64,000 nucleotides of DNA, taken from Leptolyngbya sp. PCC 6406 (GTDB lineage Bacteria; Cyanobacteriota; Cyanobacteriia; Phormidesmidales; Phormidesmidaceae). The DNA is taken from positions 4,239,048 to 4,303,047 of the forward strand of contig NZ_KI913949.1 in the NCBI RefSeq assembly GCF_000332095.2. Direction: 5' to 3'. Position numbers and translations under genes: made by a program. Shown here piece by piece: positions 1 to 64,000 of the stretch. Numbering within the stretch: the first letter of the stretch is position 1; each line of letters begins with the position of its first letter. The notes beneath the pieces are model-generated. The model was given only the letters and a program-made list of their open reading frames with translations, was not told where the DNA came from and did no database searches.

Positions 1-415
1 ATAACAACAGTAACTGGAAGGTCAAGTACTGCTTTTCACTGAGATGGGTGAGAAGGGTAGTTTGGTAGAATGTAGGGAACATATTTGGTTGGGGGAGCTG
101 TACTGAGGCTCCCTTTTTTTTGTCCCCTCCATTATCTCAAAACCCTGTACCGTATGACGTTGAGTGCCCTTGTCACCCGTTAAGGTTCTTGGCATGACAT
201 CCTTACGGTGCATTGCTTCGCCCACGCGAAGCAATGCACCGTAAGGCACTCACAAAGGCGGAGTTGACAGACCACTAGTCTCGCAGGGCGTAAATCAGCC
301 CACTATTGTCGCACCAGCCCAACATTTTCCGGTCCCCTCTCCCCGTGGGAGAGGGCTAGGGTGAGGGGCCGAGTGGGCCACGATAGAACGGTCAGGGTAT
401 TTCCGCCGTCCAGTA
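1..415. other. Intergenic region with palindromic repeats, no gene
   Basis: No convincing coding sequence. It holds a perfect 20-bp inverted repeat at 201-220/227-246 with a 6-nt loop. At 263-278 lies a 16-bp sequence matching the terminal repeat of the MITE-like element at 19465-19612. A G/C-rich hairpin at about 333-367 (CCCTCTCCC / GGGAGAGGG) resembles a common dispersed bacterial repeat. The short open frames here read through the palindromes and have no recognisable protein features. Confidence 0.6.
201..246. repeat. Perfect 20-bp inverted repeat (hairpin)
   Basis: The arms 201-220 and 227-246 are exact reverse complements around the loop CCCACG. The arms contain GGTGCATTGCTTCG and its complement. 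No T-run follows on either strand, so it looks like a dispersed palindromic repeat rather than an intrinsic terminator. Confidence 0.75.
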
Positions 416-1486
416 CTAGAGAGAAACGTCATTTTCCCCGGCCTGAGCCAAAATCGTGCGATGGCGAGGACTATTGCGGATCACCTGGGGTGTCGAGAAG
501 CCCGCCGCCACCAGAGCGGCAGCAAAGTCCACCGAAAAATACTCATCTAAATAGGGCTCAGTACTTTTCAGCAGCGTCAGGACAAAGGGGGGCATCTTGG
601 CGAAGGTGTCGGACTGGGGATCCATGTCCATGATGGCGAAGTGGCCACCAGGGCGCAGCAGGCGACGGGCTTCGCGAATGATTGAGATCGCGGCAGTCTT
701 GGGCAATTCGTGGAACATCAGGCAGGCGGAGACTAGGTCAAAACTGCCCGCTGGCAATCCTGTGGCTTCGGCAGCGGCATGGTGCCAGGTGATGGGGGAG
801 GAGTCAAGGGGGGCAAGTTTTGCGGTTGGGGGGTTGAATTCAAGGGGGTTTGAGACGTGGTTTTGAGCGTGGTTTTGGGCCTGCTCTTGGGCGCGGTATT
901 GGGCCACGGCCAGGAAATAGGGGGACAGATCAATCCCCGTAAGGTGAGCGGCAGGAAAAGTGGCCTGGAGGGTTTCTGTGCTCATGCCCACGCCGCAGCC
1001 CAGATCTGCAATAGCTCTGACGGGCTGGGGAGCATCCCGCAGGTGGGTCTGGAGAACATCATGGTAACTCTGGCGGAGGCGACTATCCCCCGCTGCTCCC
1101 GCCTCCGGCCAGATGCGGGCATGGACGGCTTTGGCGGCAACTTCTACCTCCAGGGCGGGGAGCCAGCCTAGGTTCCCCTCAGGGTAAGCATGGAAGCTGG
1201 TGACGTAGTAGTTGGGGTAAGCCAGTTCTGGATTTTGCACCGCCGCCAAGGTGTCGGCCCAAGCGGGGTCAAATTCGGCATCGGTCTGGCGCGATCGCAA
1301 CTGCTTCACTTCATCGCGCCAGTAGACCCCAATGGATTCGGCCCGGTCCATCATCATCGTGCGGGCGCGACTCTTGGCCAGATCTGCCAGGGGTTTAATG
1401 GCTAAGACCCCATTCACCAAACCATTCATCGTCCGAGAAACCAGGGAAGGTGAGATCGCAGGGGTAACCATAGGGATTGGGAGCAA
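416..1486 (-). CDS. Class I SAM-dependent methyltransferase
   Basis: Predicted cytosolic S-adenosylmethionine-dependent methyltransferase with unknown acceptor. Rossmann motif I is DLGCGVG at residues 161-167, the acidic residue that binds the ribose of SAM is in GIDLSP (about D186), and later motifs DLVSACLMFHELP and LLRPGGHFAIMDMD are typical of UbiE/COQ5-like enzymes. A roughly 150-residue N-terminal extension precedes the SAM domain. A Gln/Asn/Ala-rich insert follows motif I and is probably a loop. The first residues are not clearly fixed: Met1 and Met6 are both possible. It stands alone, with a three-fold 20-bp direct repeat just upstream at 1535-1590. The family is clear; the substrate is not. 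Confidence 0.88.
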   Translation of the reverse strand: MLPIPMVTPAISPSLVSRTMNGLVNGVLAIKPLADLAKSRARTMMMDRAESIGVYWRDEVKQLRSRQTDAEFDPAWADTLAAVQNPELAYPNYYVTSFHAYPEGNLGWLPALEVEVAAKAVHARIWPEAGAAGDSRLRQSYHDVLQTHLRDAPQPVRAIADLGCGVGMSTETLQATFPAAHLTGIDLSPYFLAVAQYRAQEQAQNHAQNHVSNPLEFNPPTAKLAPLDSSPITWHHAAAEATGLPAGSFDLVSACLMFHELPKTAAISIIREARRLLRPGGHFAIMDMDPQSDTFAKMPPFVLTLLKSTEPYLDEYFSVDFAAALVAAGFSTPQVIRNSPRHRTILAQAGENDVSL

Positions 1487-1534
1487 GGGGTTGAGGACAG
1501 GGGTAACGGAACACAGGAAATTTGTAAGAGTTCT

Positions 1535-1590
1535 TTCAAGACCTAAAGATCTTCTTCAAGACTTAAAGATCTTCTTCAAGACTTAAAAAG
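1535..1590. repeat. Tandem 20-bp direct repeat (2.8 copies) upstream of the methyltransferase
   Basis: The unit TTCAAGACTTAAAGATCTTC occurs at 1535, 1555 and (partial) 1575. The first copy has one base change. It lies 50-100 bp upstream of the methyltransferase start on the minus strand and about 100 bp upstream of the plus-strand gene at 1691. The 20-bp period is close to two helical turns, so a regulatory binding site is possible but unproven. Confidence 0.7.
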
Positions 1591-1690
1591 CGCAACAATT
1601 TCTGTCTATGGCACCATACCTTCGGTAAGTTGAAGGCACAGGAATCCAAGGTGGATGGTTCTGCACACCCTAGCCTAGCAAAGGGGCTCC

Positions 1691-2530
1691 ATGGTTCACA
1701 CTGACTTGCGGCATCATGCTCCCCCCTTAATGGCGGTGGATCGCAACCAGGTGCAGTTGGCACTCGCGATCGCAGATGACGGGATGGTGCGATCGCTATT
1801 GACAGACTGTACCCCGGCCATCGTGCGTCCCCAGCAACTGGGGACAGTGCGGATTACCCTGGGCGTGCCTCTGGAGGGCACGCCAACCCTGATCGACGGT
1901 GTCCTGGATTACGAGCAAATCTGGTGTGGATTAGCGGAGTCGCCCCCCGATAGCCAGCGCATGACAGCGCGCGATTACCAAGCCCTAACCCGCTGCCAAG
2001 GCAAGCTGCAAACCCTAGGGTTTCGACTGAGTCTAGCGGAGACCATCGCCCTCCTCAGCCATGGCGGCTTTCAGGAAGTGGAAATTCAGCGGATTCTGCA
2101 ATTGCCCTGGGACGGTTGGCATCGGTCTTGGTGGTATCCCCTCTCACCCCAGGGTCAGAGGGAACTCCCCTTTCAGCGGTGGTTTCGCGCCCGTGCCTAT
2201 GGCGATGGCACCTACACCCTGCAATACCGTGATCACTATTTTCAGGATGCTCCGCCCTACTTTCGGGGCCTATCGCAGCGGGTTCCCATCGCGATCGCAG
2301 TTCCCGGCCAAAGCTTTGGCGATAATCTCAAGCTACTGCGGGAGGCACAGCACAGCCTCCAAAGCGATCACGCCCTCCTTCTAGCAGCATCCCTATCTCC
2401 ATTAGAAGAAGAGGGCTTTATCCGCCAGGGCATCAGCCTCTATGCCTTGCAATCTCCCCTTGCGGCAGAGTCCGTTCTCTGCGATCGCTGCTTCCGTGTT
2501 ACTACGGTTTCAACAGTTAAGGAAGATTGA
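1691..2530 (+). CDS. Conserved hypothetical protein
   Basis: A 279-residue soluble protein without a recognised domain. It has several Trp/Tyr-rich stretches in the middle and no signal peptide or membrane segment. Codon use and the GCGATCGC octamers match the neighbours, so it looks like a genuine cyanobacterial gene. Met1 is followed by a second possible start at Met14. It precedes the histidine kinase gene by about 100 bp on the same strand and may be co-transcribed. No function is proposed. Confidence 0.75.
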   Translation: MVHTDLRHHAPPLMAVDRNQVQLALAIADDGMVRSLLTDCTPAIVRPQQLGTVRITLGVPLEGTPTLIDGVLDYEQIWCGLAESPPDSQRMTARDYQALTRCQGKLQTLGFRLSLAETIALLSHGGFQEVEIQRILQLPWDGWHRSWWYPLSPQGQRELPFQRWFRARAYGDGTYTLQYRDHYFQDAPPYFRGLSQRVPIAIAVPGQSFGDNLKLLREAQHSLQSDHALLLAASLSPLEEEGFIRQGISLYALQSPLAAESVLCDRCFRVTTVSTVKED

Positions 2531-2634
2531 GAGATTCGCCACTTTAGGGGCATGTCCTTAGGAAATGGGGCCAAAATAGAGCCGTGCTTCCCTTGTCCGC
2601 CCGCGCCCATTGGCTGCCAGTAGAGTGACATTAC

Positions 2635-4023
2635 ATGCCCTCTTCCAGACGGATCACCGTTTCAGTCGCCAGTCCAGAAACCGTTCATGGAACCTTGCCC
2701 CACCTTGGCGTTGCACTCCCCCAAGGCCAAACCATGACCCCTGACCAGAGGGAAGCACTATCAGGCAGAGACTGGGCAACTCCAGTTATGGACCCAGATC
2801 CCCACAACAGCCCCATGGACCATGGGGCTGACAACCTAGCTGACAAGGTGGTAGCAGCCCCCAGAATTGCAGCGCAGCAACAACCGGACCCGCTAGAGCA
2901 AAAACAACTAGAGGATGCCATCGCCGAGCTAGGGACAGTCTTGCCCAACTATAGCCTCGGAGCCTTTTGGCAAAGCCAGGAGAACGCGCCCATGGTGGTG
3001 TGGTGGCCGCAAGAGTCTGCGACCGACCTGGGGTCATCGCCTCTGCCATCGGCCCTGCCACAGTTTGACCTGACCCTCAATGCTGACCTGACAGATGAGG
3101 TCACCCTAAGCATTACCGACCTTTTGACAGCCCAGGCGGCCACAATCCTGGCCCCGCCAGAACCTCTGGCCCAGCAGGAGAAGAATGGGACAGAGCCGGC
3201 CAGACCGCTACCCCCTTTGGTCGCCTTGCCCTGGCGGGCGGCGGCCTATCTCTATGGCGGCGGGTGGGTGCGGCCCCAGGGCGGCGGCCTGGGGCTGGTG
3301 GTGCTGGGCACCACCCCCTTGGCTCCTTTAGCCCAGCACTGTCTGCGACAACAGCTTGCCCTGATGCAGGAAGAAGAATGTCCCAGAAAAGAGCTGGACC
3401 CGACCGTTACCTGCCGCGCCCTAGCCCACCAGATTCAAACCCCCCTATCCCTGCTGGAGCTATACATCACCCTGCTGGACCAAGCCCCAGAAACGTGCTC
3501 CGCCAATGTGGTGCAGACCCTCGGACAAGCCATTCACCAGATTCAAGACGCCCTGACCCGATTTTGCACAAGGTCCGCCCCCGACCAGCGAGACTGGCAC
3601 GATCTGCGTCCAATAGTACTGACGGTGGTGCAGAGCCTAAATCCCTGGGTAGAGACCCAGGGAGTCCAGGTACAAATCCCCGAAGAAGCGTTGACCCTGT
3701 GGTGCGATCGCTGGCAATTGGAGCAGGTCTTCCTGAATATCCTCAACAATGCAGTGCAGTTCAGCCCCCCCCAGGGCACGATTGCCTGTCGTTGGCAGAC
3801 CGTGGCCGAGGGTGTGCTGATCCAGGTGCAAGATCAAGGGCCGGGGCTGGGCGAGGGAGAGCCCCAGCATATCTTTCAGCCCGCCTATTCTCGACGAGAG
3901 GGGGGCAATGGCTTGGGCTTGGCCATTGCCCGTCGTTTTGTCTTGGCCCACCGGGGACATATCTGGGCCGAAGCCCTGCCCATCGGTGGCACTCAAATCA
4001 GTGTTCTTCTGCCCCAATCTTGA
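2635..4023 (+). CDS. Sensor histidine kinase (soluble, two-component)
   Basis: Probably autophosphorylates on a His and passes the phosphate to the response regulator encoded 77 bp downstream. The N-terminal 240 residues are low-complexity and then GAF-like, with no membrane segment. The H-box is ALAHQIQTPLSLL with His at about residue 265. The N-box is NILNNAVQF (about 368), the G1 box is DQGPGLGEG (about 400) and the G2 box is GNGLGLAIARR (about 424), which together form a complete HATPase domain. The start may lie further in, since the first 70 residues are poorly structured and contain further Met codons. The input signal is unknown. Confidence 0.9.
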   Translation: MPSSRRITVSVASPETVHGTLPHLGVALPQGQTMTPDQREALSGRDWATPVMDPDPHNSPMDHGADNLADKVVAAPRIAAQQQPDPLEQKQLEDAIAELGTVLPNYSLGAFWQSQENAPMVVWWPQESATDLGSSPLPSALPQFDLTLNADLTDEVTLSITDLLTAQAATILAPPEPLAQQEKNGTEPARPLPPLVALPWRAAAYLYGGGWVRPQGGGLGLVVLGTTPLAPLAQHCLRQQLALMQEEECPRKELDPTVTCRALAHQIQTPLSLLELYITLLDQAPETCSANVVQTLGQAIHQIQDALTRFCTRSAPDQRDWHDLRPIVLTVVQSLNPWVETQGVQVQIPEEALTLWCDRWQLEQVFLNILNNAVQFSPPQGTIACRWQTVAEGVLIQVQDQGPGLGEGEPQHIFQPAYSRREGGNGLGLAIARRFVLAHRGHIWAEALPIGGTQISVLLPQS

Positions 4024-4100
4024 ATCCAATTGGGGCTTTTAGGGGATTACCCCTCAGTTGCATCTACTATCAGATTGCCATCTCGTACAGGAAGACTACC

Positions 4101-4796
4101 GTGACCCTTCACCCTGTGCCCATCTCTAGCACCCCTTCCCAAACCATTTCCGTGCTGCTGGTGGATGACAACCCCAGCTTTCGCCATGGTCTGCAAGCCC
4201 TGCTAGACTTCTACAGCGGTAACGGTCCTAGCCGCTATCAGGTCGTGGGACAGGCAACCTCTGTAGAGCAGGCGGTGAAACTAACCATAGAGCAGTCCCC
4301 TACCCTGGTCTTGCTAGATATGGAGCTGGGCCAGAGCAGTGGCTTGACGTTTTTGCAAACCCGCCCTAAGGGAAATGAGCGGGTGCTGGTATTGAGTGCC
4401 CACCGGGAGGACGAATGGGTCTTCCGGGCGATGCAGGCAGGGGCCAGTGGTTATCTGTTCAAAACCCACTTGGCGGAGCGGCTCTGGCCCGCCATTACAA
4501 CAGTGCTGAAGGATCAGATATACCTATCACCGGAGGTGGCCACAGGCTTTTTTCGTCTGTTTCAGTTCTATAACGGTGGGGCGCTGACAACGGCGACCAT
4601 CCCCCTAACGGAGCGGGAGCAGGAGGTGCTGCACTGGTTGGTGCAGGGGGCGTCTAATAATGCGATCGCGCAACGCCTCCACATCACCGTGGCCACGGTC
4701 AAGGCCCACCTCACCGCCATCTTTGAAAAGCTAGAGGTCAGCAGTCGCACCCAGGCCATTGTCAAAGCCCTGAAGCTGGGGCTAGTGGCAGCTTAA
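4101..4796 (+). CDS. NarL/FixJ-family response regulator
   Basis: Transcription regulator of 231 residues, likely the partner of the upstream kinase. The receiver domain begins at SVLLVDDNPSF, and the phospho-accepting Asp is in VLLDMELG (about D73). The C-terminal LuxR-type helix-turn-helix is recognisable from LTEREQEVLHWLVQG and from IAQRLHITVATVKAHL. A much longer open frame extends upstream through the kinase gene. The GTG at 4101, preceded by a GGAAG about 8 bases away, gives a protein of normal family length, so I chose that start. Target genes are unknown. Confidence 0.88.
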   Translation: MTLHPVPISSTPSQTISVLLVDDNPSFRHGLQALLDFYSGNGPSRYQVVGQATSVEQAVKLTIEQSPTLVLLDMELGQSSGLTFLQTRPKGNERVLVLSAHREDEWVFRAMQAGASGYLFKTHLAERLWPAITTVLKDQIYLSPEVATGFFRLFQFYNGGALTTATIPLTEREQEVLHWLVQGASNNAIAQRLHITVATVKAHLTAIFEKLEVSSRTQAIVKALKLGLVAA

Positions 4797-4910
4797 GCTG
4801 GTCCCTAAAGCTTGCGATCTATGCGATCTTCTATGCGATCTAGAAGGTGCAACCGACCACAACCCTAATCCATTAATTCAAGTTAATTCAAATTAATTCA
4901 AACCGACTGC

Positions 4911-6221
4911 ATGAGTAACCATCTGGCGATTGCCACCGTCACCGCTACCCTGCAACGCACCCTCCAGACGGCGGTCCAGGGAGATGTCGAGGGTGCCCGA
5001 GTCACCACCGTACGCCCCAGTGACATCGGCAACGGCACCCCAGAGACGGGGGTAAATGTCTTTCTATACCAAATTATTACCAACCCCGCCCTGACTAACA
5101 TGGATGCGGCCCCCATCCGGGCCAAGGGCAATCCCGGCAAGCGACAAGCCGCCCTCGATCTCTTCTATATGCTGAGTTTCTACGGTAATGAAAGCGAGTT
5201 GGCCCCCCAGCGCCTATTGGGCAGCGTTGTCAGCACCCTCACCGACCTCCGCAGCATTCCCGCCACCCTGATTCAAGACACCTGCGACGACAGCACCTTG
5301 AGCTTTCTGCGGGACTCAAACCTAGGGGATCAGGTGCAGCAGCTCAATGTCATCCCCATGGATCTGAGCCTAGAAGACTTATCCAAAACCTGGACCGTCT
5401 TTTTCCAAACTCCCTACGTCCTGTCCATTGCCTACAAGGTGATGGTGCTGATGCTAGAGGGGGAAGTGCCCTTCCAGAGGGCTTTGCCAATTCGAGAGCG
5501 CCAAACCGGGGGAACGACACCCTACTTCAAGCAGCCCACTGTGGAGCGGGTGATTGCGGCGGAGGGGCGGCTAGCTCCCATCCACACCACCAGCGATATC
5601 AAAATCCAAGGCCAGTTCCTCAAGGGCCGCGATGGTCAGGGGCCGGCCCAAAGGGGCCATCAAACCCTAGTCCGCATCGGCGATCGAGAAATCATCCCCT
5701 CCACCGTCACCGATACAGAAATTACCCTATCCCTCACCAGCCTGCCCGCCAGCGCCCTGCGAGCAGGCGTCCAGAGCCTCCAAGTGCTCCATCCCCCTAC
5801 TGCCGGGTCGTTGCCCCCTGGTGCCCCAGGCTATGGCCTAGGGGTAGAGTCCAATGCTGCCCCCTTTGTGCTGCGACCGACCCTAGATGCGATCGCGGTG
5901 GAACTCAACGCCACTGACGAAGATGAACCCCGCGCCGGCCAGGTTTCCCTCCAAATCAACCTTCCTGTATATCCCGAACAACGGGTGGTGCTGTTTTTGA
6001 ATGAATGGTCCGTCACCACACCCCAGTCCTATCTCTTTGACAAGGCCGACCCCCGCACCGAACCCACCCAAACCATCACTGTCCCCATTCACCATATTCA
6101 ACCGGGCGAATACCTGGTACGCATTCACGTAGACGGGGCTGAAAGTCAACTCGTTGTGGATGACACCCCCGGCAGCCCCACCGAAAACTGGTTCATCGGC
6201 CCCCGCCTCACCATTCCCTAA
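4911..6221 (+). CDS. DUF4255 / Pvc16-like protein, orphan contractile-injection component
   Basis: The N-terminal 190 residues match the DUF4255 (Pvc16_N) pattern: a short helix with VTATLQRTLQ, then VNVFLYQIITNPALTNMD, then LDLFYMLSFYG and LSKTWTVFFQTPYVLSIAYKV. In extracellular or thylakoid-anchored contractile injection systems this family caps the tail tube or sheath. The C-terminal half (residues 215-436) looks beta-rich, with IPT/TIG-like immunoglobulin folds (IKIQGQFL, VRIGDREI). No sheath, tube, baseplate or AAA-loader genes are in the window. It lies 115 bp after the response regulator and 41 bp before an aldehyde dehydrogenase. Family call fairly sure; role here unknown. Confidence 0.78.
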   Translation: MSNHLAIATVTATLQRTLQTAVQGDVEGARVTTVRPSDIGNGTPETGVNVFLYQIITNPALTNMDAAPIRAKGNPGKRQAALDLFYMLSFYGNESELAPQRLLGSVVSTLTDLRSIPATLIQDTCDDSTLSFLRDSNLGDQVQQLNVIPMDLSLEDLSKTWTVFFQTPYVLSIAYKVMVLMLEGEVPFQRALPIRERQTGGTTPYFKQPTVERVIAAEGRLAPIHTTSDIKIQGQFLKGRDGQGPAQRGHQTLVRIGDREIIPSTVTDTEITLSLTSLPASALRAGVQSLQVLHPPTAGSLPPGAPGYGLGVESNAAPFVLRPTLDAIAVELNATDEDEPRAGQVSLQINLPVYPEQRVVLFLNEWSVTTPQSYLFDKADPRTEPTQTITVPIHHIQPGEYLVRIHVDGAESQLVVDDTPGSPTENWFIGPRLTIP

Positions 6222-6261
6222 ACCCCTATAATGCTCTAGCTAGAATTTAACCTGCCTTGCC

Positions 6262-7662
6262 ATGGCTGATGTCATTGCCGTCATTAACCCTGCCACTGCC
6301 CAGATCCTTCAGGAAATTCCCGTTGATGATGATGCTACGGTTGCCCGGAAGGTAGCCCAGGCGCGCCACGCCCAACCGGGATGGGCGGCCCAGGATCCAG
6401 CAGCGCGAATCGCCGCGATCGCACATTTTCGAGAATTGTTGATCCAGCGATCGGACTCCCTAGCGGCCCTGCTGACCTCGGAAACCGGGAAGCCCATCAC
6501 CCAGGCCAAAAATGAAATCCTAGCCACCCCCCGGCGTCTGGATTTCTTTATAGATAACGCTCTGAAGGTGCTGGCCCCCGAGCGGGTTTATGCCGAGCCC
6601 GCCCCAGCCTTGCCCGGTTGCGCCACCCTAGAGGAGGTCATCGCCTACGATCCCCTGGGAGTGGTGGCGAATATCTCCGCCTGGAATTATCCCTACTTTG
6701 TGGGCACGAATGTTTTTGTACCAGCATTGCTGATGGGCAATGCTGTGCTGTACAAACCCTCAGAGGTGGCTTCCCTAACGGGGTTAGCGATCGCAGATCT
6801 GCTCCACGAGGCGGGTGTCCCTCAGGATGTCTTTATCCCCGTCATTGGTGCGGGGTCAACGGGGGCAGCACTACTAGAGCAGCCCATTGACGGTGTGTTT
6901 TTCACCGGATCCTATGCCACTGGTCAAAAAATCGCGATCGCGGCGGCTCCCAAACTCATCCGAGTCCAACTCGAATTGGGGGGCAAAGACCCCGCCTATG
7001 TCTGCGCCGATGCCGATGTGGCCTTGGCGGCGACCAGCCTTGCCGATGGAGCCTTTTATAACAACGGGCAGAGTTGCTGTGCCGTAGAGCGCATCTATGT
7101 TCATGGAGAGGTATACGACGAGTTTGTGGATCGGTTTGTCGCCATGGTGCAGGGATTCCCACTGGGTGACCCCACCGACCCCAACACCTATCTCGGCCCC
7201 GTCAGTCGCCAGCCCCAGCTTCAGGTGTTGACGGATCAGGTGGCTGATGCCCTCGCCCTGGGCGCACAGCTTTGCTGCGGTGGCCAGCGCCTAGACCGAC
7301 CAGGCTGGTACTTTGCCCCCACGGTGCTGACGGAGGTCACCCACAAAATGATGGTGATGCAAGCGGAAACCTTTGGTCCCGTTCTAGGGATTCAACGGGT
7401 ACCCAATGATGCCACTGCCTTAGCCCTCATGGGGGATACCCCCTATGGGCTGACGGCGGCAGTCTATAGCCGCGATCGAGATCGCGCCATTGGCCTCCTG
7501 CGCCAGCTCCAGAGCGGCAGCGCCTACTGGAACTGTTGCGATCGCGTTAGCCCCTATCTACCCTGGAGCGGTCGTGGCCACTCCGGCCTCGGAGCCACCC
7601 TTTCCCTCGCGGGTCTCTACACCTTTCTCCACCCCCGTGCATGGCACCTCAGGCAGGGATAG
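6262..7662 (+). CDS. NAD(P)-dependent aldehyde dehydrogenase (succinate-semialdehyde type)
   Basis: Oxidises an aldehyde to the acid with NAD(P). The 466-residue length fits the short succinate-semialdehyde dehydrogenase-like branch. The Asn of the oxyanion hole is in ISAWNYPYFVG (about residue 146), the general-base Glu in QLELGGKDP (about 239) and the catalytic Cys in NNGQSCCAVER (C272). The ETFGPVLGIQ motif near residue 370 is also present. The start is an ATG at 6262, 41 bp after the DUF4255 gene. The substrate cannot be read from the sequence. Confidence 0.88.
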   Translation: MADVIAVINPATAQILQEIPVDDDATVARKVAQARHAQPGWAAQDPAARIAAIAHFRELLIQRSDSLAALLTSETGKPITQAKNEILATPRRLDFFIDNALKVLAPERVYAEPAPALPGCATLEEVIAYDPLGVVANISAWNYPYFVGTNVFVPALLMGNAVLYKPSEVASLTGLAIADLLHEAGVPQDVFIPVIGAGSTGAALLEQPIDGVFFTGSYATGQKIAIAAAPKLIRVQLELGGKDPAYVCADADVALAATSLADGAFYNNGQSCCAVERIYVHGEVYDEFVDRFVAMVQGFPLGDPTDPNTYLGPVSRQPQLQVLTDQVADALALGAQLCCGGQRLDRPGWYFAPTVLTEVTHKMMVMQAETFGPVLGIQRVPNDATALALMGDTPYGLTAAVYSRDRDRAIGLLRQLQSGSAYWNCCDRVSPYLPWSGRGHSGLGATLSLAGLYTFLHPRAWHLRQG

Positions 7663-7882
7663 CGGTCGGAATTCTGCGACAACCGTGCACCTCTACAGGG
7701 CTGCAATCGGGATTTCTGTTTTACAGTGGGGGGATGAATTCGGATCTGGATAGAAATCTGGGGCTCCCCTACGGAATGCCGACTCTCAAGGGTGTAGCCA
7801 CCATCAACACCGAATGATCCTTTGGGTCTCTCCCCATACCCTCCGTGATCCATCAGTGCATCCTCACCACCGGTTAACCGCT

Positions 7883-8467
7883 ATGTCTAACGCCTCCCAA
7901 CCTGTGTCTTCCCGACCATCCCAGCATCGTACCCAGTTAGAACTCCTCCACGCTGTCCTAGAGGCCGAGGGACTTTATCCTTGGCAGCCCCACGCCCCCC
8001 AGAATAGAGCCTACTTTGATGCCCTAGAGGCCACCGTAGATGGAGAGGATCTATCCTCTACGGATCTCCAGCGCCACTGGCGGACCTTGTCCCAACAAGC
8101 CAGCCAGCTCTGGAATACCGGAGCAGATTCCCTGGCAACGTTGCTGGCAGGACAGTTTGGCAACCGAATGCCCGCAGGTATTCTGGCCCAGTTGGCGACC
8201 CAGGTAAAGGCGGCAGCGAACCAAAGTGGATCTTTGTTGGACCAACTGGTGATGGCGGTAGAGGATGTATTGACCCAGTGGGATGTGGATGATCTACGGG
8301 TAATTGCTCGTCCCCTAGCCCTAGCAATGCGCGATGGCCATGGGGATGTGGTAGAGGCGACGATTCAGTCTACGGGGACGGCGGATTGGGCTGACCTGTC
8401 GGACCTGGAAAAGGCCCGTTTGGGGCTGGCGATTGCCCGCTATGCCTTTGACCATCTGGATGCCTAA
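7883..8467 (+). CDS. Conserved hypothetical protein
   Basis: A 194-residue, mostly helical soluble protein with no known domain. An in-frame upstream extension to 7814 exists, but the ATG at 7883 opens a Ser/Pro-rich then ordered sequence and is preferred. The C-terminus is well ordered (LSDLEKARLGLAIARYAFDHLDA). Its stop overlaps the end of the convergent TPR gene by 4 bp. Codon use is like the neighbours. No function is proposed. Confidence 0.72.
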   Translation: MSNASQPVSSRPSQHRTQLELLHAVLEAEGLYPWQPHAPQNRAYFDALEATVDGEDLSSTDLQRHWRTLSQQASQLWNTGADSLATLLAGQFGNRMPAGILAQLATQVKAAANQSGSLLDQLVMAVEDVLTQWDVDDLRVIARPLALAMRDGHGDVVEATIQSTGTADWADLSDLEKARLGLAIARYAFDHLDA

Positions 8468-9897
8468 GGCCGACTATTTCCCTGCCAGGTAAAGGGGGCC
8501 GACAATGGCCCCGTGGCGGGATCGCTCATGTGATCCTCAATTGAGTAAATGGTGATTATGCCCTGGGCAATCTGGATGCGGCGGATTTGGGTTTCAAAGT
8601 AGGTGCGGCGGTGGCCCAAGTGATGGGCCATGATCAGCCCTTCTCGATAGGCCGCGATCGCAGATTCCGGTTCCCCCTGGGATTCATAGAACTGACCCAG
8701 TTGATCAAAAACAGTCATGATGCCGTAGCCGCTGTAGGACAGTCTCTCCACCGCCAACTGCTGATCATAGAGATAGAGCACATCCTCGGGACGGTCCAGG
8801 TCGCGGTAAATGGTGGCCAGATCCGCCACTACATCCCGAGCATAGAGACTTTGCTCCAGTTCCAGGGCCAGACGATAGGCCGATTGGTAAAAGTCCAGTG
8901 CTAGATCGGCACGGCCAATGGCACGATAGTTGCGGGCAATGGCCAGTTGCAGCGGTGCGATCTCCGTTTGCTGCCCCATCTCTTCGTACTGGCGCAGGAG
9001 TTGTCGTTGGAACGCGATCGCGGTTTCCCGCTGCTCCGCTTGTTCAAAATTTTCAATGGCCCGTTTCAGATAATCAATCCGCTGGGCTGGGGCCAGTCGT
9101 TGGCTCTCCGTCAGCACCAGGATGCGGCGATAGGTTTCCGCCGCCGCCCCAAAGCGAAACCAATCCGCCTGTAACCGCCCGATCCGATCCAAAAGCCGAA
9201 GCTGGAGCAGCAGATCTCCGGTCTGGGCCGCCCGGACCCGTAAGGTTTCATACACTGCGATCGCGGCATCCACCGCCCGCAGCGTTTCGTAGCTCGCCGC
9301 CAGGGCCACCACTAAATTTAGCGGTGGCGTGGGCTGCTCCAGTACCTCCGCCTGAATTTCATCCAGTCGCAGGGTCAAGAGTTGGGCCTCTGGAGTACGG
9401 GATGCCTCCCAAGCCCGCAGCCCCACCCGCCGAATTGCTACCAGCTCCGGCTCCAGCCCCAAAATGCGCCGCAGCCGCACCTCCCGCATCCATAGCTCAA
9501 AGGCTTCATCCATCTCGCCCGCGTCGTAGAGCTGTCCTGCCTCCACCGCCAAGCGATCCAACGCGATACCCAGATCCCGCCGCTCTAGGGGACTCAGGGG
9601 ACGGGGAACCACGAAGGTCGGCAACAGGGGATCACGAGGCTCAGCAAACTCTGGATCCGCCAGAAAAATCTCCTGCTCCTCCGAGGACAGGGACTGCGCC
9701 CAAGCCAATCCCGGCATCAAGACTAGCCCCGTCAGCGCCAGGGCCAGCGTGCCCAAACGCGATGGGCGTAGACCAATCCACCCAGACCATGGCCCCCTAC
9801 CCCGCCCCCTGGCCCTAGCAGTGCGGTCGTAACTACGGTGACCTCCAGCGGCAAAAACACCGGTCCACGCCTCAATCCAAGCCCCATTCCATGCCAT
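8464..9897 (-). CDS. Exported tetratricopeptide-repeat protein
   Basis: A 477-residue protein with a basic N-terminus, a hydrophobic segment (residues about 50-68) ending in GLAWAQS, which looks like a signal peptide, and then helical repeats. TPR-like pairs are visible at AAETYRRIL, IAIYETLRVRAAQ, ALDFYQSAYRLALELEQ, VLYLYDQQLAVERL and AIAAYREGLIMA. The first 45 residues are Arg/Gly-rich and may lie before the true start, since a start nearer the signal peptide is possible. It is probably a periplasmic or membrane-associated scaffold; partners are unknown. Confidence 0.8.
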   Translation of the reverse strand: MAWNGAWIEAWTGVFAAGGHRSYDRTARARGRGRGPWSGWIGLRPSRLGTLALALTGLVLMPGLAWAQSLSSEEQEIFLADPEFAEPRDPLLPTFVVPRPLSPLERRDLGIALDRLAVEAGQLYDAGEMDEAFELWMREVRLRRILGLEPELVAIRRVGLRAWEASRTPEAQLLTLRLDEIQAEVLEQPTPPLNLVVALAASYETLRAVDAAIAVYETLRVRAAQTGDLLLQLRLLDRIGRLQADWFRFGAAAETYRRILVLTESQRLAPAQRIDYLKRAIENFEQAEQRETAIAFQRQLLRQYEEMGQQTEIAPLQLAIARNYRAIGRADLALDFYQSAYRLALELEQSLYARDVVADLATIYRDLDRPEDVLYLYDQQLAVERLSYSGYGIMTVFDQLGQFYESQGEPESAIAAYREGLIMAHHLGHRRTYFETQIRRIQIAQGIITIYSIEDHMSDPATGPLSAPFTWQGNSRP

Positions 9898-10078
9898 ATC
9901 AATGCTGCTCTAGGTACCAGGCCCGTTGACCCCAATGCCTCTCTTCCGTTCCAGTCCGACTGCCTTCCCAGCAGCTTGGGTCCGGTGAGGAGAACCAATT
10001 GCGGTAACCTTAAGATCTTGCAGGTTTCCTGCACCTTTTCAACGTCCACCCCTAAGCGATTTCACGTTTTCACCCTCC

Positions 10079-11044
10079 ATGGCCCCTACCTCCACGGCAG
10101 CTCCAACCCGCACTATTCGCATCGGTTCCCGCAAGAGCCAGCTCGCCCTGGTACAGACCCACTGGGTTCGGGATGAATTGCAGAAACAGTTTCCCGACCT
10201 CACCTTCGAAGTGCAGACCATGGACACCCAGGGCGACAAAGTGCTGGATGTGTCCCTGTCTAAAATTGGCGACAAGGGGCTGTTTACCCAGGAGCTAGAG
10301 GACGGCATGGTACAGGGGGACATTGACTTTGCCGTCCATTCCCTGAAGGATTTGCCCACCCGTCTCCCCGAAGGGCTGATCCTGGGCTGTGTTACCGAAC
10401 GGGAAGATCCAGCGGATGCCCTAGTGGTCCATGCCCAACACCAAGATAAACAAATCCACACCCTGCCCCAGGGAGCCGTCATCGGCACCTCCTCCCTGCG
10501 GCGATTGGCCCAACTGCGCCACCATTATCCCCACTTCACCTTTAAGGATATTCGCGGCAACCTCAACACTCGCCTGCGGAAACTGGATGATGGTGAATAC
10601 GACGCCATTATTCTGGCGGTGGCGGGCCTCGAACGGTTGGGTATGGGGGATCGGGTTCACCAAATTCTGCCCCCCGAGGTCTCCCTCCATGCCGTGGGAC
10701 AAGGGGCGCTGGGTATTGAATGCCGGGAAGGGGATGGCGAGATTTTAGCCCTGTTGAAAACCCTGGAGCACCTGCCCACCACCTACCGCTGTTTGGCGGA
10801 GCGAGCCTTTTTACGGGAACTGGAAGGGGGCTGTCAGGTGCCCATCGGCGTTAATACCACCATCGACGGTGACACCCTGACCCTGAAGGGCATCGTGGCT
10901 AGCCTAGACGGTCAAACCCTGATCACCAATCAGGTCCAAGGGCTAGTCTCAGAAGCAGAGTCTCTGGGCACCCAATTGGCCCAACAACTACGGGCAGAGG
11001 GTGCCCAAGCCATCCTCGATGAGATCACTGCCCTCAACCGCTAG
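10079..11044 (+). CDS. hemC: Hydroxymethylbilane synthase (porphobilinogen deaminase)
   Basis: Polymerises four porphobilinogens to hydroxymethylbilane, the linear tetrapyrrole used for heme, chlorophyll and phycobilins. The typical N-terminal signature [15 protein letters not shown], the substrate-binding [11 protein letters not shown] region and the [11 protein letters not shown] motif, whose Cys (about C252) carries the dipyrromethane cofactor, are all present. At 321 residues it is full length. The gene ends 11 bp inside the convergent holB gene. Confidence 0.97.
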
Positions 11045-11999
11045 ACCTAGCCCGACCTAGGTCATCCACCAAGGTCATCAATGTTACTTCCCAGACCAAG
11101 CGGGGTTGAACAAAGTGGCGCAGGTGTTGGCGGGCCTGCTCTAGGGCCTGAATCACCTGAAGATTGTGCTGCTGGTGCCAGTGGCGGTACTGGAGGTAAT
11201 CCACCAGCCAGAGTTGGGCCTCTAGATCTAGCGCCTTAGCAATGTGGCGGGCCAACTCTAGGGCCTGCCGCAGGGAGGTGGGCAGAACTGCGATCGCACT
11301 TAGCAGATCTTCCGGTAGACCTTGCAGTTGCTCCCAAGCTGCGATCGCCTGTCCCGGACTGCCCTGAGCTAGAGCCAGAATTTCCCCTTGGTTCAACAGA
11401 GCCTCATGACCCTGCCTTTGCAGCACTGTGGTCAAATCCGCCACCCCCAGTCGTCGAAAGGGAATGGCCTGACAGCGCGAGATCAGAGTGGGCAACAGGG
11501 AAGCCAGATCCGGAGCCAGCAAAATCAAAGTAGCCGCTCCGGGCTCCTCCAGGGTTTTAAGCAGCCCATTGGCGGCAGACTCCGCCATGGTTTCAGCCCC
11601 CTCAATCACCACCACCGCTCGGGTCGCCTCTAGGGGCGGGCGACTGAGGAACCGGGCCACATCCCGAATTTGCTCCAGACGCACCTGGGGCGGACTCTTG
11701 CGCCGCACCCCCAGCGTCTCCGCCTCCGTCACCGTGACGGGGCGACCCTGGTGGAGATAGGTGGGCTCCACCCAGAGGAAATCAGGATGGTTGCGCTGCT
11801 GAATCCGCCGATGCAGGGCGGGGAGATTACCACCACCCAAGAGCTCGGTGGCAAAGGCCAAAGCCACCAGCCGTCGCCCCACCCCCGCCGGTCCCACAAA
11901 TAGGTAGCCCGGAGCGATGCGATCCTGAAGGATTGCCCGCTCCAGAAGGGCAATCGCGGTGCCCTGACCCACAATGCCTAGAAATGGTGACCGTACCAC
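11034..11999 (-). CDS. holB: DNA polymerase III subunit delta prime
   Basis: Clamp-loader subunit. The AAA+ fold starts with [16 protein letters not shown], a P-loop whose usual Lys is Arg, as expected for the non-hydrolysing delta prime subunit. The SRC motif ([10 protein letters not shown], about residue 175) and the preceding [10 protein letters not shown] are intact. It starts at GTG 11999 and overlaps the end of tmk by 22 bp, a common tmk-holB pairing that suggests translational coupling. It converges with hemC. Confidence 0.93.
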
Positions 12000-12655
12000 G
12001 TCCCCAGTCGCTCCTTGATGATGGCCTGAATCTGCTGAGTCACCTGCTCCGCATCCTGGTCCGCCGCCACCGCCACAATCCGTTGGGGATGACGGGACGC
12101 CAGTGCCTCAAAGCCCCGCTGCACCCGCTGGTGGAAGGATAGGTCAGCGGCCTCCATCCGGTCCAGAATTCCCCGTCGCTGGCTGCGGGCGAGCCCCGTG
12201 GTGACCGCTAGGCTTAGCCACAGGGTCAAGTCGCTGGTGAGCCCCCCTGTAGCGATGTCATTGAGGCAATTAATCAGGGCTAGGTCTAACCCCCGGCCAT
12301 GGCCCTGGTAGGCCACCGTGGAATCTACAAAGCGATCGCACAGTACCCAGCAGCCCTTCGCCAGGGCAGGACGAATTACCTCATCTACATGTTGAGCCCG
12401 ATCCGCCGCATACATCAGCAACTCCGCCCGCTCGTTCACGGTATGGGTCGCCGTCCCATCTAACAACAGCGATCGCAATGTTGCTCCCAGAGCCGTGCCA
12501 CCGGGCTCACGAGTGACAATCATGTCCGGGATGATCCCTCGCTGCTGGAGAGTCTGGAACTGGGGCTCCGTCGAGAGCCAAGTGTGGATCTGGGCCAGTT
12601 GGGTACTCTTGCCTGCGCCCTCAACCCCTTCAAATACAATCAGTTTGCCGTCCAT
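11978..12655 (-). CDS. tmk: Thymidylate kinase
   Basis: Phosphorylates dTMP to dTDP. The P-loop is FEGVEGAGKSTQ near the N-terminus, the DR(F/Y) motif is LCDRFVDSTVAYQGHGRG, and an Arg-rich lid region (LARSQRRGILDRME) lies near residue 150. The frame is open to a GTG at 12673, but the ATG at 12655 places the P-loop at the usual distance from the N-terminus and gives about 225 residues. Downstream holB overlaps its 3' end. Confidence 0.95.
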   Translation of the reverse strand: MDGKLIVFEGVEGAGKSTQLAQIHTWLSTEPQFQTLQQRGIIPDMIVTREPGGTALGATLRSLLLDGTATHTVNERAELLMYAADRAQHVDEVIRPALAKGCWVLCDRFVDSTVAYQGHGRGLDLALINCLNDIATGGLTSDLTLWLSLAVTTGLARSQRRGILDRMEAADLSFHQRVQRGFEALASRHPQRIVAVAADQDAEQVTQQIQAIIKERLGTWYGHHF

Positions 12656-12673
12656 GCCCCCACTTGTCCCCAC

Positions 12674-13068
12674 TTGGAATATGGCTGTGCCCTAGCTCCA
12701 TTCTGGGGGGCCACCTTGCCTTTCCATTAATATCTAGTAACATGTTGACGATCGCACTTTTCCTACAGTAGGCCCTACTATCCTGAGATGCGATCGCACA
12801 GATGAAAGGTATGGGTGCAGACAATTCTGCCTCCACAACCCTAGAGGACCTGTGTTTACCATTACCCGACATCGGGTGTCCTCAGTGTTATGCCTCAATA
12901 TTATGGGCGCATAAAGGTATTAATCCTTGCAGTCTGACTGCGGGCGTTAATGCCACAATAGACACTTAATTCAGGAAATTCACGGGAAACCCCCGCCTTC
13001 CGGCTGGGATTTAACCTCCGTAAGTTTCCTAATCCCCACCCCCAAAGACGTTCAATCTCCGGGTAGTC
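12674..13068. other. Intergenic region, no gene recognised
   Basis: About 395 bp between the divergent tmk and the small gene at 13069. It contains two isolated GCGATCGC-type sites and no convincing coding frame, RNA gene or repeat. Promoters for both flanking genes must lie here, but I cannot place them with confidence. Confidence 0.5.
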
Positions 13069-13389
13069 ATGGCACGCTATAGCACATTGATCAAAGCCGC
13101 TAGCCCCATCTCCAGTTTGCGTCAGGCGTTGGCCAGTACCCTGGCCTCCTGTGACCTAGACCTCATCTACGAAAATGGTGATTACCTCGTGGCCAAAGAG
13201 CGCCCCGGCGATATCGCCCTAGCCCGTCTAGCCACAGTGGAAGTGCTAATCAACCCGCCCACGCTATCGGAACCCTCAGCGCGGGTCAGTCTAGTGGTCA
13301 AGAATGAGGAACTGCCCCTCAAGCGGGACAACCACTGCCAGCGCTTGTTTGAGCTGGTCAACCAAGCCATTTCTAGAACAGGGCTGTAG
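13069..13389 (+). CDS. Conserved hypothetical protein (106 aa)
   Basis: A small soluble protein with a mixed alpha/beta look: an N-terminal helix, a strand pair around LDLIYENGDYLVAKE, further strands (VEVLINPPT, RVSLVVKNEE) and a C-terminal helix with RLFELVNQAIS. No named domain is recognised. It begins at an ATG, ends before a G/A-rich hairpin-forming stretch near 13450, and has codon use like its neighbours. Confidence 0.7.
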   Translation: MARYSTLIKAASPISSLRQALASTLASCDLDLIYENGDYLVAKERPGDIALARLATVEVLINPPTLSEPSARVSLVVKNEELPLKRDNHCQRLFELVNQAISRTGL

Positions 13390-13499
13390 CTGTACTCGGA
13401 AATCTCTATTCCCAGTCAAGCATCATTTCTGACACCCTATGCCTGACAAAAAAGAGAAGCTCCCCATAAGGAAAGGCCCCTTTCCACAGCTTTTCAGTC

Positions 13500-13943
13500 C
13501 TATTCCAGATCCTCATCCTCTTCGTCATCCAGCTCATCCACCATATTGGGGCTGATCAGCGTGATGTCGAACTCATCCGGGGGCAGGGGAGAAGAAGCAT
13601 CTCGGCGAAGCTGATAATAGATCGCCCGAGCTTGGGGACCAAAAACAATCTCATCCTCGTTTTTAAGATCATGGGCCTGGAGCTTACGGCCATTGATCAA
13701 CATGCCATTGGCACTAGGCTTACCCTTGAGATTGCCATCCACAATCCGGTAGTAGAAAGAATGATCATCCCGAGGAAGTTGCACTAGGGTGGCATGGTGA
13801 CGAGAGACAAACTGGGAAGATAGCCGGATATCACACTTTGGATCTCGCCCGATGGAATATACGGATCCATCCAGCATGATTTCCCGGCGTCCCTTGCTGT
13901 CCTCAACAATCAGGATGTTGCTGAGCTGAGATTCTGAAGACAT
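13500..13943 (-). CDS. FHA-domain protein
   Basis: A 147-residue phosphothreonine-binding module. The forkhead-associated motifs are visible in order: YSIGRDPKCDIRLSS (GR loop, about residue 32), FVSRHHATL (conserved Ser-x-x-His loop) and SANGMLINGRKL (N-G turn). The last 15 residues are strongly acidic (DELDDEEDEDLE). It probably recognises a Thr-phosphorylated partner in the cytosol. No kinase gene of the Ser/Thr type is adjacent. Its 211-bp upstream gap separates it from the cNMP-domain gene on the same strand. Confidence 0.88.
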   Translation of the reverse strand: MSSESQLSNILIVEDSKGRREIMLDGSVYSIGRDPKCDIRLSSQFVSRHHATLVQLPRDDHSFYYRIVDGNLKGKPSANGMLINGRKLQAHDLKNEDEIVFGPQARAIYYQLRRDASSPLPPDEFDITLISPNMVDELDDEEDEDLE

Positions 13944-14154
13944 TCTTTCAAAAAATTACGGCCACTGTAAAAACGATACCGATGAATCGTATATCCCAGA
14001 TTGTAGGACTCAACAGAATTAATCAGACGTAACTCTAACACTACCCAGCCGCCATCGCCATGGAATATTCGAAAAACTGCGAATTCACGTTGCGACTACT
14101 GCTCAGATTTGGGGCAGGGAGGGAGCTGGAACGCTTTTAGCCTGGTATGGATAG

Positions 14155-14715
14155 CTAGCTGGGAGCCTGCCAAGGCGTCCTATCCGCATCTCGGAGACGC
14201 CGTATCAGCCAGTCAAACCGGATTCCCCCTAGGGCTATATTATCCGCCATCTCTGGGGCATAGCGTTCGTCATAGAGGGTAATGGGCTGCCAATATTCTG
14301 CCTCCAAATGACGCACTGTACCCCGCAGGCGAGTAGACAGTAGCATCGCCAAGGCACGGTAGAACCGACTGGCAAACCCCACATCCTGGCCCAGTTTAGC
14401 CGTTAGCGCTGATTGGTGTACCGTCAACACCACCGAGGGTTCTGCCGCTGTGACCGTAGCAGAGGCGGGCAGATAGTCCACAAAGGACATTTCCCCCACC
14501 ACCTCCCCCCCCGCCAGATGGGCGATTACGGTAGGCTGGCCCCGATCCACAGAAACCATGAGTTGTCCTGACAGAATTAGATGCAGAGCCTGAGGGATGT
14601 CTCCTTCACGGATCAACACCTCATTCGTAGCTAGGGCCTGCCGCTGTCCAGCAGATACTAACCAATCCACATCCTCATCCTCCAGGACACCCAAAATAAA
14701 TAGAATGCGCTTCAT
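14155..14715 (-). CDS. Cyclic-nucleotide-binding-domain protein without DNA-binding domain
   Basis: A 186-residue protein built around a cNMP-binding beta-roll: LIREGDIPQALHLILSGQLMV then the phosphate-binding cassette VVGEMSFVDYLPASATV. The cassette lacks the Arg that contacts the cyclic phosphate in classic cAMP binders, so ligand binding is doubtful. No helix-turn-helix follows; the C-terminus is helical with conserved Trp residues. It may be a structural or sensory relative of Crp-type proteins. The start ATG at 14715 follows a 227-bp gap shared with the divergent RMD1 gene. Confidence 0.82.
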   Translation of the reverse strand: MKRILFILGVLEDEDVDWLVSAGQRQALATNEVLIREGDIPQALHLILSGQLMVSVDRGQPTVIAHLAGGEVVGEMSFVDYLPASATVTAAEPSVVLTVHQSALTAKLGQDVGFASRFYRALAMLLSTRLRGTVRHLEAEYWQPITLYDERYAPEMADNIALGGIRFDWLIRRLRDADRTPWQAPS

Positions 14716-14810
14716 TGCTCAACCCCCCTGGCAAGCCTCCGGCCTAATGGTCTACTTCCGGCCCAATCTTTCGGCCTAATGATCTACTAACGTTAACTTG
14801 TAATTTCTCT

Positions 14811-14880
14811 CAGAAGTATTCCCTCTGCAAAATCATCCCCTGAGCCGGTTAAAAGGGATAGATCTGGCGGCTCCCCGCTT
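14811..14880. repeat. Dispersed intergenic repeat, copy A
   Basis: About 70 bp containing AGTATTCCCTCT, then TCATCCCCTG, then TCTGGC and GCTCC in the same order and near-identical spacing as copy B at 56784-56855. The two copies are diverged but clearly alignable by eye. Both lie just upstream of a minus-strand gene. Confidence 0.6.
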
Positions 14881-14942
14881 CCCCAAATCCTGGATACGCC
14901 CCCCAGGGATCCAAGCCGTCCCCTTCAGCGATAACACACAGT

Positions 14943-15737
14943 ATGCTTAATCTGTTTTCTAACAAAGACAGTATCAAAGTCCGGGCCTACTTTTTGGGCC
15001 AGCAAATTGACCTAAAGCCCTTTAGTCGCGCCGATCCCTTGGCGATCGATCCCCTCGTTATCAGCAATGGTCAGAGTGGCTGTGCGGTTTTGTTTGACTA
15101 TGGTGCGGCCATTCTGTTTGGGATCGCAGCAGTGGAGGAGGCTAAGTTTCTGTCGGATATTCAGGGATTAGTGGTAAATGCCTTTCCCACTCCGGAGACC
15201 GAAGATGCGGTGATCCGTCTGGCTCCTGTAAATGAGGGCAAGGTGGAGGAGGGCGTGATTTTGTTGGCGGAATTTAGACTGCCCAGTCTGCAACTGGTGG
15301 CGGAGGTTCTCGCCAAGAGTGTGGTGCTGGCGGAATATGAGTCGGGGGCGGCCCAAGTCTTTGACCAAGTGGAACCCTTTGCCGCTAGTTTGCAAAGCGG
15401 TAACTTCCGGCGGGGGCAAGCGGCAGAGTTACTGCGACAAATTGGTAACTCCCTCACCATTCAACACAAGATTGTGGGCCGGGTGGAAATTGTAGAGAAG
15501 CCAGAACTGCTCTGGGAATATCCCGAGCTAGATCGGCTCTATGCCCGCTTGGAGGATGAGTACGAAATTCGGGAACGTCATCTGGCCCTGGAACGTAAGT
15601 TAGATCTGGTGTCCCGCACCGCTGAAACCGCCCTAAATATCCAGCATCAAAATACGGGGCTGCGACTGGAATGGTATGTGGTTATTTTGATCGTGATTGA
15701 GGTGCTGCTGTCCCTCTATGAACTGTTTGTGGCCTAG
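14943..15737 (+). CDS. RMD1/YagE (DUF155) family protein
   Basis: A 264-residue member of the RMD1/DUF155 family. The N-terminus has the family pattern KVRAYFLGQQIDLK followed by GCAVLFDYGAAILFGI. The central part carries LAEVLAKSVVLAEYE-like helices, then an acidic helical region (LYARLEDEYEIRERHLALERKLDLV). A single C-terminal membrane segment (WYVVILIVIEVLLSLYELF) ends the protein, as in mitochondrial and bacterial relatives. Its biochemical role is unknown; yeast relatives act in organelle biology. Confidence 0.85.
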   Translation: MLNLFSNKDSIKVRAYFLGQQIDLKPFSRADPLAIDPLVISNGQSGCAVLFDYGAAILFGIAAVEEAKFLSDIQGLVVNAFPTPETEDAVIRLAPVNEGKVEEGVILLAEFRLPSLQLVAEVLAKSVVLAEYESGAAQVFDQVEPFAASLQSGNFRRGQAAELLRQIGNSLTIQHKIVGRVEIVEKPELLWEYPELDRLYARLEDEYEIRERHLALERKLDLVSRTAETALNIQHQNTGLRLEWYVVILIVIEVLLSLYELFVA

Positions 15738-15780
15738 GGGTTAGTATTGAAGCAGTTTTGCCGCTAAGTGAGGTCCAGCT

Positions 15781-16332
15781 ATGGCGATGGGCGATCGCGC
15801 ACGATCTACCCTGATGCGCGGGTTAGTAGGGATAATGGTAGGCAATGGGCTGGCCCTGGCGATTCATGGCCCTGCTACCGCTAACGATGCGGTGACCCAA
15901 CTGCGAGAGACAAATGCCTGTGTGGGCTGCGATCTTTCTGGAGCGGACCTGCGGCGATACAACCTGGCCGGTGCCAACTTGGCCAAGGCGAACCTGAGAG
16001 ATGTGAACTTCTACCAGACGAATTTGACGGGGGCAGATCTGAGTGGCACCAACCTCAGCTATGCCTATCTGGGGAATGCCAACCTGCAAGGAGCAATCCT
16101 CAACGTGGCCAATCTCCATCGGGCTAACTTGACGCGGGCAGACTTTACCGGGGCTTCCCTCTACTCCACTGTCTTTGGAGAAGCCTATATGGAAAATACG
16201 ATTTTTGTCGGGGCACTGATGTCGTTGGCGGACATGCGGGATGTGGTTTTCACCAGTGCTAATTTTCAGGGGGCAGACCTCTGTGGAGCCCTTCTGTCCT
16301 TTGGAGACTATCGCCACCAATGTGTTGATTAA
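15781..16332 (+). CDS. Exported pentapeptide-repeat protein
   Basis: An N-terminal signal-like segment (residues 12-35, ending near ATANDAV) precedes a Cys pair motif NACVGCDLSGADL and then about 18 tandem A(D/N)LxX pentapeptides forming a right-handed beta-helix. At 183 residues it resembles lumenal or periplasmic cyanobacterial pentapeptide proteins. The CVGC motif just before the helix is common in this subgroup and may form a disulfide. The function is not known. It lies 43 bp after the RMD1 gene on the same strand. Confidence 0.88.
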   Translation: MAMGDRARSTLMRGLVGIMVGNGLALAIHGPATANDAVTQLRETNACVGCDLSGADLRRYNLAGANLAKANLRDVNFYQTNLTGADLSGTNLSYAYLGNANLQGAILNVANLHRANLTRADFTGASLYSTVFGEAYMENTIFVGALMSLADMRDVVFTSANFQGADLCGALLSFGDYRHQCVD

Positions 16333-16341
16333 AAGGGGTGT

Positions 16342-16692
16342 CTAGCGGTTGGGCTGCTTGCGATGCCACCAAGCCTGGAGGTCTGGGGACAGATCTACGG
16401 TGTAGAGGGTGATGATGAAGGATTCGCTGCGATAGCCTTGGCCCACAATTTCTACACAGTAAGAGGGGTAGCGGCGGGTGGCCATATCTGGCACTAGACG
16501 TTTGCCAATACGCCGCCAACTGGGCTCCTTGCCTCGCCATTGGAGGCGGCAGCAGGGCCAGGGCAGTTGCTCTCGATCAAATAGGCGGCAACAGGGGCCA
16601 ATGACCCGATAGGTCAGGTGGGCTCCTGGGCTTTGAAAGATATAGCCAGAGGGCCAGGGATGCTCAGCTCGCTGAGGCGGAGACGGTATCAT
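16342..16692 (-). CDS. Conserved hypothetical protein (116 aa)
   Basis: A small basic protein with five Cys, two of them adjacent pairs (PCCRLF, PCCRLQ), and many Trp/Arg. No known domain is recognised. Codon use is ordinary and the frame fills the gap between the pentapeptide gene and the DUF2470 gene, ending 9 bp from the convergent stop. It is plausible but unproven. Confidence 0.55.
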   Translation of the reverse strand: MIPSPPQRAEHPWPSGYIFQSPGAHLTYRVIGPCCRLFDREQLPWPCCRLQWRGKEPSWRRIGKRLVPDMATRRYPSYCVEIVGQGYRSESFIITLYTVDLSPDLQAWWHRKQPNR

Positions 16693-16739
16693 TGAGGCAA
16701 TGAAGATATCTTCGTGTCAGTTCGTTAAAGAGATTTACC

Positions 16740-17015
16740 ATGTCTGAGGCTATTACGGCTGCTGTCAGCGATCGCATTTGTAAGCACATGAATAAGGACC
16801 ATAGCGACGCGGTTCTGACCTATGTTCAAGTGTTTGGTCAGCAGCAAGCTGCCACTGCCGCCACTATGGACACTATTGATGCGGAAGGAATGAATCTGAC
16901 GGCCCAAGTGGAGGGGGTGGCAGTGCCCGTCCGTGTCCTCTTTGATCATCCCCTGGCGGATGCTAAGGAAGTCCATCACGTCCTGGTAGAGATGCTGAAG
17001 CAGGTGAACCCGTAA
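16740..17015 (+). CDS. DUF2470 domain protein
   Basis: A 91-residue protein made almost entirely of the DUF2470 fold found at the C-terminus of heme-oxygenase-like and pyridoxamine-oxidase-like flavoproteins. The signature ICKHMNKDHSDAVLTYVQVFG includes the H-M-N-x-D-H motif, and GMNLTAQVEG and VRVLFDHPL follow. As a free-standing domain it may handle heme or tetrapyrroles, but no activity is shown. It sits 17 bp upstream of a ferredoxin gene, suggesting co-transcription. Confidence 0.88.
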   Translation: MSEAITAAVSDRICKHMNKDHSDAVLTYVQVFGQQQAATAATMDTIDAEGMNLTAQVEGVAVPVRVLFDHPLADAKEVHHVLVEMLKQVNP

Positions 17016-17032
17016 GGGCAACCCCATTCCCT

Positions 17033-17275
17033 ATGACCGTTTCGATCCGATTTTTACCCGATGATGTCACGGTAACTGCCGAGGTGGGGGACTCTCTGCT
17101 TCAGGTGGCAGACCGGGCTGGACTTACCATCCCCACGGGTTGTCTCATGGGCTCCTGCCACGCCTGCGAAGTTGAGATTTCAGGCTACGAGGAACCTATC
17201 TGTGCCTGCATTAGTGCAGTTCCCCCTGGTCAGAGCGAGTTGACGATTAATCTCTATGTGGATCCGACTTGGTAA
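17033..17275 (+). CDS. Small plant-type-like 2Fe-2S ferredoxin
   Basis: An 80-residue electron carrier with a beta-grasp fold. Cluster ligands are the Cys of GCLMGSCHACEVEI (C, then C five residues on, then C after two more) and a fourth Cys in ICACISAV. It is shorter than photosynthetic PetF and lacks its acidic C-terminal FNR-binding patches, so a specialised partner is likely. Its close spacing to the DUF2470 gene suggests a shared role. Confidence 0.9.
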   Translation: MTVSIRFLPDDVTVTAEVGDSLLQVADRAGLTIPTGCLMGSCHACEVEISGYEEPICACISAVPPGQSELTINLYVDPTW

Positions 17276-17280
17276 GAGAG

Positions 17281-17313
17281 GGTGTGGGGGTGTGGGGGTG
17301 TGGGGGTGTGGGG
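17281..17313. repeat. 8-bp tandem repeat GGTGTGGG, about four copies
   Basis: Four uninterrupted copies of a G/T-rich octamer just downstream of the ferredoxin stop codon. A related simple repeat (GTGATGGGG) follows the tsaD gene at 22159-22197. Confidence 0.8.
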
Positions 17314-17353
17314 ATAAATCCCGTAGGGGCGGGTTTAGCTCGTGTCTACTGGA

Positions 17354-17525
17354 AAATCCCAAATGGGAGGCTCAAAACCCGCCCTACCCAGTGCCGGGTA
17401 ATCCAGGATTGAAGTTAATTCCGTAGGAGCAATTCCTTAGAAATCCCAAATGGGAGGCTCAAAACCCGCCCTACCCAGTGCCGGGTAATCCAGGATTGAA
17501 GTTAATTCCGTAGGGGCAATTCCTT
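17354..17525. repeat. 87-bp tandem duplication
   Basis: The stretch starting AAATCCCAAATGGGAGGCTC at 17354 is repeated at 17441 with a one-base difference near its end (GTAGGAGC versus GTAGGGGC). The unit includes CCGTAGGGGC, which also occurs at 17320 and 22240 and is typical of dispersed cyanobacterial repeats. Confidence 0.85.
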
Positions 17526-17994
17526 GCCTGTCCTATGCCCTGTTCGCCGTAGCGGCTCCGGTGGAGCTGCATAGCCGGAGGGTGCTCGCCCGGTGGGTGG
17601 GGGACCGATATGGCGGTAGGGGGTGTTATTTAATTGCAGATCTCCAATAGAAGATCCTCCTATTCCCTTGGAAAGGAATTGAGGAATCTGGGTATCCTGA
17701 AATACATAACCCATACTGAATAGCCTGAGTAGTCTAGCAAGCACAATTTATCTGGCAAGTGCAGCTTAATGGATACGGGCTGGCTTTAAGGGTTTTTGTC
17801 AGCGGGGTGAAACACCCTCTGGCAATTCTTGAGAGCGCCCTAGGGCGGGTGAGAACCCCTCCATGGTAAGTTCGGTTCCACCTACCCCAGGCAGGACCAA
17901 GTCGCTGTTAGAGTACGTCCAAGTGTTACAGGCGTAGTAAACAGATCACAGCTTGCTATGCCGCCGTTGCTAGCCCAGTGAGGTATTAAGTCAA

Positions 17995-18333
17995 GTGAAT
18001 CACCCATCTGGCAACACTCCAGACTTTTTTGAGGGTAATGCGGATCAACGCAATGCACTCTTGCAATATGTGCAGGCCATGGGTCCAGAAACCATTGCCC
18101 AACTTTCGCGGCCTGTTTCCCAGGATGTGATGCAGGCCATGGAACACAACATAATCGGCCTGTTGGGGGGATTGCCATCCCAGCACTTTGATATCAGCGT
18201 TACCACCAGCCGTGAGCATTTGGGGCGGCTCTTGGCCTCAGCGATGATGAGTGGTTACTTTTTGCGGGGGGCGGAACAGCGCCTTGCTTTTGAGGAGTCG
18301 ATTATGGCCTCCGATGGGTCAAAAGATATCTAA
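17995..18333 (+). CDS. DUF760 family protein
   Basis: A 112-residue soluble helical protein of the DUF760 family, conserved in cyanobacteria and plastids. The pattern LLQYVQAMGPETIAQLSRPVSQDVMQAMEHNIIGLLGGLP followed by SREHLGRLLASAMMSGYFLRGAEQRL is typical (segments quoted here are residues about 22-61 and 72-96). The start is a GTG at 17995. Its last 20 bp overlap the start of mutY in another frame, which suggests translational coupling. In plants, relatives are linked to chloroplast protein turnover; the bacterial role is unknown. Confidence 0.82.
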   Translation: MNHPSGNTPDFFEGNADQRNALLQYVQAMGPETIAQLSRPVSQDVMQAMEHNIIGLLGGLPSQHFDISVTTSREHLGRLLASAMMSGYFLRGAEQRLAFEESIMASDGSKDI

Positions 18334-19420
18334 GTCGAGCCCTGATTTTCAGGGTTTAGAGAGGGAGGAGATGCGATCGCATCTCCTTTCCTGGTATCAA
18401 CAGCACGGTCGCGATCTACCCTGGCGACAGACCCGAGATCCCTACGCAATCTGGGTCTCGGAAATTATGTTGCAACAGACCCAGGTAGGGACTGTGTTGC
18501 CCTATTATCACCGCTGGCTGGAGCGATTCCCTACGGTTCAGGACCTAGCCGTAGTGGATCAGCAAACGGTGCTCAAAGCCTGGGAAGGGCTGGGCTACTA
18601 TGCCCGTGCCCGTAACCTGCATCGGGCAGCTCGAATTATTGTAGATACCCATGGGGGACAGTTTCCCGATATCTTGGATCAGGTAATGGCCCTACCGGGG
18701 ATTGGTCGTACCACCGCTGGCGGTATTTTGAGCGCCGCCTTTGATCAGGCTGTACCGATTCTAGATGGTAATGTGAAGCGGATTTTAGCCCGCTTAGTGG
18801 CCCTAGATCGGCCTCCCAGCCGAGCCTTAGATGATCTCTGGCGGTTATCAGCCACCCTTCTACCGCCCTCTCGGGCTAGGGATTTTAATCAAGCTCTGAT
18901 GGACCTGGGGGCCACCCTTTGTAGCCGTCGCCAGCCCGCCTGCGATCGCTGTCCTTGGCAGGATCACTGTCGGGCTTATGCCCACCATTTGCAGTCGGAG
19001 ATTCCTATGACTGAAACCCGTACTCCCCTACCCCATAAACAGATTGGTGTCGCGGTGGTGTGGAATGACGCTGGACAGGTACTGATCGATCGTCGCCGCC
19101 AATCTGGTCTGCTGGGAGGGCTATGGGAATTTCCGGGGGGCAAAATTGAATCGGGGGAATCGGTAGAGGACTGTATTCGTCGGGAAATTCAGGAGGAACT
19201 TGCGATCGCAGTTGAAGTCGGCGATCACCTCATCACCCTAGACCACGCCTACACCCACTTCAAAGTCACTCTCAACGTATTCCACTGTCGCCATCTCAGC
19301 GGTGAGCCCCAGCCCATCGAATGCGACGAGGTGCGTTGGGTCGAGTTAGCGGATCTAGACCAGTATCCCTTTCCTAAGGCCAACACCCACATCATCGCTG
19401 CCCTACGGGCGCAGCCGTAG
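18314..19420 (+). CDS. mutY: A/G-specific adenine glycosylase with C-terminal Nudix domain
   Basis: Removes adenine mispaired with 8-oxoguanine. The helix-hairpin-helix domain contains the catalytic Glu in SEIMLQQTQVG, the hairpin LPGIGRTTAGGI and the catalytic Asp in PILDGNVKRI. A 4Fe-4S cluster is bound by the Cys spaced C-x6-C-x2-C-x5-C at CSRRQPACDRCPWQDHC. The C-terminal MutT-like domain retains a nearly complete Nudix box (GGKIESGESVEDCIRREIQ and the following EEL), unlike many MutY proteins. The open frame extends to 18251, but the ATG at 18314 gives the usual N-terminus and overlaps DUF760 by 20 bp. Confidence 0.93.
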   Translation: MGQKISKSSPDFQGLEREEMRSHLLSWYQQHGRDLPWRQTRDPYAIWVSEIMLQQTQVGTVLPYYHRWLERFPTVQDLAVVDQQTVLKAWEGLGYYARARNLHRAARIIVDTHGGQFPDILDQVMALPGIGRTTAGGILSAAFDQAVPILDGNVKRILARLVALDRPPSRALDDLWRLSATLLPPSRARDFNQALMDLGATLCSRRQPACDRCPWQDHCRAYAHHLQSEIPMTETRTPLPHKQIGVAVVWNDAGQVLIDRRRQSGLLGGLWEFPGGKIESGESVEDCIRREIQEELAIAVEVGDHLITLDHAYTHFKVTLNVFHCRHLSGEPQPIECDEVRWVELADLDQYPFPKANTHIIAALRAQP

Positions 19421-19464
19421 GAGCGATGCACAGCGGCCCTTAGGTTATGGATGCATTTGCAACA

Positions 19465-19612
19465 CTAGTGGTTTGTCAAACTTAGATTCATGGACCACTG
19501 GTAGGTTGGGTGAAGTGCTAACAGAACCCAACAAAGGTTATTGCTGTTGGGTTCCACTTCGTTTCACCCAACCTACGAAATAGCCCAATTTCTTGTTTTG
19601 ACAGAACACTAG
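19465..19612. repeat. MITE-like palindromic element (148 bp)
   Basis: The ends CTAGTGGTTTGTCAAAC (19465-19481) and GTTTTGACAGAACACTAG (19595-19612) are imperfect inverted repeats. Inside, GTAGGTTGGGTGAA (19501) pairs exactly with TTCACCCAACCTAC (19563-19576), and AGAACCCAACA (about 19522) pairs with TGTTGGGTTC. It has no coding frame. A related end sequence occurs at 263-278. This is the form expected of a non-autonomous transposable element or dispersed palindrome. Confidence 0.7.
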
Positions 19613-19628
19613 CCCTCAAAAGCCAAAA

Positions 19629-19656
19629 CAAAAAAAGGCTGCCCTAGGGACAGCCT
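19629..19656 (-). terminator. Intrinsic terminator after psaL
   Basis: On the minus strand, a hairpin AGGCTGTCCC / GGGCAGCCT (plus-strand 19637-19656) is followed directly by a run of seven or more T (plus-strand A-run 19629-19636). It lies 33 bp beyond the psaL stop, so it should end the psaF-psaJ-psaL transcript. Confidence 0.85.
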
Positions 19657-19688
19657 AACCAGATTGGAAAACCCTTGGGTGCGTAAAT

Positions 19689-20171
19689 CTAGCTGTGACC
19701 GCCAGAAACCACACTGAGCAGCAGCGGTAAATTCGCCGCCAAAAGATAGGCGAAGGTAGCTCCGCCGATGCCGCCAATGAGGAAGCCACCAGCAAACTCG
19801 CTCCAGCCCTCATTGGTGCTGAAGGCAGCAGGGGGCGTATAGGGAGCTGTTGCCTCGGTCACAGCCTTGCTGATGCCTGCTCCAGAGTAAATGGACAGGC
19901 AAGCGGTCAAGATCATGACTAGGGCAGCAGCACCTAGAAGGCCCGCTAGGCCAGGGATATCAGAGTCCCGCAGGGGGCCAAGTAGCGCAAAAGGCCCATA
20001 CAGCAAATAGCCGTGGGCCATACCGACCTCTAGTCCCCGCCGCTGAGGAGCAAGCCCCTCACGGTAGGCGGGTAGGTTGCTGATGAAGGCTTTAACAAAA
20101 CCGGAGGAATTAATGGGTGTTTCCAGATTGCCGATCTGGGGATCACCCGCAGGTTGAATCATGTCTGACAT
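19689..20171 (-). CDS. psaL: Photosystem I reaction centre subunit XI
   Basis: A 160-residue thylakoid membrane protein that binds chlorophyll and mediates PSI oligomerisation. The N-terminal ETPINSSGFVKAFISNLPAYR, the GLEVGMAHGYLLYGPFALLGPLR loop (residues about 47-69, with the chlorophyll-ligand region) and two further membrane helices (AALVMILTACLSIYSG and GGATFAYLLAANLPLLLSV) are diagnostic. It is the last gene of a cluster with psaJ and psaF and is followed by a strong terminator. No psaI gene was seen beside it. Confidence 0.97.
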   Translation of the reverse strand: MSDMIQPAGDPQIGNLETPINSSGFVKAFISNLPAYREGLAPQRRGLEVGMAHGYLLYGPFALLGPLRDSDIPGLAGLLGAAALVMILTACLSIYSGAGISKAVTEATAPYTPPAAFSTNEGWSEFAGGFLIGGIGGATFAYLLAANLPLLLSVVSGGHS

Positions 20172-20234
20172 GTATCGTAGGTCTCCTACTCACACAAATG
20201 AAGCACAGCAGTTATGCCCAAGAAAGGCTGACAC

Positions 20235-20357
20235 CTAGGGGTGCAGCAACAGGTCAGGGAAGAAGCGATTGAACTCGATCAAAATCCCTGCGGTGATAAC
20301 AAACCAGACGGTGGCTATCACGGGGGCAGTGGATAGATACTTCAGTAGGTTATCCAT
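20235..20357 (-). CDS. psaJ: Photosystem I subunit IX (40 aa)
   Basis: A small gene found by translating the gap between psaF and psaL. The 40-residue product begins [19 protein letters not shown] and continues with [20 protein letters not shown]. This is a single-helix PSI subunit with the family's conserved [11 protein letters not shown]-terminal pattern. The start is an ATG at 20357 and the stop a TAG at 20235-20237. It lies 42 bp downstream of psaF, the usual psaF-psaJ arrangement, and is expected to stabilise PsaF in the complex. Confidence 0.96.
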
Positions 20358-20399
20358 GGATGGGGTGCTCTCCTGAAAACAATGAACAGAGATTTACCA

Positions 20400-20885
20400 C
20401 TAACGTGGCGACACGGTAATTTCGTTATCCTTCGCGAACATTTCGCCGCTGAGGATATCTTTTCCTGCCACCAGAGGCCATGCAAACCCAGAGAGGGAGC
20501 ACTTGACCGCTAGGGGGACATCAATGATGATCTCTTTCTCTTCAGCATCTTTACCACCCCGGACCGCGATCAGGTAAGACCGACCGACCCAGCCAATCCA
20601 GCCTGCAATGTACAGGAATAGAAGGCTCGGGATGATAAATTCACCCACGTGGGCAAAGTCCCCATCCACAATCAAATGGGGCAGTCCTTCGGGACCGCAG
20701 AGGAGGGAGGAATTGCCATAGAGAGCAAAACGGGCTTTGGCAGAGTCAGTGGTCGCCTGAGCTGCCCGTTGTTGGAAGGCGGCGGACTCGCCACAGGGGG
20801 TGAGTCCAGCCACATCTGCGGAGGCGGGTAGGGCAATCCCTACCCAGAGTGAGATTGCTAAGGCTAGAGCAAACAACCGTCGCAT
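20400..20885 (-). CDS. psaF: Photosystem I subunit III (plastocyanin/cytochrome c6 docking)
   Basis: A lumenal-facing PSI subunit. The N-terminal targeting sequence [20 protein letters not shown] is cleaved near ASA, and the mature protein starts [20 protein letters not shown]. The membrane helix ([21 protein letters not shown], residues about 92-112) and the conserved [11 protein letters not shown] loop follow. An in-frame TTG lies at 20909, but the ATG at 20885 has a GGGAAA about 6 bases upstream and gives the standard signal peptide. It is the first gene of the PSI cluster and divergent from tsaD. Confidence 0.97.
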
Positions 20886-21050
20886 ACAGTGTTTCCCTTT
20901 ATTACGCAAAGGCCAAGGTTTATGGACACAGAAAGTTAAGTTATTTGTAGGGATTTTTCACCCAACATTGGAGGCATAATACCTTGCCGCCGAAACCCGG
21001 TAAAGCAAAGCTGGCGCGGGGTTTACATCTCTCAAAGTTGTTTGCGGCTA

Positions 21051-21068
21051 TTTGCAGCGTTTTGTAAA
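21051..21068 (-). promoter_or_regulatory. Possible HLR1-like element upstream of psaF
   Basis: Read on the minus strand, the sequence TTTACAAA-AC-GCTGCAAA matches the two-half HLR1 pattern (G/T)TTACA(W)(W)-NN-(G/T)TTACA(W)(W) fully in the first half and at six of eight positions in the second. HLR1 is the binding site of RpaB at many PSI promoters. It lies about 165 bp upstream of the psaF ATG, so the transcript would need a leader. The match is imperfect and unproven. Confidence 0.35.
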
Positions 21069-21120
21069 TCTTGTCACCATGATTTTTCTTCCTTCTATCT
21101 TCATTTTGTCCTTGTAGTAT

Positions 21121-22164
21121 ATGCCGACGGTTTTAGCCCTAGAGACCAGTTGTGACGAAACGGCGGCGGCGGTGGTACGCGATCGCACTGTCCTCAGTAG
21201 CATCGTCGCCTCCCAGATTGATCTGCATCGCCCCTACGGCGGCGTGGTGCCCGAGATGGCCTCCCGTGCCCATGTGGAGAATATGGGTACAGTGATGGCA
21301 ACAGCCTTAACCCAAGCAGGGGTAACCTGGGACGACATTGACGGCGTGGCGGCGACCTGTGCGCCGGGGCTGGTGGGGGCGTTGATGGTGGGGTTGACGG
21401 CGGCAAAGACCCTGGCCATGGTGCGCCGAAAGCCCTTTTTAGGGGTACACCACCTAGAGGGGCACATCTACGCCTCCTACCTGACAGATCCGGGCCTGAA
21501 CCCGCCCTTTCTGTGTCTGTTGGTCTCCGGGGGCCACACCAGTTTGATTCATGTGAAGGGCTGTGGGGACTATGCCGTCTTGGGCAAAACCCGCGACGAT
21601 GCGGCGGGGGAAGCCTTTGATAAGGTGGCACGGCTGATGGGGCTGGGCTATCCCGGTGGCCCCATCATTGACCAACTGGCGGCAACGGGAGATGCTACCG
21701 TCTTTCCCCTGCCAGAGGGCAATATTTCCCTGCCGGAGGGCGGCTTTCATCCCTACGACTCCAGCTTTAGCGGGCTAAAGACGGCGGTGCTGCGGCTGGT
21801 CCAGTCCCTCCAAGCCCAGGGTATAGATCCGTTACCCGTTGCGGATCTAGCCGCTAGTTTCCAGGCCACAGTGGCGCGATCGCTGACCAAGCGCACCCTG
21901 AGATGCGCCCTGGACTATGGTTTAACCACCGTGGTGGTCGGGGGAGGGGTGGCGGCCAATAGTGGCCTGCGTCACCACCTCACCACCGCTGCCACCGCTG
22001 CTGGGGTGAAGGTGCTCTTCCCCCCCCTGAAGTACTGCACCGACAATGCCGCCATGATTGGCTGTGCTGCCGCCGATCACCTTCACCACGGCCATATCTC
22101 GGCCTTTTCCCTCAGCGCCCAGTCCCGCCTGGGGCTGGAGGCAGTGATGGGCTTGTATGGGTGA
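21121..22164 (+). CDS. tsaD: tRNA N6-adenosine threonylcarbamoyltransferase
   Basis: Transfers the threonylcarbamoyl group to A37 of ANN-decoding tRNAs. It is an ASKHA-fold protein of 347 residues, full length. It begins [19 protein letters not shown] and has the metal-binding HHLEGH motif (about residue 111), the SGGHTSL phosphate loop and [13 protein letters not shown]. It is divergent from psaF with a 235-bp shared upstream region. Confidence 0.97.
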
Positions 22165-22197
22165 TGGGGTGATGGGGTGATGGGGTGATGGGGTGGG
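22159..22197. repeat. 9-bp tandem repeat GTGATGGGG, about four copies
   Basis: A simple G-rich tandem repeat starting in the last codons of tsaD and running into the gap before menC. The same intergenic space also holds C/A-rich repeats at about 22287-22336 (CCCTCAC units), so the menC 3' region is flanked by complementary low-complexity DNA. Confidence 0.8.
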
Positions 22198-22327
22198 GGG
22201 GTGATAGGTGATAGGAGTTTTGAATTTTGAATGCAATATCCCGTAGGGGCGCGGTTTCCGCGCCCAAGGCAGACGGTGACGTTACCCTCCCCCCCCCCCA
22301 CCCTCACCCCCACCCACCCTCACACCC

Positions 22328-23398
22328 TCACACCCCAGCCCGATACCAGAGATCCCCAGGACCGAGGTTCCCCCAGTCGTCTGCAAACCAGTGGTCAATG
22401 CCAAACCCAAGGGCGCGCTGGCTTCCTCCCCCTTGAAGCCAAGTTGCCCAGCCGTGGAGTGCTGTCCGTCGCCCCACGGCTGTTTCCAGTGCCGACGAGA
22501 GGACAGGCTGGAGAGGGTAGCGCTGGCAAATCTCGATCCAGCCCTGGGGGGAACCTGCGATCGCGGGTTTGATCACCACTGTTCCCCGCCAACCCGCCGC
22601 CGCCACGGCCCGCAGTTGGGTTAGGGTCGCCACCGACTCATCCAGAGCGACTTGGGCGGGGAAGCGATCCCCCAGGGTGCTCAACCCCTGCCAATCCGCT
22701 GGGGGCAGGGGTTGCTCTAGGAACTCAAGGCGATCGCCCCAGTGCTGACAATGGTGGAGCCACTGTTCCGCTGTCTCTCTGGTCAGACCGCCATTGGCAT
22801 CCAGGCGCAGGGTCGCAGTTGGGGGCAAAACCGTTAGGAGGTTTGCAACCCAGGCCAGTTCCGTTGCCAGGGGAGCCACGGCAATTTTGGCCTTAAAGGT
22901 TCGGTGGCCCCGGTCCCACAGGGCGGGCCATGCCTCTAGGGCTGCTGGACCGGAGGGCAGTAGGGCGCAGCATTGAGCTGGCGTTAGGAGCACTGGGGGA
23001 ATCGGCTGGTGCAGATCCGCCAGGGCAGCTTCGAGGCCGAATTGGCAGGCAGGTAGGGCATCGGGGATCGTGAGGAGTTGATCCGCCGTCACTTCTCCCC
23101 CTAGGGGGGTGAGGGGGTGGGGGGGTGGGGCAGTGAGGGGGGAAGTCCTGTCCGTGATCACCAATGGACCGGGGTTGCGTTCCCAGGGGGGAAGGACCAG
23201 GGACTTGAGGTAACGTACCGCCGCTGTCCAGGATTCCGTTCCAAACCAGGGAATAGGGGCGATTTCTCCCCAGCCCACGGCCCCAGTATCGTCGCTCAGT
23301 CGCACCAGCCAGCCTTGGCGTTCTCTCCAAGGACCGTGGTGGGTGTGGAGGGGCTGACGAAAGGGGCGACGGTAGGGCCGCAGGGCCAGGTGCAGCAT
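22328..23398 (-). CDS. menC: o-Succinylbenzoate synthase
   Basis: Dehydrates SHCHC to o-succinylbenzoate in phylloquinone/menaquinone synthesis. It is a member of the enolase superfamily: FKAKIAVA provides the catalytic Lys, LRLDANGG, LEFLEQPLP and VALDESVAT carry the metal ligands, and VVIKPAI carries the second Lys. The start ATG at 23398 overlaps the menA stop codon (TAATG), so translation is coupled; the frame extends upstream into menA but that part is not family-like. The C-terminus runs to a low-complexity region. Length 356 is slightly long because of a Pro-rich insert near residue 100. Confidence 0.92.
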   Translation of the reverse strand: MLHLALRPYRRPFRQPLHTHHGPWRERQGWLVRLSDDTGAVGWGEIAPIPWFGTESWTAAVRYLKSLVLPPWERNPGPLVITDRTSPLTAPPPHPLTPLGGEVTADQLLTIPDALPACQFGLEAALADLHQPIPPVLLTPAQCCALLPSGPAALEAWPALWDRGHRTFKAKIAVAPLATELAWVANLLTVLPPTATLRLDANGGLTRETAEQWLHHCQHWGDRLEFLEQPLPPADWQGLSTLGDRFPAQVALDESVATLTQLRAVAAAGWRGTVVIKPAIAGSPQGWIEICQRYPLQPVLSSALETAVGRRTALHGWATWLQGGGSQRALGFGIDHWFADDWGNLGPGDLWYRAGV

Positions 23399-24306
23399 TA
23401 CACCCCGGTGGGTAGGACAAAACTCAGGGCCAGCAGCAGCCCGCTCCAAAAGTGAAAGCCAATGGCAAAGAATTTAGCGTTACTGACTTGGTCGGGCTGA
23501 TCGTGGTAGCGCAGCACATGTTGGCTCAGGCGCACCGCTGAGGGGGTGCTGGCCAGGGTCAGCAGACTCCAGGCGGGAAAGGCATCTAGCCCCACGCCCC
23601 CGATCACCAATATCGCGACGAGGCCACAACTCCAGGGAATGATCTGGGCTCCCCGCTGGGTGCCTAATCGCACGATGGGGGAGCGTTTACCCGCCGCTAG
23701 GTCATCTTCTACTTGATGGAAGTGGGAGCAAAACAGCACCAAGGTGGTGGTGATGCCGACGATAGCCCCGGCTATCTGGCTCGTAATGGACCAGGTCTGT
23801 GCCTGACTGTAGTAGGCAGCTCCCACCGCTAGGGGGCCAAAGCTGAGGAAGCAGAGAATTTCCCCCAGCCCCTGATAGCCGAGGCGAAAGGGCGGACCTT
23901 GGTAGGTATAGCCCAGGGCGCAACAGAGTAGAATCAGCCCCAGAACGGTGCCATCCCGCTGGTAAAGTGCGATCGCAATAATGCCCGCCAGCCCCAACAT
24001 TAGGGCTCCATTTCCCAGGGCAAAGATCAGCGTCTTGTTGCGGGTCAGATTGACCAGGGAATGGGCCTTGTTCAGATCGATGCCCGTCTCTGAGTCAAAG
24101 ACATCGTTACTAAGATTTTCCCAGATCAAAATCAGCACCGCCGACAGCAAAAAGGTGGCAAAGACTCCCAGGTGGAAGACTTGGGTTTCTTGGTAGGCCA
24201 CAGCACTGCCCACCACAATGGGCATAATCGCCACGCTGTACATGGGGGGCTTAATCGCCGCTAGCCAAAGTTTCTTGGACGCTACTGGGGCAGTCTGGGT
24301 CGTCAT
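23398..24306 (-). CDS. menA: 1,4-Dihydroxy-2-naphthoate phytyltransferase
   Basis: A membrane prenyltransferase (UbiA superfamily) that attaches the phytyl tail in phylloquinone synthesis; phylloquinone is the A1 electron acceptor of PSI. The Asp-rich motif is LIWENLSNDVFDSETGID (N-D-x-x-D, residues about 60-77), and the second motif includes HFHQVEDDLAAGKRSP. About eight hydrophobic helices are present. It is translationally coupled to menC, and the PSI gene cluster lies 3 kb away. Confidence 0.94.
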   Translation of the reverse strand: MTTQTAPVASKKLWLAAIKPPMYSVAIMPIVVGSAVAYQETQVFHLGVFATFLLSAVLILIWENLSNDVFDSETGIDLNKAHSLVNLTRNKTLIFALGNGALMLGLAGIIAIALYQRDGTVLGLILLCCALGYTYQGPPFRLGYQGLGEILCFLSFGPLAVGAAYYSQAQTWSITSQIAGAIVGITTTLVLFCSHFHQVEDDLAAGKRSPIVRLGTQRGAQIIPWSCGLVAILVIGGVGLDAFPAWSLLTLASTPSAVRLSQHVLRYHDQPDQVSNAKFFAIGFHFWSGLLLALSFVLPTGV

Positions 24307-24404
24307 CTCCTGGGGGGGGTAACAAGGGGCTCACCCAGCATAGATCGGGGCTTACCCCCAGGGCGAGAGTCCCGGCTGATGGATTAGCCAGTGTTCGAGA
24401 CTGG

Positions 24405-24968
24405 CTAATCCATCAACCATCCAAAGAGTTCCTTCACCGTAAGGGGGAGGTCATCGGCTAGGGTCGGCATGGGGAGTCGGGCATCAGGTTCATCAAAAAC
24501 CTCAGATGCCTGTTTGGCGCAATAAACAAATACCGTTTGCTCTGCTGGGTCGATCAGCCAGCCAACGGCTGTGCCATGGTGCAGGCAATAGAGAATATTC
24601 TTAATCACGCGAGTTTGGCTTTGGTCTGGGGATAGAATCTCGATGACCCAATCTGGAGCTAGGGTAAACGTATTGGCAATGGCTCCGTCTTCATCTCTGG
24701 GTATCCGGTGCCATTGAAAAACGGCAATATCGGGAACGATGGAGCGTCCCCCAAAGGTACACCGCAGTTCTGGGAAAGCCCGAGCCCGACGCTGGGGTTT
24801 GAGTCGATGGTTCAGGGTGGCGACCAATTCCCCCTGAATGGCACTGTGCTTGCCCTGGGGCATGGGTTTCTGGAGGATAGAACCGTTGATGTATTCACTG
24901 GCGGGTCTGGTCTCTGGCAGGGCCAAAAACTCATCCAGACTTAGGGGTTTGGTTGGTGTCGCAACCAT
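24405..24968 (-). CDS. Uma2-family (DUF820) putative endonuclease
   Basis: A 187-residue PD-(D/E)xK-fold protein of the Uma2 family, which is greatly expanded in cyanobacteria. The start MVATPTKPLSLDEFLALPE, the central SIVPDIAVFQ (Asp of the active site) and WVIEILSPDQSQTRV (Glu plus downstream Lys in VIKNIL) are typical. Nuclease activity is inferred from the fold only. It is separate from the ABC permease operon upstream by 136 bp. Confidence 0.88.
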   Translation of the reverse strand: MVATPTKPLSLDEFLALPETRPASEYINGSILQKPMPQGKHSAIQGELVATLNHRLKPQRRARAFPELRCTFGGRSIVPDIAVFQWHRIPRDEDGAIANTFTLAPDWVIEILSPDQSQTRVIKNILYCLHHGTAVGWLIDPAEQTVFVYCAKQASEVFDEPDARLPMPTLADDLPLTVKELFGWLMD

Positions 24969-25104
24969 TGGCAGGGGAGTGTTACAGAAACTTCATGGTA
25001 TCGACTTCAACCAAGTGGTGGCAAGCAGACAATTCTCAATGCCATGGTGATCAATGTCATGGTGAAGCAGGGCAGGGATTGGCCCCCCTTAACCGAACAT
25101 CCTG

Positions 25105-25887
25105 TCAACTAGAGGCGCTGGTGTAGAACCGCAGGGCAAAGCGCCAAAACCACCGTGAGAATTGCAGTAGCACTAGCGACAGGGTTGCGGAGGCGAGGAT
25201 CCAGCCAGGTTGCCCTTGGCCGAGGATGGCCTGGGCAGGAACGGTGGTGAGGAAGGCCACGGGGATGATGAAGGTAAAAAAGATGCGATAGGCCACGGGG
25301 TAGGCCGCCATGGGGAAACGACCTGCCTCCAGTAGCCCTCGCAAGACCTCGGTGACGTTGTAGATTTTCACAAACCAAATACTGGTGGCCCCCAACATAA
25401 ACCACAAGCTATAGAGGCTGAGGAAGCCAAAGGCTAAGGGGGGCAGGGCAAGCACATAAATCCATGGGTTCAACCCCAGTTGGATGCCGGCATAGATAAT
25501 CAGGATCAACCCAAACAGCAGATCCGACAGACCCCAGGGGGAAAAGGCGCGGGTAGACAGCCAAAATTGGGAACTGATGGGTTTGAGCAGGACAAAATCC
25601 AGGGTGCCTTCCTGGACCTGGGTGACAATTTTGTTCAGGTTGGGAGCGAGGAAGGTGGCGGCGTAGCCCTGCAACAGGGTGAAGACTCCCAGCACCACTA
25701 GGGCTTGTTCCCAGGTCCAGCCCTCGAATCCGTAGCCATTGCCATAGAACAAAAACAGTCCAAACAGACTGCCGACCAAGTTCCCCAGGCTGGTGAGGGT
25801 TGCGATCGCAAAATTGAATCGATACTCCAGCTCCGCCGCGATCGCAGTGCCCCAAAATAGCCGCAACACCGCCCAATAGCGTCCCAT
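25105..25887 (-). CDS. ABC-2 type transporter permease, second subunit
   Basis: An integral membrane protein with about six hydrophobic helices (FNFAIATLTSLGNLVGSLFGLF, residues about 23-44, near the N-terminus and further ones to the end). It resembles DUF990-type ABC-2 permeases. The start at 25887 gives MGRYWAVLRLFWGTAIAAEL and overlaps the stop of the preceding permease gene (TGATG), so the two are translationally coupled and probably form a heterodimer. A longer in-frame start at 25965 is less likely because it lies within that gene. No ATPase gene is adjacent. Confidence 0.85.
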   Translation of the reverse strand: MGRYWAVLRLFWGTAIAAELEYRFNFAIATLTSLGNLVGSLFGLFLFYGNGYGFEGWTWEQALVVLGVFTLLQGYAATFLAPNLNKIVTQVQEGTLDFVLLKPISSQFWLSTRAFSPWGLSDLLFGLILIIYAGIQLGLNPWIYVLALPPLAFGFLSLYSLWFMLGATSIWFVKIYNVTEVLRGLLEAGRFPMAAYPVAYRIFFTFIIPVAFLTTVPAQAILGQGQPGWILASATLSLVLLQFSRWFWRFALRFYTSASS

Positions 25888-26720
25888 CACGCCCCCATGC
25901 CGGAATATTGGCGCAGACCCCGCCGCCACAGCCAGCGATTGAGGGCCAGAAAGATCAGTCCCCAACCTAAAATCGCCAGCACCCCCTGAAGCATATCCAC
26001 TGGGCTACCAATCAGTAGGCTGACGGGGAAATAGATCAAATAGGGAAAGGGCGTCCACAGGACCACCTGCCGTACCCCTTCTGGGAATAGATCCAGCGGC
26101 GCAATCATCCCCGACAAAAACAGATACAGCAAATACCAAAACTGCTCCACCGCTGTAGCCCGCTCTGTCCAGAAGGTCAGCATGGCAATGGTGTACTGAA
26201 TTAAAAACCGGAGGCAAAAGGCCAGCGCCGTTGCCCCTACCCCCAAGACTAGGGCCGAGGGAGAGGGTAGCCAAGCTGCCTGGGGATACAGCAGTAGGAA
26301 TAATCCCACCAGCGCCACAATAAAGGGCAGCCGTGCCAGTCGCTCCGAAACATGGCTGAAGAAATGTCGCCACACCGGGTCAATAGGTTGAAGCAGATAG
26401 GGGGACAGTTTCCCCTCTACGACCTCCCGCTCAAACTCCCACACGACCCAGGCCACGGTAAATTGGCGCACTACAAACACCGCCAAAAAGTACCGAATAA
26501 AGGTCAAGGCATCCAATCCTGTGGGGGCACTTTCGGCGGCATAGGCCCAGATACCCATGAAAATTAGCGGAAAAGTGCCCGAAAGTGCCCAAAATAATAG
26601 CTCGGCTCGGTATTCCACCATATAGGCGTAGTACACCGATAGCATCACCCGTGTGATCTGGAGGGCATGGGCGATGGGTCGAACGCGCAAGGCCCGTCGA
26701 GGCATCCGAGTCTGGGTCAT
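25887..26720 (-). CDS. ABC-2 type transporter permease, first subunit
   Basis: A 277-residue membrane protein of the ABC-2/DUF990 type with a short basic N-terminus and about six helices. The cytosolic signature VVWEFEREVVEGKLSPYLLQPIDP, near residues 93-116, resembles the coupling region of this permease class. Its ATG overlaps the stop of the upstream histidine kinase gene (ATGA) and its own stop overlaps the next permease start. The cognate ATP-binding protein must be encoded elsewhere. Confidence 0.85.
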   Translation of the reverse strand: MTQTRMPRRALRVRPIAHALQITRVMLSVYYAYMVEYRAELLFWALSGTFPLIFMGIWAYAAESAPTGLDALTFIRYFLAVFVVRQFTVAWVVWEFEREVVEGKLSPYLLQPIDPVWRHFFSHVSERLARLPFIVALVGLFLLLYPQAAWLPSPSALVLGVGATALAFCLRFLIQYTIAMLTFWTERATAVEQFWYLLYLFLSGMIAPLDLFPEGVRQVVLWTPFPYLIYFPVSLLIGSPVDMLQGVLAILGWGLIFLALNRWLWRRGLRQYSGMGA

Positions 26721-29700
26721 GCTAAGGCCCCTTGTTCTTGATGGAGGGGGATTGTGATCTCAAAACAGGTGCCCCCTGTGGCAGGGGTGAGGCAGGTCAG
26801 GGTGCCACCATGCTTTTCCGCCACGATCTGATAGCTGATGGAGAGGCCCATGCCCGTTCCCTTACCAATGGGTTTGGTAGTGAAGAAGGGATCGAAAATG
26901 TGGGGCTTGGCCGACTCCGGTAGGGCGGGGCCATTATTCGCGATCGCAATTCTGACCCCCTCCCCCTCCCCCCTGGCAGTCGTCAGGGTAATCTGCGGGG
27001 ATTCACCCTCCATGTGGCCCGTGGCCAATGCCTCCTCTAGGGCATCAATAGCGTTACTGAGGATATTCATAAACACCTGATTGAGCTGTCCCGCATAACA
27101 CTCTACCGGCGGCAGGTCGCCGTACTGGCGCACCACTTGGATTTCGCCCCGATCGGATTTCACCTTGATCCGGTTCTGTAAAATCATCAGGGTACTGTCC
27201 AAGCCCGCATGGATATCCACCGCCTTCATCTCTGCCTCGTCCATGCGAGAAAAGGTACGGAGGGAAGCCACAATTTCCTGAATCCGATCGGCCCCCACCT
27301 TCATGGAGTTGAGCAGCTTGGGCAAGTCCTCCAGCAAAAAGGGCAGATCAATAATCTGGATTTCCGTTGCGATCGCCGCTGTAGGTTGGGGGTATTCCTG
27401 CTGATAAAGGTCCAGCAGGTGAAGTAAGTCATCGGTGTAGGCGCGGGCATGGGTGAGGTTGCCGTAGATAAAGTTCACCGGATTGTTGATCTCGTGGGCT
27501 ACCCCCGCCACCAATTGTCCCAGGCTAGACATTTTTTCACTCTGGATGACTTGGGCCTGGGTGCGCTGGAGTTCGGTTAGGGTGTGCTGGAGTTCCACCG
27601 CCTGATCCCGCAGATTCATCTCCGACTTTTGCAGCGCCAGTTCCGTTTGCCGCCGCTGCCAAGCTTCAATTTCTGAGGTCAACAAATCCGCCAGGGATCC
27701 GGCAAAACTGATTTCCTCCAAACTCCATGGCCGCGCCGTTTCCCCACAGGATTCAATGCAAAAAACCGCTACCATTTCCCCCTTCAGCCACAGGGAAGTA
27801 TGCATCAGCGCCATCACCGACCCTAGCTCTAATGGATCATAGACTTGGGCCAAATTCTGAGTACAGGGATCAGCGGTGATATCCGCTATGGCAATGGTGC
27901 GCTCCGTCGCTAGTGCCTGCATATAGGTGCCCAAATTCTCTAGGGGGAGGTTGGGCTGGCGACTATGGCCCGCTGCCACACTGTAGTAGTCGTGACACCA
28001 CAGGGTACTATGATGGCCCCTTTGGGCCGGCTTCTGACCATCGCGGCTGACCATCCACAGCCCCGCACTGGCATCGAGGGTCGCTGCCGCCGCCTCTAGC
28101 ACTTGGGCCACAAATTGCTCAAAGCTCAACTGCTCTAGGGCGCGATCGCGCACAAGCTGGGCGACGGCATCCCGATGATGGCGCATCTGGGCCTCGCTCT
28201 GGCGCAGGGCCGCCGTGGCCCGTTCCCGCTCAGTGATGTCTAACACCAGAGACGCCATCCCCATCACCTCACCGTCTAGGTCCACAATAGGGGTGTTGTA
28301 CCACTCGCAGGTGATTAGCCGCCCCTCGCGGGTGAGGTTGGTGTTGACACTGCGGGTGCCCCCCTGCTGGTGCAGGAGATCGACAAAAATTTGGTCCACC
28401 AGCGATTGCACCTCCGGCTGCACAATAAAGCTCGCCTTCTGTCCAATCGCCTCCGCCGCTGGATAGCCAAAGATTTTCTCCGCCGCCCGGTTCCAAGCCT
28501 GGACCCGACACGCCGGATCCCACTCAATCACTGCCATCGGCGTCTGCTGAATCACCAACGACAGCTTTTGTTGAGATGCCTCCAGATCTTGGGTGCGCTC
28601 CAGAACCCGCTGTTCCAACTCGGCATTGAACTGCTGAAGCTGGGTCTCTGCCCGTTTGCGATCGCTGATGTCCCGGATTATCACCAACACCTGATTGGCA
28701 CCACTAGCGGTCATCCGCACCTCTTCATGGCGGAGTTCCCCCCGAATCTCAATCTCCTGCTCATAGATCTGGATTTTGCCCGTCGCTAGCGCAGCAGCAG
28801 CATGAGACATCCGCTGATTTGCCAAGGCCGGGGGCAACACGTCATAAACTGTGCGCACAGTACCCGTTTGGAAAGACTCCGCCGGGGCCACACTCAGGTC
28901 AATATTGCTAGACACATCTCGGTAGGTGCCATCTCCATCCATAGAGATCAGTAAATCGGGAATCGCCTGGATCAAGGCCCGATTTGTCGCTTCACTCTGG
29001 CGCAGTTGCTGCTCCGCTGCCTTACGGGCCGTAATGTCAAACATGGCCCCATTCAGATGTTGCAGATTCCCCGTTTCATCAAAGGAGCCCCGCCCCTTTT
29101 CATAGATCCACCGCAGACTGCCATCCCGGTGCCAAATACGATACTCCAACTCATAGGCCCGCTGTTCCTCTAGGGCTAACGCCACCGCTGCCGTTACCCA
29201 GTCCTGATCATCTCCGTGGAGCAGAGTAGACCAGGTTCGTACCCGATTTTGAATAAAGTCTGTGGCAGGATAGCCGCAAATATCCTCCACCCAATTGCTA
29301 AGGACCACCATGGTCCAATTGTCATCATAGTGACAGCGGTAAATCGCCCCCGGCACATTGGCCAACAGTTCTCGAAAGCGGGTTTCACTATCCGCCAGAG
29401 AGAGTTCTACCTGCTTTTGCTGGGTCACCTCTCGCAGAGTGGCAATGACAAAGGTATTGCCCTGACTATCCTGAAAAACCGACTTGTGGCTGGCGACAAT
29501 ACGCTGTTGTCCCTGGGCATCGGTAAGGGATGCCTCCCGCTGCTGGGGTTGGTGGCTGATCAGGACGATATCATCCTCTTCCCAAAACACCCGCGCCTCG
29601 TCCGACGACAAAATATTGGTGTTGGACTGCCCTAATAGGGCCGTTGCCGGGTAGCCTACCAGTTGGCAAAAGGCTTCATTCACAAACACCCACCGATGGC

Positions 29701-29797
29701 GACAATCTTTGATCACTAGGGGATCGCTGATGCCGTCGAGAAGGTTAGAGAACACATCAATCGACAGGCTACTTAAAAATTCAGGTTTGAAAGGCAC
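26717..29797 (-). CDS. Multi-PAS/GAF sensor histidine kinase
   Basis: A 1026-residue soluble sensor kinase. In order: four PAS domains (about residues 10-125, 140-260, 270-385 and 410-530; e.g. ICGYPATDF and IFGYPAAEAIG), a GAF domain (about 560-720), a coiled coil, then HisKA with LVAGVAHEINNPVNFIYGNL (His about 768) and HATPase with GTGMGLSISYQIV. The third and fourth PAS domains are joined by a Glu/Gln-rich coil. Its stop overlaps the start of the ABC-2 permease gene, so signalling and transport are likely coupled. No response regulator is adjacent. Confidence 0.93.
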   Translation of the reverse strand: MPFKPEFLSSLSIDVFSNLLDGISDPLVIKDCRHRWVFVNEAFCQLVGYPATALLGQSNTNILSSDEARVFWEEDDIVLISHQPQQREASLTDAQGQQRIVASHKSVFQDSQGNTFVIATLREVTQQKQVELSLADSETRFRELLANVPGAIYRCHYDDNWTMVVLSNWVEDICGYPATDFIQNRVRTWSTLLHGDDQDWVTAAVALALEEQRAYELEYRIWHRDGSLRWIYEKGRGSFDETGNLQHLNGAMFDITARKAAEQQLRQSEATNRALIQAIPDLLISMDGDGTYRDVSSNIDLSVAPAESFQTGTVRTVYDVLPPALANQRMSHAAAALATGKIQIYEQEIEIRGELRHEEVRMTASGANQVLVIIRDISDRKRAETQLQQFNAELEQRVLERTQDLEASQQKLSLVIQQTPMAVIEWDPACRVQAWNRAAEKIFGYPAAEAIGQKASFIVQPEVQSLVDQIFVDLLHQQGGTRSVNTNLTREGRLITCEWYNTPIVDLDGEVMGMASLVLDITERERATAALRQSEAQMRHHRDAVAQLVRDRALEQLSFEQFVAQVLEAAAATLDASAGLWMVSRDGQKPAQRGHHSTLWCHDYYSVAAGHSRQPNLPLENLGTYMQALATERTIAIADITADPCTQNLAQVYDPLELGSVMALMHTSLWLKGEMVAVFCIESCGETARPWSLEEISFAGSLADLLTSEIEAWQRRQTELALQKSEMNLRDQAVELQHTLTELQRTQAQVIQSEKMSSLGQLVAGVAHEINNPVNFIYGNLTHARAYTDDLLHLLDLYQQEYPQPTAAIATEIQIIDLPFLLEDLPKLLNSMKVGADRIQEIVASLRTFSRMDEAEMKAVDIHAGLDSTLMILQNRIKVKSDRGEIQVVRQYGDLPPVECYAGQLNQVFMNILSNAIDALEEALATGHMEGESPQITLTTARGEGEGVRIAIANNGPALPESAKPHIFDPFFTTKPIGKGTGMGLSISYQIVAEKHGGTLTCLTPATGGTCFEITIPLHQEQGALA

Positions 29798-29990
29798 AGC
29801 AGCGACGAATTAGAGCGTGTTGGAAGGTGAATCAAGCGCGAAGGGATTTACACACAAGTTATTGTATCCACCCCTATCTCCCCTGTCCGTAGCGGGGGCT
29901 TCCCTCGGCTGAGCTTGCCAAAGTCTAGCCTGCACAGTAGCCTGACATGCCATTCCGCCTCTCCGATATACTGCGTCTCAAACCCTGGAG

Positions 29991-30767
29991 ATGGCTGTGA
30001 TAGAACTCACTGGGCTGCAACTGACTTTAGCGCTGGGGCTGATGGCGATCGCGATCGCACTATCGGCATGGCAACGTCTGGGGCTGACGGGATCCCTTGC
30101 GATCGCAACGGGTCGCACCGTCTTACAACTGCTAGGTGTGGGATACCTGTTGGCGGTGGTATTTGCTTGGCGCAGCCCCTGGGCGGTACTGGGGATCCTC
30201 GGCGTGATGCTCACCGTAGCCGCATGGGTGGCCCGCAACCGCATTAGCAAACAGGTAAAGGGGCTTTTGGTGCTGGTGCTGGGGACTCTACTCGCCAGTA
30301 CCGCCCTCACCATGGCCTACATTATCCTGGTGGTAATGCGCCCGGAGCCCTGGTATGAGCCGCGCTATCTCGTGCCCTTGACGGGCATGGTCTTGGGCAA
30401 TACGATGACTGCCGCCGCGATCGCAGGAGAGCGCCTAGTTAATGCCCTTCAGCAAAACCGTACCGCCATCGAAACCCACCTGAGCCTAGGGGCCACCCCG
30501 GCCCAAGCCATTCACCCCTATCGGCGAGAGGCGATTACAGCAGGCTTAATTCCCACCCTCAATGCCATGATGGTGGTCGGCATCGTTACCCTACCGGGGA
30601 TCATCACCGGGCAACTGCTGGCGGGGGCCGACCCGCTGAACGCGGCCCTATACCAAATGATGATTATGTTTATGCTGGCCTTTGCCACATTGCTGGCGGC
30701 GCTGTTGATAACCCTGGGACTGCGGCGGCGATTTTTCAACGCTGCTGCTCAATTGATAGTGCCTTGA
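29991..30767 (+). CDS. fetB: FetB-like (UPF0014) ABC permease
   Basis: A 258-residue membrane protein with about seven hydrophobic helices. The family signature includes PLTGMVLGNTMTAAAIAGERL and LGATPAQAIHPYRREAITAGLIP, followed by the helix VVGIVTLPGIITGQLLAGADPL (residues about 196-217). In E. coli FetAB exports iron and relieves oxidative stress. The FetA ATPase is not next to it here, so the partner must lie elsewhere. The start is an ATG at 29991. Confidence 0.88.
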   Translation: MAVIELTGLQLTLALGLMAIAIALSAWQRLGLTGSLAIATGRTVLQLLGVGYLLAVVFAWRSPWAVLGILGVMLTVAAWVARNRISKQVKGLLVLVLGTLLASTALTMAYIILVVMRPEPWYEPRYLVPLTGMVLGNTMTAAAIAGERLVNALQQNRTAIETHLSLGATPAQAIHPYRREAITAGLIPTLNAMMVVGIVTLPGIITGQLLAGADPLNAALYQMMIMFMLAFATLLAALLITLGLRRRFFNAAAQLIVP

Positions 30768-30922
30768 GTCGCAGTGGAAATCAGCCCTCGTATCCTAGAT
30801 GAAACGGTTAGAGTGTTTATGCTGCTCAGTACCAGGGGCTGTGGACAAAGAACTGTGGACAATATGGTTGAGGAGCGTACAAATGACAGTGGGCCGGAGT
30901 TCTCCCGCCCCAGTTGGGGGAT

Positions 30923-32257
30923 ATGGCAGCACTGAAAACTAGCAAAATTCGATATCCCTGGCGCTGGGTGTTGGCAGCAGGCGTGGTGGCGTTGATGGGG
31001 TTGGGGGCGATCGCGATCGCAACGGGAGGCAACCGAGGGCCTGCCTACGACGTGAACGCCCTGACAGTGCCAGTAGATTCCACCGCCCTGACAGTCCGCA
31101 TTCAGGCCAGTGGCACGGTGGAACCGATCCAAACCGTGAACCTGAGTCCCCGGACTGCTGGCATTCTAGAGCGGCTGTATGTGGAGCAGGGGGATACGGT
31201 CGTTGCTGGACAGCTTATTGCCCAGATGCGGAGCAGTGACATCGAGGCCCAACTGCGGCAAAGCCGTGCCGCAGTGGCGGAGGCCGAAGCTCGACTGGCG
31301 GAAGTGCAGCGGGGCAATGTCCCCGCCGCCATCGGCCAAGGCCGCGCCGCTGTAGCGGGGGCCGTCGCCCAGGCCCAGGACGCCCAAGCCCGCCTTGACC
31401 TCGCCCAAGGGCAGCTAGAACGGAATCGCCAGCTTCAGGCCCAGGGGGCCATCTCGGCCAACGAGTTAGATACCTTTGTGCGCGAGGTGCGGAGTGCAGA
31501 AGCTGGCTTGGTTCAAGCCCAAGCCCGTACAGAGGAGACCCGTCAGCGACTTCTAGAACTTGGCAATGCGCCGGAACCGGAGGCGGTAGCCCAAGCCGCT
31601 GCCCGTCTAGAGCAGTCCCTGGCCCAACTCCAAGCCGCTGAGGTGAGTCTAGAGGACACCCGCATCCGGGCTCCTTTTGCAGGAGTCATCACCCAGAAAT
31701 TTGCCACAGCGGGAGCCTTTGTGACACCAACCACCTCGGCATCGGAGGCGACCTCGGCAACCTCAACGGCGATTGTGGCCCTGGCCAGCGGCCTAGAGAT
31801 ACTGGCGGAGGTTCCCGAGGCGGATATTAGCCAGATTCGTCCAGGTCAGGCGGTGGAGATTCAGGCTAATGCTTTCCCTGATGACATCTTTCAGGGGCAG
31901 GTGCGGTTGATTGCCCCGGAGGCGATCGTGCGCCAAAATGTGACCCTATTTCAGGTGCGGATTAACCTGCTGACGGGGACGGATAGGCTCCTGTCTAACT
32001 TGAATGTGAATGTGAGTTTCATCGGTGACAGCCTCCAGGATGCTCTAGTGGTACCGACGGTGGCGGTGATTACCCAGGCAGGCCGCACGGGGGTCTTGGT
32101 ACCCGATGAGCGAGATCGCGTCCGGTTTCGCCCTGTCACGCTGGGGTCGCAAGCGGGGGAAAATATTCAAATTCTGGAGGGGGTGACAGTGGGGGAACGG
32201 GTTTTTGTCGATCTGCCCCCTGGTCAAACCCTAGACTCGATTCAACCGGAGAATTGA
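30923..32257 (+). CDS. Periplasmic adaptor (membrane-fusion) subunit of an efflux pump
   Basis: A HlyD/RND-type adaptor of about 445 residues. An N-terminal membrane anchor (YPWRWVLAAGVVALMGLGAIA) is followed by the lipoyl half-domain (SGTVEPIQTVNLSPRTAGIL), a long Ala/Gln-rich coiled coil (residues about 110-230), the second lipoyl half (RIRAPFAGVITQKFATAGAF) and beta-barrel domains (GLEILAEVPEADISQIRPGQ). A TTG at 30914 precedes, but the ATG at 30923 is the more usual start. No inner-membrane pump gene follows, so the partner transporter is unknown. Confidence 0.88.
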   Translation: MAALKTSKIRYPWRWVLAAGVVALMGLGAIAIATGGNRGPAYDVNALTVPVDSTALTVRIQASGTVEPIQTVNLSPRTAGILERLYVEQGDTVVAGQLIAQMRSSDIEAQLRQSRAAVAEAEARLAEVQRGNVPAAIGQGRAAVAGAVAQAQDAQARLDLAQGQLERNRQLQAQGAISANELDTFVREVRSAEAGLVQAQARTEETRQRLLELGNAPEPEAVAQAAARLEQSLAQLQAAEVSLEDTRIRAPFAGVITQKFATAGAFVTPTTSASEATSATSTAIVALASGLEILAEVPEADISQIRPGQAVEIQANAFPDDIFQGQVRLIAPEAIVRQNVTLFQVRINLLTGTDRLLSNLNVNVSFIGDSLQDALVVPTVAVITQAGRTGVLVPDERDRVRFRPVTLGSQAGENIQILEGVTVGERVFVDLPPGQTLDSIQPEN

Positions 32258-32327
32258 TATTGGGGGGCAAGGTTGAATTGGGGGGAAGGGGAACCGAATT
32301 CAAAGTGCCTATTTTATCGCGCAATCC

Positions 32328-32861
32328 TTAACTCGCAGGGGCGATGCGCTTGCGGAGGGACTCAGAGCGACGCTTGGCGGTTTTGTTTTGGGGTTCTAGC
32401 TGGAGGGCCTGCTCATAGGTTTCTAGAGCCTGACTCGTTAACTGTTTACGCTCGTAGCTGTGGCCCAGGTTATTGAGGGCGGTCACATAACCGGGCTCAA
32501 TTTCCAGTGCTTCCTTGTAGTGGCGAATCGCTACGTCGTATTGCTCTTGGGCAAAGTGGGTGTACCCCAGGGCATTCAGAATCAGCGGAGAATATTCCTT
32601 TTCATCCTTGGCCAGGGTTTTGAGGGCAAGCTTGAGTTGGGCCGCAGCCTTGGCATAGAGCTTCTTGTCTAGCAGCAGACTCCCTAGTTCGTAGTGTTCC
32701 TGGGCGGTGCCCTTTTCTTTGCTCAGTTTGGTCTGGAGTCGGTTGAGGGTGGTTTCAATGCGGCGGGTTTTGATCACCTGACGCAGCACCAACACTGCTG
32801 CGACCCCCAATAGGACCAACAGTGTTGAGAGATAGGTGAGCAGTAGATTGCTATTTTCCAT
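32328..32861 (-). CDS. ycf37: Ycf37-like TPR protein (PSI biogenesis)
   Basis: A 177-residue protein with one N-terminal membrane helix (LLLTYLSTLLVLLGVAAVLVL), a basic stretch, and three TPR units (YELGSLLLDKKLYAKAAAQL; ALGYTHFAQEQYDVAIRHYK; ALNNLGHSYERKQLTSQALE). This layout and sequence match the Ycf37 family, which helps accumulate photosystem I in cyanobacteria and, as Pyg7, in plastids. The family assignment is from memory of the pattern; orthology was not tested. Confidence 0.8.
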   Translation of the reverse strand: MENSNLLLTYLSTLLVLLGVAAVLVLRQVIKTRRIETTLNRLQTKLSKEKGTAQEHYELGSLLLDKKLYAKAAAQLKLALKTLAKDEKEYSPLILNALGYTHFAQEQYDVAIRHYKEALEIEPGYVTALNNLGHSYERKQLTSQALETYEQALQLEPQNKTAKRRSESLRKRIAPAS

Positions 32862-32916
32862 GGGGCGCTTTGGCAGAAACCGGGCAGAACATCACATGCT
32901 GATTATCTTGCCACGT

Positions 32917-33696
32917 TCAGGGTAATCCCCAGACTGCGGCGCGTTCTTCGAGCCAGCCTGTCTCATGCCATTGGTTGAGGGAGGCGTTGACTTGACGGCG
33001 GAGGGTATCGTACTGGACTCCCTTGGGTATGGCGATAGCTAGGGGCACCGCTGTCAGGACATCGGGCAAGAGCCGATACTCAGGATACTCCTGAACCCAT
33101 CCCGTTAGGACGCTGACATCTCCGGCAAAGGCATCGGCCCGTCGTGTTTCCAGGGTGGTTAAGGCATCGGGGTAGGAGGGCACGCCAATTAAGCGGGCAG
33201 CAGGTAGGAAAAAGTTTACATGGGTGACCGCTTCAGAGCCCTGAAGTAGGGCAATCGCGCCTTGCCGCAGATCCTCAAGTCGCTGAATGGTAGGGAGACG
33301 GGTGACAAATCCGGTGCCGTCGAGGTAGTAGGGGATACTAAAGCTGACCACCCGCTGGCGCATGGGGGTAACGCCTACTCCGGCGATGGCCATATCTACC
33401 TCATCGGCGAGGACGGCGTTTAGGCGGGCATCGTTGGCCAAGGGCTGAAACTGAACGGCTTCGGCATCTCCGAAGAGATCTACCGCGAGTTGGCGGGCAA
33501 TGTCAATTTCATAGCCCACCAGTTCCCCGGTTTCATCTAAAAAGCCTAGGGGTCGCCAATTGTCCTTGACCCCTACCACGAGGTAGCCGCGATCGCGAAT
33601 CGCCTCTAAATTTGCACATAGGGAAACTGGAGGTGCAGCTAGCTGCCCCCCCAGGACCATGCCGACCATGCCAAAACCGAGAAGTCTGTAGTTCAA
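32917..33696 (-). CDS. Family 3 solute-binding protein of an ABC importer
   Basis: A periplasmic amino-acid-type binding protein: NLEAIRDRGYLVVGVKDNWRPLGFLDETGE opens the first lobe (residues about 30-59 here), with GYEIDIARQLA and AIAGVGVTPMRQRVVSFSIPYY as family motifs. The frame is open to a TTG at 33732, but the TTG at 33696 follows a GAGAGG ribosome site and yields a clean signal peptide (MNYRLLGFGMVGMVLGG, then APPVSLCA). The permease and ATPase are not nearby, so it may work with a distant transporter or act as a sensor. Confidence 0.87.
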   Translation of the reverse strand: MNYRLLGFGMVGMVLGGQLAAPPVSLCANLEAIRDRGYLVVGVKDNWRPLGFLDETGELVGYEIDIARQLAVDLFGDAEAVQFQPLANDARLNAVLADEVDMAIAGVGVTPMRQRVVSFSIPYYLDGTGFVTRLPTIQRLEDLRQGAIALLQGSEAVTHVNFFLPAARLIGVPSYPDALTTLETRRADAFAGDVSVLTGWVQEYPEYRLLPDVLTAVPLAIAIPKGVQYDTLRRQVNASLNQWHETGWLEERAAVWGLP

Positions 33697-33785
33697 GCAG
33701 CCCTCTCTCAGAGAAAACTGGCGCAACCGCAATGGCCAAAGCCCAGTCCAAGGGGAAAGGGGACCATCGCAGATAGACCCTATGC

Positions 33786-34136
33786 TTAAGCCTTTGTGGC
33801 GACCTCAACCACCTTGGTGAACCCAGCGGGGTCTAGGACCGCCATTTGGGCTAACATTTTGCGGTTGATCTCAATATTGGCCTTTTTGAGTTGGCCAATC
33901 AAACGGCTGTAGCTGATGCCTTCTTGGCGCGCCGCTGCGTTGATGCGGGTAATCCACAGGCGACGGAAATCGCGCTTCCGGTTGCGGCGATCACGATAGG
34001 CATACCGCAATGCCTTCATCACCTGCTGATTTGCTGTGCGAAACAGCTTGGAGTGGGATCCCCGAAATCCCTTCGCTAGTTTGAGAATTTTTTTGCGGCG
34101 CTTCCGGGCGACATTGCCGCGCTTAACCCGAGCCAT
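33786..34136 (-). CDS. rplT: 50S ribosomal protein L20
   Basis: A 116-residue basic 23S rRNA-binding protein needed early in large-subunit assembly. It starts [19 protein letters not shown], then [20 protein letters not shown] and [16 protein letters not shown], with the C-terminal [20 protein letters not shown] (L20 hallmark). It follows rpmI by 70 bp on the same strand. Confidence 0.99.
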
Positions 34137-34206
34137 GACCGTTACCCTATTCGTTTACAACTGTTCATTTCCAACCGTGGTGTGTGGAATCTAGGTGCGG
34201 CCTCCC

Positions 34207-34404
34207 TTAGAGGTAGGGCAGCATGGCTTCCACATTCGGGGCATCCTGCTCACTCACTAAGCCAATCTGGGAAAGACGGGACTTGCGATCAGTGCCTTTC
34301 TTCTGTAGCAGGTGGTTATGAAACGCTTTGCGGCGCATAATTTTGCCGCTACCACTGCGCCGGAAGCGTTTTGCAGCCGCACGGCGTGTTTTCAGCTTTG
34401 GCAT
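34207..34404 (-). CDS. rpmI: 50S ribosomal protein L35
   Basis: A 65-residue basic ribosomal protein with [20 protein letters not shown] and the [15 protein letters not shown] motif. It is the partner of rplT immediately downstream, the usual rpmI-rplT order. infC is not next to it. Only 26 bp separate it from the stop of the class II aldolase gene upstream, so read-through transcription is possible. Confidence 0.99.
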
Positions 34405-34430
34405 GACTGATTCCTAGTTTCGACACAGTC

Positions 34431-35135
34431 TTAAATCATACACCTCTGGTCCAAGGATTCACAAGAGGTTAGGGACTCGGAGAAAAATAAGGTGCCCGCA
34501 GATCCCTGAGTAGCTAAGTCCAACAGCTTCTGGGCTGCATCTGCCACTGTCTCACCAAAGGCAATCAGGCCATCTTCATGGCCCGCCATGACCAAAATCC
34601 TACCCACCGCCAAGTCGGTGTCATGGAAGAGGCGGATCATCTCTGCGGCCATGGCTGGGGTACCGTAGGCAACGCTGGCGCAGGTGGTGGGTAGAATGCC
34701 TTGGTACTGCTGCCACAGCCCCCGGTGATGGATGTGGGCGATCGCGCCAATTCTCGACAAGCCAGTTCTGAACCTGTGGTCGTAGAGGGCGGCGTGGGTG
34801 AGGGATTCCGAAGAGGCTTTGAGGGGGCCAGTGCAGTGGAGGTAATTTTGGGCAATGTCCCAGGTGGTGACCTGGCTGTAGTGCTCGGGACCTGTGGTGG
34901 GCAGGTGACCAGTCTGAGTGCCGGAGATGACAAACCCCTGTCCCGGCAGGCGCAGACTGACGTTGCCGTAGCCGATGCCATCGGGATAGACCCCAATCAG
35001 CCCCGCCGCAAAGAGGCGATCGCGTTCCTGAATCAAGGGGGCAAGGGTTTCTAGGGCCAGGGGAGGCTCTGACTGCCAATGGCACTGATATTTGATAACC
35101 CCTTCATCCCGCTGCATCCCTCCATCCTGCCGCAT
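34431..35135 (-). CDS. Class II aldolase/adducin family protein
   Basis: A 234-residue member of the class II aldolase fold that also includes L-fuculose- and L-ribulose-phosphate enzymes. The Zn-ligand pattern IAHIHHRGLW (His-x-His, about residue 133) and the N-terminal loop GIGYGNVSLRLPGQGFVISGT, residues about 53-73, are visible. The third ligand His is probably in VMAGHEDGLIAFGET. The substrate is unknown. Met7 is an alternative start. Confidence 0.82.
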   Translation of the reverse strand: MRQDGGMQRDEGVIKYQCHWQSEPPLALETLAPLIQERDRLFAAGLIGVYPDGIGYGNVSLRLPGQGFVISGTQTGHLPTTGPEHYSQVTTWDIAQNYLHCTGPLKASSESLTHAALYDHRFRTGLSRIGAIAHIHHRGLWQQYQGILPTTCASVAYGTPAMAAEMIRLFHDTDLAVGRILVMAGHEDGLIAFGETVADAAQKLLDLATQGSAGTLFFSESLTSCESLDQRCMI

Positions 35136-35259
35136 ATTTGTCGTCTTTATCTATCTTTTCCTGGATCCTATCTATCGGCTCAAAAATCCTTGCAAATCTG
35201 CTGTAGCATCCCCGTGCCAAGGATAGGGTTAAAATCAAGCATCCGAAGGGAGGGGCGCG

Positions 35260-35817
35260 GTGAGATTGATTATGGTGGGGGGACCGGGAGCGGGGAAGGG
35301 CACCCAGGCACAGCGATTGAGCCAGGGGTTAGGGATTCCCTGGATTTCCTCGGGGGATCTACTGCATCAGGCCATTGATGCCCAAACGACCTTGGGACAA
35401 AAGGTCCAGTCCCTGGTGGAGGCGGGGGAGTTGGTGGATGATGCCACGATGATCGAGCTGATGCGCGATCGCCTGCAACAGCCCGATGCTCAAGGGGGCT
35501 GGCTGCTAGACGGTTATCCTCGTACTGCGTTCCAGGCGGAGGAGTTGGATTTCTTGCTGGACGACATTCAACAGCAGGTGGACTGGGCCATTTGGCTGGA
35601 CGTGCCTAAGGATGTTCTGATGGCACGGTCTCTAGCGAAAGCGCGATCGCGATCTGACGACAACCCCGAAGCCCTGGAACGGCGGATCGAACTGCTCTAT
35701 GACTGTACGGTGCCGATTTTGGACTATTACGGCTACCGAGATCGCCTGTTGAAGGTAGACGGGCACCAGTCTCCCGAGGTCGTAGAGGCCACCATTCGCA
35801 GTGGTCTCGGGTATTAA
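35260..35817 (+). CDS. adk: Adenylate kinase (short form)
   Basis: Interconverts ATP + AMP with 2 ADP. The start is a GTG at 35260. P-loop GGPGAGKGTQ, the NMP-binding ISSGDLLHQAI, and LLDGYPRTAFQAE are typical. The lid is short (ARSRSDDNPEALERRIELL) as in the non-zinc class common in cyanobacteria. Full length at 185 residues. Confidence 0.95.
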   Translation: MRLIMVGGPGAGKGTQAQRLSQGLGIPWISSGDLLHQAIDAQTTLGQKVQSLVEAGELVDDATMIELMRDRLQQPDAQGGWLLDGYPRTAFQAEELDFLLDDIQQQVDWAIWLDVPKDVLMARSLAKARSRSDDNPEALERRIELLYDCTVPILDYYGYRDRLLKVDGHQSPEVVEATIRSGLGY

Positions 35818-35943
35818 ATCGCCCCAATTCCTGTCCCTGGGGTTAGGACCGTGACTGCGAACCCATAACGGTCTAGGCAGAATGGCACAATAGGTCAGCA
35901 ATGACCGCCTAGGAATATCATTACGGAACTTTACGGAACTGCT

Positions 35944-36702
35944 ATGACGATGCATACCCAGCTTCAAACCGCCTTTGCCCAAGGCCAAGCCCTCAAAATC
36001 ATCGCGGGTCTGACCAATTTCGATCGCGATCGCGTTGCCGCCGTTGTGCGGGCCGCCCATCGGGGGGGAGCCACCTTCCTGGATATCGCTGCTGATGGCG
36101 ATCTGGTACATCTTGCCAAGGGGCTGACGGATCTGCCCATCTGCGTATCGGCGGTAGATCCGGATGCCTTTCTGCCCCCTGTCGCTGCCGGAGCCGATCT
36201 GATCGAGATTGGTAACTTTGACGCCTTCTATGCCCAGGGTCTGCGTTTTGAAGCGGCGGAGGTACTGGATCTGACTCGCCGGACCCGCGCCCTGCTGCCC
36301 CACATCACCCTCTCGGTGACAGTACCCCACATTCTCCCCCTGGATGCCCAGGTTCAGTTGGCAGAGGATCTCGTCGCCGCTGGGGCCGACATCATCCAAA
36401 CCGAGGGAGGCACCAGCAGCCAGCCCACCAGTCCCGGTACTCTGGGACTGATTGAAAAAGCAGCCCCGACCTTGGCAGCGGCGCGGGAAATTTCCCAAGT
36501 TGTTTCTGTTCCCGTGCTGTGCGCTTCGGGCCTGTCGAATGTCACCGCCCCCCTTGCGATCGCGGCGGGAGCAGCGGGCATTGGTGTCGGCTCAGCGGTG
36601 AACAAGCTCGATAACGAGCTGGCCATGGTGGCCGTAGTTCGCAGCCTAGTGGAAGCCCTCAGTAGCGCCCGCCGCGCCGCTGGCGTTCCCACCATCCACT
36701 AA
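35944..36702 (+). CDS. ycf23: Ycf23/DUF561 family protein
   Basis: A 252-residue TIM-barrel-like protein conserved in cyanobacteria and red-algal plastids as Ycf23. Signature stretches are LKIIAGLTNFDRDRVAAVVRAA, residues about 18-39, GGATFLDIAADGDLV, LICVSAVDPDAF-like ICVSAVDPDAF, and ADIIQTEGGTSSQP. GIGVGSAVNKL near the C-terminus resembles a phosphate-binding loop of a barrel enzyme. The activity is unknown. Confidence 0.86.
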   Translation: MTMHTQLQTAFAQGQALKIIAGLTNFDRDRVAAVVRAAHRGGATFLDIAADGDLVHLAKGLTDLPICVSAVDPDAFLPPVAAGADLIEIGNFDAFYAQGLRFEAAEVLDLTRRTRALLPHITLSVTVPHILPLDAQVQLAEDLVAAGADIIQTEGGTSSQPTSPGTLGLIEKAAPTLAAAREISQVVSVPVLCASGLSNVTAPLAIAAGAAGIGVGSAVNKLDNELAMVAVVRSLVEALSSARRAAGVPTIH

Positions 36703-36752
36703 CACCAAGACGACCATAGGTCAGGTACAGGGGAGCCTAAACCCCAAATGCA

Positions 36753-36797
36753 AAACGCCTTGCGGCGCAGTGGTAATCCTGGCGCCACAAGGCGTTT
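36753..36797. terminator. Bidirectional terminator-like hairpin
   Basis: The arms AAACGCCTTGCGGCGC (36753-36768) and GCGCCACAAGGCGTTT (36782-36797) pair over 16 positions with one mismatch. It lies between the convergent ycf23 and the DUF218 gene and ends in short A/T runs on both sides, so it could stop transcription from both directions. Confidence 0.7.
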
Positions 36798-36838
36798 ATA
36801 GCAGTGAGTCGGCGCAGGCCGACTTTCATTGACAGACC

Positions 36839-37954
36839 CTAATTGGGCGGTACGACCTCGACGACTTGGTTCCAGCGCACATCAAAGCCCGGTAGCCATC
36901 CCCGTAGGAAGTAGTAGATAGAGGTCATTAACTCGTCCCAATAGCGAGTGGTCAGGCGCAGCGCCTCCACATTGGGCATGATGTCCGATAGTTGAGCCAG
37001 GGTATCGCCGCTGCGCAGACTACTACTGCCGTAGAGATCTGTCGGCCACGCCACTGCATTCAAACCGCGCTCTTCAAAGGTGAGGGCTGTCCGGCGCATC
37101 GTTAGAGCCGGGGCGACGATGGCGATTCGATCCGCATCCCGCCCGGTTTGGGTGGGACTCAGATACTGGCGTTCCTCCAAAATTTCCCGTGTTCGCCGCA
37201 CCGTACTGTTCACATCCATCCCCGTGGTCTGAATCGGAGCGATGACCTCAGCGGGTATGCCCCCGGCACCCAGAACCTGGCGCAGAGTTTGCTCCTTCCC
37301 AGCTTTTTCTTCGGCGCTGCCATGGAGAGGTCCTGCCGTCACCACGACCAAGGGATTACTCCCGTTCTGGCGCAGTTGCTGATAGAGACTCGCCCCGCTT
37401 CGTAAGCGGGCGGTGAGGTCAGGGTTGAGAGTGCTGCCTGTGTCGATCTGGCTGGGGAAATAGCCCGATCCGCTGGCCACGTCCATGTTTTCCCCCATGA
37501 TTACTACGGCAACAACGCGGCTGAGGGGGGCGGTCTCGGGCACCGCTGGACAGATATCCTCACAAATGCCCCGCTGAGCATTGTAAGCCTGCTGGATCGA
37601 CTGCTCCGCTTGCCCCACTAAGGCTCGGGCAAACAACGGCACACTTGACACCAGTAAGATCGCTAGCGCGATCGCAACCTGCTGCCCCTTCACCTTTTTG
37701 AGACCCTCGGTAAGGGCAAAGATGAGCAGTAGCACTGAGGCCCCGAGAGGCGTCAAGGGCAGGGAGATGATTCGCCAGATGGTGCCAATGGTTTGGTCGT
37801 TCGGGTCAATGAACGACAGCACAATCAGGGCCAGGATAATGGCCCCCCCAAACCAAGTTAAGAACTTGCGGGGAATGAATTTGAGCAGCACGTACCAGAT
37901 CAGTAATCCGACGGCGACCCAAAGAAGAATGCGGGTGAGCAGGGCTAACAGCAT
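36839..37954 (-). CDS. YdcF/DUF218-family membrane protein
   Basis: A 371-residue protein with about three to four N-terminal membrane helices (ILLWVAVGLLIWYVLLKFI; FGGAIILALIVLSFI; LGASVLLLIFALTEGL) and a C-terminal DUF218 domain beginning near VVAVVIMGENMD. DUF218 motifs LVVVTAGPLHGSAEEK and RIAIVAPALTMRRTALTF are visible. Relatives (ElyC/YdcF/SanA) affect envelope and glycan precursor metabolism; the role here is inferred only from family. Confidence 0.83.
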   Translation of the reverse strand: MLLALLTRILLWVAVGLLIWYVLLKFIPRKFLTWFGGAIILALIVLSFIDPNDQTIGTIWRIISLPLTPLGASVLLLIFALTEGLKKVKGQQVAIALAILLVSSVPLFARALVGQAEQSIQQAYNAQRGICEDICPAVPETAPLSRVVAVVIMGENMDVASGSGYFPSQIDTGSTLNPDLTARLRSGASLYQQLRQNGSNPLVVVTAGPLHGSAEEKAGKEQTLRQVLGAGGIPAEVIAPIQTTGMDVNSTVRRTREILEERQYLSPTQTGRDADRIAIVAPALTMRRTALTFEERGLNAVAWPTDLYGSSSLRSGDTLAQLSDIMPNVEALRLTTRYWDELMTSIYYFLRGWLPGFDVRWNQVVEVVPPN

Positions 37955-38267
37955 GGTGGCTCAGATCCGGAAGCGCAGCGCGGGGCTGAAGCTGGAACAG
38001 CGGTACAGAACAAAACGATTTCAGGAAGGAAAGGTGCAGGGGACAACGGACAGTAACGGTCCTACTGCCTCACGAATGATACATTTGCCGGAAGGTGATG
38101 GCACAGGGAATCTACGGCGTTTTCACCTAAATCCCTAAAAATATAGACAAAATAGGGCGCGGGGAATTCCCCGCGCCCTATTTTAAGAAGTCTGTCAGCT
38201 TACAATCCGAGCCGCCTTGACTTCAGACTCGCCTCAAATCGGCCAGTTCACCGCTTGAATTTCAGGC
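37955..38267. other. Intergenic region with strong terminator palindrome
   Basis: 313 bp without a gene apart from the perfect palindrome at 38149-38184. No RNA gene or repeat family member is recognised. Confidence 0.6.
38149..38184 (-). terminator. Perfect 36-nt palindrome, terminator of the choice-of-anchor I gene
   Basis: AAAATAGGGCGCGGGGAA is followed directly by its exact complement. The G/C-rich core flanked by A4/T4 works on either strand. On the minus strand it follows the stop of the PEP-CTERM gene by 84 bp, so it most likely terminates that transcript. Confidence 0.8.
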
Positions 38268-40001
38268 TTACTGCCACCGTCGCTTGAGGCCCAGTCCGCT
38301 GACCCCAGCCAGCATTAGTAGACCCGCGATCGCACCAGGTTCCGGTACGGTTACCTCCTCTGAGCCATCCTCCACGGCAAACAGAGTTGTGGTGCCACTA
38401 ACTTCGTTGGTGGTGACGACTAGGTTTTTGCCATTGGGACTGAGTTGGGCGGGGATAAACAACACTCCTTCTGCACCGAGATCTCCCGCCTCTTCTGGGG
38501 GCAGCTCCAAGTCGAAGTTGCGGTTGTTGACATAGCTCTGGAAGACGGGAGCTGCGGGGTTGGTGATGTCATAGGCCATGACACCGCCGACGCGCTCTAG
38601 GCCGATGAAGGCATAGATGCGCCCGTTCACAACACCGATATCGATCCCTTCGGGTTCGGGGCCTTTGTTATCGCTGCGGGTATCGAAGGAGTCGTTGCTT
38701 TCGTGGTTAGCGTTGAAGGCATTGAGGGGCAAGTTACCTGCTGCAATCTCAGCGGCAATGATCTGCTCAAAGGCATCCCCACTGTCCCACACTAGGTTGC
38801 CGTCGGTGTCCCAGATGGAGAAGGAGCGCGCCCCGAAGGCGTAGAGTTCCTCGTATCTCCCCTCTGCATTTTGCCCGAGAGTTTTCGTAATGGTGAGTCG
38901 CCCGAGGTTGGCGTTGTCCCGTAGGGTAGCGCGATCGGGGAAGGCGATGGGATCCAGACCATTGGCCCCTAAGCCCCGCACCCGTTCCTCTTCGGAAAAA
39001 CCGGTATAGTCTCGCGCATCCCCTTCGTTAGCGGTAACAATGTAGGTTTTGCCATCCACTTCGTAGCTAGAAATTGCGTCGGGCTGGTACATGCCAAATA
39101 CGGGCCAGTTGGCAATGTTAATGGCGTCGTCGCGATCGCTAGCATCTAGCCCATTCCCTGGCAGCCTGTGATCCTTGTAGCCCAGGGGTAGGATTTTTTC
39201 GATTTCATTGGTCTCCAGGTTCAGAACCGCGATCGCGTTGTTTTCCTGGAGACTGATGTAGGCCGTTTTGGAATCCTTCGACACGGTGATGTACTCGGGT
39301 TCCAGATCTTGGGAAACGGTGGCGTTGGGGCCAAAGATCCGTACTCCACTCGCAATCAATGCATCCTTTTGGCTATCAAAGGCGTTGAATCCAGCGGTGA
39401 TGCTGGTAAGGGTGCCGCTGATGCCCCCGGATACGTCAATGATACTGACTGACCCTTCAGGATCCACGGAATCCGCCTGGTTGTAGCTGTTAGGCTCCCC
39501 TTCATTCGCCACCAAGAGCTTGGTGCCATCGGGGGTAAAGGTGAGCATGTCCGGCAGGGCTCCTACCTTGACGACATTCTGGTAAAGGCCATCGAGGTCA
39601 AAAAAGACGACGCTGCCGAGGTCTGTCTTGTTGCTGGCCTCTATCGCCGCTGCGATATAGCTAAAGCCGTTATAGCTATTGTAGGCAACGCTGTTGACTG
39701 CACCCAGATCCAACCCGTAGTTAGCGGCGATGCCATTGATGTCAATGGTGCCAAAGAGGGTGGGCAGGGTTGGGTCAGCAATGTCCAGAATGTCAATGCT
39801 GTTGGTAGTGGCGTTGGTTACAAACAGCCGATAGGCATCGGGGGCATAGGTGGCAATTTCCGAGGCTCCAATCCCTAGTCCGCTGTCATAGGTGCCCACA
39901 GGGGTCAAGGTAAACGCCTGGACAGGGGCTGCCATCATCCCCACCAGTAAGGCTGTGGGCAGAACCACTGACCCTGGCATCATCGAGAAATTGATCATCA
40001 T
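38268..40001 (-). CDS. Choice-of-anchor I protein with PEP-CTERM sorting signal
   Basis: A secreted 577-residue protein. A signal peptide (hydrophobic LPTALLVGMMAAPVQA) is followed by a beta-propeller-like domain with repeated strands such as DMLTFTPDGTKLLVANEGEP, ISVSKDSKTAYISLQENN-like segments and TYIVTANEGDARDY. These match the choice-of-anchor I family. The C-terminus VPEPGAIAGLLMLAG plus a basic tail is a PEP-CTERM anchor, which predicts processing by an exosortase system and surface or envelope placement. The ligand or activity is unknown. Confidence 0.88.
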   Translation of the reverse strand: MMINFSMMPGSVVLPTALLVGMMAAPVQAFTLTPVGTYDSGLGIGASEIATYAPDAYRLFVTNATTNSIDILDIADPTLPTLFGTIDINGIAANYGLDLGAVNSVAYNSYNGFSYIAAAIEASNKTDLGSVVFFDLDGLYQNVVKVGALPDMLTFTPDGTKLLVANEGEPNSYNQADSVDPEGSVSIIDVSGGISGTLTSITAGFNAFDSQKDALIASGVRIFGPNATVSQDLEPEYITVSKDSKTAYISLQENNAIAVLNLETNEIEKILPLGYKDHRLPGNGLDASDRDDAINIANWPVFGMYQPDAISSYEVDGKTYIVTANEGDARDYTGFSEEERVRGLGANGLDPIAFPDRATLRDNANLGRLTITKTLGQNAEGRYEELYAFGARSFSIWDTDGNLVWDSGDAFEQIIAAEIAAGNLPLNAFNANHESNDSFDTRSDNKGPEPEGIDIGVVNGRIYAFIGLERVGGVMAYDITNPAAPVFQSYVNNRNFDLELPPEEAGDLGAEGVLFIPAQLSPNGKNLVVTTNEVSGTTTLFAVEDGSEEVTVPEPGAIAGLLMLAGVSGLGLKRRWQ

Positions 40002-40170
40002 GGGATTTAATTCACGGGATATTGAACGTGGCTAAAAATACGCGCCACCCCGCAAAATACTGACCCAGCCTTAAGCGACAGCGCCAAGCAGATTAACCCT
40101 GGGTAAACCCACGGAAACTTCACCAGATCTTCATGAAATCACTCCGGAAAGCAGCGGAAAACGCCCTGCC

Positions 40171-40929
40171 TTAAAGGGAGTCCGGTTCGATGCCCAGTTC
40201 CTGTAATCGAGCTGCTAGCCGTTCTGCCCGTTGTTGTTCTTGGTCAGCGCGTTGTTGTTCTTGGTCAGCGCGTTGTTGTTCTTGGTCGGCCCGTTGTTGT
40301 TCTTGGTCGGCCCGTTGTTGTTCTTGGTCGGCCCGTTGTCGTTCTTGGTCTCGTTGCTGGGCCAGCTCCACTGGGGTCAGAAACCGTTCTCCCGCTGGCG
40401 TATAGATGTTCAACGTGTCAGCACCAAGTTCAAAGCGAATCCCCAAGCGGGGGCTGACCCAGCCTGCCATCTCGGGGATTTCGGCCAAATATCCATCCAT
40501 CCGCTGGGAGCCGATTAACTCGTTGCGATCTGGATCGTACTGGTAATATTCTTCAACCCCGTACTCTTGATAGAAGAGAACCTTACGGGTCATCTCTGTA
40601 CCGGTGTTACAAGGGGAGAGAACTTCAAACACCACTTGGGGCGCGATTCCCCCCTCTTGCCACTGTCGGTAAGATCCGCGATCGCCCTTGGGTCGCCCAA
40701 ATACCACCATGGCGTCGGGGGCTTGACAGAGGCGGTTATTCCCCTCCACCGGGTACCACAGCAGATCTCCCGCGATAAAGATATCGGGTTGGGCCGCAAA
40801 CAGAATTTCCAGATTTTCCTTGATGGTGACAATCCATCGAAATTGCTGGGTATTTTCCGCCATCGGTTTTCCATCACTTTCGGGATAGACCACCGCTGCG
40901 GGCGATAGTGTCTGGGGTTGTGCGACCAT
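40171..40929 (-). CDS. Uma2-family protein with C-terminal heptad repeat coil
   Basis: A 252-residue Uma2/DUF820 protein. The PD-(D/E)xK-like core includes CQAPDAMVVFGRPKGDRG and VVFEVLSPCNTGTEMTRK. The C-terminus has five exact or near-exact copies of the heptad RADQEQQ (residues about 205-240), encoded by the 21-bp DNA repeat at 40229-40353, which predicts a long charged coiled coil. Nuclease activity is not shown. It is distinct from the shorter Uma2 gene at 24405, which lacks the repeat. Confidence 0.85.
   Translation of the reverse strand: MVAQPQTLSPAAVVYPESDGKPMAENTQQFRWIVTIKENLEILFAAQPDIFIAGDLLWYPVEGNNRLCQAPDAMVVFGRPKGDRGSYRQWQEGGIAPQVVFEVLSPCNTGTEMTRKVLFYQEYGVEEYYQYDPDRNELIGSQRMDGYLAEIPEMAGWVSPRLGIRFELGADTLNIYTPAGERFLTPVELAQQRDQERQRADQEQQRADQEQQRADQEQQRADQEQQRADQEQQRAERLAARLQELGIEPDSL
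40229..40353. repeat. 21-bp in-frame tandem repeat (five copies plus a partial)
   Basis: Copies begin at 40229, 40250, 40271, 40292 and 40313, with a diverged sixth at 40334. Copies one and two end in CAGCG and copies three to five in CGGCC, indicating two rounds of duplication. The repeat encodes the RADQEQQ heptads of the overlapping Uma2-type gene, so length variation would keep the reading frame. Confidence 0.9.
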
Positions 40930-41061
40930 GGCCCGATCTGGTCCAAATCAGTACCTCCAAACTAACACAGCCCTCAGAAGCAGCTTCCCCCAAGGATAGC
41001 CCTGGAGGGGAGCACTATACTAAGGACACCTTCCACCCCCCTTTATCCGCCGATTGCCGCG

Positions 41062-43038
41062 ATGGTCTCCCACCAGCCAAAGGCAATCGCACCTATCCCT
41101 GAGGCCGTCATGAATGACTTTTTCAAAGGCTTTGAGCAACTGCTAGAACTGGCCAAAACCCTAGAGGAAAAGGCGGAACGGGGGGAACTGAAAACGGATA
41201 TTCGGGTCAATGCCCGTAGTTTTAGCGCCATTCCCCGCCAGGGCAATATCCCCACCGACATCGGTGTTAGCAAAATGCGATCGCCCCGGTCCAATTCCGA
41301 GGTGGGCTCTGAGGCGGGTGCTGGAATCGGAATCAACGATTTCGACGAAGCTGTCATCATTACCCCACCTCCCGCTGACGCCCAAGCCGCACCCTCACCG
41401 GACTCGGGGCAGGCAGAGACCACCCCCTCCCCGACAGGGTCTGACCAAACTCCGAGCCCCTCCCTGGCGGAGGTGGGCGGGTTAGCCAGCGTCGTGCAGG
41501 AGCTAAGGGAACTGGTGGAGCTGCCCCTAAAACGGCCCCAGGTACTGGCCAAGCTGGGGTTGGAGCCGCCTCGGGGCGTGTTGCTGGTGGGACCACCGGG
41601 AACAGGGAAGACCCTGACGGCGCGATCGCTAGCGGAGACACTCGGGGTTAACTACATTGCCATCGTTGGCCCTGAAGTTATGGGCAAGTATTACGGCGAA
41701 GCGGAGGGTCGCCTGCGTCAGGTCTTTGAAAAAGCTGCCAAGGCAGCCCCCTGCCTGATTTTTATCGACGAAATCGATAGCCTCGCTCCCGATCGCAACA
41801 AGGTAGAAGGTGAAGTAGAAAAACGCCTCGTAGCCCAACTCCTAAGCCTGCTGGACGGCTTTGCTAAAACTACCGGGGTGATTGTTCTAGCCGCCACTAA
41901 CCGCCCGGATCATCTAGACCCAGCCCTGCGCCGCCCCGGACGCTTTGATCGCGAAGTCCATTTCCGTGTTCCTGACCGGGCCGGACGATTGGAGATTTTA
42001 CAGATTCAAACCCGCGCCATGCCCCTGGATGGTTCGGTAGATTTAGGTGCGATCGCAGATGCCGCCGTAGGCATGGTGGGAGCCGATCTCAAGGCTCTAG
42101 GCCAGAAAGCGGCCTACATCGCCCTGCGGCGGCAGGTCCCAACCCTAGGGACGGCAATCCCCGAAAACTTACACGTGGGTCACGGAGACTTCTTGGCGGC
42201 CCTAAAGGAAATCAAACCCTCAGTCCTCCGGGCCGTGGAGGTAGAATCCCCCCAAGTCCGATGGGAAGAAATTGGCGGTCTAGAAGAGGCCAAGCGCATC
42301 CTCCAGGAGTCAGTAGAAGGAGCCCTCCTCTATCCCGAGTTGTACCGGCAAACCGGAGCCACCGCCCCTCGGGGAATACTGCTATGGGGACCACCCGGCA
42401 CCGGCAAGACCCTATTAGCAAAAGCGATCGCAGCCCAAGCCCGTGCCAACTTCATCGCCATCAACGGGCCAGAACTCCTCACCCGCTGGGTAGGAGCCGC
42501 AGAACAGGCCGTGCGGGAACTCTTCGCCAAGGCCCGCCAAGCCTCCCCCTGCGTCGTGTTTATAGATGAAATCGACACCCTAGCCCCAATCCGAGGGCAA
42601 TTTCAGGGAGACTCTGGTGTTAGCGATCGCGTCGTCGGCCAACTACTGACAGAATTGGATGGCCTCCAAGCCTGCACCGATGTCCTCCTCGTTGGAGCCA
42701 CCAACCGCCGGGGAGCCCTAGATCCTGCCCTCCTCCGCTCCGGTCGCCTCGACCTCCAAATCGAGGTAGGTCTACCAGATGCCCCCAGCCGTCACGCCAT
42801 TCTCCAAGTCCACAACCAGGATCGGCCCCTAGCAGAGGTGAATCTCCACCACTGGGCACAGGAAACCGAAGGCTGGAACGGAGCCGACCTCGCCCTCCTG
42901 AGTAACCAAGCCGCCCTAGAAGCCATCCGCGACTATCGCGCTAGCGGCAACACCGATCCCAGTCAAATCCATATCCATCCTGCCCATTTTCAACATGCCT
43001 TTGAGGTGCTGCATCTTCAAAAAGATTCGGCTCATTGA
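41062..43038 (+). CDS. CDC48-like double AAA ATPase
   Basis: A 658-residue ATPase with two AAA modules. The first has Walker A VGPPGTGKTLTARSLAE (about residue 176), Walker B LIFIDEIDSLAPDR and RRPGRFDREV; the second has WGPPGTGKTLLAKAIAA (about 442), VVFIDEIDTLAPIR and LRSGRLDLQI. Residues 1-140 are short and low-complexity instead of the double-psi barrel N-domain of true CDC48/VAT. This suggests an unfoldase/segregase with a different adaptor. The last bases overlap the open frame of the first gene of the polysaccharide island. Confidence 0.9.
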   Translation: MVSHQPKAIAPIPEAVMNDFFKGFEQLLELAKTLEEKAERGELKTDIRVNARSFSAIPRQGNIPTDIGVSKMRSPRSNSEVGSEAGAGIGINDFDEAVIITPPPADAQAAPSPDSGQAETTPSPTGSDQTPSPSLAEVGGLASVVQELRELVELPLKRPQVLAKLGLEPPRGVLLVGPPGTGKTLTARSLAETLGVNYIAIVGPEVMGKYYGEAEGRLRQVFEKAAKAAPCLIFIDEIDSLAPDRNKVEGEVEKRLVAQLLSLLDGFAKTTGVIVLAATNRPDHLDPALRRPGRFDREVHFRVPDRAGRLEILQIQTRAMPLDGSVDLGAIADAAVGMVGADLKALGQKAAYIALRRQVPTLGTAIPENLHVGHGDFLAALKEIKPSVLRAVEVESPQVRWEEIGGLEEAKRILQESVEGALLYPELYRQTGATAPRGILLWGPPGTGKTLLAKAIAAQARANFIAINGPELLTRWVGAAEQAVRELFAKARQASPCVVFIDEIDTLAPIRGQFQGDSGVSDRVVGQLLTELDGLQACTDVLLVGATNRRGALDPALLRSGRLDLQIEVGLPDAPSRHAILQVHNQDRPLAEVNLHHWAQETEGWNGADLALLSNQAALEAIRDYRASGNTDPSQIHIHPAHFQHAFEVLHLQKDSAH

Positions 43039-43070
43039 TTACACTACATCACAACGTTTTTCGCCTTGAC

Positions 43071-44102
43071 ATGAACCCCAAACACCCCTCAATTTACTTT
43101 TGGCTACCTGCAGACATCTGGCCCCATCCCTTTCCTGAGAAAGCCGATACCTTTATCACACGACGTGGATTTGATAGCTGGGTTACTCAAACCTATCTGC
43201 GTTTAAGAGAGGCAGGTTTTGATTGTCAAAAGGCAAATGAAATTCCTGATGAAGGCATTATTATTGCCTATCGTGATTTTTTACCCTATGATTTCAAACC
43301 TAATCCTAGGCAACTCTGTGTTTGCATTAAAGGAGACAAAAATCCGAATCCTTATGCTCAAATCCACATTACCCACAATCTCGTGGAATCTCAATCTCCC
43401 AATCTCAAAGTTCAATCAATTACCCATGACTATCAACTCCTATGGGGACCGCGCTATTATATTCCTCACTGGCCTCAGCCCGGTTTAATTCCTCGTGATC
43501 TAGCCAGAGGTGAGCGTATAGAAAACATTGCCTATTACGGCAATCCTTATAACCTGGCCCCAGAGTTACGACAACCGCAATGGAATGAATTTGTGCAATC
43601 GTTAGGGATGAATTGGATTGTTGAGCAGCAACGCGATCGATGGCATGACTATCGTCAGGTTGATATTGTAGTCGCGGTGCGAAGCTTTACGGACAAAACT
43701 GATTACCCTTGGAAACCCGCTTCGAAATTGTTTAATAGTTGGCGTGCAGAAACCCCGGCTATTTTAGGTGTTGAGTCGGCATTTCAGGGAGAACGAAAAA
43801 GTCATCTTGATTATCTTGAAGTTCGTTCCTGCTCGGAGCTAAAAAACGCCTTGAAAAGACTAAAAGATGATCCTACATTGTATAGAGCTATGCAGGAGAA
43901 TGGTCGGCAACGAGCTCAAGAGATTGAGATTCCCCAAATGGTGGCAAGATGGCAACATTTTCTGCTAAATGTTGCGGTGCCTGCCTACGAAAAATGGTGT
44001 AGCCAAAATTCAGTAGAACGTCACCTCTATTTCTTAACTAGAACGCTTGCACTAAAGGCGAGTCGAGTACAAAAAACAATGCTTGGATATCTGATTGACT
44101 GA
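43071..44102 (+). CDS. Glycosyltransferase-like protein (GT-B type)
   Basis: A 343-residue protein with a C-terminal Rossmann half typical of GT-B enzymes: VDIVVAVRSFTDKTDYPWKPASKLFNSWRAETPAILG, residues about 200-236 here, is the nucleotide-sugar-binding pattern, followed by ENGRQRAQEIEIPQMVARW. The frame is open to a TTG at 43035, but the ATG at 43071 begins the ordered sequence (MNPKHPSIYFWLP). It is the first gene of the AT-richer island. The sugar and acceptor are unknown. Confidence 0.75.
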   Translation: MNPKHPSIYFWLPADIWPHPFPEKADTFITRRGFDSWVTQTYLRLREAGFDCQKANEIPDEGIIIAYRDFLPYDFKPNPRQLCVCIKGDKNPNPYAQIHITHNLVESQSPNLKVQSITHDYQLLWGPRYYIPHWPQPGLIPRDLARGERIENIAYYGNPYNLAPELRQPQWNEFVQSLGMNWIVEQQRDRWHDYRQVDIVVAVRSFTDKTDYPWKPASKLFNSWRAETPAILGVESAFQGERKSHLDYLEVRSCSELKNALKRLKDDPTLYRAMQENGRQRAQEIEIPQMVARWQHFLLNVAVPAYEKWCSQNSVERHLYFLTRTLALKASRVQKTMLGYLID

Positions 44103-44206
44103 CTAAATTTCCTGCCTATGTCTATCGATAAATAGGTTTGCTGAACACATCAATGGCTTAATTTTGCAGTGTTGGCATTGTGAATTTGAAATGTGAAAGC
44201 TTCCAT

Positions 44207-44974
44207 TTAGAAATAGTAGAACTCAAAGTCCTTTAAAGCTGAGAAGCGAGTCAGGTTAAGACGACGATGATAAGCGAGTCGTCGCCTAAAATTTTGCCAA
44301 GGACTTTTAGGTCGTCGTTGAGAGGCATCAGTATGGTTGTAAATTTGTTTCAGTGACCGCCAAACTTCATCCGTTTGCACTGATAGACCAAGCTTAGCTG
44401 CCGCCATACCGACTGCATTTCCGGCCCCTGCCTGTATTTTGTGTAGCTCCAGATATCGAGCTAGCCGTCCCCACAGTTCACAAAATTCTTCGCCCTGATT
44501 TTGATCTGTACAAACTGTGAATAAGGACTCCCCAATCCAAGCAGCTTCTGACAGATCTAGATCGATTTTCCTAGCCAATTTCTCAATCGTTGGCAACCTT
44601 TCAGGTGTGAAACGACTCACATGAGTAACAAGATCTTCGTAATAACCACTGATGCCAGGAGCCCAGTTGAGAACTGGTAAGGGAGCCGTTAACCGAGCAT
44701 CCACGTCGATAAATGTGACTGCCGAAAACAGGCTGAGTCCCTTTGCGATCGCAAAACGTTTGTCATGATAACAATGCTGAACTCCCACTTGCCGATGCTT
44801 GAACGCCAGAACATTGGATATGCCATCAAAAAAGCTGGGATCATCCGTATAGATGATGATTTGAGTTCCCGGTGAATATTGCTCTAGATCACCAATTAAA
44901 TCCTTAGCCATTAAATGATATCGACGGCCTAGGGCCAGAGTGCAAAAACCGTGCTTGCCTTTTCCTGTCTGCAT
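44207..44974 (-). CDS. GT-A-fold glycosyltransferase-like protein
   Basis: A 255-residue protein with an N-terminal strand (GFCTLALGRRYHLMAKDLIGD), a sugar-nucleotide-binding region and a DxD metal motif in AVTFIDVDARL (about residue 92). Downstream conserved residues (WIGESLFTVCTDQ, AGAGNAVGMAAAKLG) fit a short GT8-like enzyme. It has a very basic C-terminus that may contact membranes. Substrate unknown. Confidence 0.72.
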   Translation of the reverse strand: MQTGKGKHGFCTLALGRRYHLMAKDLIGDLEQYSPGTQIIIYTDDPSFFDGISNVLAFKHRQVGVQHCYHDKRFAIAKGLSLFSAVTFIDVDARLTAPLPVLNWAPGISGYYEDLVTHVSRFTPERLPTIEKLARKIDLDLSEAAWIGESLFTVCTDQNQGEEFCELWGRLARYLELHKIQAGAGNAVGMAAAKLGLSVQTDEVWRSLKQIYNHTDASQRRPKSPWQNFRRRLAYHRRLNLTRFSALKDFEFYYF

Positions 44975-45017
44975 AGCCCCATCAACTCCAGCGCAAAATT
45001 CAATAGGATCGAAAATT

Positions 45018-45938
45018 TCAACGATTGAACAAGAAGGGTAGATACTGTTTCAAGAAACTTTGAACTGAGGATTTACTAGCGGTGCTAGTGGTCGTAGGTA
45101 CGATTGCGTTAGCGTAATCCAAATATCGGTAATATTCCCATAGTTCCCGATAAGGCGCGCCGGAACGCATAGGAGTTCCAGCCCAATGGAGATAACGCAA
45201 CGGGCAATCACCATCGTAGAGGATGTGATCTCGCTCAACAAAATGAGTCGAGCCGCCCCAACTACCAGGTTCCTGGGGATTAACCCGCACGATATTCAAC
45301 CTTCGCTCGATCCCCTTCAGTACGAGATAGTTCAGAATTGGCTGATCCGTTGTCCCTGAGGAAAAATCAAAATACTCACGATGGGCTGCACATTCCCGAA
45401 GCAAAGCCTTCATAGTCTCTAGAGATAAACTACCCCGTCGTGCCCCCCAAAAACCACTATTAAACACATCTTTTAGGGCTTCCGAAGTAAAAATATTTTG
45501 ACTCGGAACAGCTTCGGAAAATACATCTGCTAGTCCTCGTCCCTTATGATGAAAATCACAGGTAATAAAGTCAGCGTCCTTAAGAAAATTTAGCGTTTCC
45601 AACAAGGGTCGAAACACCACAATATCCGTATCGACATACAGAAACTCTTCTAACGGCCCAAACCAAGCCGCCAACTTCCTCATCTTGTTGGGCAGTTTGA
45701 GAAAGTCACGAGGAAATATTTCCCCAATTAACTGGGTAAATTCCTCCAAAAAGGGCAAATCGGGAAAGAGTTGTACTTGGAACTTCTCAGTCAAAATTCG
45801 TTCTACCTGATGACAATCTTCATTGAAGGGAATCATCACAACCGGCAGATCTGGCTCATGCAACCGAATGCTGCTCATAAGTGCGATCGCATTATCAGCC
45901 ACACGATCGTTAGCTACGATATAGACTCCACGAGTCAT
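45018..45938 (-). CDS. GT8-like protein (Npun_R2821/Npun_R2823-type family)
   Basis: A 306-residue protein with an N-terminal GVYIVANDRVADNAIALMSSIR, a DxD motif in FLYVDTDIVVF (about residue 100), and TTDQPILNYLVLKGIERRLN followed by YLHWAGTP near the C-terminus. The domain order resembles GT8 glycosyltransferases; a closely related cyanobacterial family is, as I recall, annotated as Npun_R2821/Npun_R2823. The neighbouring gene at 45977 is a diverged paralogue. Sugar specificity is unknown. Confidence 0.72.
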   Translation of the reverse strand: MTRGVYIVANDRVADNAIALMSSIRLHEPDLPVVMIPFNEDCHQVERILTEKFQVQLFPDLPFLEEFTQLIGEIFPRDFLKLPNKMRKLAAWFGPLEEFLYVDTDIVVFRPLLETLNFLKDADFITCDFHHKGRGLADVFSEAVPSQNIFTSEALKDVFNSGFWGARRGSLSLETMKALLRECAAHREYFDFSSGTTDQPILNYLVLKGIERRLNIVRVNPQEPGSWGGSTHFVERDHILYDGDCPLRYLHWAGTPMRSGAPYRELWEYYRYLDYANAIVPTTTSTASKSSVQSFLKQYLPFLFNR

Positions 45939-45976
45939 ACTAACAAGCCTCTGACAAGAACTACTTCAAGGCTGAA

Positions 45977-46978
45977 CTACTTCAAGCTGATTTTCTGGCG
46001 TAACCGCTGCCAGCGAGTCGGAGGCTTTTGGCAGGGTTCGGGACGGCCCTTATAAACCGGCCTCTCCTCCGGTGTTTTCAAATAGCGGTAATGTAGAAAG
46101 ATGTCTCGATAGGGAAAATCAATATTCTCTCCAGAACAAAGACGTTGAAAGCATTTTGAAGATACCCCAATATAATGCAAATACATAAGAGGTGCCTCGT
46201 TATCATAAAGACATGCTCCCCGTCTTTGAAAATGGGTTGAACTGACAGCATTTCCTGTCCGTTCATTTTCTGGCAGCTCGAAGGCCAAATTGCGAACTGG
46301 AATTTGAGACTTCATGACCATATAGTTCAAGACGGACTGATTAGGAGCTGATGTATACAGCACGTCCGCATCCCCTGTCGCCAACTGCTCTACCAAAAAC
46401 TCTCGTTGAGAAGGTGGAAACAAGCCCCTTTGACCACCATAAAAACCCGCACAGAAAATCTCCTGACCCACCCTTTCCGGAGGAAATATCGTTTCCAGTT
46501 TAGAAGAGGCAACGTTGTAAATATGGGAAGGATCTTTATATTGAAAGTCATAGACCACCAGAGGATGAGTCTGTAGCTGATCAAACACTCGATCTAGGGA
46601 AGATAACACTAGAGTATCCCCATCCAAATAGATAAAACGCTCAAATGGGCTCGCCTGATCAAAGGCTGCATAGCGACGATTCATTCCCAAGCGATTCACC
46701 CCCTGTATCCCCTTAGCTGCCCACTGCTGCAATGCTGTTGGGTGAGTCTCCCATACCTTATAGGAGAACTCTTCCCATGGTGCATACAATGCTGGATCTT
46801 CCAGCAAAGTCACGCTAGGGTACTGACTCACCAACTGCTTCACCCGTTCTATCCGGTCATCATAGGCAATAACAGCGACAGGTATATTCGTACCGACATT
46901 AACCTCGATACTGTTGAGTAGTGCCACTAACTGATCATAAACCACATCATTAGCCAGAGTGTAAATACCATTTGTCAT
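45977..46978 (-). CDS. GT8-like protein, paralogue of the adjacent gene
   Basis: A 333-residue relative of the product at 45018. The same layout is seen: GIYTLANDVVYDQLVALLNSI, the DxD motif in RFIYLDGDTLVLSS (about residue 120), EIFCAGFYGGQRGLF, and NQSVLNYMVMKSQIPVRN followed by LMYLHYIGV. It ends in a basic tail. It lies 38 bp upstream of its paralogue on the same strand, so the pair is probably a tandem duplication in one operon. Confidence 0.72.
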   Translation of the reverse strand: MTNGIYTLANDVVYDQLVALLNSIEVNVGTNIPVAVIAYDDRIERVKQLVSQYPSVTLLEDPALYAPWEEFSYKVWETHPTALQQWAAKGIQGVNRLGMNRRYAAFDQASPFERFIYLDGDTLVLSSLDRVFDQLQTHPLVVYDFQYKDPSHIYNVASSKLETIFPPERVGQEIFCAGFYGGQRGLFPPSQREFLVEQLATGDADVLYTSAPNQSVLNYMVMKSQIPVRNLAFELPENERTGNAVSSTHFQRRGACLYDNEAPLMYLHYIGVSSKCFQRLCSGENIDFPYRDIFLHYRYLKTPEERPVYKGRPEPCQKPPTRWQRLRQKISLK

Positions 46979-47731
46979 CGGATTTTAGTTTTCCTGCTTA
47001 CGACTACTACTCCGCCTAGATTTCAGGCGAAATCCTTGACTAGACAAGTTTTTGGAATATCCCAGCAAAATCAAGAATTCGAAATCAATGCTTAACCAAG
47101 ACTCAAGTTTTCAACAAAATCGGAATGACTTCTTTAAGGTCTTACTGCTATCGCAGCTCTTGGAATTTAAACCACGCAGGGCACGGAGACTTAGAGGAAT
47201 GTATACTCGACTTTTATAACGATAGCTTACCCTTACTTAGAGCTTAAGTCAGCATAACAGTTCGGCTTGGCCATGAATGAGGGCTGGACGCCCATACAGT
47301 ACAAATGACCTACACGGAAATCAAGGCTTGGTCTAGATTAAGGTGGGTTAGTGATTTTCTAGCACGACATGGGTAAACTTAGGCAGGTTGCCTGAGTTAA
47401 TCTTCGGAAGACCAAGTCCAGCTCTCTCAAACCCCTAGAACAAAAAGGCTTTGAGCATTCTGGATCGTCGTATCTTCTCAAGCAGTATGATACTTACCCA
47501 TGTCTATGCTCGTGAACCTAAGACTACTCCTATGGAGTAGTCTTAGGTTCACGTTGGAGATCACCGAAGCTCTTCGCCAGGAGTCATTGGGAAATTTTAT
47601 TGAGCCGGATAGGGGAAACCCAAAAACTCTCAACCCTGGTGGGATCAAAATAAAGTGTTGGAAGGATACCTAGTTCTCACCTCCACTCCGCTCTTTTTAG
47701 ACATGCCCACTCAAGAGTAACAACAAAACAT
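46979..47731. other. 753-bp intergenic region with strong hairpin, no gene
   Basis: Between the divergent GT8-like gene and the epimerase gene. No coding frame or RNA gene is recognised. It holds the perfect 20-bp hairpin at 47511-47553 and an 11-bp inverted repeat (GACATGGGTAA at 47366, TTACCCATGTC at 47494). These could be relics of an insertion or a cis-acting structure. The base composition is AT-richer than the flanking chromosome, like the island. Confidence 0.55.
47511..47553. repeat. Perfect 20-bp hairpin with 3-nt loop
   Basis: 47511-47530 is the exact reverse complement of 47534-47553 around TAT. No T-run follows on the plus strand, so an intrinsic terminator is not indicated. It is about 180 bp upstream of the epimerase start. 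Confidence 0.85.
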
Positions 47732-48745
47732 ATGAGCATTTTAGTTACTGGAGCGGCTGGATTTATCGGCTTTCATACTTGTAAACGACTACTAGAACGC
47801 GGTGACACAGTCATTGGTCTAGATAATTTAAATGATTACTATGATGTTTCCTTGAAAAAGGCACGACTTTCTCACCTAGAAACCTATAAAAATTTTCGTT
47901 TTATACTTCTGGATCTGAAAGATCGCCCTGGAATAGCAACCCTCTTTTCTCAATCGAAACCCCAGCGGGTTATCAATCTCGCGGCCCAAGCGGGAGTGCG
48001 TTACTCCCTCAAGAATCCCAATGCCTACGTAGACAGCAATTTAGTAGGTTTTGTCAATATCCTGGAGGGTTGCCGTCATAATGGAGTGGAGCACCTTGTA
48101 TTCGCATCTTCTAGCTCAGTCTACGGCGCAAACACTCAAATGCCCTTCTCTGTCCATCAGACCGTAGATCATCCCCTCAGTCTGTATGCTGCCACAAAAA
48201 AAGCCAATGAACTTTTAGCCCATACCTATAGTCATCTTTATAATCTCCCCACCACGGGTCTGCGCTTCTTCACTGTCTATGGCCCCTGGGGCCGGCCAGA
48301 TATGGCCCTGTTTCTCTTTACCCGAGCCATTCTCAATGATGAGCCTATTTCCGTCTTTAACCATGGTCAGATGAAGCGAGATTTTACCTATATTGATGAC
48401 ATTGTAGAAGGGGTAGTCCGGGTCAGCGATCGTATTCCTCAAGGGAATCCCGCCTGGTGCAGTAAAAATCCGGATCCAAGTAGTAGTTTTGCCCCTTATC
48501 GTCTATACAATATTGGCAATAATAATCCTATTTCGCTCATGGCCTTAATTTCAACTCTCGAAGATTGTCTTGACAAAAAAGCCCAGAAGCAATTTCTGCC
48601 CATGCAGCCTGGTGATGTTCTTGAAACCTATGCAGATATTGATAGCTTGGGATCGGATGTAGATTTTTATCCTGGCACCCCAATCTCGATAGGGATTAAA
48701 CATTTTGTGAACTGGTACAAAGAATTCTACAAAGCCCACTCTTAG
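47732..48745 (+). CDS. UDP-glucuronate 4-epimerase
   Basis: Interconverts UDP-glucuronate and UDP-galacturonate for acidic surface glycans. It is an extended short-chain dehydrogenase of 337 residues: NAD-binding [19 protein letters not shown] at the N-terminus, active-site Ser in [10 protein letters not shown] and the Tyr-x3-Lys in [20 protein letters not shown], with [19 protein letters not shown] typical of the UDP-glucuronate epimerase branch (LpsL/CapI/GAE). It opens the plus-strand half of the glycan island. Confidence 0.92.
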
Positions 48746-48762
48746 TTCCTGATTCCAAAACG

Positions 48763-49863
48763 ATGACCAAAATCTTGCGCACGCCGATCAAAAAAATTCG
48801 CAATAAATTTTCAGATGTTTCCCGTAGACTTCAGGCTAAAGTTTGGCCCAATTCATCTATTGTATTTTATGTGGGCGAAACTCCTGATACTTGGCATCCA
48901 GGTTGCTTGAATACAGGAATTGGCGGAGCGCAAGCAAGAGTCATTTTTTTGGCAAGAGAATGGGCAAAGCTAGGATTTAAAGTTACTGTTTTCAACAACT
49001 GTGGCGATCAGGAGGGAACACATGATAATGTTCATTACCTGAATTGGAATAAGTTTAATCGCCATGACTCATTTGATACGTTGATTGTATGGCATTTTGC
49101 CTGGCGTCTTCGATTTCCAGTCAAGTCAAAGCGAATTTGGTTGGACTTGGGCAAGGGAGTTCTTCTTCCAGAAGAATCAAGTTATGAAAAACTGAAGCAT
49201 TACGACAAAATATTTTGCAAAAATAATTTTCACAGATCAACATTACCTGAAATACCTGATGATAAAATTGCCATAATACCGAATGGAGTAGATTCTCGAT
49301 TTTCCGTATTGAGTTCCGAGAAAAAGGAACCCATGAAAATTATATATGCCTCAAACTATTCTAGAGGCTTAGAATACATGTTGAGATTTGGGTGGCCCTT
49401 GATTTTAGAGGAAGTCCCCCAAGCTGAATTGCATATCTTTTATGGTTGGAGTAGCAAAGTTAGTGTCGACTGGAAAAACATGATGCTTTCCCTTATGCAA
49501 CAACCAGGTATTACAGAGCATGGCAAAGTAGGCCGAGATCACCTAATGAGAGAGAAATCCACTGCGTCAATTCATTACTATGGTTGTACTTTTGAGGAGT
49601 TAGACTGCAATACCGTACGAGAGTCAGCCCTCGTAGGGTGCATTCCAGTGACTACAGATTTTTCTGGGTTAAAAGACAAGGAATACTGTGTTAAAGTTCC
49701 AGGAAACCCTCACCTTAAGGCAACCCAAGAGGCACTAGCATTACAAGTTGTTAAATTGCTTCAAGCCCCTCAGGAAGTCGATGCTTTAAGATGTAAATTC
49801 ATGAGTTTAGTTGCCCATGAAACCTGGGAAGAGGTAGCATCACTGTGGCTTAACTATTTATGA
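48763..49863 (+). CDS. Glycosyltransferase (GT4-like), paralogue of 50896
   Basis: A 366-residue GT-B-type protein. An acceptor-side domain with SIVFYVGETPDTWHPG is followed by DKIAIIPNGVDSRFSVL, KIIYASNYSRGLEYML, and the nucleotide-binding ASIHYYGCTFEELDCNTVRE, residues about 269-288, then GCIPVTTDF. It shares all these blocks with the product at 50896. Its stop overlaps the sulfotransferase open frame (ATGA). The sugar is unknown. Confidence 0.8.
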   Translation: MTKILRTPIKKIRNKFSDVSRRLQAKVWPNSSIVFYVGETPDTWHPGCLNTGIGGAQARVIFLAREWAKLGFKVTVFNNCGDQEGTHDNVHYLNWNKFNRHDSFDTLIVWHFAWRLRFPVKSKRIWLDLGKGVLLPEESSYEKLKHYDKIFCKNNFHRSTLPEIPDDKIAIIPNGVDSRFSVLSSEKKEPMKIIYASNYSRGLEYMLRFGWPLILEEVPQAELHIFYGWSSKVSVDWKNMMLSLMQQPGITEHGKVGRDHLMREKSTASIHYYGCTFEELDCNTVRESALVGCIPVTTDFSGLKDKEYCVKVPGNPHLKATQEALALQVVKLLQAPQEVDALRCKFMSLVAHETWEEVASLWLNYL

Positions 49864-49874
49864 GGAACGAAATC

Positions 49875-50786
49875 ATGATAATGCCAAACTTTCTTCTTAT
49901 CGGTGCAGCTAAATCAGGAACATCTTCACTCTACTACTACCTGAAACAACACCCTGAAATTTATATGCCAGCTTCTCGGGACGCTAAAGAGCCTGATTTT
50001 TTCACGCTGGAAGAAGAAAGTAACCAGCGCTTAGGCCCTTATGGTGTCTTTACCATGAAAAATGCCGTAACAGATTTGAAGTCTTATATGACTCTGTTTG
50101 AGGATGTTACAAATGAAACAGCTATAGGCGAAGCCTCAACATCTTATATTTACAGTGAGAAAGCGCCTCAACGCATTTTTGCACATATACCAAAATCAAA
50201 AATAATTGCCATACTACGTGATCCATCTGAAAGAGCCTTTTCCCATTTTCTATTTTCAATGAGTAACGGTCGAGAGCCTATTCCAGACTTTCTAAAAACT
50301 CTTCGACAAGAGGAAAAACGAATTGCTGAGGGATGGAGTTTTCAGTGGCATCACAGGAATCGGGGATTTTATCACGCTCAGTTGCAGAGGTATTATAGTC
50401 TTTTTGACAAAGCTCAAATTCGTGTCTATCTCTATGATGATCTGATCAAAGATCCCAACACTTTATGTCGTGATATATTCAATTTTTTGGGAGTTGATGA
50501 TAATTTTTCGCCCAATACCAAGAAGCAGCATAACCCTACACGAGTCCCCAAGAATCAGGCACTAAATTCATTGCTAAATAGCCCTAATCTATTAAAATCT
50601 GCGGCAAAAATAATGCTTCCAAAAAGTCTTTTGAAAGTAACATCCATGTCCTTAAAGCAAAAAAATCTTGGTAAGCCAAAGCTACAAAAGTCCGTCCGAA
50701 AATTACTAATAGATGGGTACCGCGAGGATATCCTAAAACTACAAGACCTCATTGATAGAGATCTATCAGCTTGGCTGGAAGTGTAA
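49875..50786 (+). CDS. PAPS-dependent sulfotransferase
   Basis: Transfers sulfate from PAPS to an acceptor, here probably a glycan. The 5'-phosphosulfate loop is FLLIGAAKSGTSSLYYYLKQ near the N-terminus and the 3'-phosphate motif is IAILRDPSERAFSHFLFSM (about residue 115). The total length is about 303 residues, typical for bacterial Sulfotransfer_1 proteins. The frame opens at 49860, but a GAGGAA at 49862-49867 points to the ATG at 49875 (or 49881). It sits between two paralogous glycosyltransferases. Confidence 0.88.
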   Translation: MIMPNFLLIGAAKSGTSSLYYYLKQHPEIYMPASRDAKEPDFFTLEEESNQRLGPYGVFTMKNAVTDLKSYMTLFEDVTNETAIGEASTSYIYSEKAPQRIFAHIPKSKIIAILRDPSERAFSHFLFSMSNGREPIPDFLKTLRQEEKRIAEGWSFQWHHRNRGFYHAQLQRYYSLFDKAQIRVYLYDDLIKDPNTLCRDIFNFLGVDDNFSPNTKKQHNPTRVPKNQALNSLLNSPNLLKSAAKIMLPKSLLKVTSMSLKQKNLGKPKLQKSVRKLLIDGYREDILKLQDLIDRDLSAWLEV

Positions 50787-50895
50787 TCAAGGAAACAGAT
50801 TCTTTGTAGAAACTTGATTTTTAAGTCTTGGATCCAAAATTGACAAGTAAATCTGAGCCGCCAAGGTTTCGGAATGTTGAAAAATTTACGCGCAC

Positions 50896-52023
50896 ATGAA
50901 TATGCTAATCAATAATTTGAAAGTTAGCCTATTTAATTTATTTAATATTTATGAATTGCGCTGTCGAATCAAGGCAAAGCGCTGGCCTAAAGGGTCTATC
51001 GTTTATTATGTGGGAAAACCTCGCGAGGGACTGACACCCCTAAGCTTGAAGGAGGGAGCCAGTGGTTCTCATACTGCTGTTATCTATCTAGCAAAGGAAT
51101 GGGTAAAGTTAGGATATCAAGTTACGGTTTATAGCAATTGTGGTGAACGAGAGGGGATTTATGATGGTGTTCACTACATTAATTACTACCATTTTAATTG
51201 GTATGATACTTTTGATATCCTGCTGATATGGAGACATCCATATATGCTTAAGTCGCAGGTTAAGGCTCGTAAAATCTGTCTAGACTGGCATGATCTCCTG
51301 GATCCACCCAAGTGCTTTCCTAAGGATGTTATTGCTCGCTTCAATCTGATCTTCTCAAAATCCCAGTTTCAGCGTCAACTTCTTCCAGAATTTTCGGATA
51401 ATAAGTTTGCCATTATAAGTAATGGTATTGATTCTAAGATTTCATTATTGTACGGTCGAGACAAACAACCTTATAGACTAGTCTATGCCTCTCGTTATTA
51501 TCGAGGTCTAGAAGACATGTTAATTTACGGTTGGCCTATTATCAAAAATTCAATACCAGAAGCAGAGTTGCATCTCTATTATGGTTTTAATAGAGTTGAA
51601 CTCCGGGCTAGTCGATCGGAATGGCGAGAGAAAATGTTGATCCTGATGGAACAACCAGGTGTGATTAATCACGGTCGAATCAGCCAAGATAAACTGATAG
51701 AAGATAAAGCCTGTTCCTCCATTCATTACTACGGCTGTACTTTTGAGGAGATAGATTGTATTTCTGTGCGTGAATCTGCAATTGTAGGATGCCTTCCGGT
51801 AACAACAGACTATGCTGTTTTTTCCGAAAAATCTTACTGCCATAAAATTTCAGGTGATCCTAAGGATCCCAAAACACAAGAGGCATTAGCTCATCGAATT
51901 GTTGAGCTACTACAGAATCCTGAGCAGCTTCATATTCTGCGAACAATCTGCGCAGAACATGCCCGGAAAGACACCTGGGATCGATTGGCAAAAGAATGGA
52001 TTGAAAATTTAGAAAAATCATGA
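50896..52023 (+). CDS. Glycosyltransferase (GT4-like), paralogue of 48763
   Basis: A 375-residue GT-B-type protein closely parallel to the one at 48763: SIVYYVGKPREGLTPLSLK, KFAIISNGIDSKISLL, RLVYASRYYRGLEDML and SSIHYYGCTFEEIDCISVRE in the same order. The conserved Glu and Arg of the sugar-nucleotide loop are kept. Its stop overlaps the start of the next glycosyltransferase (ATGA), suggesting coupling. Sugar and acceptor are unknown. Confidence 0.8.
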   Translation: MNMLINNLKVSLFNLFNIYELRCRIKAKRWPKGSIVYYVGKPREGLTPLSLKEGASGSHTAVIYLAKEWVKLGYQVTVYSNCGEREGIYDGVHYINYYHFNWYDTFDILLIWRHPYMLKSQVKARKICLDWHDLLDPPKCFPKDVIARFNLIFSKSQFQRQLLPEFSDNKFAIISNGIDSKISLLYGRDKQPYRLVYASRYYRGLEDMLIYGWPIIKNSIPEAELHLYYGFNRVELRASRSEWREKMLILMEQPGVINHGRISQDKLIEDKACSSIHYYGCTFEEIDCISVRESAIVGCLPVTTDYAVFSEKSYCHKISGDPKDPKTQEALAHRIVELLQNPEQLHILRTICAEHARKDTWDRLAKEWIENLEKS

Positions 52024-53348
52024 AGCTAATTGTTCCGGTTAAGTTCTATGTTCGCGGTGGCGTAGAGCGTGTGATGTTTTCGCTTCTCAGGGAATTCGAT
52101 AACTTAATAGACGGCGTTGTACTGCTCCTACCCGATAAATCTATAGTTGAGTTTCAATCTAACTTACCTGAAGCCAAAAATATTTACTATGAATCCTTTA
52201 CTTCGGCTGGATACCGTAGAGATAAACACTTATTAAAGTTGCTGACTTACATTGGGCGCTTTGGATCAAGGCTCAGGCTTAAAGGGCTACATCGCTGGAG
52301 TGAAACCAAGATTGCCGATTTCAAGGTATCGGAATGTATTCGTGAAATTGCGCAGCGTCACCACTGTACTCACTGTCTTTACTTCATTGGCAATCGAATT
52401 CAGCCACCGAGGGGCTTAGAAATTCCCCTGGTTCTAATTTCACATGATTTGTTTTGGCGATTTGCACCATTGACTTATGCACCAAAGCTGGTACGAGAAT
52501 ATGATGACAGCCTTTATCAGTGGCTAAGGGTGGCTGATCTTGTGATTGCTGTTTCTCAAAAAACACGGAGTGACTTGCTGAAAGTGTTTCCGGATTTCAA
52601 GCATAAAGTCAGGGCTATTCCATCGGCAAGTGAACCTCCGAATATCACAACTTTAGGTATTTCTCAGTCAAGCTCTAAATTCAATGGGGAAATTACTTTT
52701 TTCTTTCCTTCTTCTTTTAGTTTGTATAAAGACCATTTAACTTTGCTGCGAGCAGCTATTTCCCTACACCAATCTGGATATCGATTTAAGGTGGTACTAA
52801 CGGGAAGAGAGACAGACAAACTTGTCAATGGAGATTTCGAACTGTCCCAGCAAAAAAATACTAAGGAATATGCTTTTTATGTTGCTCAGTTATCTCAGTT
52901 ATATGCTGAATCAAATGTGGCTTGGGCAGAAGTGTTTGTAGGATTAGGATATTGTAGCTTGGCGACAGTAGAAACAACTTATCAGTCTTGTAACTGTGTA
53001 GTAATGCCTTCAGTATATGAGGGGTTTGGGCTAGCGATTGCGGAGGCTATTGTACGTGGTCTACCTGTCATTGCCGCAGATATTGCTGTATTTCGAGAAC
53101 AGGTAGATCTATATTGTTGTCCTGATCGAGTAAAGTTTTTCACTCCGGGAAATGCTGATTCGTTATCTCAATGTTTAGTTGACTTTATGAAAAATCCCAT
53201 ACCCCGACTTGCGCCTAAGGAAGCGGCTAGCCGCTTTGACCATTGGACTTGGAGGCAAGTGGCCTTAGAGTACATCAACGCTTTGCGATCGCAGGCTGTT
53301 TCCGCTCCTGGATCTGCTGAGATTTCTCCATCCGCTCTAGACTCTTGA
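52020..53348 (+). CDS. GT4-family glycosyltransferase
   Basis: A 442-residue retaining GT-B glycosyltransferase. It starts with KLIVPVKFYVRGGVERVMFS and carries the E-x7-E motif in MPSVYEGFGLAIAEAIVRG (about residue 335), followed by LPVIAADIAVFREQ. The acceptor is unknown. Its 3' end overlaps the convergent ABC exporter gene by 74 bp. Confidence 0.88.
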   Translation: MKLIVPVKFYVRGGVERVMFSLLREFDNLIDGVVLLLPDKSIVEFQSNLPEAKNIYYESFTSAGYRRDKHLLKLLTYIGRFGSRLRLKGLHRWSETKIADFKVSECIREIAQRHHCTHCLYFIGNRIQPPRGLEIPLVLISHDLFWRFAPLTYAPKLVREYDDSLYQWLRVADLVIAVSQKTRSDLLKVFPDFKHKVRAIPSASEPPNITTLGISQSSSKFNGEITFFFPSSFSLYKDHLTLLRAAISLHQSGYRFKVVLTGRETDKLVNGDFELSQQKNTKEYAFYVAQLSQLYAESNVAWAEVFVGLGYCSLATVETTYQSCNCVVMPSVYEGFGLAIAEAIVRGLPVIAADIAVFREQVDLYCCPDRVKFFTPGNADSLSQCLVDFMKNPIPRLAPKEAASRFDHWTWRQVALEYINALRSQAVSAPGSAEISPSALDS

Positions 53349-55362
53349 GTAAGTCTTCAGTGGACTGATATACTTTATCTGTTAATTCCTGACGTTCTTC
53401 TTCACTATCCACCAGCCCATCGCTGAGGAGAGTTAGAAAGCCCAACATAGAATTTAGATTGGCACGAAACTCGTAGGATACTTGGGACATGAGTCGCTGT
53501 TGTTCCTCGTCTTTAGTTTCATGTCTCTTAGTATCTCCATCTCCAAATTGAAGACTACAGAGCTTAGTATAAATTCCGTCCTTTGCCAGTAGCTCTTTGT
53601 GGCTACCTAGTTCAATAACCTGCCCCTTTTCCATTACTGCAATTTGATCTGCCTTCTGCACTGTCGATAAACGGTGAGCAATAACTAGGGTAGTGCGATC
53701 TCGACTGAGTTCATCAATTGCTTGCTGTACCAATCGTTCCGATACAGTGTCTAGGGCACTAGTAGCCTCATCCAGAATCAAAATTTCGGGATTTTGTACG
53801 AGAGCTCGGGCAATGGCAAGGCGCTGTCGCTGGCCTCCAGATAGCATCACGCCGCGATCTCCGATCAACGTATCTAGGCCATCTGGCAAGCGGGCAATGA
53901 ATTCGTAGGCATTGGCCCGTCGTGCTGCTTCTATAACCTCTTCATCTGAGGACTGGGGTCTGCCATAGGAAATGTTGTAGCGAATTGTGTTGTTGAACAA
54001 AAAAGTATCTTGACTGACGATTCCCATGGACATGCGCAGGGTCGAGATATCAAAATCCCGGAGATCGCAACCGTCAATCACAATGATGCCACTGGTGGGG
54101 TCGTAGAAACGAGGTAGGAGATCAGCTAAGGTAGATTTTCCTGCGCCAGAGGATCCCACCAAAGCCAAGGTTTTGCCTTTGGGTAGGGACAAGGTGACAT
54201 TTCTTAATACCTGTTCCTGGGTGTTGGGATAGGTGAAACTCACATTTCTGAATTCAATCCCTTGCCTCAAACCCGGATAGGTGATCTCGCCATCCCCCAT
54301 GAAATTTTTGTTATCTCGTCTTAGTAAATCGTAGACTACGTCTACTGGAGAAGATGCATGAGCTAGTTGGTTTCGGAGGCTATTTAGCTGACTAACATAG
54401 GGCAGGAGTCGAGATAATAGAACCAGATAAGTCACCATGATGGCGGATAATGCATTTAGTTGGTCCTGAAATAACATCCGACTCAAAAGTACCAAAATAA
54501 ACAGAATGGTGATATTGATCACCTCTGCCATAGGTCCAATTAGGCTGGAATTCATCTTGGACTGTAATTGGACTTGCTCTCGACGGCGAATAAAGCCCAC
54601 AAACCGTCCATATTCTCGATTTTCATTGCCAGTAGCTTTGACCAGACGAATACCGCTGATCAACTCCACTAATCCACCGGAATAGGCACTGTTGATATCT
54701 GTTAAAATACGGCTAAAAACCTTTGCACGACGGATTAGAAACTGACTCAAGATAGCAGAACTTGGAAGCAGTAGTGTCGTTGCAATCGTCAACTGCCAGG
54801 AGATAGAGAGCATCAAGCCCAGAAAGACAAGTACTGTGGCTGATGTGACGGCAAGCTGGATAACTCCAGTAATTGCATTAGAGGCTCGGCTCATTTCCCC
54901 ACCGAGTCGGTTCATTAAATCCCCGACCCGAGCATTAGAAAAGTACGCCAAATCCACTTCTAAAATTAGTTTTAGGCCCTGCTCTTGTAAATCGGAGGTC
55001 AAAGACCGTGATAAGACGGTGGAAGCTAGGCTACTAAAATAGCCACTCGCATTTTTTAGAATAATGACGAATATGGTAGATAAGGCCATGACCACCAAGC
55101 GATAGGACTCAGGAACTTGGTCAAAAGGAGACAGAAGTATTTGGAGGATAGGCGGTCCCCCTTTTAGTATTTCTTCTTGCCCCAGCAAACTCATCAAAAT
55201 AGGGACAATGAGGGCAGTACTGATCCCATTAAATAGGGCTCCAGAAAATCCCAGCACCACACTCAAGAGAATTTGAAAGGGATATTTATGGGCCACGCTG
55301 AATAACATTTGGCGTGGTGAGGTGACGATATTTGGGGCCGTTTTCATTGAGGGCGATTGCAT
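53275..55362 (-). CDS. ABC exporter (fused permease/ATPase) with HisKA-like C-terminal extension
   Basis: A half-transporter of the MsbA/HepA kind: six membrane helices (about residues 25-330), then the ATPase with Walker A LVGSSGAGKSTLADLLP, signature LSGGQRQRLAIARAL and Walker B ILILDEATSALD. After a normal end, an extra ~70 residues read RLMSQVSYEFRANLNSML, GFLTLLSDGLVDSEEERQEL and TDKVYQSTEDLLKSLE. This resembles a histidine-kinase dimerisation helix pair in which the phospho-accepting His is Tyr (codon at 53473-53475). The frame opens at 55494; the Met at 55362 avoids overlap with the upstream gene. It probably exports the glycan made by the island. Confidence 0.9.
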   Translation of the reverse strand: MQSPSMKTAPNIVTSPRQMLFSVAHKYPFQILLSVVLGFSGALFNGISTALIVPILMSLLGQEEILKGGPPILQILLSPFDQVPESYRLVVMALSTIFVIILKNASGYFSSLASTVLSRSLTSDLQEQGLKLILEVDLAYFSNARVGDLMNRLGGEMSRASNAITGVIQLAVTSATVLVFLGLMLSISWQLTIATTLLLPSSAILSQFLIRRAKVFSRILTDINSAYSGGLVELISGIRLVKATGNENREYGRFVGFIRRREQVQLQSKMNSSLIGPMAEVINITILFILVLLSRMLFQDQLNALSAIMVTYLVLLSRLLPYVSQLNSLRNQLAHASSPVDVVYDLLRRDNKNFMGDGEITYPGLRQGIEFRNVSFTYPNTQEQVLRNVTLSLPKGKTLALVGSSGAGKSTLADLLPRFYDPTSGIIVIDGCDLRDFDISTLRMSMGIVSQDTFLFNNTIRYNISYGRPQSSDEEVIEAARRANAYEFIARLPDGLDTLIGDRGVMLSGGQRQRLAIARALVQNPEILILDEATSALDTVSERLVQQAIDELSRDRTTLVIAHRLSTVQKADQIAVMEKGQVIELGSHKELLAKDGIYTKLCSLQFGDGDTKRHETKDEEQQRLMSQVSYEFRANLNSMLGFLTLLSDGLVDSEEERQELTDKVYQSTEDLLKSLERMEKSQQIQERKQPAIAKR

Positions 55363-55447
55363 AAGTGCAAATGTATTAACGTATTTACGGGAAGACAACT
55401 GCGGAATGGGAGCGCCTTGGCACTGGAACTGCATCGTCCCGCCCCAT

Positions 55448-56740
55448 TTAGGGAGCCTGAGCGGCATGGGTAGGGTGATGTCTACGGGAGACAAAGGGCG
55501 CTAAGACCTTGGCCAAAACCACGGCCATTCCCTCAATACTGTAGTGGGCTATGCAACGTTGGCGGGCTTGGTAGCCCCGTTGTTCTGCCTCGGCCCCATT
55601 TGTGAAAATGGCTCCCAACTGGTCTGCCATAGCCACACTATCTCCTGGGGCCACTAAATAACCTGTATTCCCTAAAATGCTAGGAATATCTCCCACTTCG
55701 GTGGCCAAAATCGGTTTTGCCATGGCCATGCCATCGGTCAACTTCAGGGGAAATTGGGCCTGGGCAGCAGGGGTGTCTTGCTGAGGTACGACCACTATAT
55801 CCGCCGCCGCCAACACCTGAGGCATTTCGTCATGGGGCAGTTTGGGTAGCTTGATAATGCGATCGCGCCAGCGCGCCATCAGAGTTTGGTCATAGTCGTC
55901 ATAGGGACTCCCCCCCACAATGACCAGCTTGAGGTCCGGTTCATCTCGCAGATCAAGAGCCGTCAGAATATCTTCGAGCCCCTTATAGGGTCGGGGTGCA
56001 CCGGGGAACATCAACACCCGATAGCCTTCCAAGCCATAGCGCTGACGACTGGCAGCGCGATCGTAACGGCTGGGATCGAAAAGCTGAGTATCCTTACCAT
56101 TCGGAACATAGATACCACCAAAACGCTGCTGCAAAAAATGGGTATGAACTGTAACCGCATCGGCTCGCTTTACCAGCCGCTCCATCCACTGAAGGTACAC
56201 CGGATGGTCAGGATAGCGAAAGGCTCCCTCCGGCTTGACCAAATCCCGGTAGCGCTGGCGCAGCGAAGGCTGATACTGCCATTGGTCGCCGCCGTGCCAG
56301 CTCATTTCCCAGTCATCGATGTCTACAATCAGGGGCCGCCGCCGTAGTTGCCGTGCCAATAACCCCACACCAAAACTGCTGGCCTTGGTCTTGTAGGCAT
56401 ACACCACATCCCCCTCAATCTGCTGGATAAGCTGGCGCACCGACCGAAAAAAACGAGGATAGGTCGCCTGGGGAAAGCCCTTGATAGACAGGCCAGAATT
56501 TATAAACGGGAGGGTATCGTCATCGGTAAAGCCCAAAATCTCCACGCCACAGCCTAGGCGTTGCAGAGCTTGGGAGAGTAAAAAGGGCCGAACTGCTCCG
56601 CCCCAGCGTCCGGCTCCCTTTGCCGACAGATCACCGACGATAATCGAGACCTTACAGGAGGAGAAGTCATGCCCAGTCAGTTCTGCCAATAGGGGCATCT
56701 CAACCGACGGCTGGTCTATATCTTGAGAGCTGCCAATCAT
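55448..56740 (-). CDS. GT4-family glycosyltransferase
   Basis: A 430-residue GT-B enzyme. N-terminal VSIIVGDLSAKGAGRWGGAV contains the acceptor-domain Gly-rich loop, AVTVHTHFLQQRFGGIYVPNGKD the linker, and YRVLMFPGAPRPYKGLEDIL, VIVGGSPYDDYD and PLKLTDGMAMAKPILATEVG the donor-binding half. The base composition is closer to the chromosome average than in the island core. It is upstream of the ABC exporter on the same strand. Confidence 0.87.
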   Translation of the reverse strand: MIGSSQDIDQPSVEMPLLAELTGHDFSSCKVSIIVGDLSAKGAGRWGGAVRPFLLSQALQRLGCGVEILGFTDDDTLPFINSGLSIKGFPQATYPRFFRSVRQLIQQIEGDVVYAYKTKASSFGVGLLARQLRRRPLIVDIDDWEMSWHGGDQWQYQPSLRQRYRDLVKPEGAFRYPDHPVYLQWMERLVKRADAVTVHTHFLQQRFGGIYVPNGKDTQLFDPSRYDRAASRQRYGLEGYRVLMFPGAPRPYKGLEDILTALDLRDEPDLKLVIVGGSPYDDYDQTLMARWRDRIIKLPKLPHDEMPQVLAAADIVVVPQQDTPAAQAQFPLKLTDGMAMAKPILATEVGDIPSILGNTGYLVAPGDSVAMADQLGAIFTNGAEAEQRGYQARQRCIAHYSIEGMAVVLAKVLAPFVSRRHHPTHAAQAP

Positions 56741-56783
56741 AGGGAAACAGGGCCAAGGGTGGCAGTTACAGAAATCCTTCCCA

Positions 56784-56855
56784 AGAGTATTCCCTCTAAA
56801 AAGTCATCCCCTGGGCTGGGCATAAGGGGTCGTTCTGGCTGCTCCACGTTTTGGC
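56784..56855. repeat. Dispersed intergenic repeat, copy B
   Basis: Shares AGTATTCCCTCT, TCATCCCCTG, TCTGGC and GCTCC blocks in order with copy A at 14811-14880. It lies about 45 bp upstream of the GT4 gene start at 56740. Confidence 0.6.
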
Positions 56856-56979
56856 CTCTGCTCAGATCCGGTACAGGGATTTAACGGGAACACTCTAACC
56901 TGAAGCGTTTTTATTTTTACAGCTTGACTATCTTTCATCCCCACCATTGTCGGGTAAGTTTTGGGTCTTCTTCAAAACT

Positions 56980-57819
56980 TTACAATGGTGGCAATTCCAA
57001 GATCAGGGTGCCCAAGAGCCCTTTGCGAAAATCATTCAACAGTTCATGGGCAGTTCGGGCTTGGTCGCCTTGATGGCGCTGTTGGGCTAACTCCACCATG
57101 AAAGTCTCGCCCGTAATGGATTCTGGGTCTAAGCGATAGCGATCGCGCAACTCCGCCGTCGTCCCCAAAGACTTGAGCAAATCCACCAAGGCCGCCGCCA
57201 CTCGCTGGTTGTCGTAGGAGGCTTCACCAATATCGTCGCAGATAGCCAGTTTTAGGGCAGCATCTTGATCGTGGATCTGGGCGGGCAAAATTCCCGGCGC
57301 GTCCAAAAGCTCTAGCTGATCCGAGATGCGGATCCAACGCAGTTGGCGGGTGATCCCCGCCCTCCGGGCACTGGCCACCACCTTGCGCTTAAGGAGGCGG
57401 TTAATCAGGGCAGACTTGCCCACATTGGGAAAGCCAATCACCACGGCGCGAACGGGACGGGGCCGCATCCCCCGACTGAGGCGACGTTCATTTACCGCAA
57501 TGCCAGCCTTCTGGGCTACATGGGCGATCGCAGACACGCCCTTACCTTGCTGAGCATTGGCAAAGTAGGGTACTTGTCCCTGCTGGCGCAGCCAGGTTTC
57601 CCAGGCGGCGCGCCCCTCGGTGGAAATCATGTCCACCCGGTTCATCACCAGAACATGCCCCTTCTCCCCAATCCAGTCCTGAATGCGAGGATGGCGGGTG
57701 GCGAGGGGAATGCGGGCATCTCGGACCTCTAGGACCACATCCACCCGCTTGAGCTGATCCAGCAGGGCTTTTTCGGCCTTGGCAATGTGGCCGGGGTACC
57801 ACTGGATATCAGGGGGCAT
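56980..57819 (-). CDS. rbgA: Ribosome biogenesis GTPase (YlqF/RbgA)
   Basis: A circularly permuted GTPase for 50S assembly. The permuted order is visible: G4 in LVMNRVDM, then G1 in GFPNVGKSALINRL (about residue 131), G2 and G3 in LLDAPGILPAQ. It starts MPPDIQWYPGHIAKAEKAL, which is diagnostic. The ATG at 57819 directly follows the stop of the universal stress protein gene (TAGATG), so the two are probably cotranslated. Confidence 0.95.
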   Translation of the reverse strand: MPPDIQWYPGHIAKAEKALLDQLKRVDVVLEVRDARIPLATRHPRIQDWIGEKGHVLVMNRVDMISTEGRAAWETWLRQQGQVPYFANAQQGKGVSAIAHVAQKAGIAVNERRLSRGMRPRPVRAVVIGFPNVGKSALINRLLKRKVVASARRAGITRQLRWIRISDQLELLDAPGILPAQIHDQDAALKLAICDDIGEASYDNQRVAAALVDLLKSLGTTAELRDRYRLDPESITGETFMVELAQQRHQGDQARTAHELLNDFRKGLLGTLILELPPL

Positions 57820-58218
57820 CTAGGGCACCACCAACACAGGGCAGGGGGCTAGATTAATCACCCGGTTGGTGACGCTCTCCGATTGACCATCCTCGATCAA
57901 CCCTAGGCCACGACACCCCATGACGATCAGGTCTACCTCCAGTTCGTCAGCCACATCGCAGATGACAAAGGCAGGCTGACCCTCCCGCTCTAGGGCTTCA
58001 CTCTCCACGCCCTGCTGGGAAAACAAGGTTTTAACCTGCTCCAGCAGTTGGGCCACAGCAGCGGGGGAGGATTGTTCCGAGGGCGCATCGGGGTGATTTT
58101 CTACCACCGATAGCAACACCAAGCGACTCTGGTGCTGCTTCACCAAATCTACGGCTAGACTGGCGGCTTGCTGAGCCTCTGGGCTCATATCAACAGGAAA
58201 TAAAACCGTCTTAAACAT
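57820..58218 (-). CDS. Universal stress protein (UspA family)
   Basis: A 132-residue small alpha/beta protein. KTVLFPVDMSPEAQQAASLAV opens the family fold, VDLIVMGCRGLGLIED holds the first part of the nucleotide loop, and VTNRVINLAPCPVLVVP ends it. The usual G-x2-G-x9-G(S/T) ATP motif has Glu at the third Gly position, so ATP binding may be lost. It is the first gene of a pair with rbgA. Confidence 0.9.
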   Translation of the reverse strand: MFKTVLFPVDMSPEAQQAASLAVDLVKQHQSRLVLLSVVENHPDAPSEQSSPAAVAQLLEQVKTLFSQQGVESEALEREGQPAFVICDVADELEVDLIVMGCRGLGLIEDGQSESVTNRVINLAPCPVLVVP

Positions 58219-58440
58219 GGCGTCTCAAACGGAAACACGGACTCCGGTAAAATGATTCTCGGACAGAAGTTGTAATGCTGATCCTAGAGCGGGAAAGAGA
58301 CCTCTGAATAGTAATGGGGGACTTTCCTGATCTGGCGGTATCGCCTTACGAACTCCAGTCTAGGTTAAATCAACGCAGCCGCTTCCCCTGTGGAGGCGGT
58401 GGAGAAACGTAATAAACACAATTTTCGGAGGTTCAAGCCT

Positions 58441-59646
58441 GTGGCGAAGAAGACGGTTGCAACCCTAACAGCGGCGGACCTGTCCGGCAAGCGCGTGCTG
58501 GTGCGGGCAGATTTCAACGTTCCCCTTGATGAGCAGGGCAATATTACCGACGATACGCGCATCCGGGCGGCCCTCCCGACGATTCAAGATTTGACCAGCA
58601 AGGGGGCTAAGGTGGTGCTGTGCAGCCACTTTGGTCGTCCCAAGGGGAAGGTGGTGGAGAGTATGCGCCTCACCCCTGTAGCCCAGCGCCTTGGGGAACT
58701 GCTGGGACAGCCCGTGGTCAAGTGTGATGACTGTATTGGGGATGCTGTGGCGGCGGCGGTGAATGGCTTGGCCGATGGTCAGGTGGCGTTGCTGGAAAAT
58801 GTCCGCTTCTACGCGGAGGAAGAGGCCAATGATCCGGCCTTCTCCGAGAAATTGGCGGCCAATGCGGACCTCTATGTCAACGATGCTTTTGGCACTGCCC
58901 ACCGCGCCCATGCCTCTACCGCTGGGGTGACGAAATATCTCAGCCCTTCCGTGGCGGGCTACCTGATTGAAAAAGAGTTGCAGTATCTCCAGGCGGCGAT
59001 TGAGAACCCCAAGAAGCCTCTGGCGGCCATCATCGGTGGCTCCAAGGTATCGAGCAAAATCGGTGTGATTGAAACCCTTCTGGACAAGGTGGATAAGCTG
59101 CTGATTGGCGGCGGCATGATTTTCACCTTTTACAAGGCTCGGGGACTGAGTGTGGGTAAGTCCCTGGTGGAGGAGGACAAACTGGAACTGGCGAAGGTTC
59201 TGGAAGCCAAGGCCAAGGAAAAGGGTGTGGATCTGTTGCTACCGACGGATGTGGTGGTGGCGGATAATTTTGCTGCCGATGCCAATGCTCAAACTGTCAG
59301 TGTGGAGTCAATTCCCGATGGCTGGATGGGTCTCGATATTGGTCCCGATTCCGTTAAGGTTTTTCAGGCGGCACTGAAGCAGTGTCAGTCTGTGATCTGG
59401 AACGGCCCCATGGGGGTGTTTGAGTTCGACAAGTTCGCGGTGGGGACGGAGGCGATCGCCCATACTCTGGCGGACCTGACGGGTGCTGGCGTCACTACTA
59501 TTATTGGTGGTGGTGACTCTGTGGCGGCAGTGGAAAAGGTAGGGGTGGCGGAGAAAATGAGCCACATTTCCACCGGGGGCGGGGCCAGTCTGGAACTGCT
59601 GGAGGGCAAAGAGCTACCCGGTATTGCGGCTCTAGATGAGGCGTAG
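58441..59646 (+). CDS. pgk: Phosphoglycerate kinase
   Basis: Transfers phosphate between 1,3-bisphosphoglycerate and ADP in glycolysis and, in the reverse sense, the Calvin cycle. The N-terminal [43 protein letters not shown], and [11 protein letters not shown] are classic. A GGAGG at 58427-58431 sits 9 bp before the GTG at 58441, giving 401 residues; the longer open frame from 58390 adds a non-family N-terminus and is rejected. Confidence 0.97.
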
Positions 59647-59725
59647 TCGGGATCAGACGTCATTGTCTGGGTGTTAAAAGCCTACGTTCCCTTGCCAGAG
59701 GGGGTAGGAGCATAAGCTATGGGGT

Positions 59726-59786
59726 GCGATGGTCATTGGCGTAGCCGCCCCGAAGGGGCTCTGACCAGCCCTTTTATGACCATCGC
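59726..59786. terminator. Hairpin region after pgk
   Basis: GCGATGGTCAT (59726-59736) pairs with ATGACCATCGC (59776-59786), with an inner stem of GCCCC and GGGGC (59742-59760 area). It lies 80 bp after the pgk stop. The outer arms recur in the terminator at 62048-62076 on the far side of the Fic remnant. Confidence 0.55.
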
Positions 59787-59886
59787 GTCCCTATTCCCTT
59801 GCAATTTCTGCTTGCGAATTTCAAAAATGCCCCCTAAATTGAAATTCACGTCACTGAGTTTCAATCTTTAGCAACTACTTGCCATT

Positions 59887-60055
59887 GTGAATCGCTCCGT
59901 CTTTACCGTCAGTGCCCCTGGGCGGCTCTGGGAAATTTCCTACGAACAATGCAACCTCAGTAAGCCATGGCTCTATTTGAGTGCCTTCTTCGACAAGTAC
60001 AAGGATGAGTACATCAATCTGATGTTTCAAGTGAGTACACGAGGACTGTGGAACG
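59887..60055 (+). pseudogene. Fic-family protein remnant, 5' fragment (interrupted by IS)
   Basis: Encodes NLSKPWLYLSAFFDKYKDEY followed by INLMFQVSTRGLWN, the part of Fic proteins that directly follows the catalytic core. The core HPFxDGNGR motif is absent upstream, so the gene was already truncated or decayed at its 5' end. The frame is broken at 60055 by the IS66-type element. Removing the IS and one copy of the 8-bp duplication rejoins it in frame with the fragment at 61679 (WND|WLAFCLRGV). Confidence 0.8.
60048..60055. repeat. Target-site duplication, left copy (GTGGAACG)
   Basis: The 8-bp GTGGAACG directly before the left terminal repeat recurs at 61671-61678 after the right one, the length expected for IS66-family insertion. 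Confidence 0.95.
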
Positions 60056-61670
60056 GTAAGCCTTCAGGGGTTCACGAAGAATTAAGGGTTCCAGGGTCTC
60101 GATAGGGGTTAAGGTAGGCTCATGAGTGAAGGCAACGAGCCCACCATAGACATCGGCGGCATCTCCATTTCTGTGTCAGATTGGGATGCCACCCCGGCTA
60201 GCGTAAAAAAAGCTCTGGTGTGCGCTCTCATTGAGACCATCAGTCGCTTAGAAGAGCGGGTGAGCCACCTCGAAGAGCAACTCAACCAGAATTCGCAAAA
60301 CTCATCGTTGCCGCCTTCAAAGGATGGATTCGGCCCCCCTAAGCCAGACCCGGAGGGCAAAGGCAAAGGGAAGCGGAAGCGCGGAGGCCAACCGGGACAC
60401 AAAGGATATTCCCGCAAGCTGTATCCCCTAGAAGCCTGCAAACAGGTGTTCGAGCATCGCCCCAAGACCTGTGGGCATTGTGGAGAGCCGCTATCAGGAA
60501 ACGACCCAGCGCCCTATCGGCACCAGATTGTCGAACTACCGCCAATTGAGCCCATCGTCATCGAGCATCGCCTGCACGCCTTAGATTGTGAGCACTGCGG
60601 TAAAACCACCCGTAGCAAATTACCAGCAGAGGTGCATCAAGGCGGTTATGGTGAGCGGTTGAGTGCAGTAGTGGCCTTACTGAGTGGCGCTTATCGCCAA
60701 AGCCATCAGCAGGTGAAGACCTGTCTAGCAGCGCTGTTTGAGATCGAGATTTCTGGCGGCAGCATCAACCGGCTACGCCGAGAAGCCAGTGCGGCACTGG
60801 GGCAGCCAGTAGCTGAGGCGCAAGGCTACGTGCAGGGGGAAGCGGTGATTCACAGTGATGAGACTAGCTTTCGCCAGGGGAACAGCGATGGCCAGAATCA
60901 GGCCCAGCGACAGGGTTGGCTGTGGGTGCTGGTGACGCCGATGGTGAGTGTGTTCAGCATTCTGTTGAGCCGGTCTCAAGCCGCCGCCCAAGCACTGATT
61001 GGCCCAGCCTATGACGGCATTGTGGTCTCAGACCGCTACAGCGGCTATGGGTGGATTGATATTAGCCAACGCCAGGTGTGTTGGGCTCATCTCAAACGAG
61101 ACTTTACTCGGATTGCCGAGCGTCAGGGGGTCTGCCAAGAGATTGGAAAAGGCTTACTGGCTCAACAAAAAGCGTTGTTTGAGTTGTGGTACCAAGTGCG
61201 GGATGGCACCCTTTCCCGGACTGGCTTTGCTGAGTTAGTCCAGCCGATTCGGGCTGCTGTAAAAGCGGTGCTTGAGGAGGGAGCGAACTATGACATTGGC
61301 CCAAAGGAGAAGACGCCTTTGGCCAAGACGGTACGCACTTGCCGACAACTGCTGTTGGTGGAACCGGCTCTGTGGACGTTTGTCACGGTGCTGGGGGTGG
61401 AGCCCACCAATAATACGGCTGAGCGTTCTTTGCGAGCTGGGGTGATTTGGAAGCGCATCAGCTTTGGGGCGGAGTCTCAGGCCGGCAGTGAGTTTGTCGC
61501 CCGGATGCTGACGACGGTTTCTTCTCTGACGATGCAGCAGCGAGATGTGCTGGACTTTCTCACTCAAGCCTATTGGTCGGCTCGCTTTGGCCAACCGCCT
61601 CCTTCATTGCTGCCTTTGGCCACTCATCAGCCTCAAACCCTAATCACGCCGTGACCCCCTGAAGGCTTAC
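60056..61670. mobile_element. IS66-family insertion sequence (ISBst12-like, 1615 bp)
   Basis: Complete element: 20-bp terminal inverted repeats GTAAGCCTTCAGGGGTTCAC (60056-60075) and the complement of GTGACCCCCTGAAGGCTTAC (61651-61670) differ at one position. They start with GTAA as in IS66 elements and are flanked by an 8-bp duplication. It carries only the transposase gene and no tnpA/tnpB-like accessory frames, as in the ISBst12 subgroup. It looks intact and recently inserted, since ends and duplication are undamaged. Confidence 0.93.
60122..61654 (+). CDS. IS66-family transposase
   Basis: A 510-residue DDE transposase. An N-terminal Leu-zipper (ISRLEERVSHLEEQLNQNS) is followed by the LPPSKDGFG motif, the Zn-finger CGHCGEPL and CEHCGKTTRSKLPAE, the first catalytic Asp in VIHSDETSF, VVSDRYSGYGWID and HLKRDFTRI, and the TNNTAERSLR motif with the catalytic Glu. 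The stop codon lies inside the right terminal repeat. Full length and undamaged. Confidence 0.95.
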   Translation: MSEGNEPTIDIGGISISVSDWDATPASVKKALVCALIETISRLEERVSHLEEQLNQNSQNSSLPPSKDGFGPPKPDPEGKGKGKRKRGGQPGHKGYSRKLYPLEACKQVFEHRPKTCGHCGEPLSGNDPAPYRHQIVELPPIEPIVIEHRLHALDCEHCGKTTRSKLPAEVHQGGYGERLSAVVALLSGAYRQSHQQVKTCLAALFEIEISGGSINRLRREASAALGQPVAEAQGYVQGEAVIHSDETSFRQGNSDGQNQAQRQGWLWVLVTPMVSVFSILLSRSQAAAQALIGPAYDGIVVSDRYSGYGWIDISQRQVCWAHLKRDFTRIAERQGVCQEIGKGLLAQQKALFELWYQVRDGTLSRTGFAELVQPIRAAVKAVLEEGANYDIGPKEKTPLAKTVRTCRQLLLVEPALWTFVTVLGVEPTNNTAERSLRAGVIWKRISFGAESQAGSEFVARMLTTVSSLTMQQRDVLDFLTQAYWSARFGQPPPSLLPLATHQPQTLITP

Positions 61671-61678
61671 GTGGAACG
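61671..61678. repeat. Target-site duplication, right copy (GTGGAACG)
   Basis: Identical to 60048-60055 and immediately after the right terminal repeat of the IS. Confidence 0.95.
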
Positions 61679-62010
61679 ACTGGTTAGCTTTTTGTTTGCG
61701 GGGAGTTATTGAGCAGGCTAAAGATGCACTGACTCGCTTTGATCAGCTTCTGAAGCTGCGTAGCCAGTATATGGATTTACTGAATCAAGTCGGTGGGAAT
61801 GTGAGGCTTAACCGACTTATTGATCATTTATTTGAATCTCCAGCGGTTACGGTTTCTCAAGTTTCAAATATCTGTGACATACAGTACAATACTGCCCGCT
61901 CTGATGTTGGGCGATTGGTGGAGGCCAAAATTCTGGTGGAGTCAGATATTTCCTTGCGTCCCAAAATTTATTTTGCTCCAGGCATTCTAGAAATTGCCTA
62001 CGACGATTAA
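61679..62010 (+). pseudogene. Fic-family protein remnant, 3' fragment
   Basis: Continues the interrupted frame with WLAFCLRGVIEQAKDALTRF, a helical region (LLKLRSQYMDLLNQVGGNVR) and a winged-helix-like end (VSQVSNICDIQYNTARSDV, GRLVEAKILVES). These are the C-terminal helical and HTH portions of long Fic/DOC proteins. The tail frame itself is intact to the TAA at 62010. With the 5' part lost and the IS inside, no AMPylation activity is expected. Confidence 0.8.
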
Positions 62011-62047
62011 AGACTCACGGCGGTTAAAACCGCTGCTATATAAACGA

Positions 62048-62083
62048 AGGCGCGATGGTCAATGACCATCGCGCCTCCTTTTT
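62048..62083 (+). terminator. Intrinsic terminator after the Fic remnant
   Basis: AGGCGCGATGGTCA (62048-62061) pairs with TGACCATCGCGCCT (62063-62076), followed by CC and T5 at 62079-62083. It lies between the Fic remnant and the convergent rpe gene. The stem sequence matches the hairpin arms after pgk. Confidence 0.85.
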
Positions 62084-62104
62084 CTATTCAAGTACGGAAT
62101 CGCT

Positions 62105-62815
62105 CTAGACCGCTGCTAGTTCGGGGGTGGGGCGCTTGCTGTTACGCACTCCCTCAATGGCTTGGGCGTAGTCAGGAGCCTTGAATACGGCGGAGCCAGC
62201 GACGATGGCATTGGCCCCGGCTTCTAGCACCTGCCAGGTGTTGTCGGGTTTGAGGCCACCATCCACTTCAATCCAGGGATCGAGACCCCGCTCGTCGCAC
62301 ATTTGGCGCAACTGACGGACTTTGGTTACTGCTGAGGGGATGAACTTCTGACCGCCGAAACCGGGGTTGACGCTCATGAGCAGGACGAGATCGCACAGTT
62401 CCAAGACGTATTCAATCAGAGCAAGGGGGGTGGAGGGGTTGAGAACGACTCCGGCTTGTTTGCCCAGTTCCCGAATTTGGCCTAGGGTACGGTGCAGGTG
62501 GGGGGAGGCGTTGTGTTCAGCGTGGACGGAGATAATGTCAGCCCCGGCCTTGGCAAAGTCCTCAACGTATTTTTCGGGCTCTACGATCATCAGGTGAACA
62601 TCCAGTGGCTTGCGGGTGACGGGACGCAGGGCTTCCACAATCAGGGGGCCAATGGTGATGTTGGGGACAAAGCGGCCATCCATCACGTCTACATGAATCC
62701 AATCAGCCCCGGCTTTATCCACAGCCCGGACTTCGTCGCCTAAGCGGCTAAAGTCGGCGGACAAAATGGAAGGAGATACGACGACGGATTTTTTTGACGG
62801 GGTCTGAAGTACCAC
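62105..62815 (-). CDS. rpe: Ribulose-phosphate 3-epimerase
   Basis: Interconverts ribulose 5-phosphate and xylulose 5-phosphate in the Calvin and pentose-phosphate cycles. The TIM-barrel motifs [50 protein letters not shown] and [11 protein letters not shown] contain the metal and catalytic Asp/His residues. The GTG start at 62815 has AGGAG nine bases upstream. 236 residues, full length. Confidence 0.97.
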
Positions 62816-63238
62816 AGACGGTTTCTCCTGAGAAAGTTTAGTAACTATCGTAACAAAAACTATAGATTCTAGAGTGTTCTAGGCTTCCGATTTTACAGGG
62901 GTTCCTGGAGTTTAGACAGGGATTTTCTGGAGCTTTGGGGTTTAATGGGGACGAGACGGGGTGGGCTGGGGGGCCTCTAGGGTGGGGATTTTATGACCGC
63001 GATGGTCTCTGACCGGCCTCTGGCGATCGCAGATCCCTGTCAGCCCAGGTTGGTACAAGGTTCACTGGCTCTGTCAGGAACTGCTGATGAGCATCTGGAG
63101 CTAGGGACAATGGTTCAGAATGGAGCTTCAGCACATTTGAAAAATGCAGCTTTAGCACATTCATCACCTTTAGCACACCTTTAGCACATTCAAAGTATTC
63201 CATAACTCGACACCTGAACCGATTGAGGAGCATGGATG
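62816..63238. other. Upstream region with iterated 10-bp motif
   Basis: 423 bp between divergent rpe and the peptidase gene. It contains four near-copies of CTTTAGCACA at 63126, 63150, 63168 and 63179 (the first has one change). No gene or RNA is recognised. These could form a regulatory site for the peptidase, with the last pair one helical turn apart. Confidence 0.6.
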
Positions 63239-64000
63239 GTGGATTGGACAGTCAGGGTACAGCACAGAGGCAACCGGGGTTGGGGCCTTTCAGGGGTAGT
63301 TGCGATCGCAACTACAACTACCCTTCTCACCCCCGCCATGGCCCTAGCGCTAGCGGAATCCGTTGGCCCCGCTGGGATTGATGCCCATCGCCTCCATGCC
63401 CCCCCCTATGGTGTGACTGGGGCCAAAATTGCCATTGGCCAGGTGGAAATTGGCCGTCCCAGCCAGTTTGGCCTCGACAAAGTCGCGCGCTCTAATCCCC
63501 CTGTAACCGTACAGCGGGTCTACTTTTTGGAAGACCCTGCCGACTCCAATCGCCATGTGGAGTTCCACGCCGCCGCTGTCGCCAGCGTCATGATCAGTCA
63601 AGACAAGGCTCGCCCCGGCGTGGCCCCCAATGCCCTCCTCTACGGGGCAGCGGTGGGACCAATCCGGGGACGCAGCGGTCAACCGGATGAATGTTTAGCC
63701 TCCCAGCAGGTGGCCCTCAGCAATGGCGGCGACGTGCGGGCGATTAATTTCAGCTTTGGGGAGCCTCTGAGTCGCGATCCCCGGCCCAATGCAGTGTTGG
63801 ATGGCAATGCCCTGCTCACCCAATGCGTGGACTGGTCAAGTCGGATCCACAACGTACTGTACGTGGTAGCGGGCAACCAGGGCCGGGGGGGCATTCCCAT
63901 CCCCACCGACAACTTCAACGGCATCAATGTGGCCTATTCCCGCCAGGTGGATGGACGCTACACCAAGGTGGACTTTTCCAACCTGGGCAGTGAACCGGAG
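63239..64000 (+). CDS. Secreted subtilase-like (S8) serine peptidase, truncated by window end
   Basis: Partial coding sequence of at least 254 residues, open to the window edge. A GAGGAG at 63225-63230 precedes the GTG at 63239; a signal peptide (GLSGVVAIATTTTLLTPAMALA) follows. The subtilase layout begins at VTGAKIAIGQVEIGRPSQFG, in the position where the catalytic Asp loop (IAVxDTG) should be, but Gln-Val-Glu stands there. The His loop is VEFHAAAVASVMIS and the oxyanion Asn loop is LYVVAGNQGRGG. The catalytic Ser lies beyond the window. It is predicted to be periplasmic or external. Confidence 0.8.
   Translation, partial: MDWTVRVQHRGNRGWGLSGVVAIATTTTLLTPAMALALAESVGPAGIDAHRLHAPPYGVTGAKIAIGQVEIGRPSQFGLDKVARSNPPVTVQRVYFLEDPADSNRHVEFHAAAVASVMISQDKARPGVAPNALLYGAAVGPIRGRSGQPDECLASQQVALSNGGDVRAINFSFGEPLSRDPRPNAVLDGNALLTQCVDWSSRIHNVLYVVAGNQGRGGIPIPTDNFNGINVAYSRQVDGRYTKVDFSNLGSEPE

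What the first reader, a model, noticed from the sequence alone, without database searches (positions are those of the whole stretch)
4911..6221. Orphan DUF4255 (Pvc16-like) protein outside any contractile injection cluster
The N-terminal half matches the family that caps contractile injection tails, but no sheath, tube, spike or baseplate gene lies within 64 kb. It is instead next to a two-component pair and an aldehyde dehydrogenase and carries C-terminal Ig-like domains. This could be a split contractile system whose cap is separately regulated, or a cap fold put to another use. Known: cyanobacteria have thylakoid-anchored contractile systems.
Basis: partly seen in the sequence, partly recalled or inferred. 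Interest (0 to 1): 0.55.

Follow-up and report, generated by a model that had tools for sequence, protein, structure and literature searches.

The report
Cap of a scattered bacterial injector
The gene encodes the end cap of a phage-tail-like injection machine whose other genes lie in at least three distant places on the same cyanobacterial chromosome, and shared DNA signals suggest that the control genes beside the cap switch the scattered pieces on together.

Summary
ORF 4911-6221 is a 436-aa protein with a full Pvc16_N/DUF4255 domain, two C-terminal Ig-like domains, a histidine kinase and NarL-type regulator upstream, and no other contractile-injection (CIS) gene in the window, 40 kb before it or 20 kb after it. 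It is not an orphan. The same chromosome carries a baseplate module (2.25 Mb), a tube-sheath-spike module (3.29-3.30 Mb) and a small gene plus AAA+ ATPase (4.536 Mb). Relatives keep these together far more often, so this genome has a dispersed CIS. Ten of 45 cap loci with enough flank lack a nearby sheath; all ten genomes have a sheath elsewhere. A palindrome, ATTaGACttaaGTCtAAT, precedes sheath and baseplate operons, with TAN3T 31 nt past its centre; held-out copies precede both operons in this genome. It tracks the regulator (42 of 47 against 2 of 18 sheath loci), though phylogenetically independent contrasts are only 4:0 (p 0.125). Best reading: the two-component pair travels with the cap and activates the detached structural operons in trans. 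The CIS is closest to the Streptomyces cytoplasmic type, not the Anabaena thylakoid type. DNA binding is inferred, not shown.

The parts
4911..6221 (+). CIS distal cap (tail terminator) protein, DUF4255/Pvc16 family, 436 aa, sole copy in the genome
   Evidence: Pfam PF14065 129.6 bits, only genome match, N-domain fold matches solved CIS caps Z 12.1-15.5, dN/dS 0.125 against the same-genus ortholog
4935..5498 (+). Pvc16_N domain (residues 9-196)
   Evidence: model and fold search
5526..5879 (+). first C-terminal Ig-like domain (residues 206-323)
   Evidence: VIA-align Z up to 9.6 to the Ig-like domain of CGTases
5877..6218 (+). second C-terminal Ig/FN3-like domain (residues 323-436)
   Evidence: beta-rich in the model; weaker Ig-type matches, Z about 7
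2635..4023 (+). histidine kinase of the CIS-linked two-component pair
   Evidence: HATPase_c 77.3 bits, HisKA 16.4 bits (below cut-off); AHQIQTPL H-box, H265; kinases upstream of RR-cap in relatives, recognised by kinase domain only
4101..4796 (+). NarL/FixJ-type response regulator, putative activator of the dispersed CIS operons
   Evidence: Response_reg 62.3 and GerE 72.9 bits; ortholog directly upstream of the cap in 28 of 62 loci with enough upstream sequence; tracks the operator
4797..4910 (+). RR-cap spacer with three tandem TTAATTCAA-like repeats; no operator here
   Evidence: sequence; best operator score -0.1
1..185 (-). end of a truncated IS4-like element copy, also found at two other CIS modules
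   Evidence: 98.9% identical to the element beside the spike gene

Best explanation
The gene is the real distal cap of a Streptomyces-like (type IId-like) CIS that has been broken into at least four chromosomal modules: HK-RR-cap (in the window), baseplate, tube-sheath-spike, and small gene plus AAA+ ATPase. The two-component pair that travels with the cap is the likely regulator: on its signal the phosphorylated NarL-type regulator binds a palindrome (ATTaGACttaaGTCtAAT) centred about 31 nt before a TAN3T -10 element, where a class II activator would sit, and turns on the sheath and baseplate operons in trans. The cap is then made from the regulator's own transcript and terminates tube and sheath. 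Shown: parts, positions, conservation, operator and promoter geometry, intact reading frames. Inferred: DNA binding, activation, signal, assembly.
For: Full CIS part list in the same genome. Cap fold Z 15.5 to the S. coelicolor CIS cap. Same-genus relatives place the cap beside the sheath (G047) or beside gp25 (G049). RR directly upstream of the cap in 28 of 62 loci. Motif found separately in sheath, HK and gp25 upstreams, log-likelihood 108-218 against 55-79 in two shuffles each at width 20. PWM trained without this genome: 18.4 bits upstream of its sheath, the only site of 12 bits or more in 223,847 bases, and 10.5 bits upstream of its gp25, one of 3 at that score. The motif is the one well conserved block in an alignment of 7 gp25 upstreams. 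TAN3T lies 31 nt past the centre in 40 of 136 strand windows, background about 2, and at both sites here. Operator within 1500 bp of the sheath: 41 of 44 with RR against 2 of 18 without, p 4.8e-10; 42 of 47 after three more were resolved. Where RR is not at the sheath locus: 10 of 12. All 14 high-quality genomes of the order with RR have a sheath.
Against: Independent contrasts on a sheath tree: about 4 concordant, 0 discordant, 3 ties, p 0.125. A naive per-locus test was not significant, p 0.40. Two genomes have the operator without a detected RR (L084, L149); five have RR without the operator near the sheath (L046, L047, L054, L184, L078). The pattern is not more frequent genome-wide than its reversed control (2 against 6 in this genome). 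The gp25 site is a degenerate palindrome. No expression or binding data.
Confidence: 0.78

Rival explanations
1. The dispersed modules are real, but the operator is read by another regulator; the neighbouring HK-RR pair controls something else or only the cap.
For: No operator at the HK-RR-cap unit itself; operator without detected RR in L084 and L149; phylogeny-corrected association not significant.
Against: RR presence predicts the operator even where RR is unlinked from the sheath (10 of 12 against 2 of 18); all 14 high-quality RR genomes of the order have a sheath; 18-bp dyads are usual for NarL-type regulators (recalled).
Confidence: 0.15
2. The system is decaying: the cluster was scattered by insertion sequences and the cap is a relic.
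For: IS4-like element ends lie 39 bp from the spike stop and 35 bp from the ATPase stop, and a truncated copy lies upstream of HK; the short DUF4255 cap of relatives is absent.
Against: The CIS frames seen are open; dN/dS is 0.125 for the cap, 0.055 sheath, 0.097 gp25, 0.091 baseplate J; operators are kept at both detached operons.
Confidence: 0.1
3. The cap fold has been put to another use beside the two-component system or the aldehyde dehydrogenase.
For: No CIS gene nearby; extra Ig-like domains; Cylindrospermum NIES-4074 has a second cap-family gene (L152) about 0.48 Mb from its sheath.
Against: This is the only DUF4255 gene in a genome that has all other core parts; same-genus orthologs sit beside the sheath or gp25; the aldehyde dehydrogenase is not found next to the cap in the relatives scanned.
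Confidence: 0.04
4. The split is an assembly artefact.
For: No reads could be examined.
Against: One 5.47-Mb contig in a 3-contig, 99.96% complete genome; other assemblies show separate loci, e.g. Scytolyngbya with the cap over 50 kb from either end of its contig and the sheath on an 830-kb contig.
Confidence: 0.03

Closest known systems
Streptomyces coelicolor cytoplasmic CIS (CISSc, type IId)
   Same: Best solved match for sheath (8bky, E 6.6e-74) and baseplate J (9gtp, E 9.8e-114), and the top cap fold match (9gts_0A, Z 15.5)
   Different: There one gene cluster, sco4242-sco4260 (PMC10066040, passages); here four or more loci, a two-component pair at the cap and an operator
Anabaena thylakoid-anchored CIS (all3313-all3327)
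   Same: DUF4255-fold cap (7b5i_AA, Z 14.0), sheath, baseplate, DUF4157 cargo
   Different: Much more distant sheath (E 4.8e-24) and baseplate (E 8.8e-5); one cluster and a two-protein cap (PMC8894136, passages and outline); the Cis12 extension has no room in the 344-aa tail protein here
eCIS loci with a GerE regulator (Geller et al. 2021)
   Same: GerE regulator next to 25.8% of eCIS loci, with a histidine kinase upstream in 9% of those, suggested there as a two-component control (PMC8213781, passages)
   Different: No operator or trans link appears in the passages seen; their search required linked core genes, so a split system like this one would be missed
AFP/PVC caps Afp16/Pvc16
   Same: N-domain fold, Z 12.1-12.4
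   Different: This protein adds two Ig-like domains; sequence similarity is too low for phmmer

Membership tests
CIS cap protein (DUF4255/Pvc16) | Pvc16_N domain | tested here: met
   129.6 bits, full profile
CIS cap protein (DUF4255/Pvc16) | cap fold | tested here: met
   Z 15.5, 14.7, 14.0, 12.4, 12.3, 12.1 to six solved caps; best unrelated row 9.6
CIS cap protein (DUF4255/Pvc16) | sits at the distal end of tube and sheath | not testable with these tools
   needs purified particles
Contractile injection system | sheath, tube, spike, PAAR, gp25, baseplate J, tail-I, cap and AAA ATPase in one genome | tested here: met
   and 8 for the cap
Contractile injection system | genes in one cluster (used by published surveys) | tested here: not met
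   four loci at 2.25, 3.29-3.30, 4.244 and 4.536 Mb
Contractile injection system | no phage head genes (not a prophage) | not tested
   no capsid or terminase search was run
Type IId CIS | sheath and baseplate closest to Streptomyces among solved systems | tested here: met
Type IId CIS | placement on the published Afp8/Afp11 tree | not tested
   tree not rebuilt
Thylakoid-anchored CIS | Cis12 extension (residues 610-1100 in Anabaena) | tested here: not met
   tail-I protein is 344 aa; CIS12 model 70 bits against cut-off 860; residue range
Thylakoid-anchored CIS | Cis13 membrane segment and Cis19 crown | not tested
   Only a weak partial CIS13 family match, 45.5 bits against cut-off 370
Two-component regulator of a CIS | H-box kinase with ATPase domain, receiver + GerE regulator | tested here: met
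Two-component regulator of a CIS | conserved linkage to CIS genes | tested here: met
   RR directly upstream of the cap in 28 of 62 loci
Two-component regulator of a CIS | binds and activates CIS promoters | tested here: inconclusive
   association strong but few independent events

The most novel reading that the evidence does not exclude
A working contractile injection system can be taken apart into four or more unlinked chromosomal loci and held together in trans: a dedicated two-component regulator stays with the cap, and each detached structural operon keeps the regulator's palindromic operator at a fixed 31-nt distance from TAN3T. The cap gene is the regulatory anchor, so cluster-based surveys undercount CIS in cyanobacteria.
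Probability: 0.6. Interest if true: 0.72.

Novelty: new variant of a known kind. Interest (0 to 1): 0.62.

Why it matters
How stress or other signals switch on cytoplasmic and cyanobacterial CIS is open. This gives a named regulator, a specific operator, a promoter geometry and a short target list that can be tested directly. It also shows that surveys that need ten linked core genes miss real systems: here, and in ten of 45 well-flanked cap loci, the cap is not near the sheath. And it offers a natural case of a multi-protein machine kept working after its cluster has fallen apart.

Tried and rejected
A complete CIS cluster just outside the window: none within 40 kb upstream or 20 kb downstream. 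phmmer of the cap against solved structures gave only chance hits; the family profile gave weak hits to two caps. A per-locus RR-operator test was not significant because RR can be elsewhere and a short second cap gene often lies between operator and sheath. A second genome-wide operator match at C1:3618617 lies in an unrelated nuclease-like ORF and is taken as chance. A site at window 14222 (11.9 bits) lies inside another ORF and is taken as chance. The operator was not found near the two DUF4157 genes. Five sheath loci of unknown RR state and one with too little upstream sequence were left out of the final association. Literature: searches gave no paper describing this operator or a dispersed CIS in the lists seen; most papers were seen only as listings.

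HK orthology is weak evidence: the HK model was built from one sequence, so kinases in relatives are recognised by their kinase domain alone. RR in L138 and L141 is only 44-47% identical. The RR state of L110 was set by hand for the tree.

Full report
Observation. The ORF at 4911-6221 is real and carries a complete Pvc16_N domain. It is the only such gene in the 5.78-Mb, 3-contig genome. Upstream lie a histidine kinase (2635-4023) and a receiver + GerE regulator (about 4101-4796), downstream an aldehyde dehydrogenase. No other CIS gene lies in the window, 40 kb before it or 20 kb after it.

Where the rest is. The window is C1:4239048-4303047. A sheath match lies at C1:3300988-3301353, inside a module at 3288194-3302394 that holds sheath, gp19-type tube proteins, a CIS_tube protein, a CHASE2 protein and a VgrG-related spike. 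The gp25 match lies at C1:2250589-2250840, in a module with PAAR, baseplate J (TIGR02243, 625 bits) and tail-I (TIGR02242, 116 bits) proteins. A small gene that follows the cap in many relatives is at C1:4537621-4537848, and the next gene is a 691-aa AAA+ ATPase of the kind that follows the cap in many relatives. Two DUF4157 (eCIS_core) genes lie at 1.516 and 3.224 Mb. So the CIS is in at least four places, plus two candidate cargo genes.

Ancestral order. In the same genus, G047 (Leptolyngbya RL_3_1) has sheath(-), RR(+), cap(+), small gene; G049 has cap, small gene, PAAR, gp25, baseplate J. G061 and G044 have sheath(-), HK, RR, cap. Of 80 cap loci fetched from named genomes (533 relatives found, best 80 kept), 62 have at least 2.5 kb upstream and 28 of these have the RR directly upstream. 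Of 45 with at least 7.5 kb on both sides, 10 have no sheath there; all ten genomes have a sheath elsewhere, and six of the ten keep the AAA ATPase in the locus. Detachment of the cap module is thus recurrent, and this genome has gone further than most.

Breaks. In G047 the genes after the cap are small gene, tilS, minC, minD, minE; here the min genes precede small gene and ATPase 292 kb from the cap (gene names other than CIS parts are my reading of the sequences). An IS4-like element ends 39 bp from the spike stop, fragments of the same element end 35 bp from the ATPase stop, and a truncated copy lies upstream of the kinase. IS-driven scattering is likely but the copy number of the element is unknown.

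A shared operator. A motif search on 300-bp upstreams gave the same dyad separately for sheath, kinase and gp25 sets (this genome was included there). A pooled palindromic matrix made without this genome (117 upstreams) scores 18.4 bits at -127 of the sheath here and 10.5 bits at -65 of gp25. In 223,847 bases of this genome the first is the only site of 12 bits or more, the second is one of three at 10.5. An alignment of seven gp25 upstreams shows the dyad as the one well conserved block. TAN3T follows 31 nt after the centre in 40 of 136 strand windows of 68 non-redundant sites, against about 2 at other offsets. That is the spacing expected of a class II activator; the comparison with NtcA-type promoters is recalled. 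Genome-wide, exact or one-mismatch matches are no commoner than the reversed pattern; the signal is in where they lie.

Which regulator. RR orthologs occur in 21 of 63 genomes of the order; 19 of the 21 have a sheath match and the other two are incomplete. Operator within 1500 bp upstream of the sheath: 41 of 44 RR genomes against 2 of 18 without, 42 of 47 after three more were resolved. Where RR lies away from the sheath locus it is 10 of 12. On a sheath tree the independent contrasts are about 4 for, 0 against and 3 ties, p 0.125, so relatedness could still explain much of it. Exceptions are listed under evidence against.

The cap. The 40-sequence model (mean pLDDT 82, pTM 0.54) gives Z 15.5 to the S. 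coelicolor CIS cap, 14.7 Algoriphagus, 14.0 Anabaena, 12.1-12.4 PVC and AFP, with the best unrelated row at 9.6. The model joins domains loosely (low pTM), so only the single domains are trusted. Cap, sheath, gp25, baseplate J and RR are under purifying selection (dN/dS 0.055-0.125; dS saturated for two of the seven pairs).

Which CIS. Sheath and baseplate J match the Streptomyces cytoplasmic CIS far better than the Anabaena thylakoid system. The Streptomyces paper (PMC10066040, passages) reports one cluster and a role in stress-linked cell death. A like role here is possible but untested.

Prior work. Geller et al. 2021 (PMC8213781, passages) already proposed a GerE regulator, at times with a kinase, for eCIS loci, and required at least ten core genes in a linked group. 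The operator, its geometry and the link to detached modules were not in the passages or listings I saw.

Noticed in passing
L152 (Cylindrospermum sp. NIES-4074): A second cap-family gene with an AAA ATPase about 0.48 Mb from the genome's only detected sheath; may be a truly free-standing cap-ATPase pair.
   Followed up: partly
G003:C1:3927453 (L200:7453): A 22.3-bit operator near a 1913-aa proline-rich ORF far from the CIS cluster; possible further regulon member.
   Followed up: partly
G000:C1:3290670-3294971: 1433-aa low-complexity protein between tube and CIS_tube genes, with repeated VLQPLS-like and SAHP-like stretches; function unknown.
   Followed up: no
G000:C1:2255721-2258075: Baseplate-module protein with an apparent membrane segment and WD40 repeats, kept in relatives; possible anchor or sensor.
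   Followed up: no
L119, L136, L139, L148, L153 (Chloroflexi and archaeal contigs): Long-form caps 40-48% identical to this one in Chloroflexi, Methanoperedens and other archaeal records, most beside a sheath: likely transfer between phyla.
   Followed up: no
G000:C1:3286832-3288155 and window 1-185: IS4-like element copies at the edges of three of four CIS modules.
   Followed up: partly
window 60122-61651: IS66 transposase copy matching one near the sheath module.
   Followed up: no
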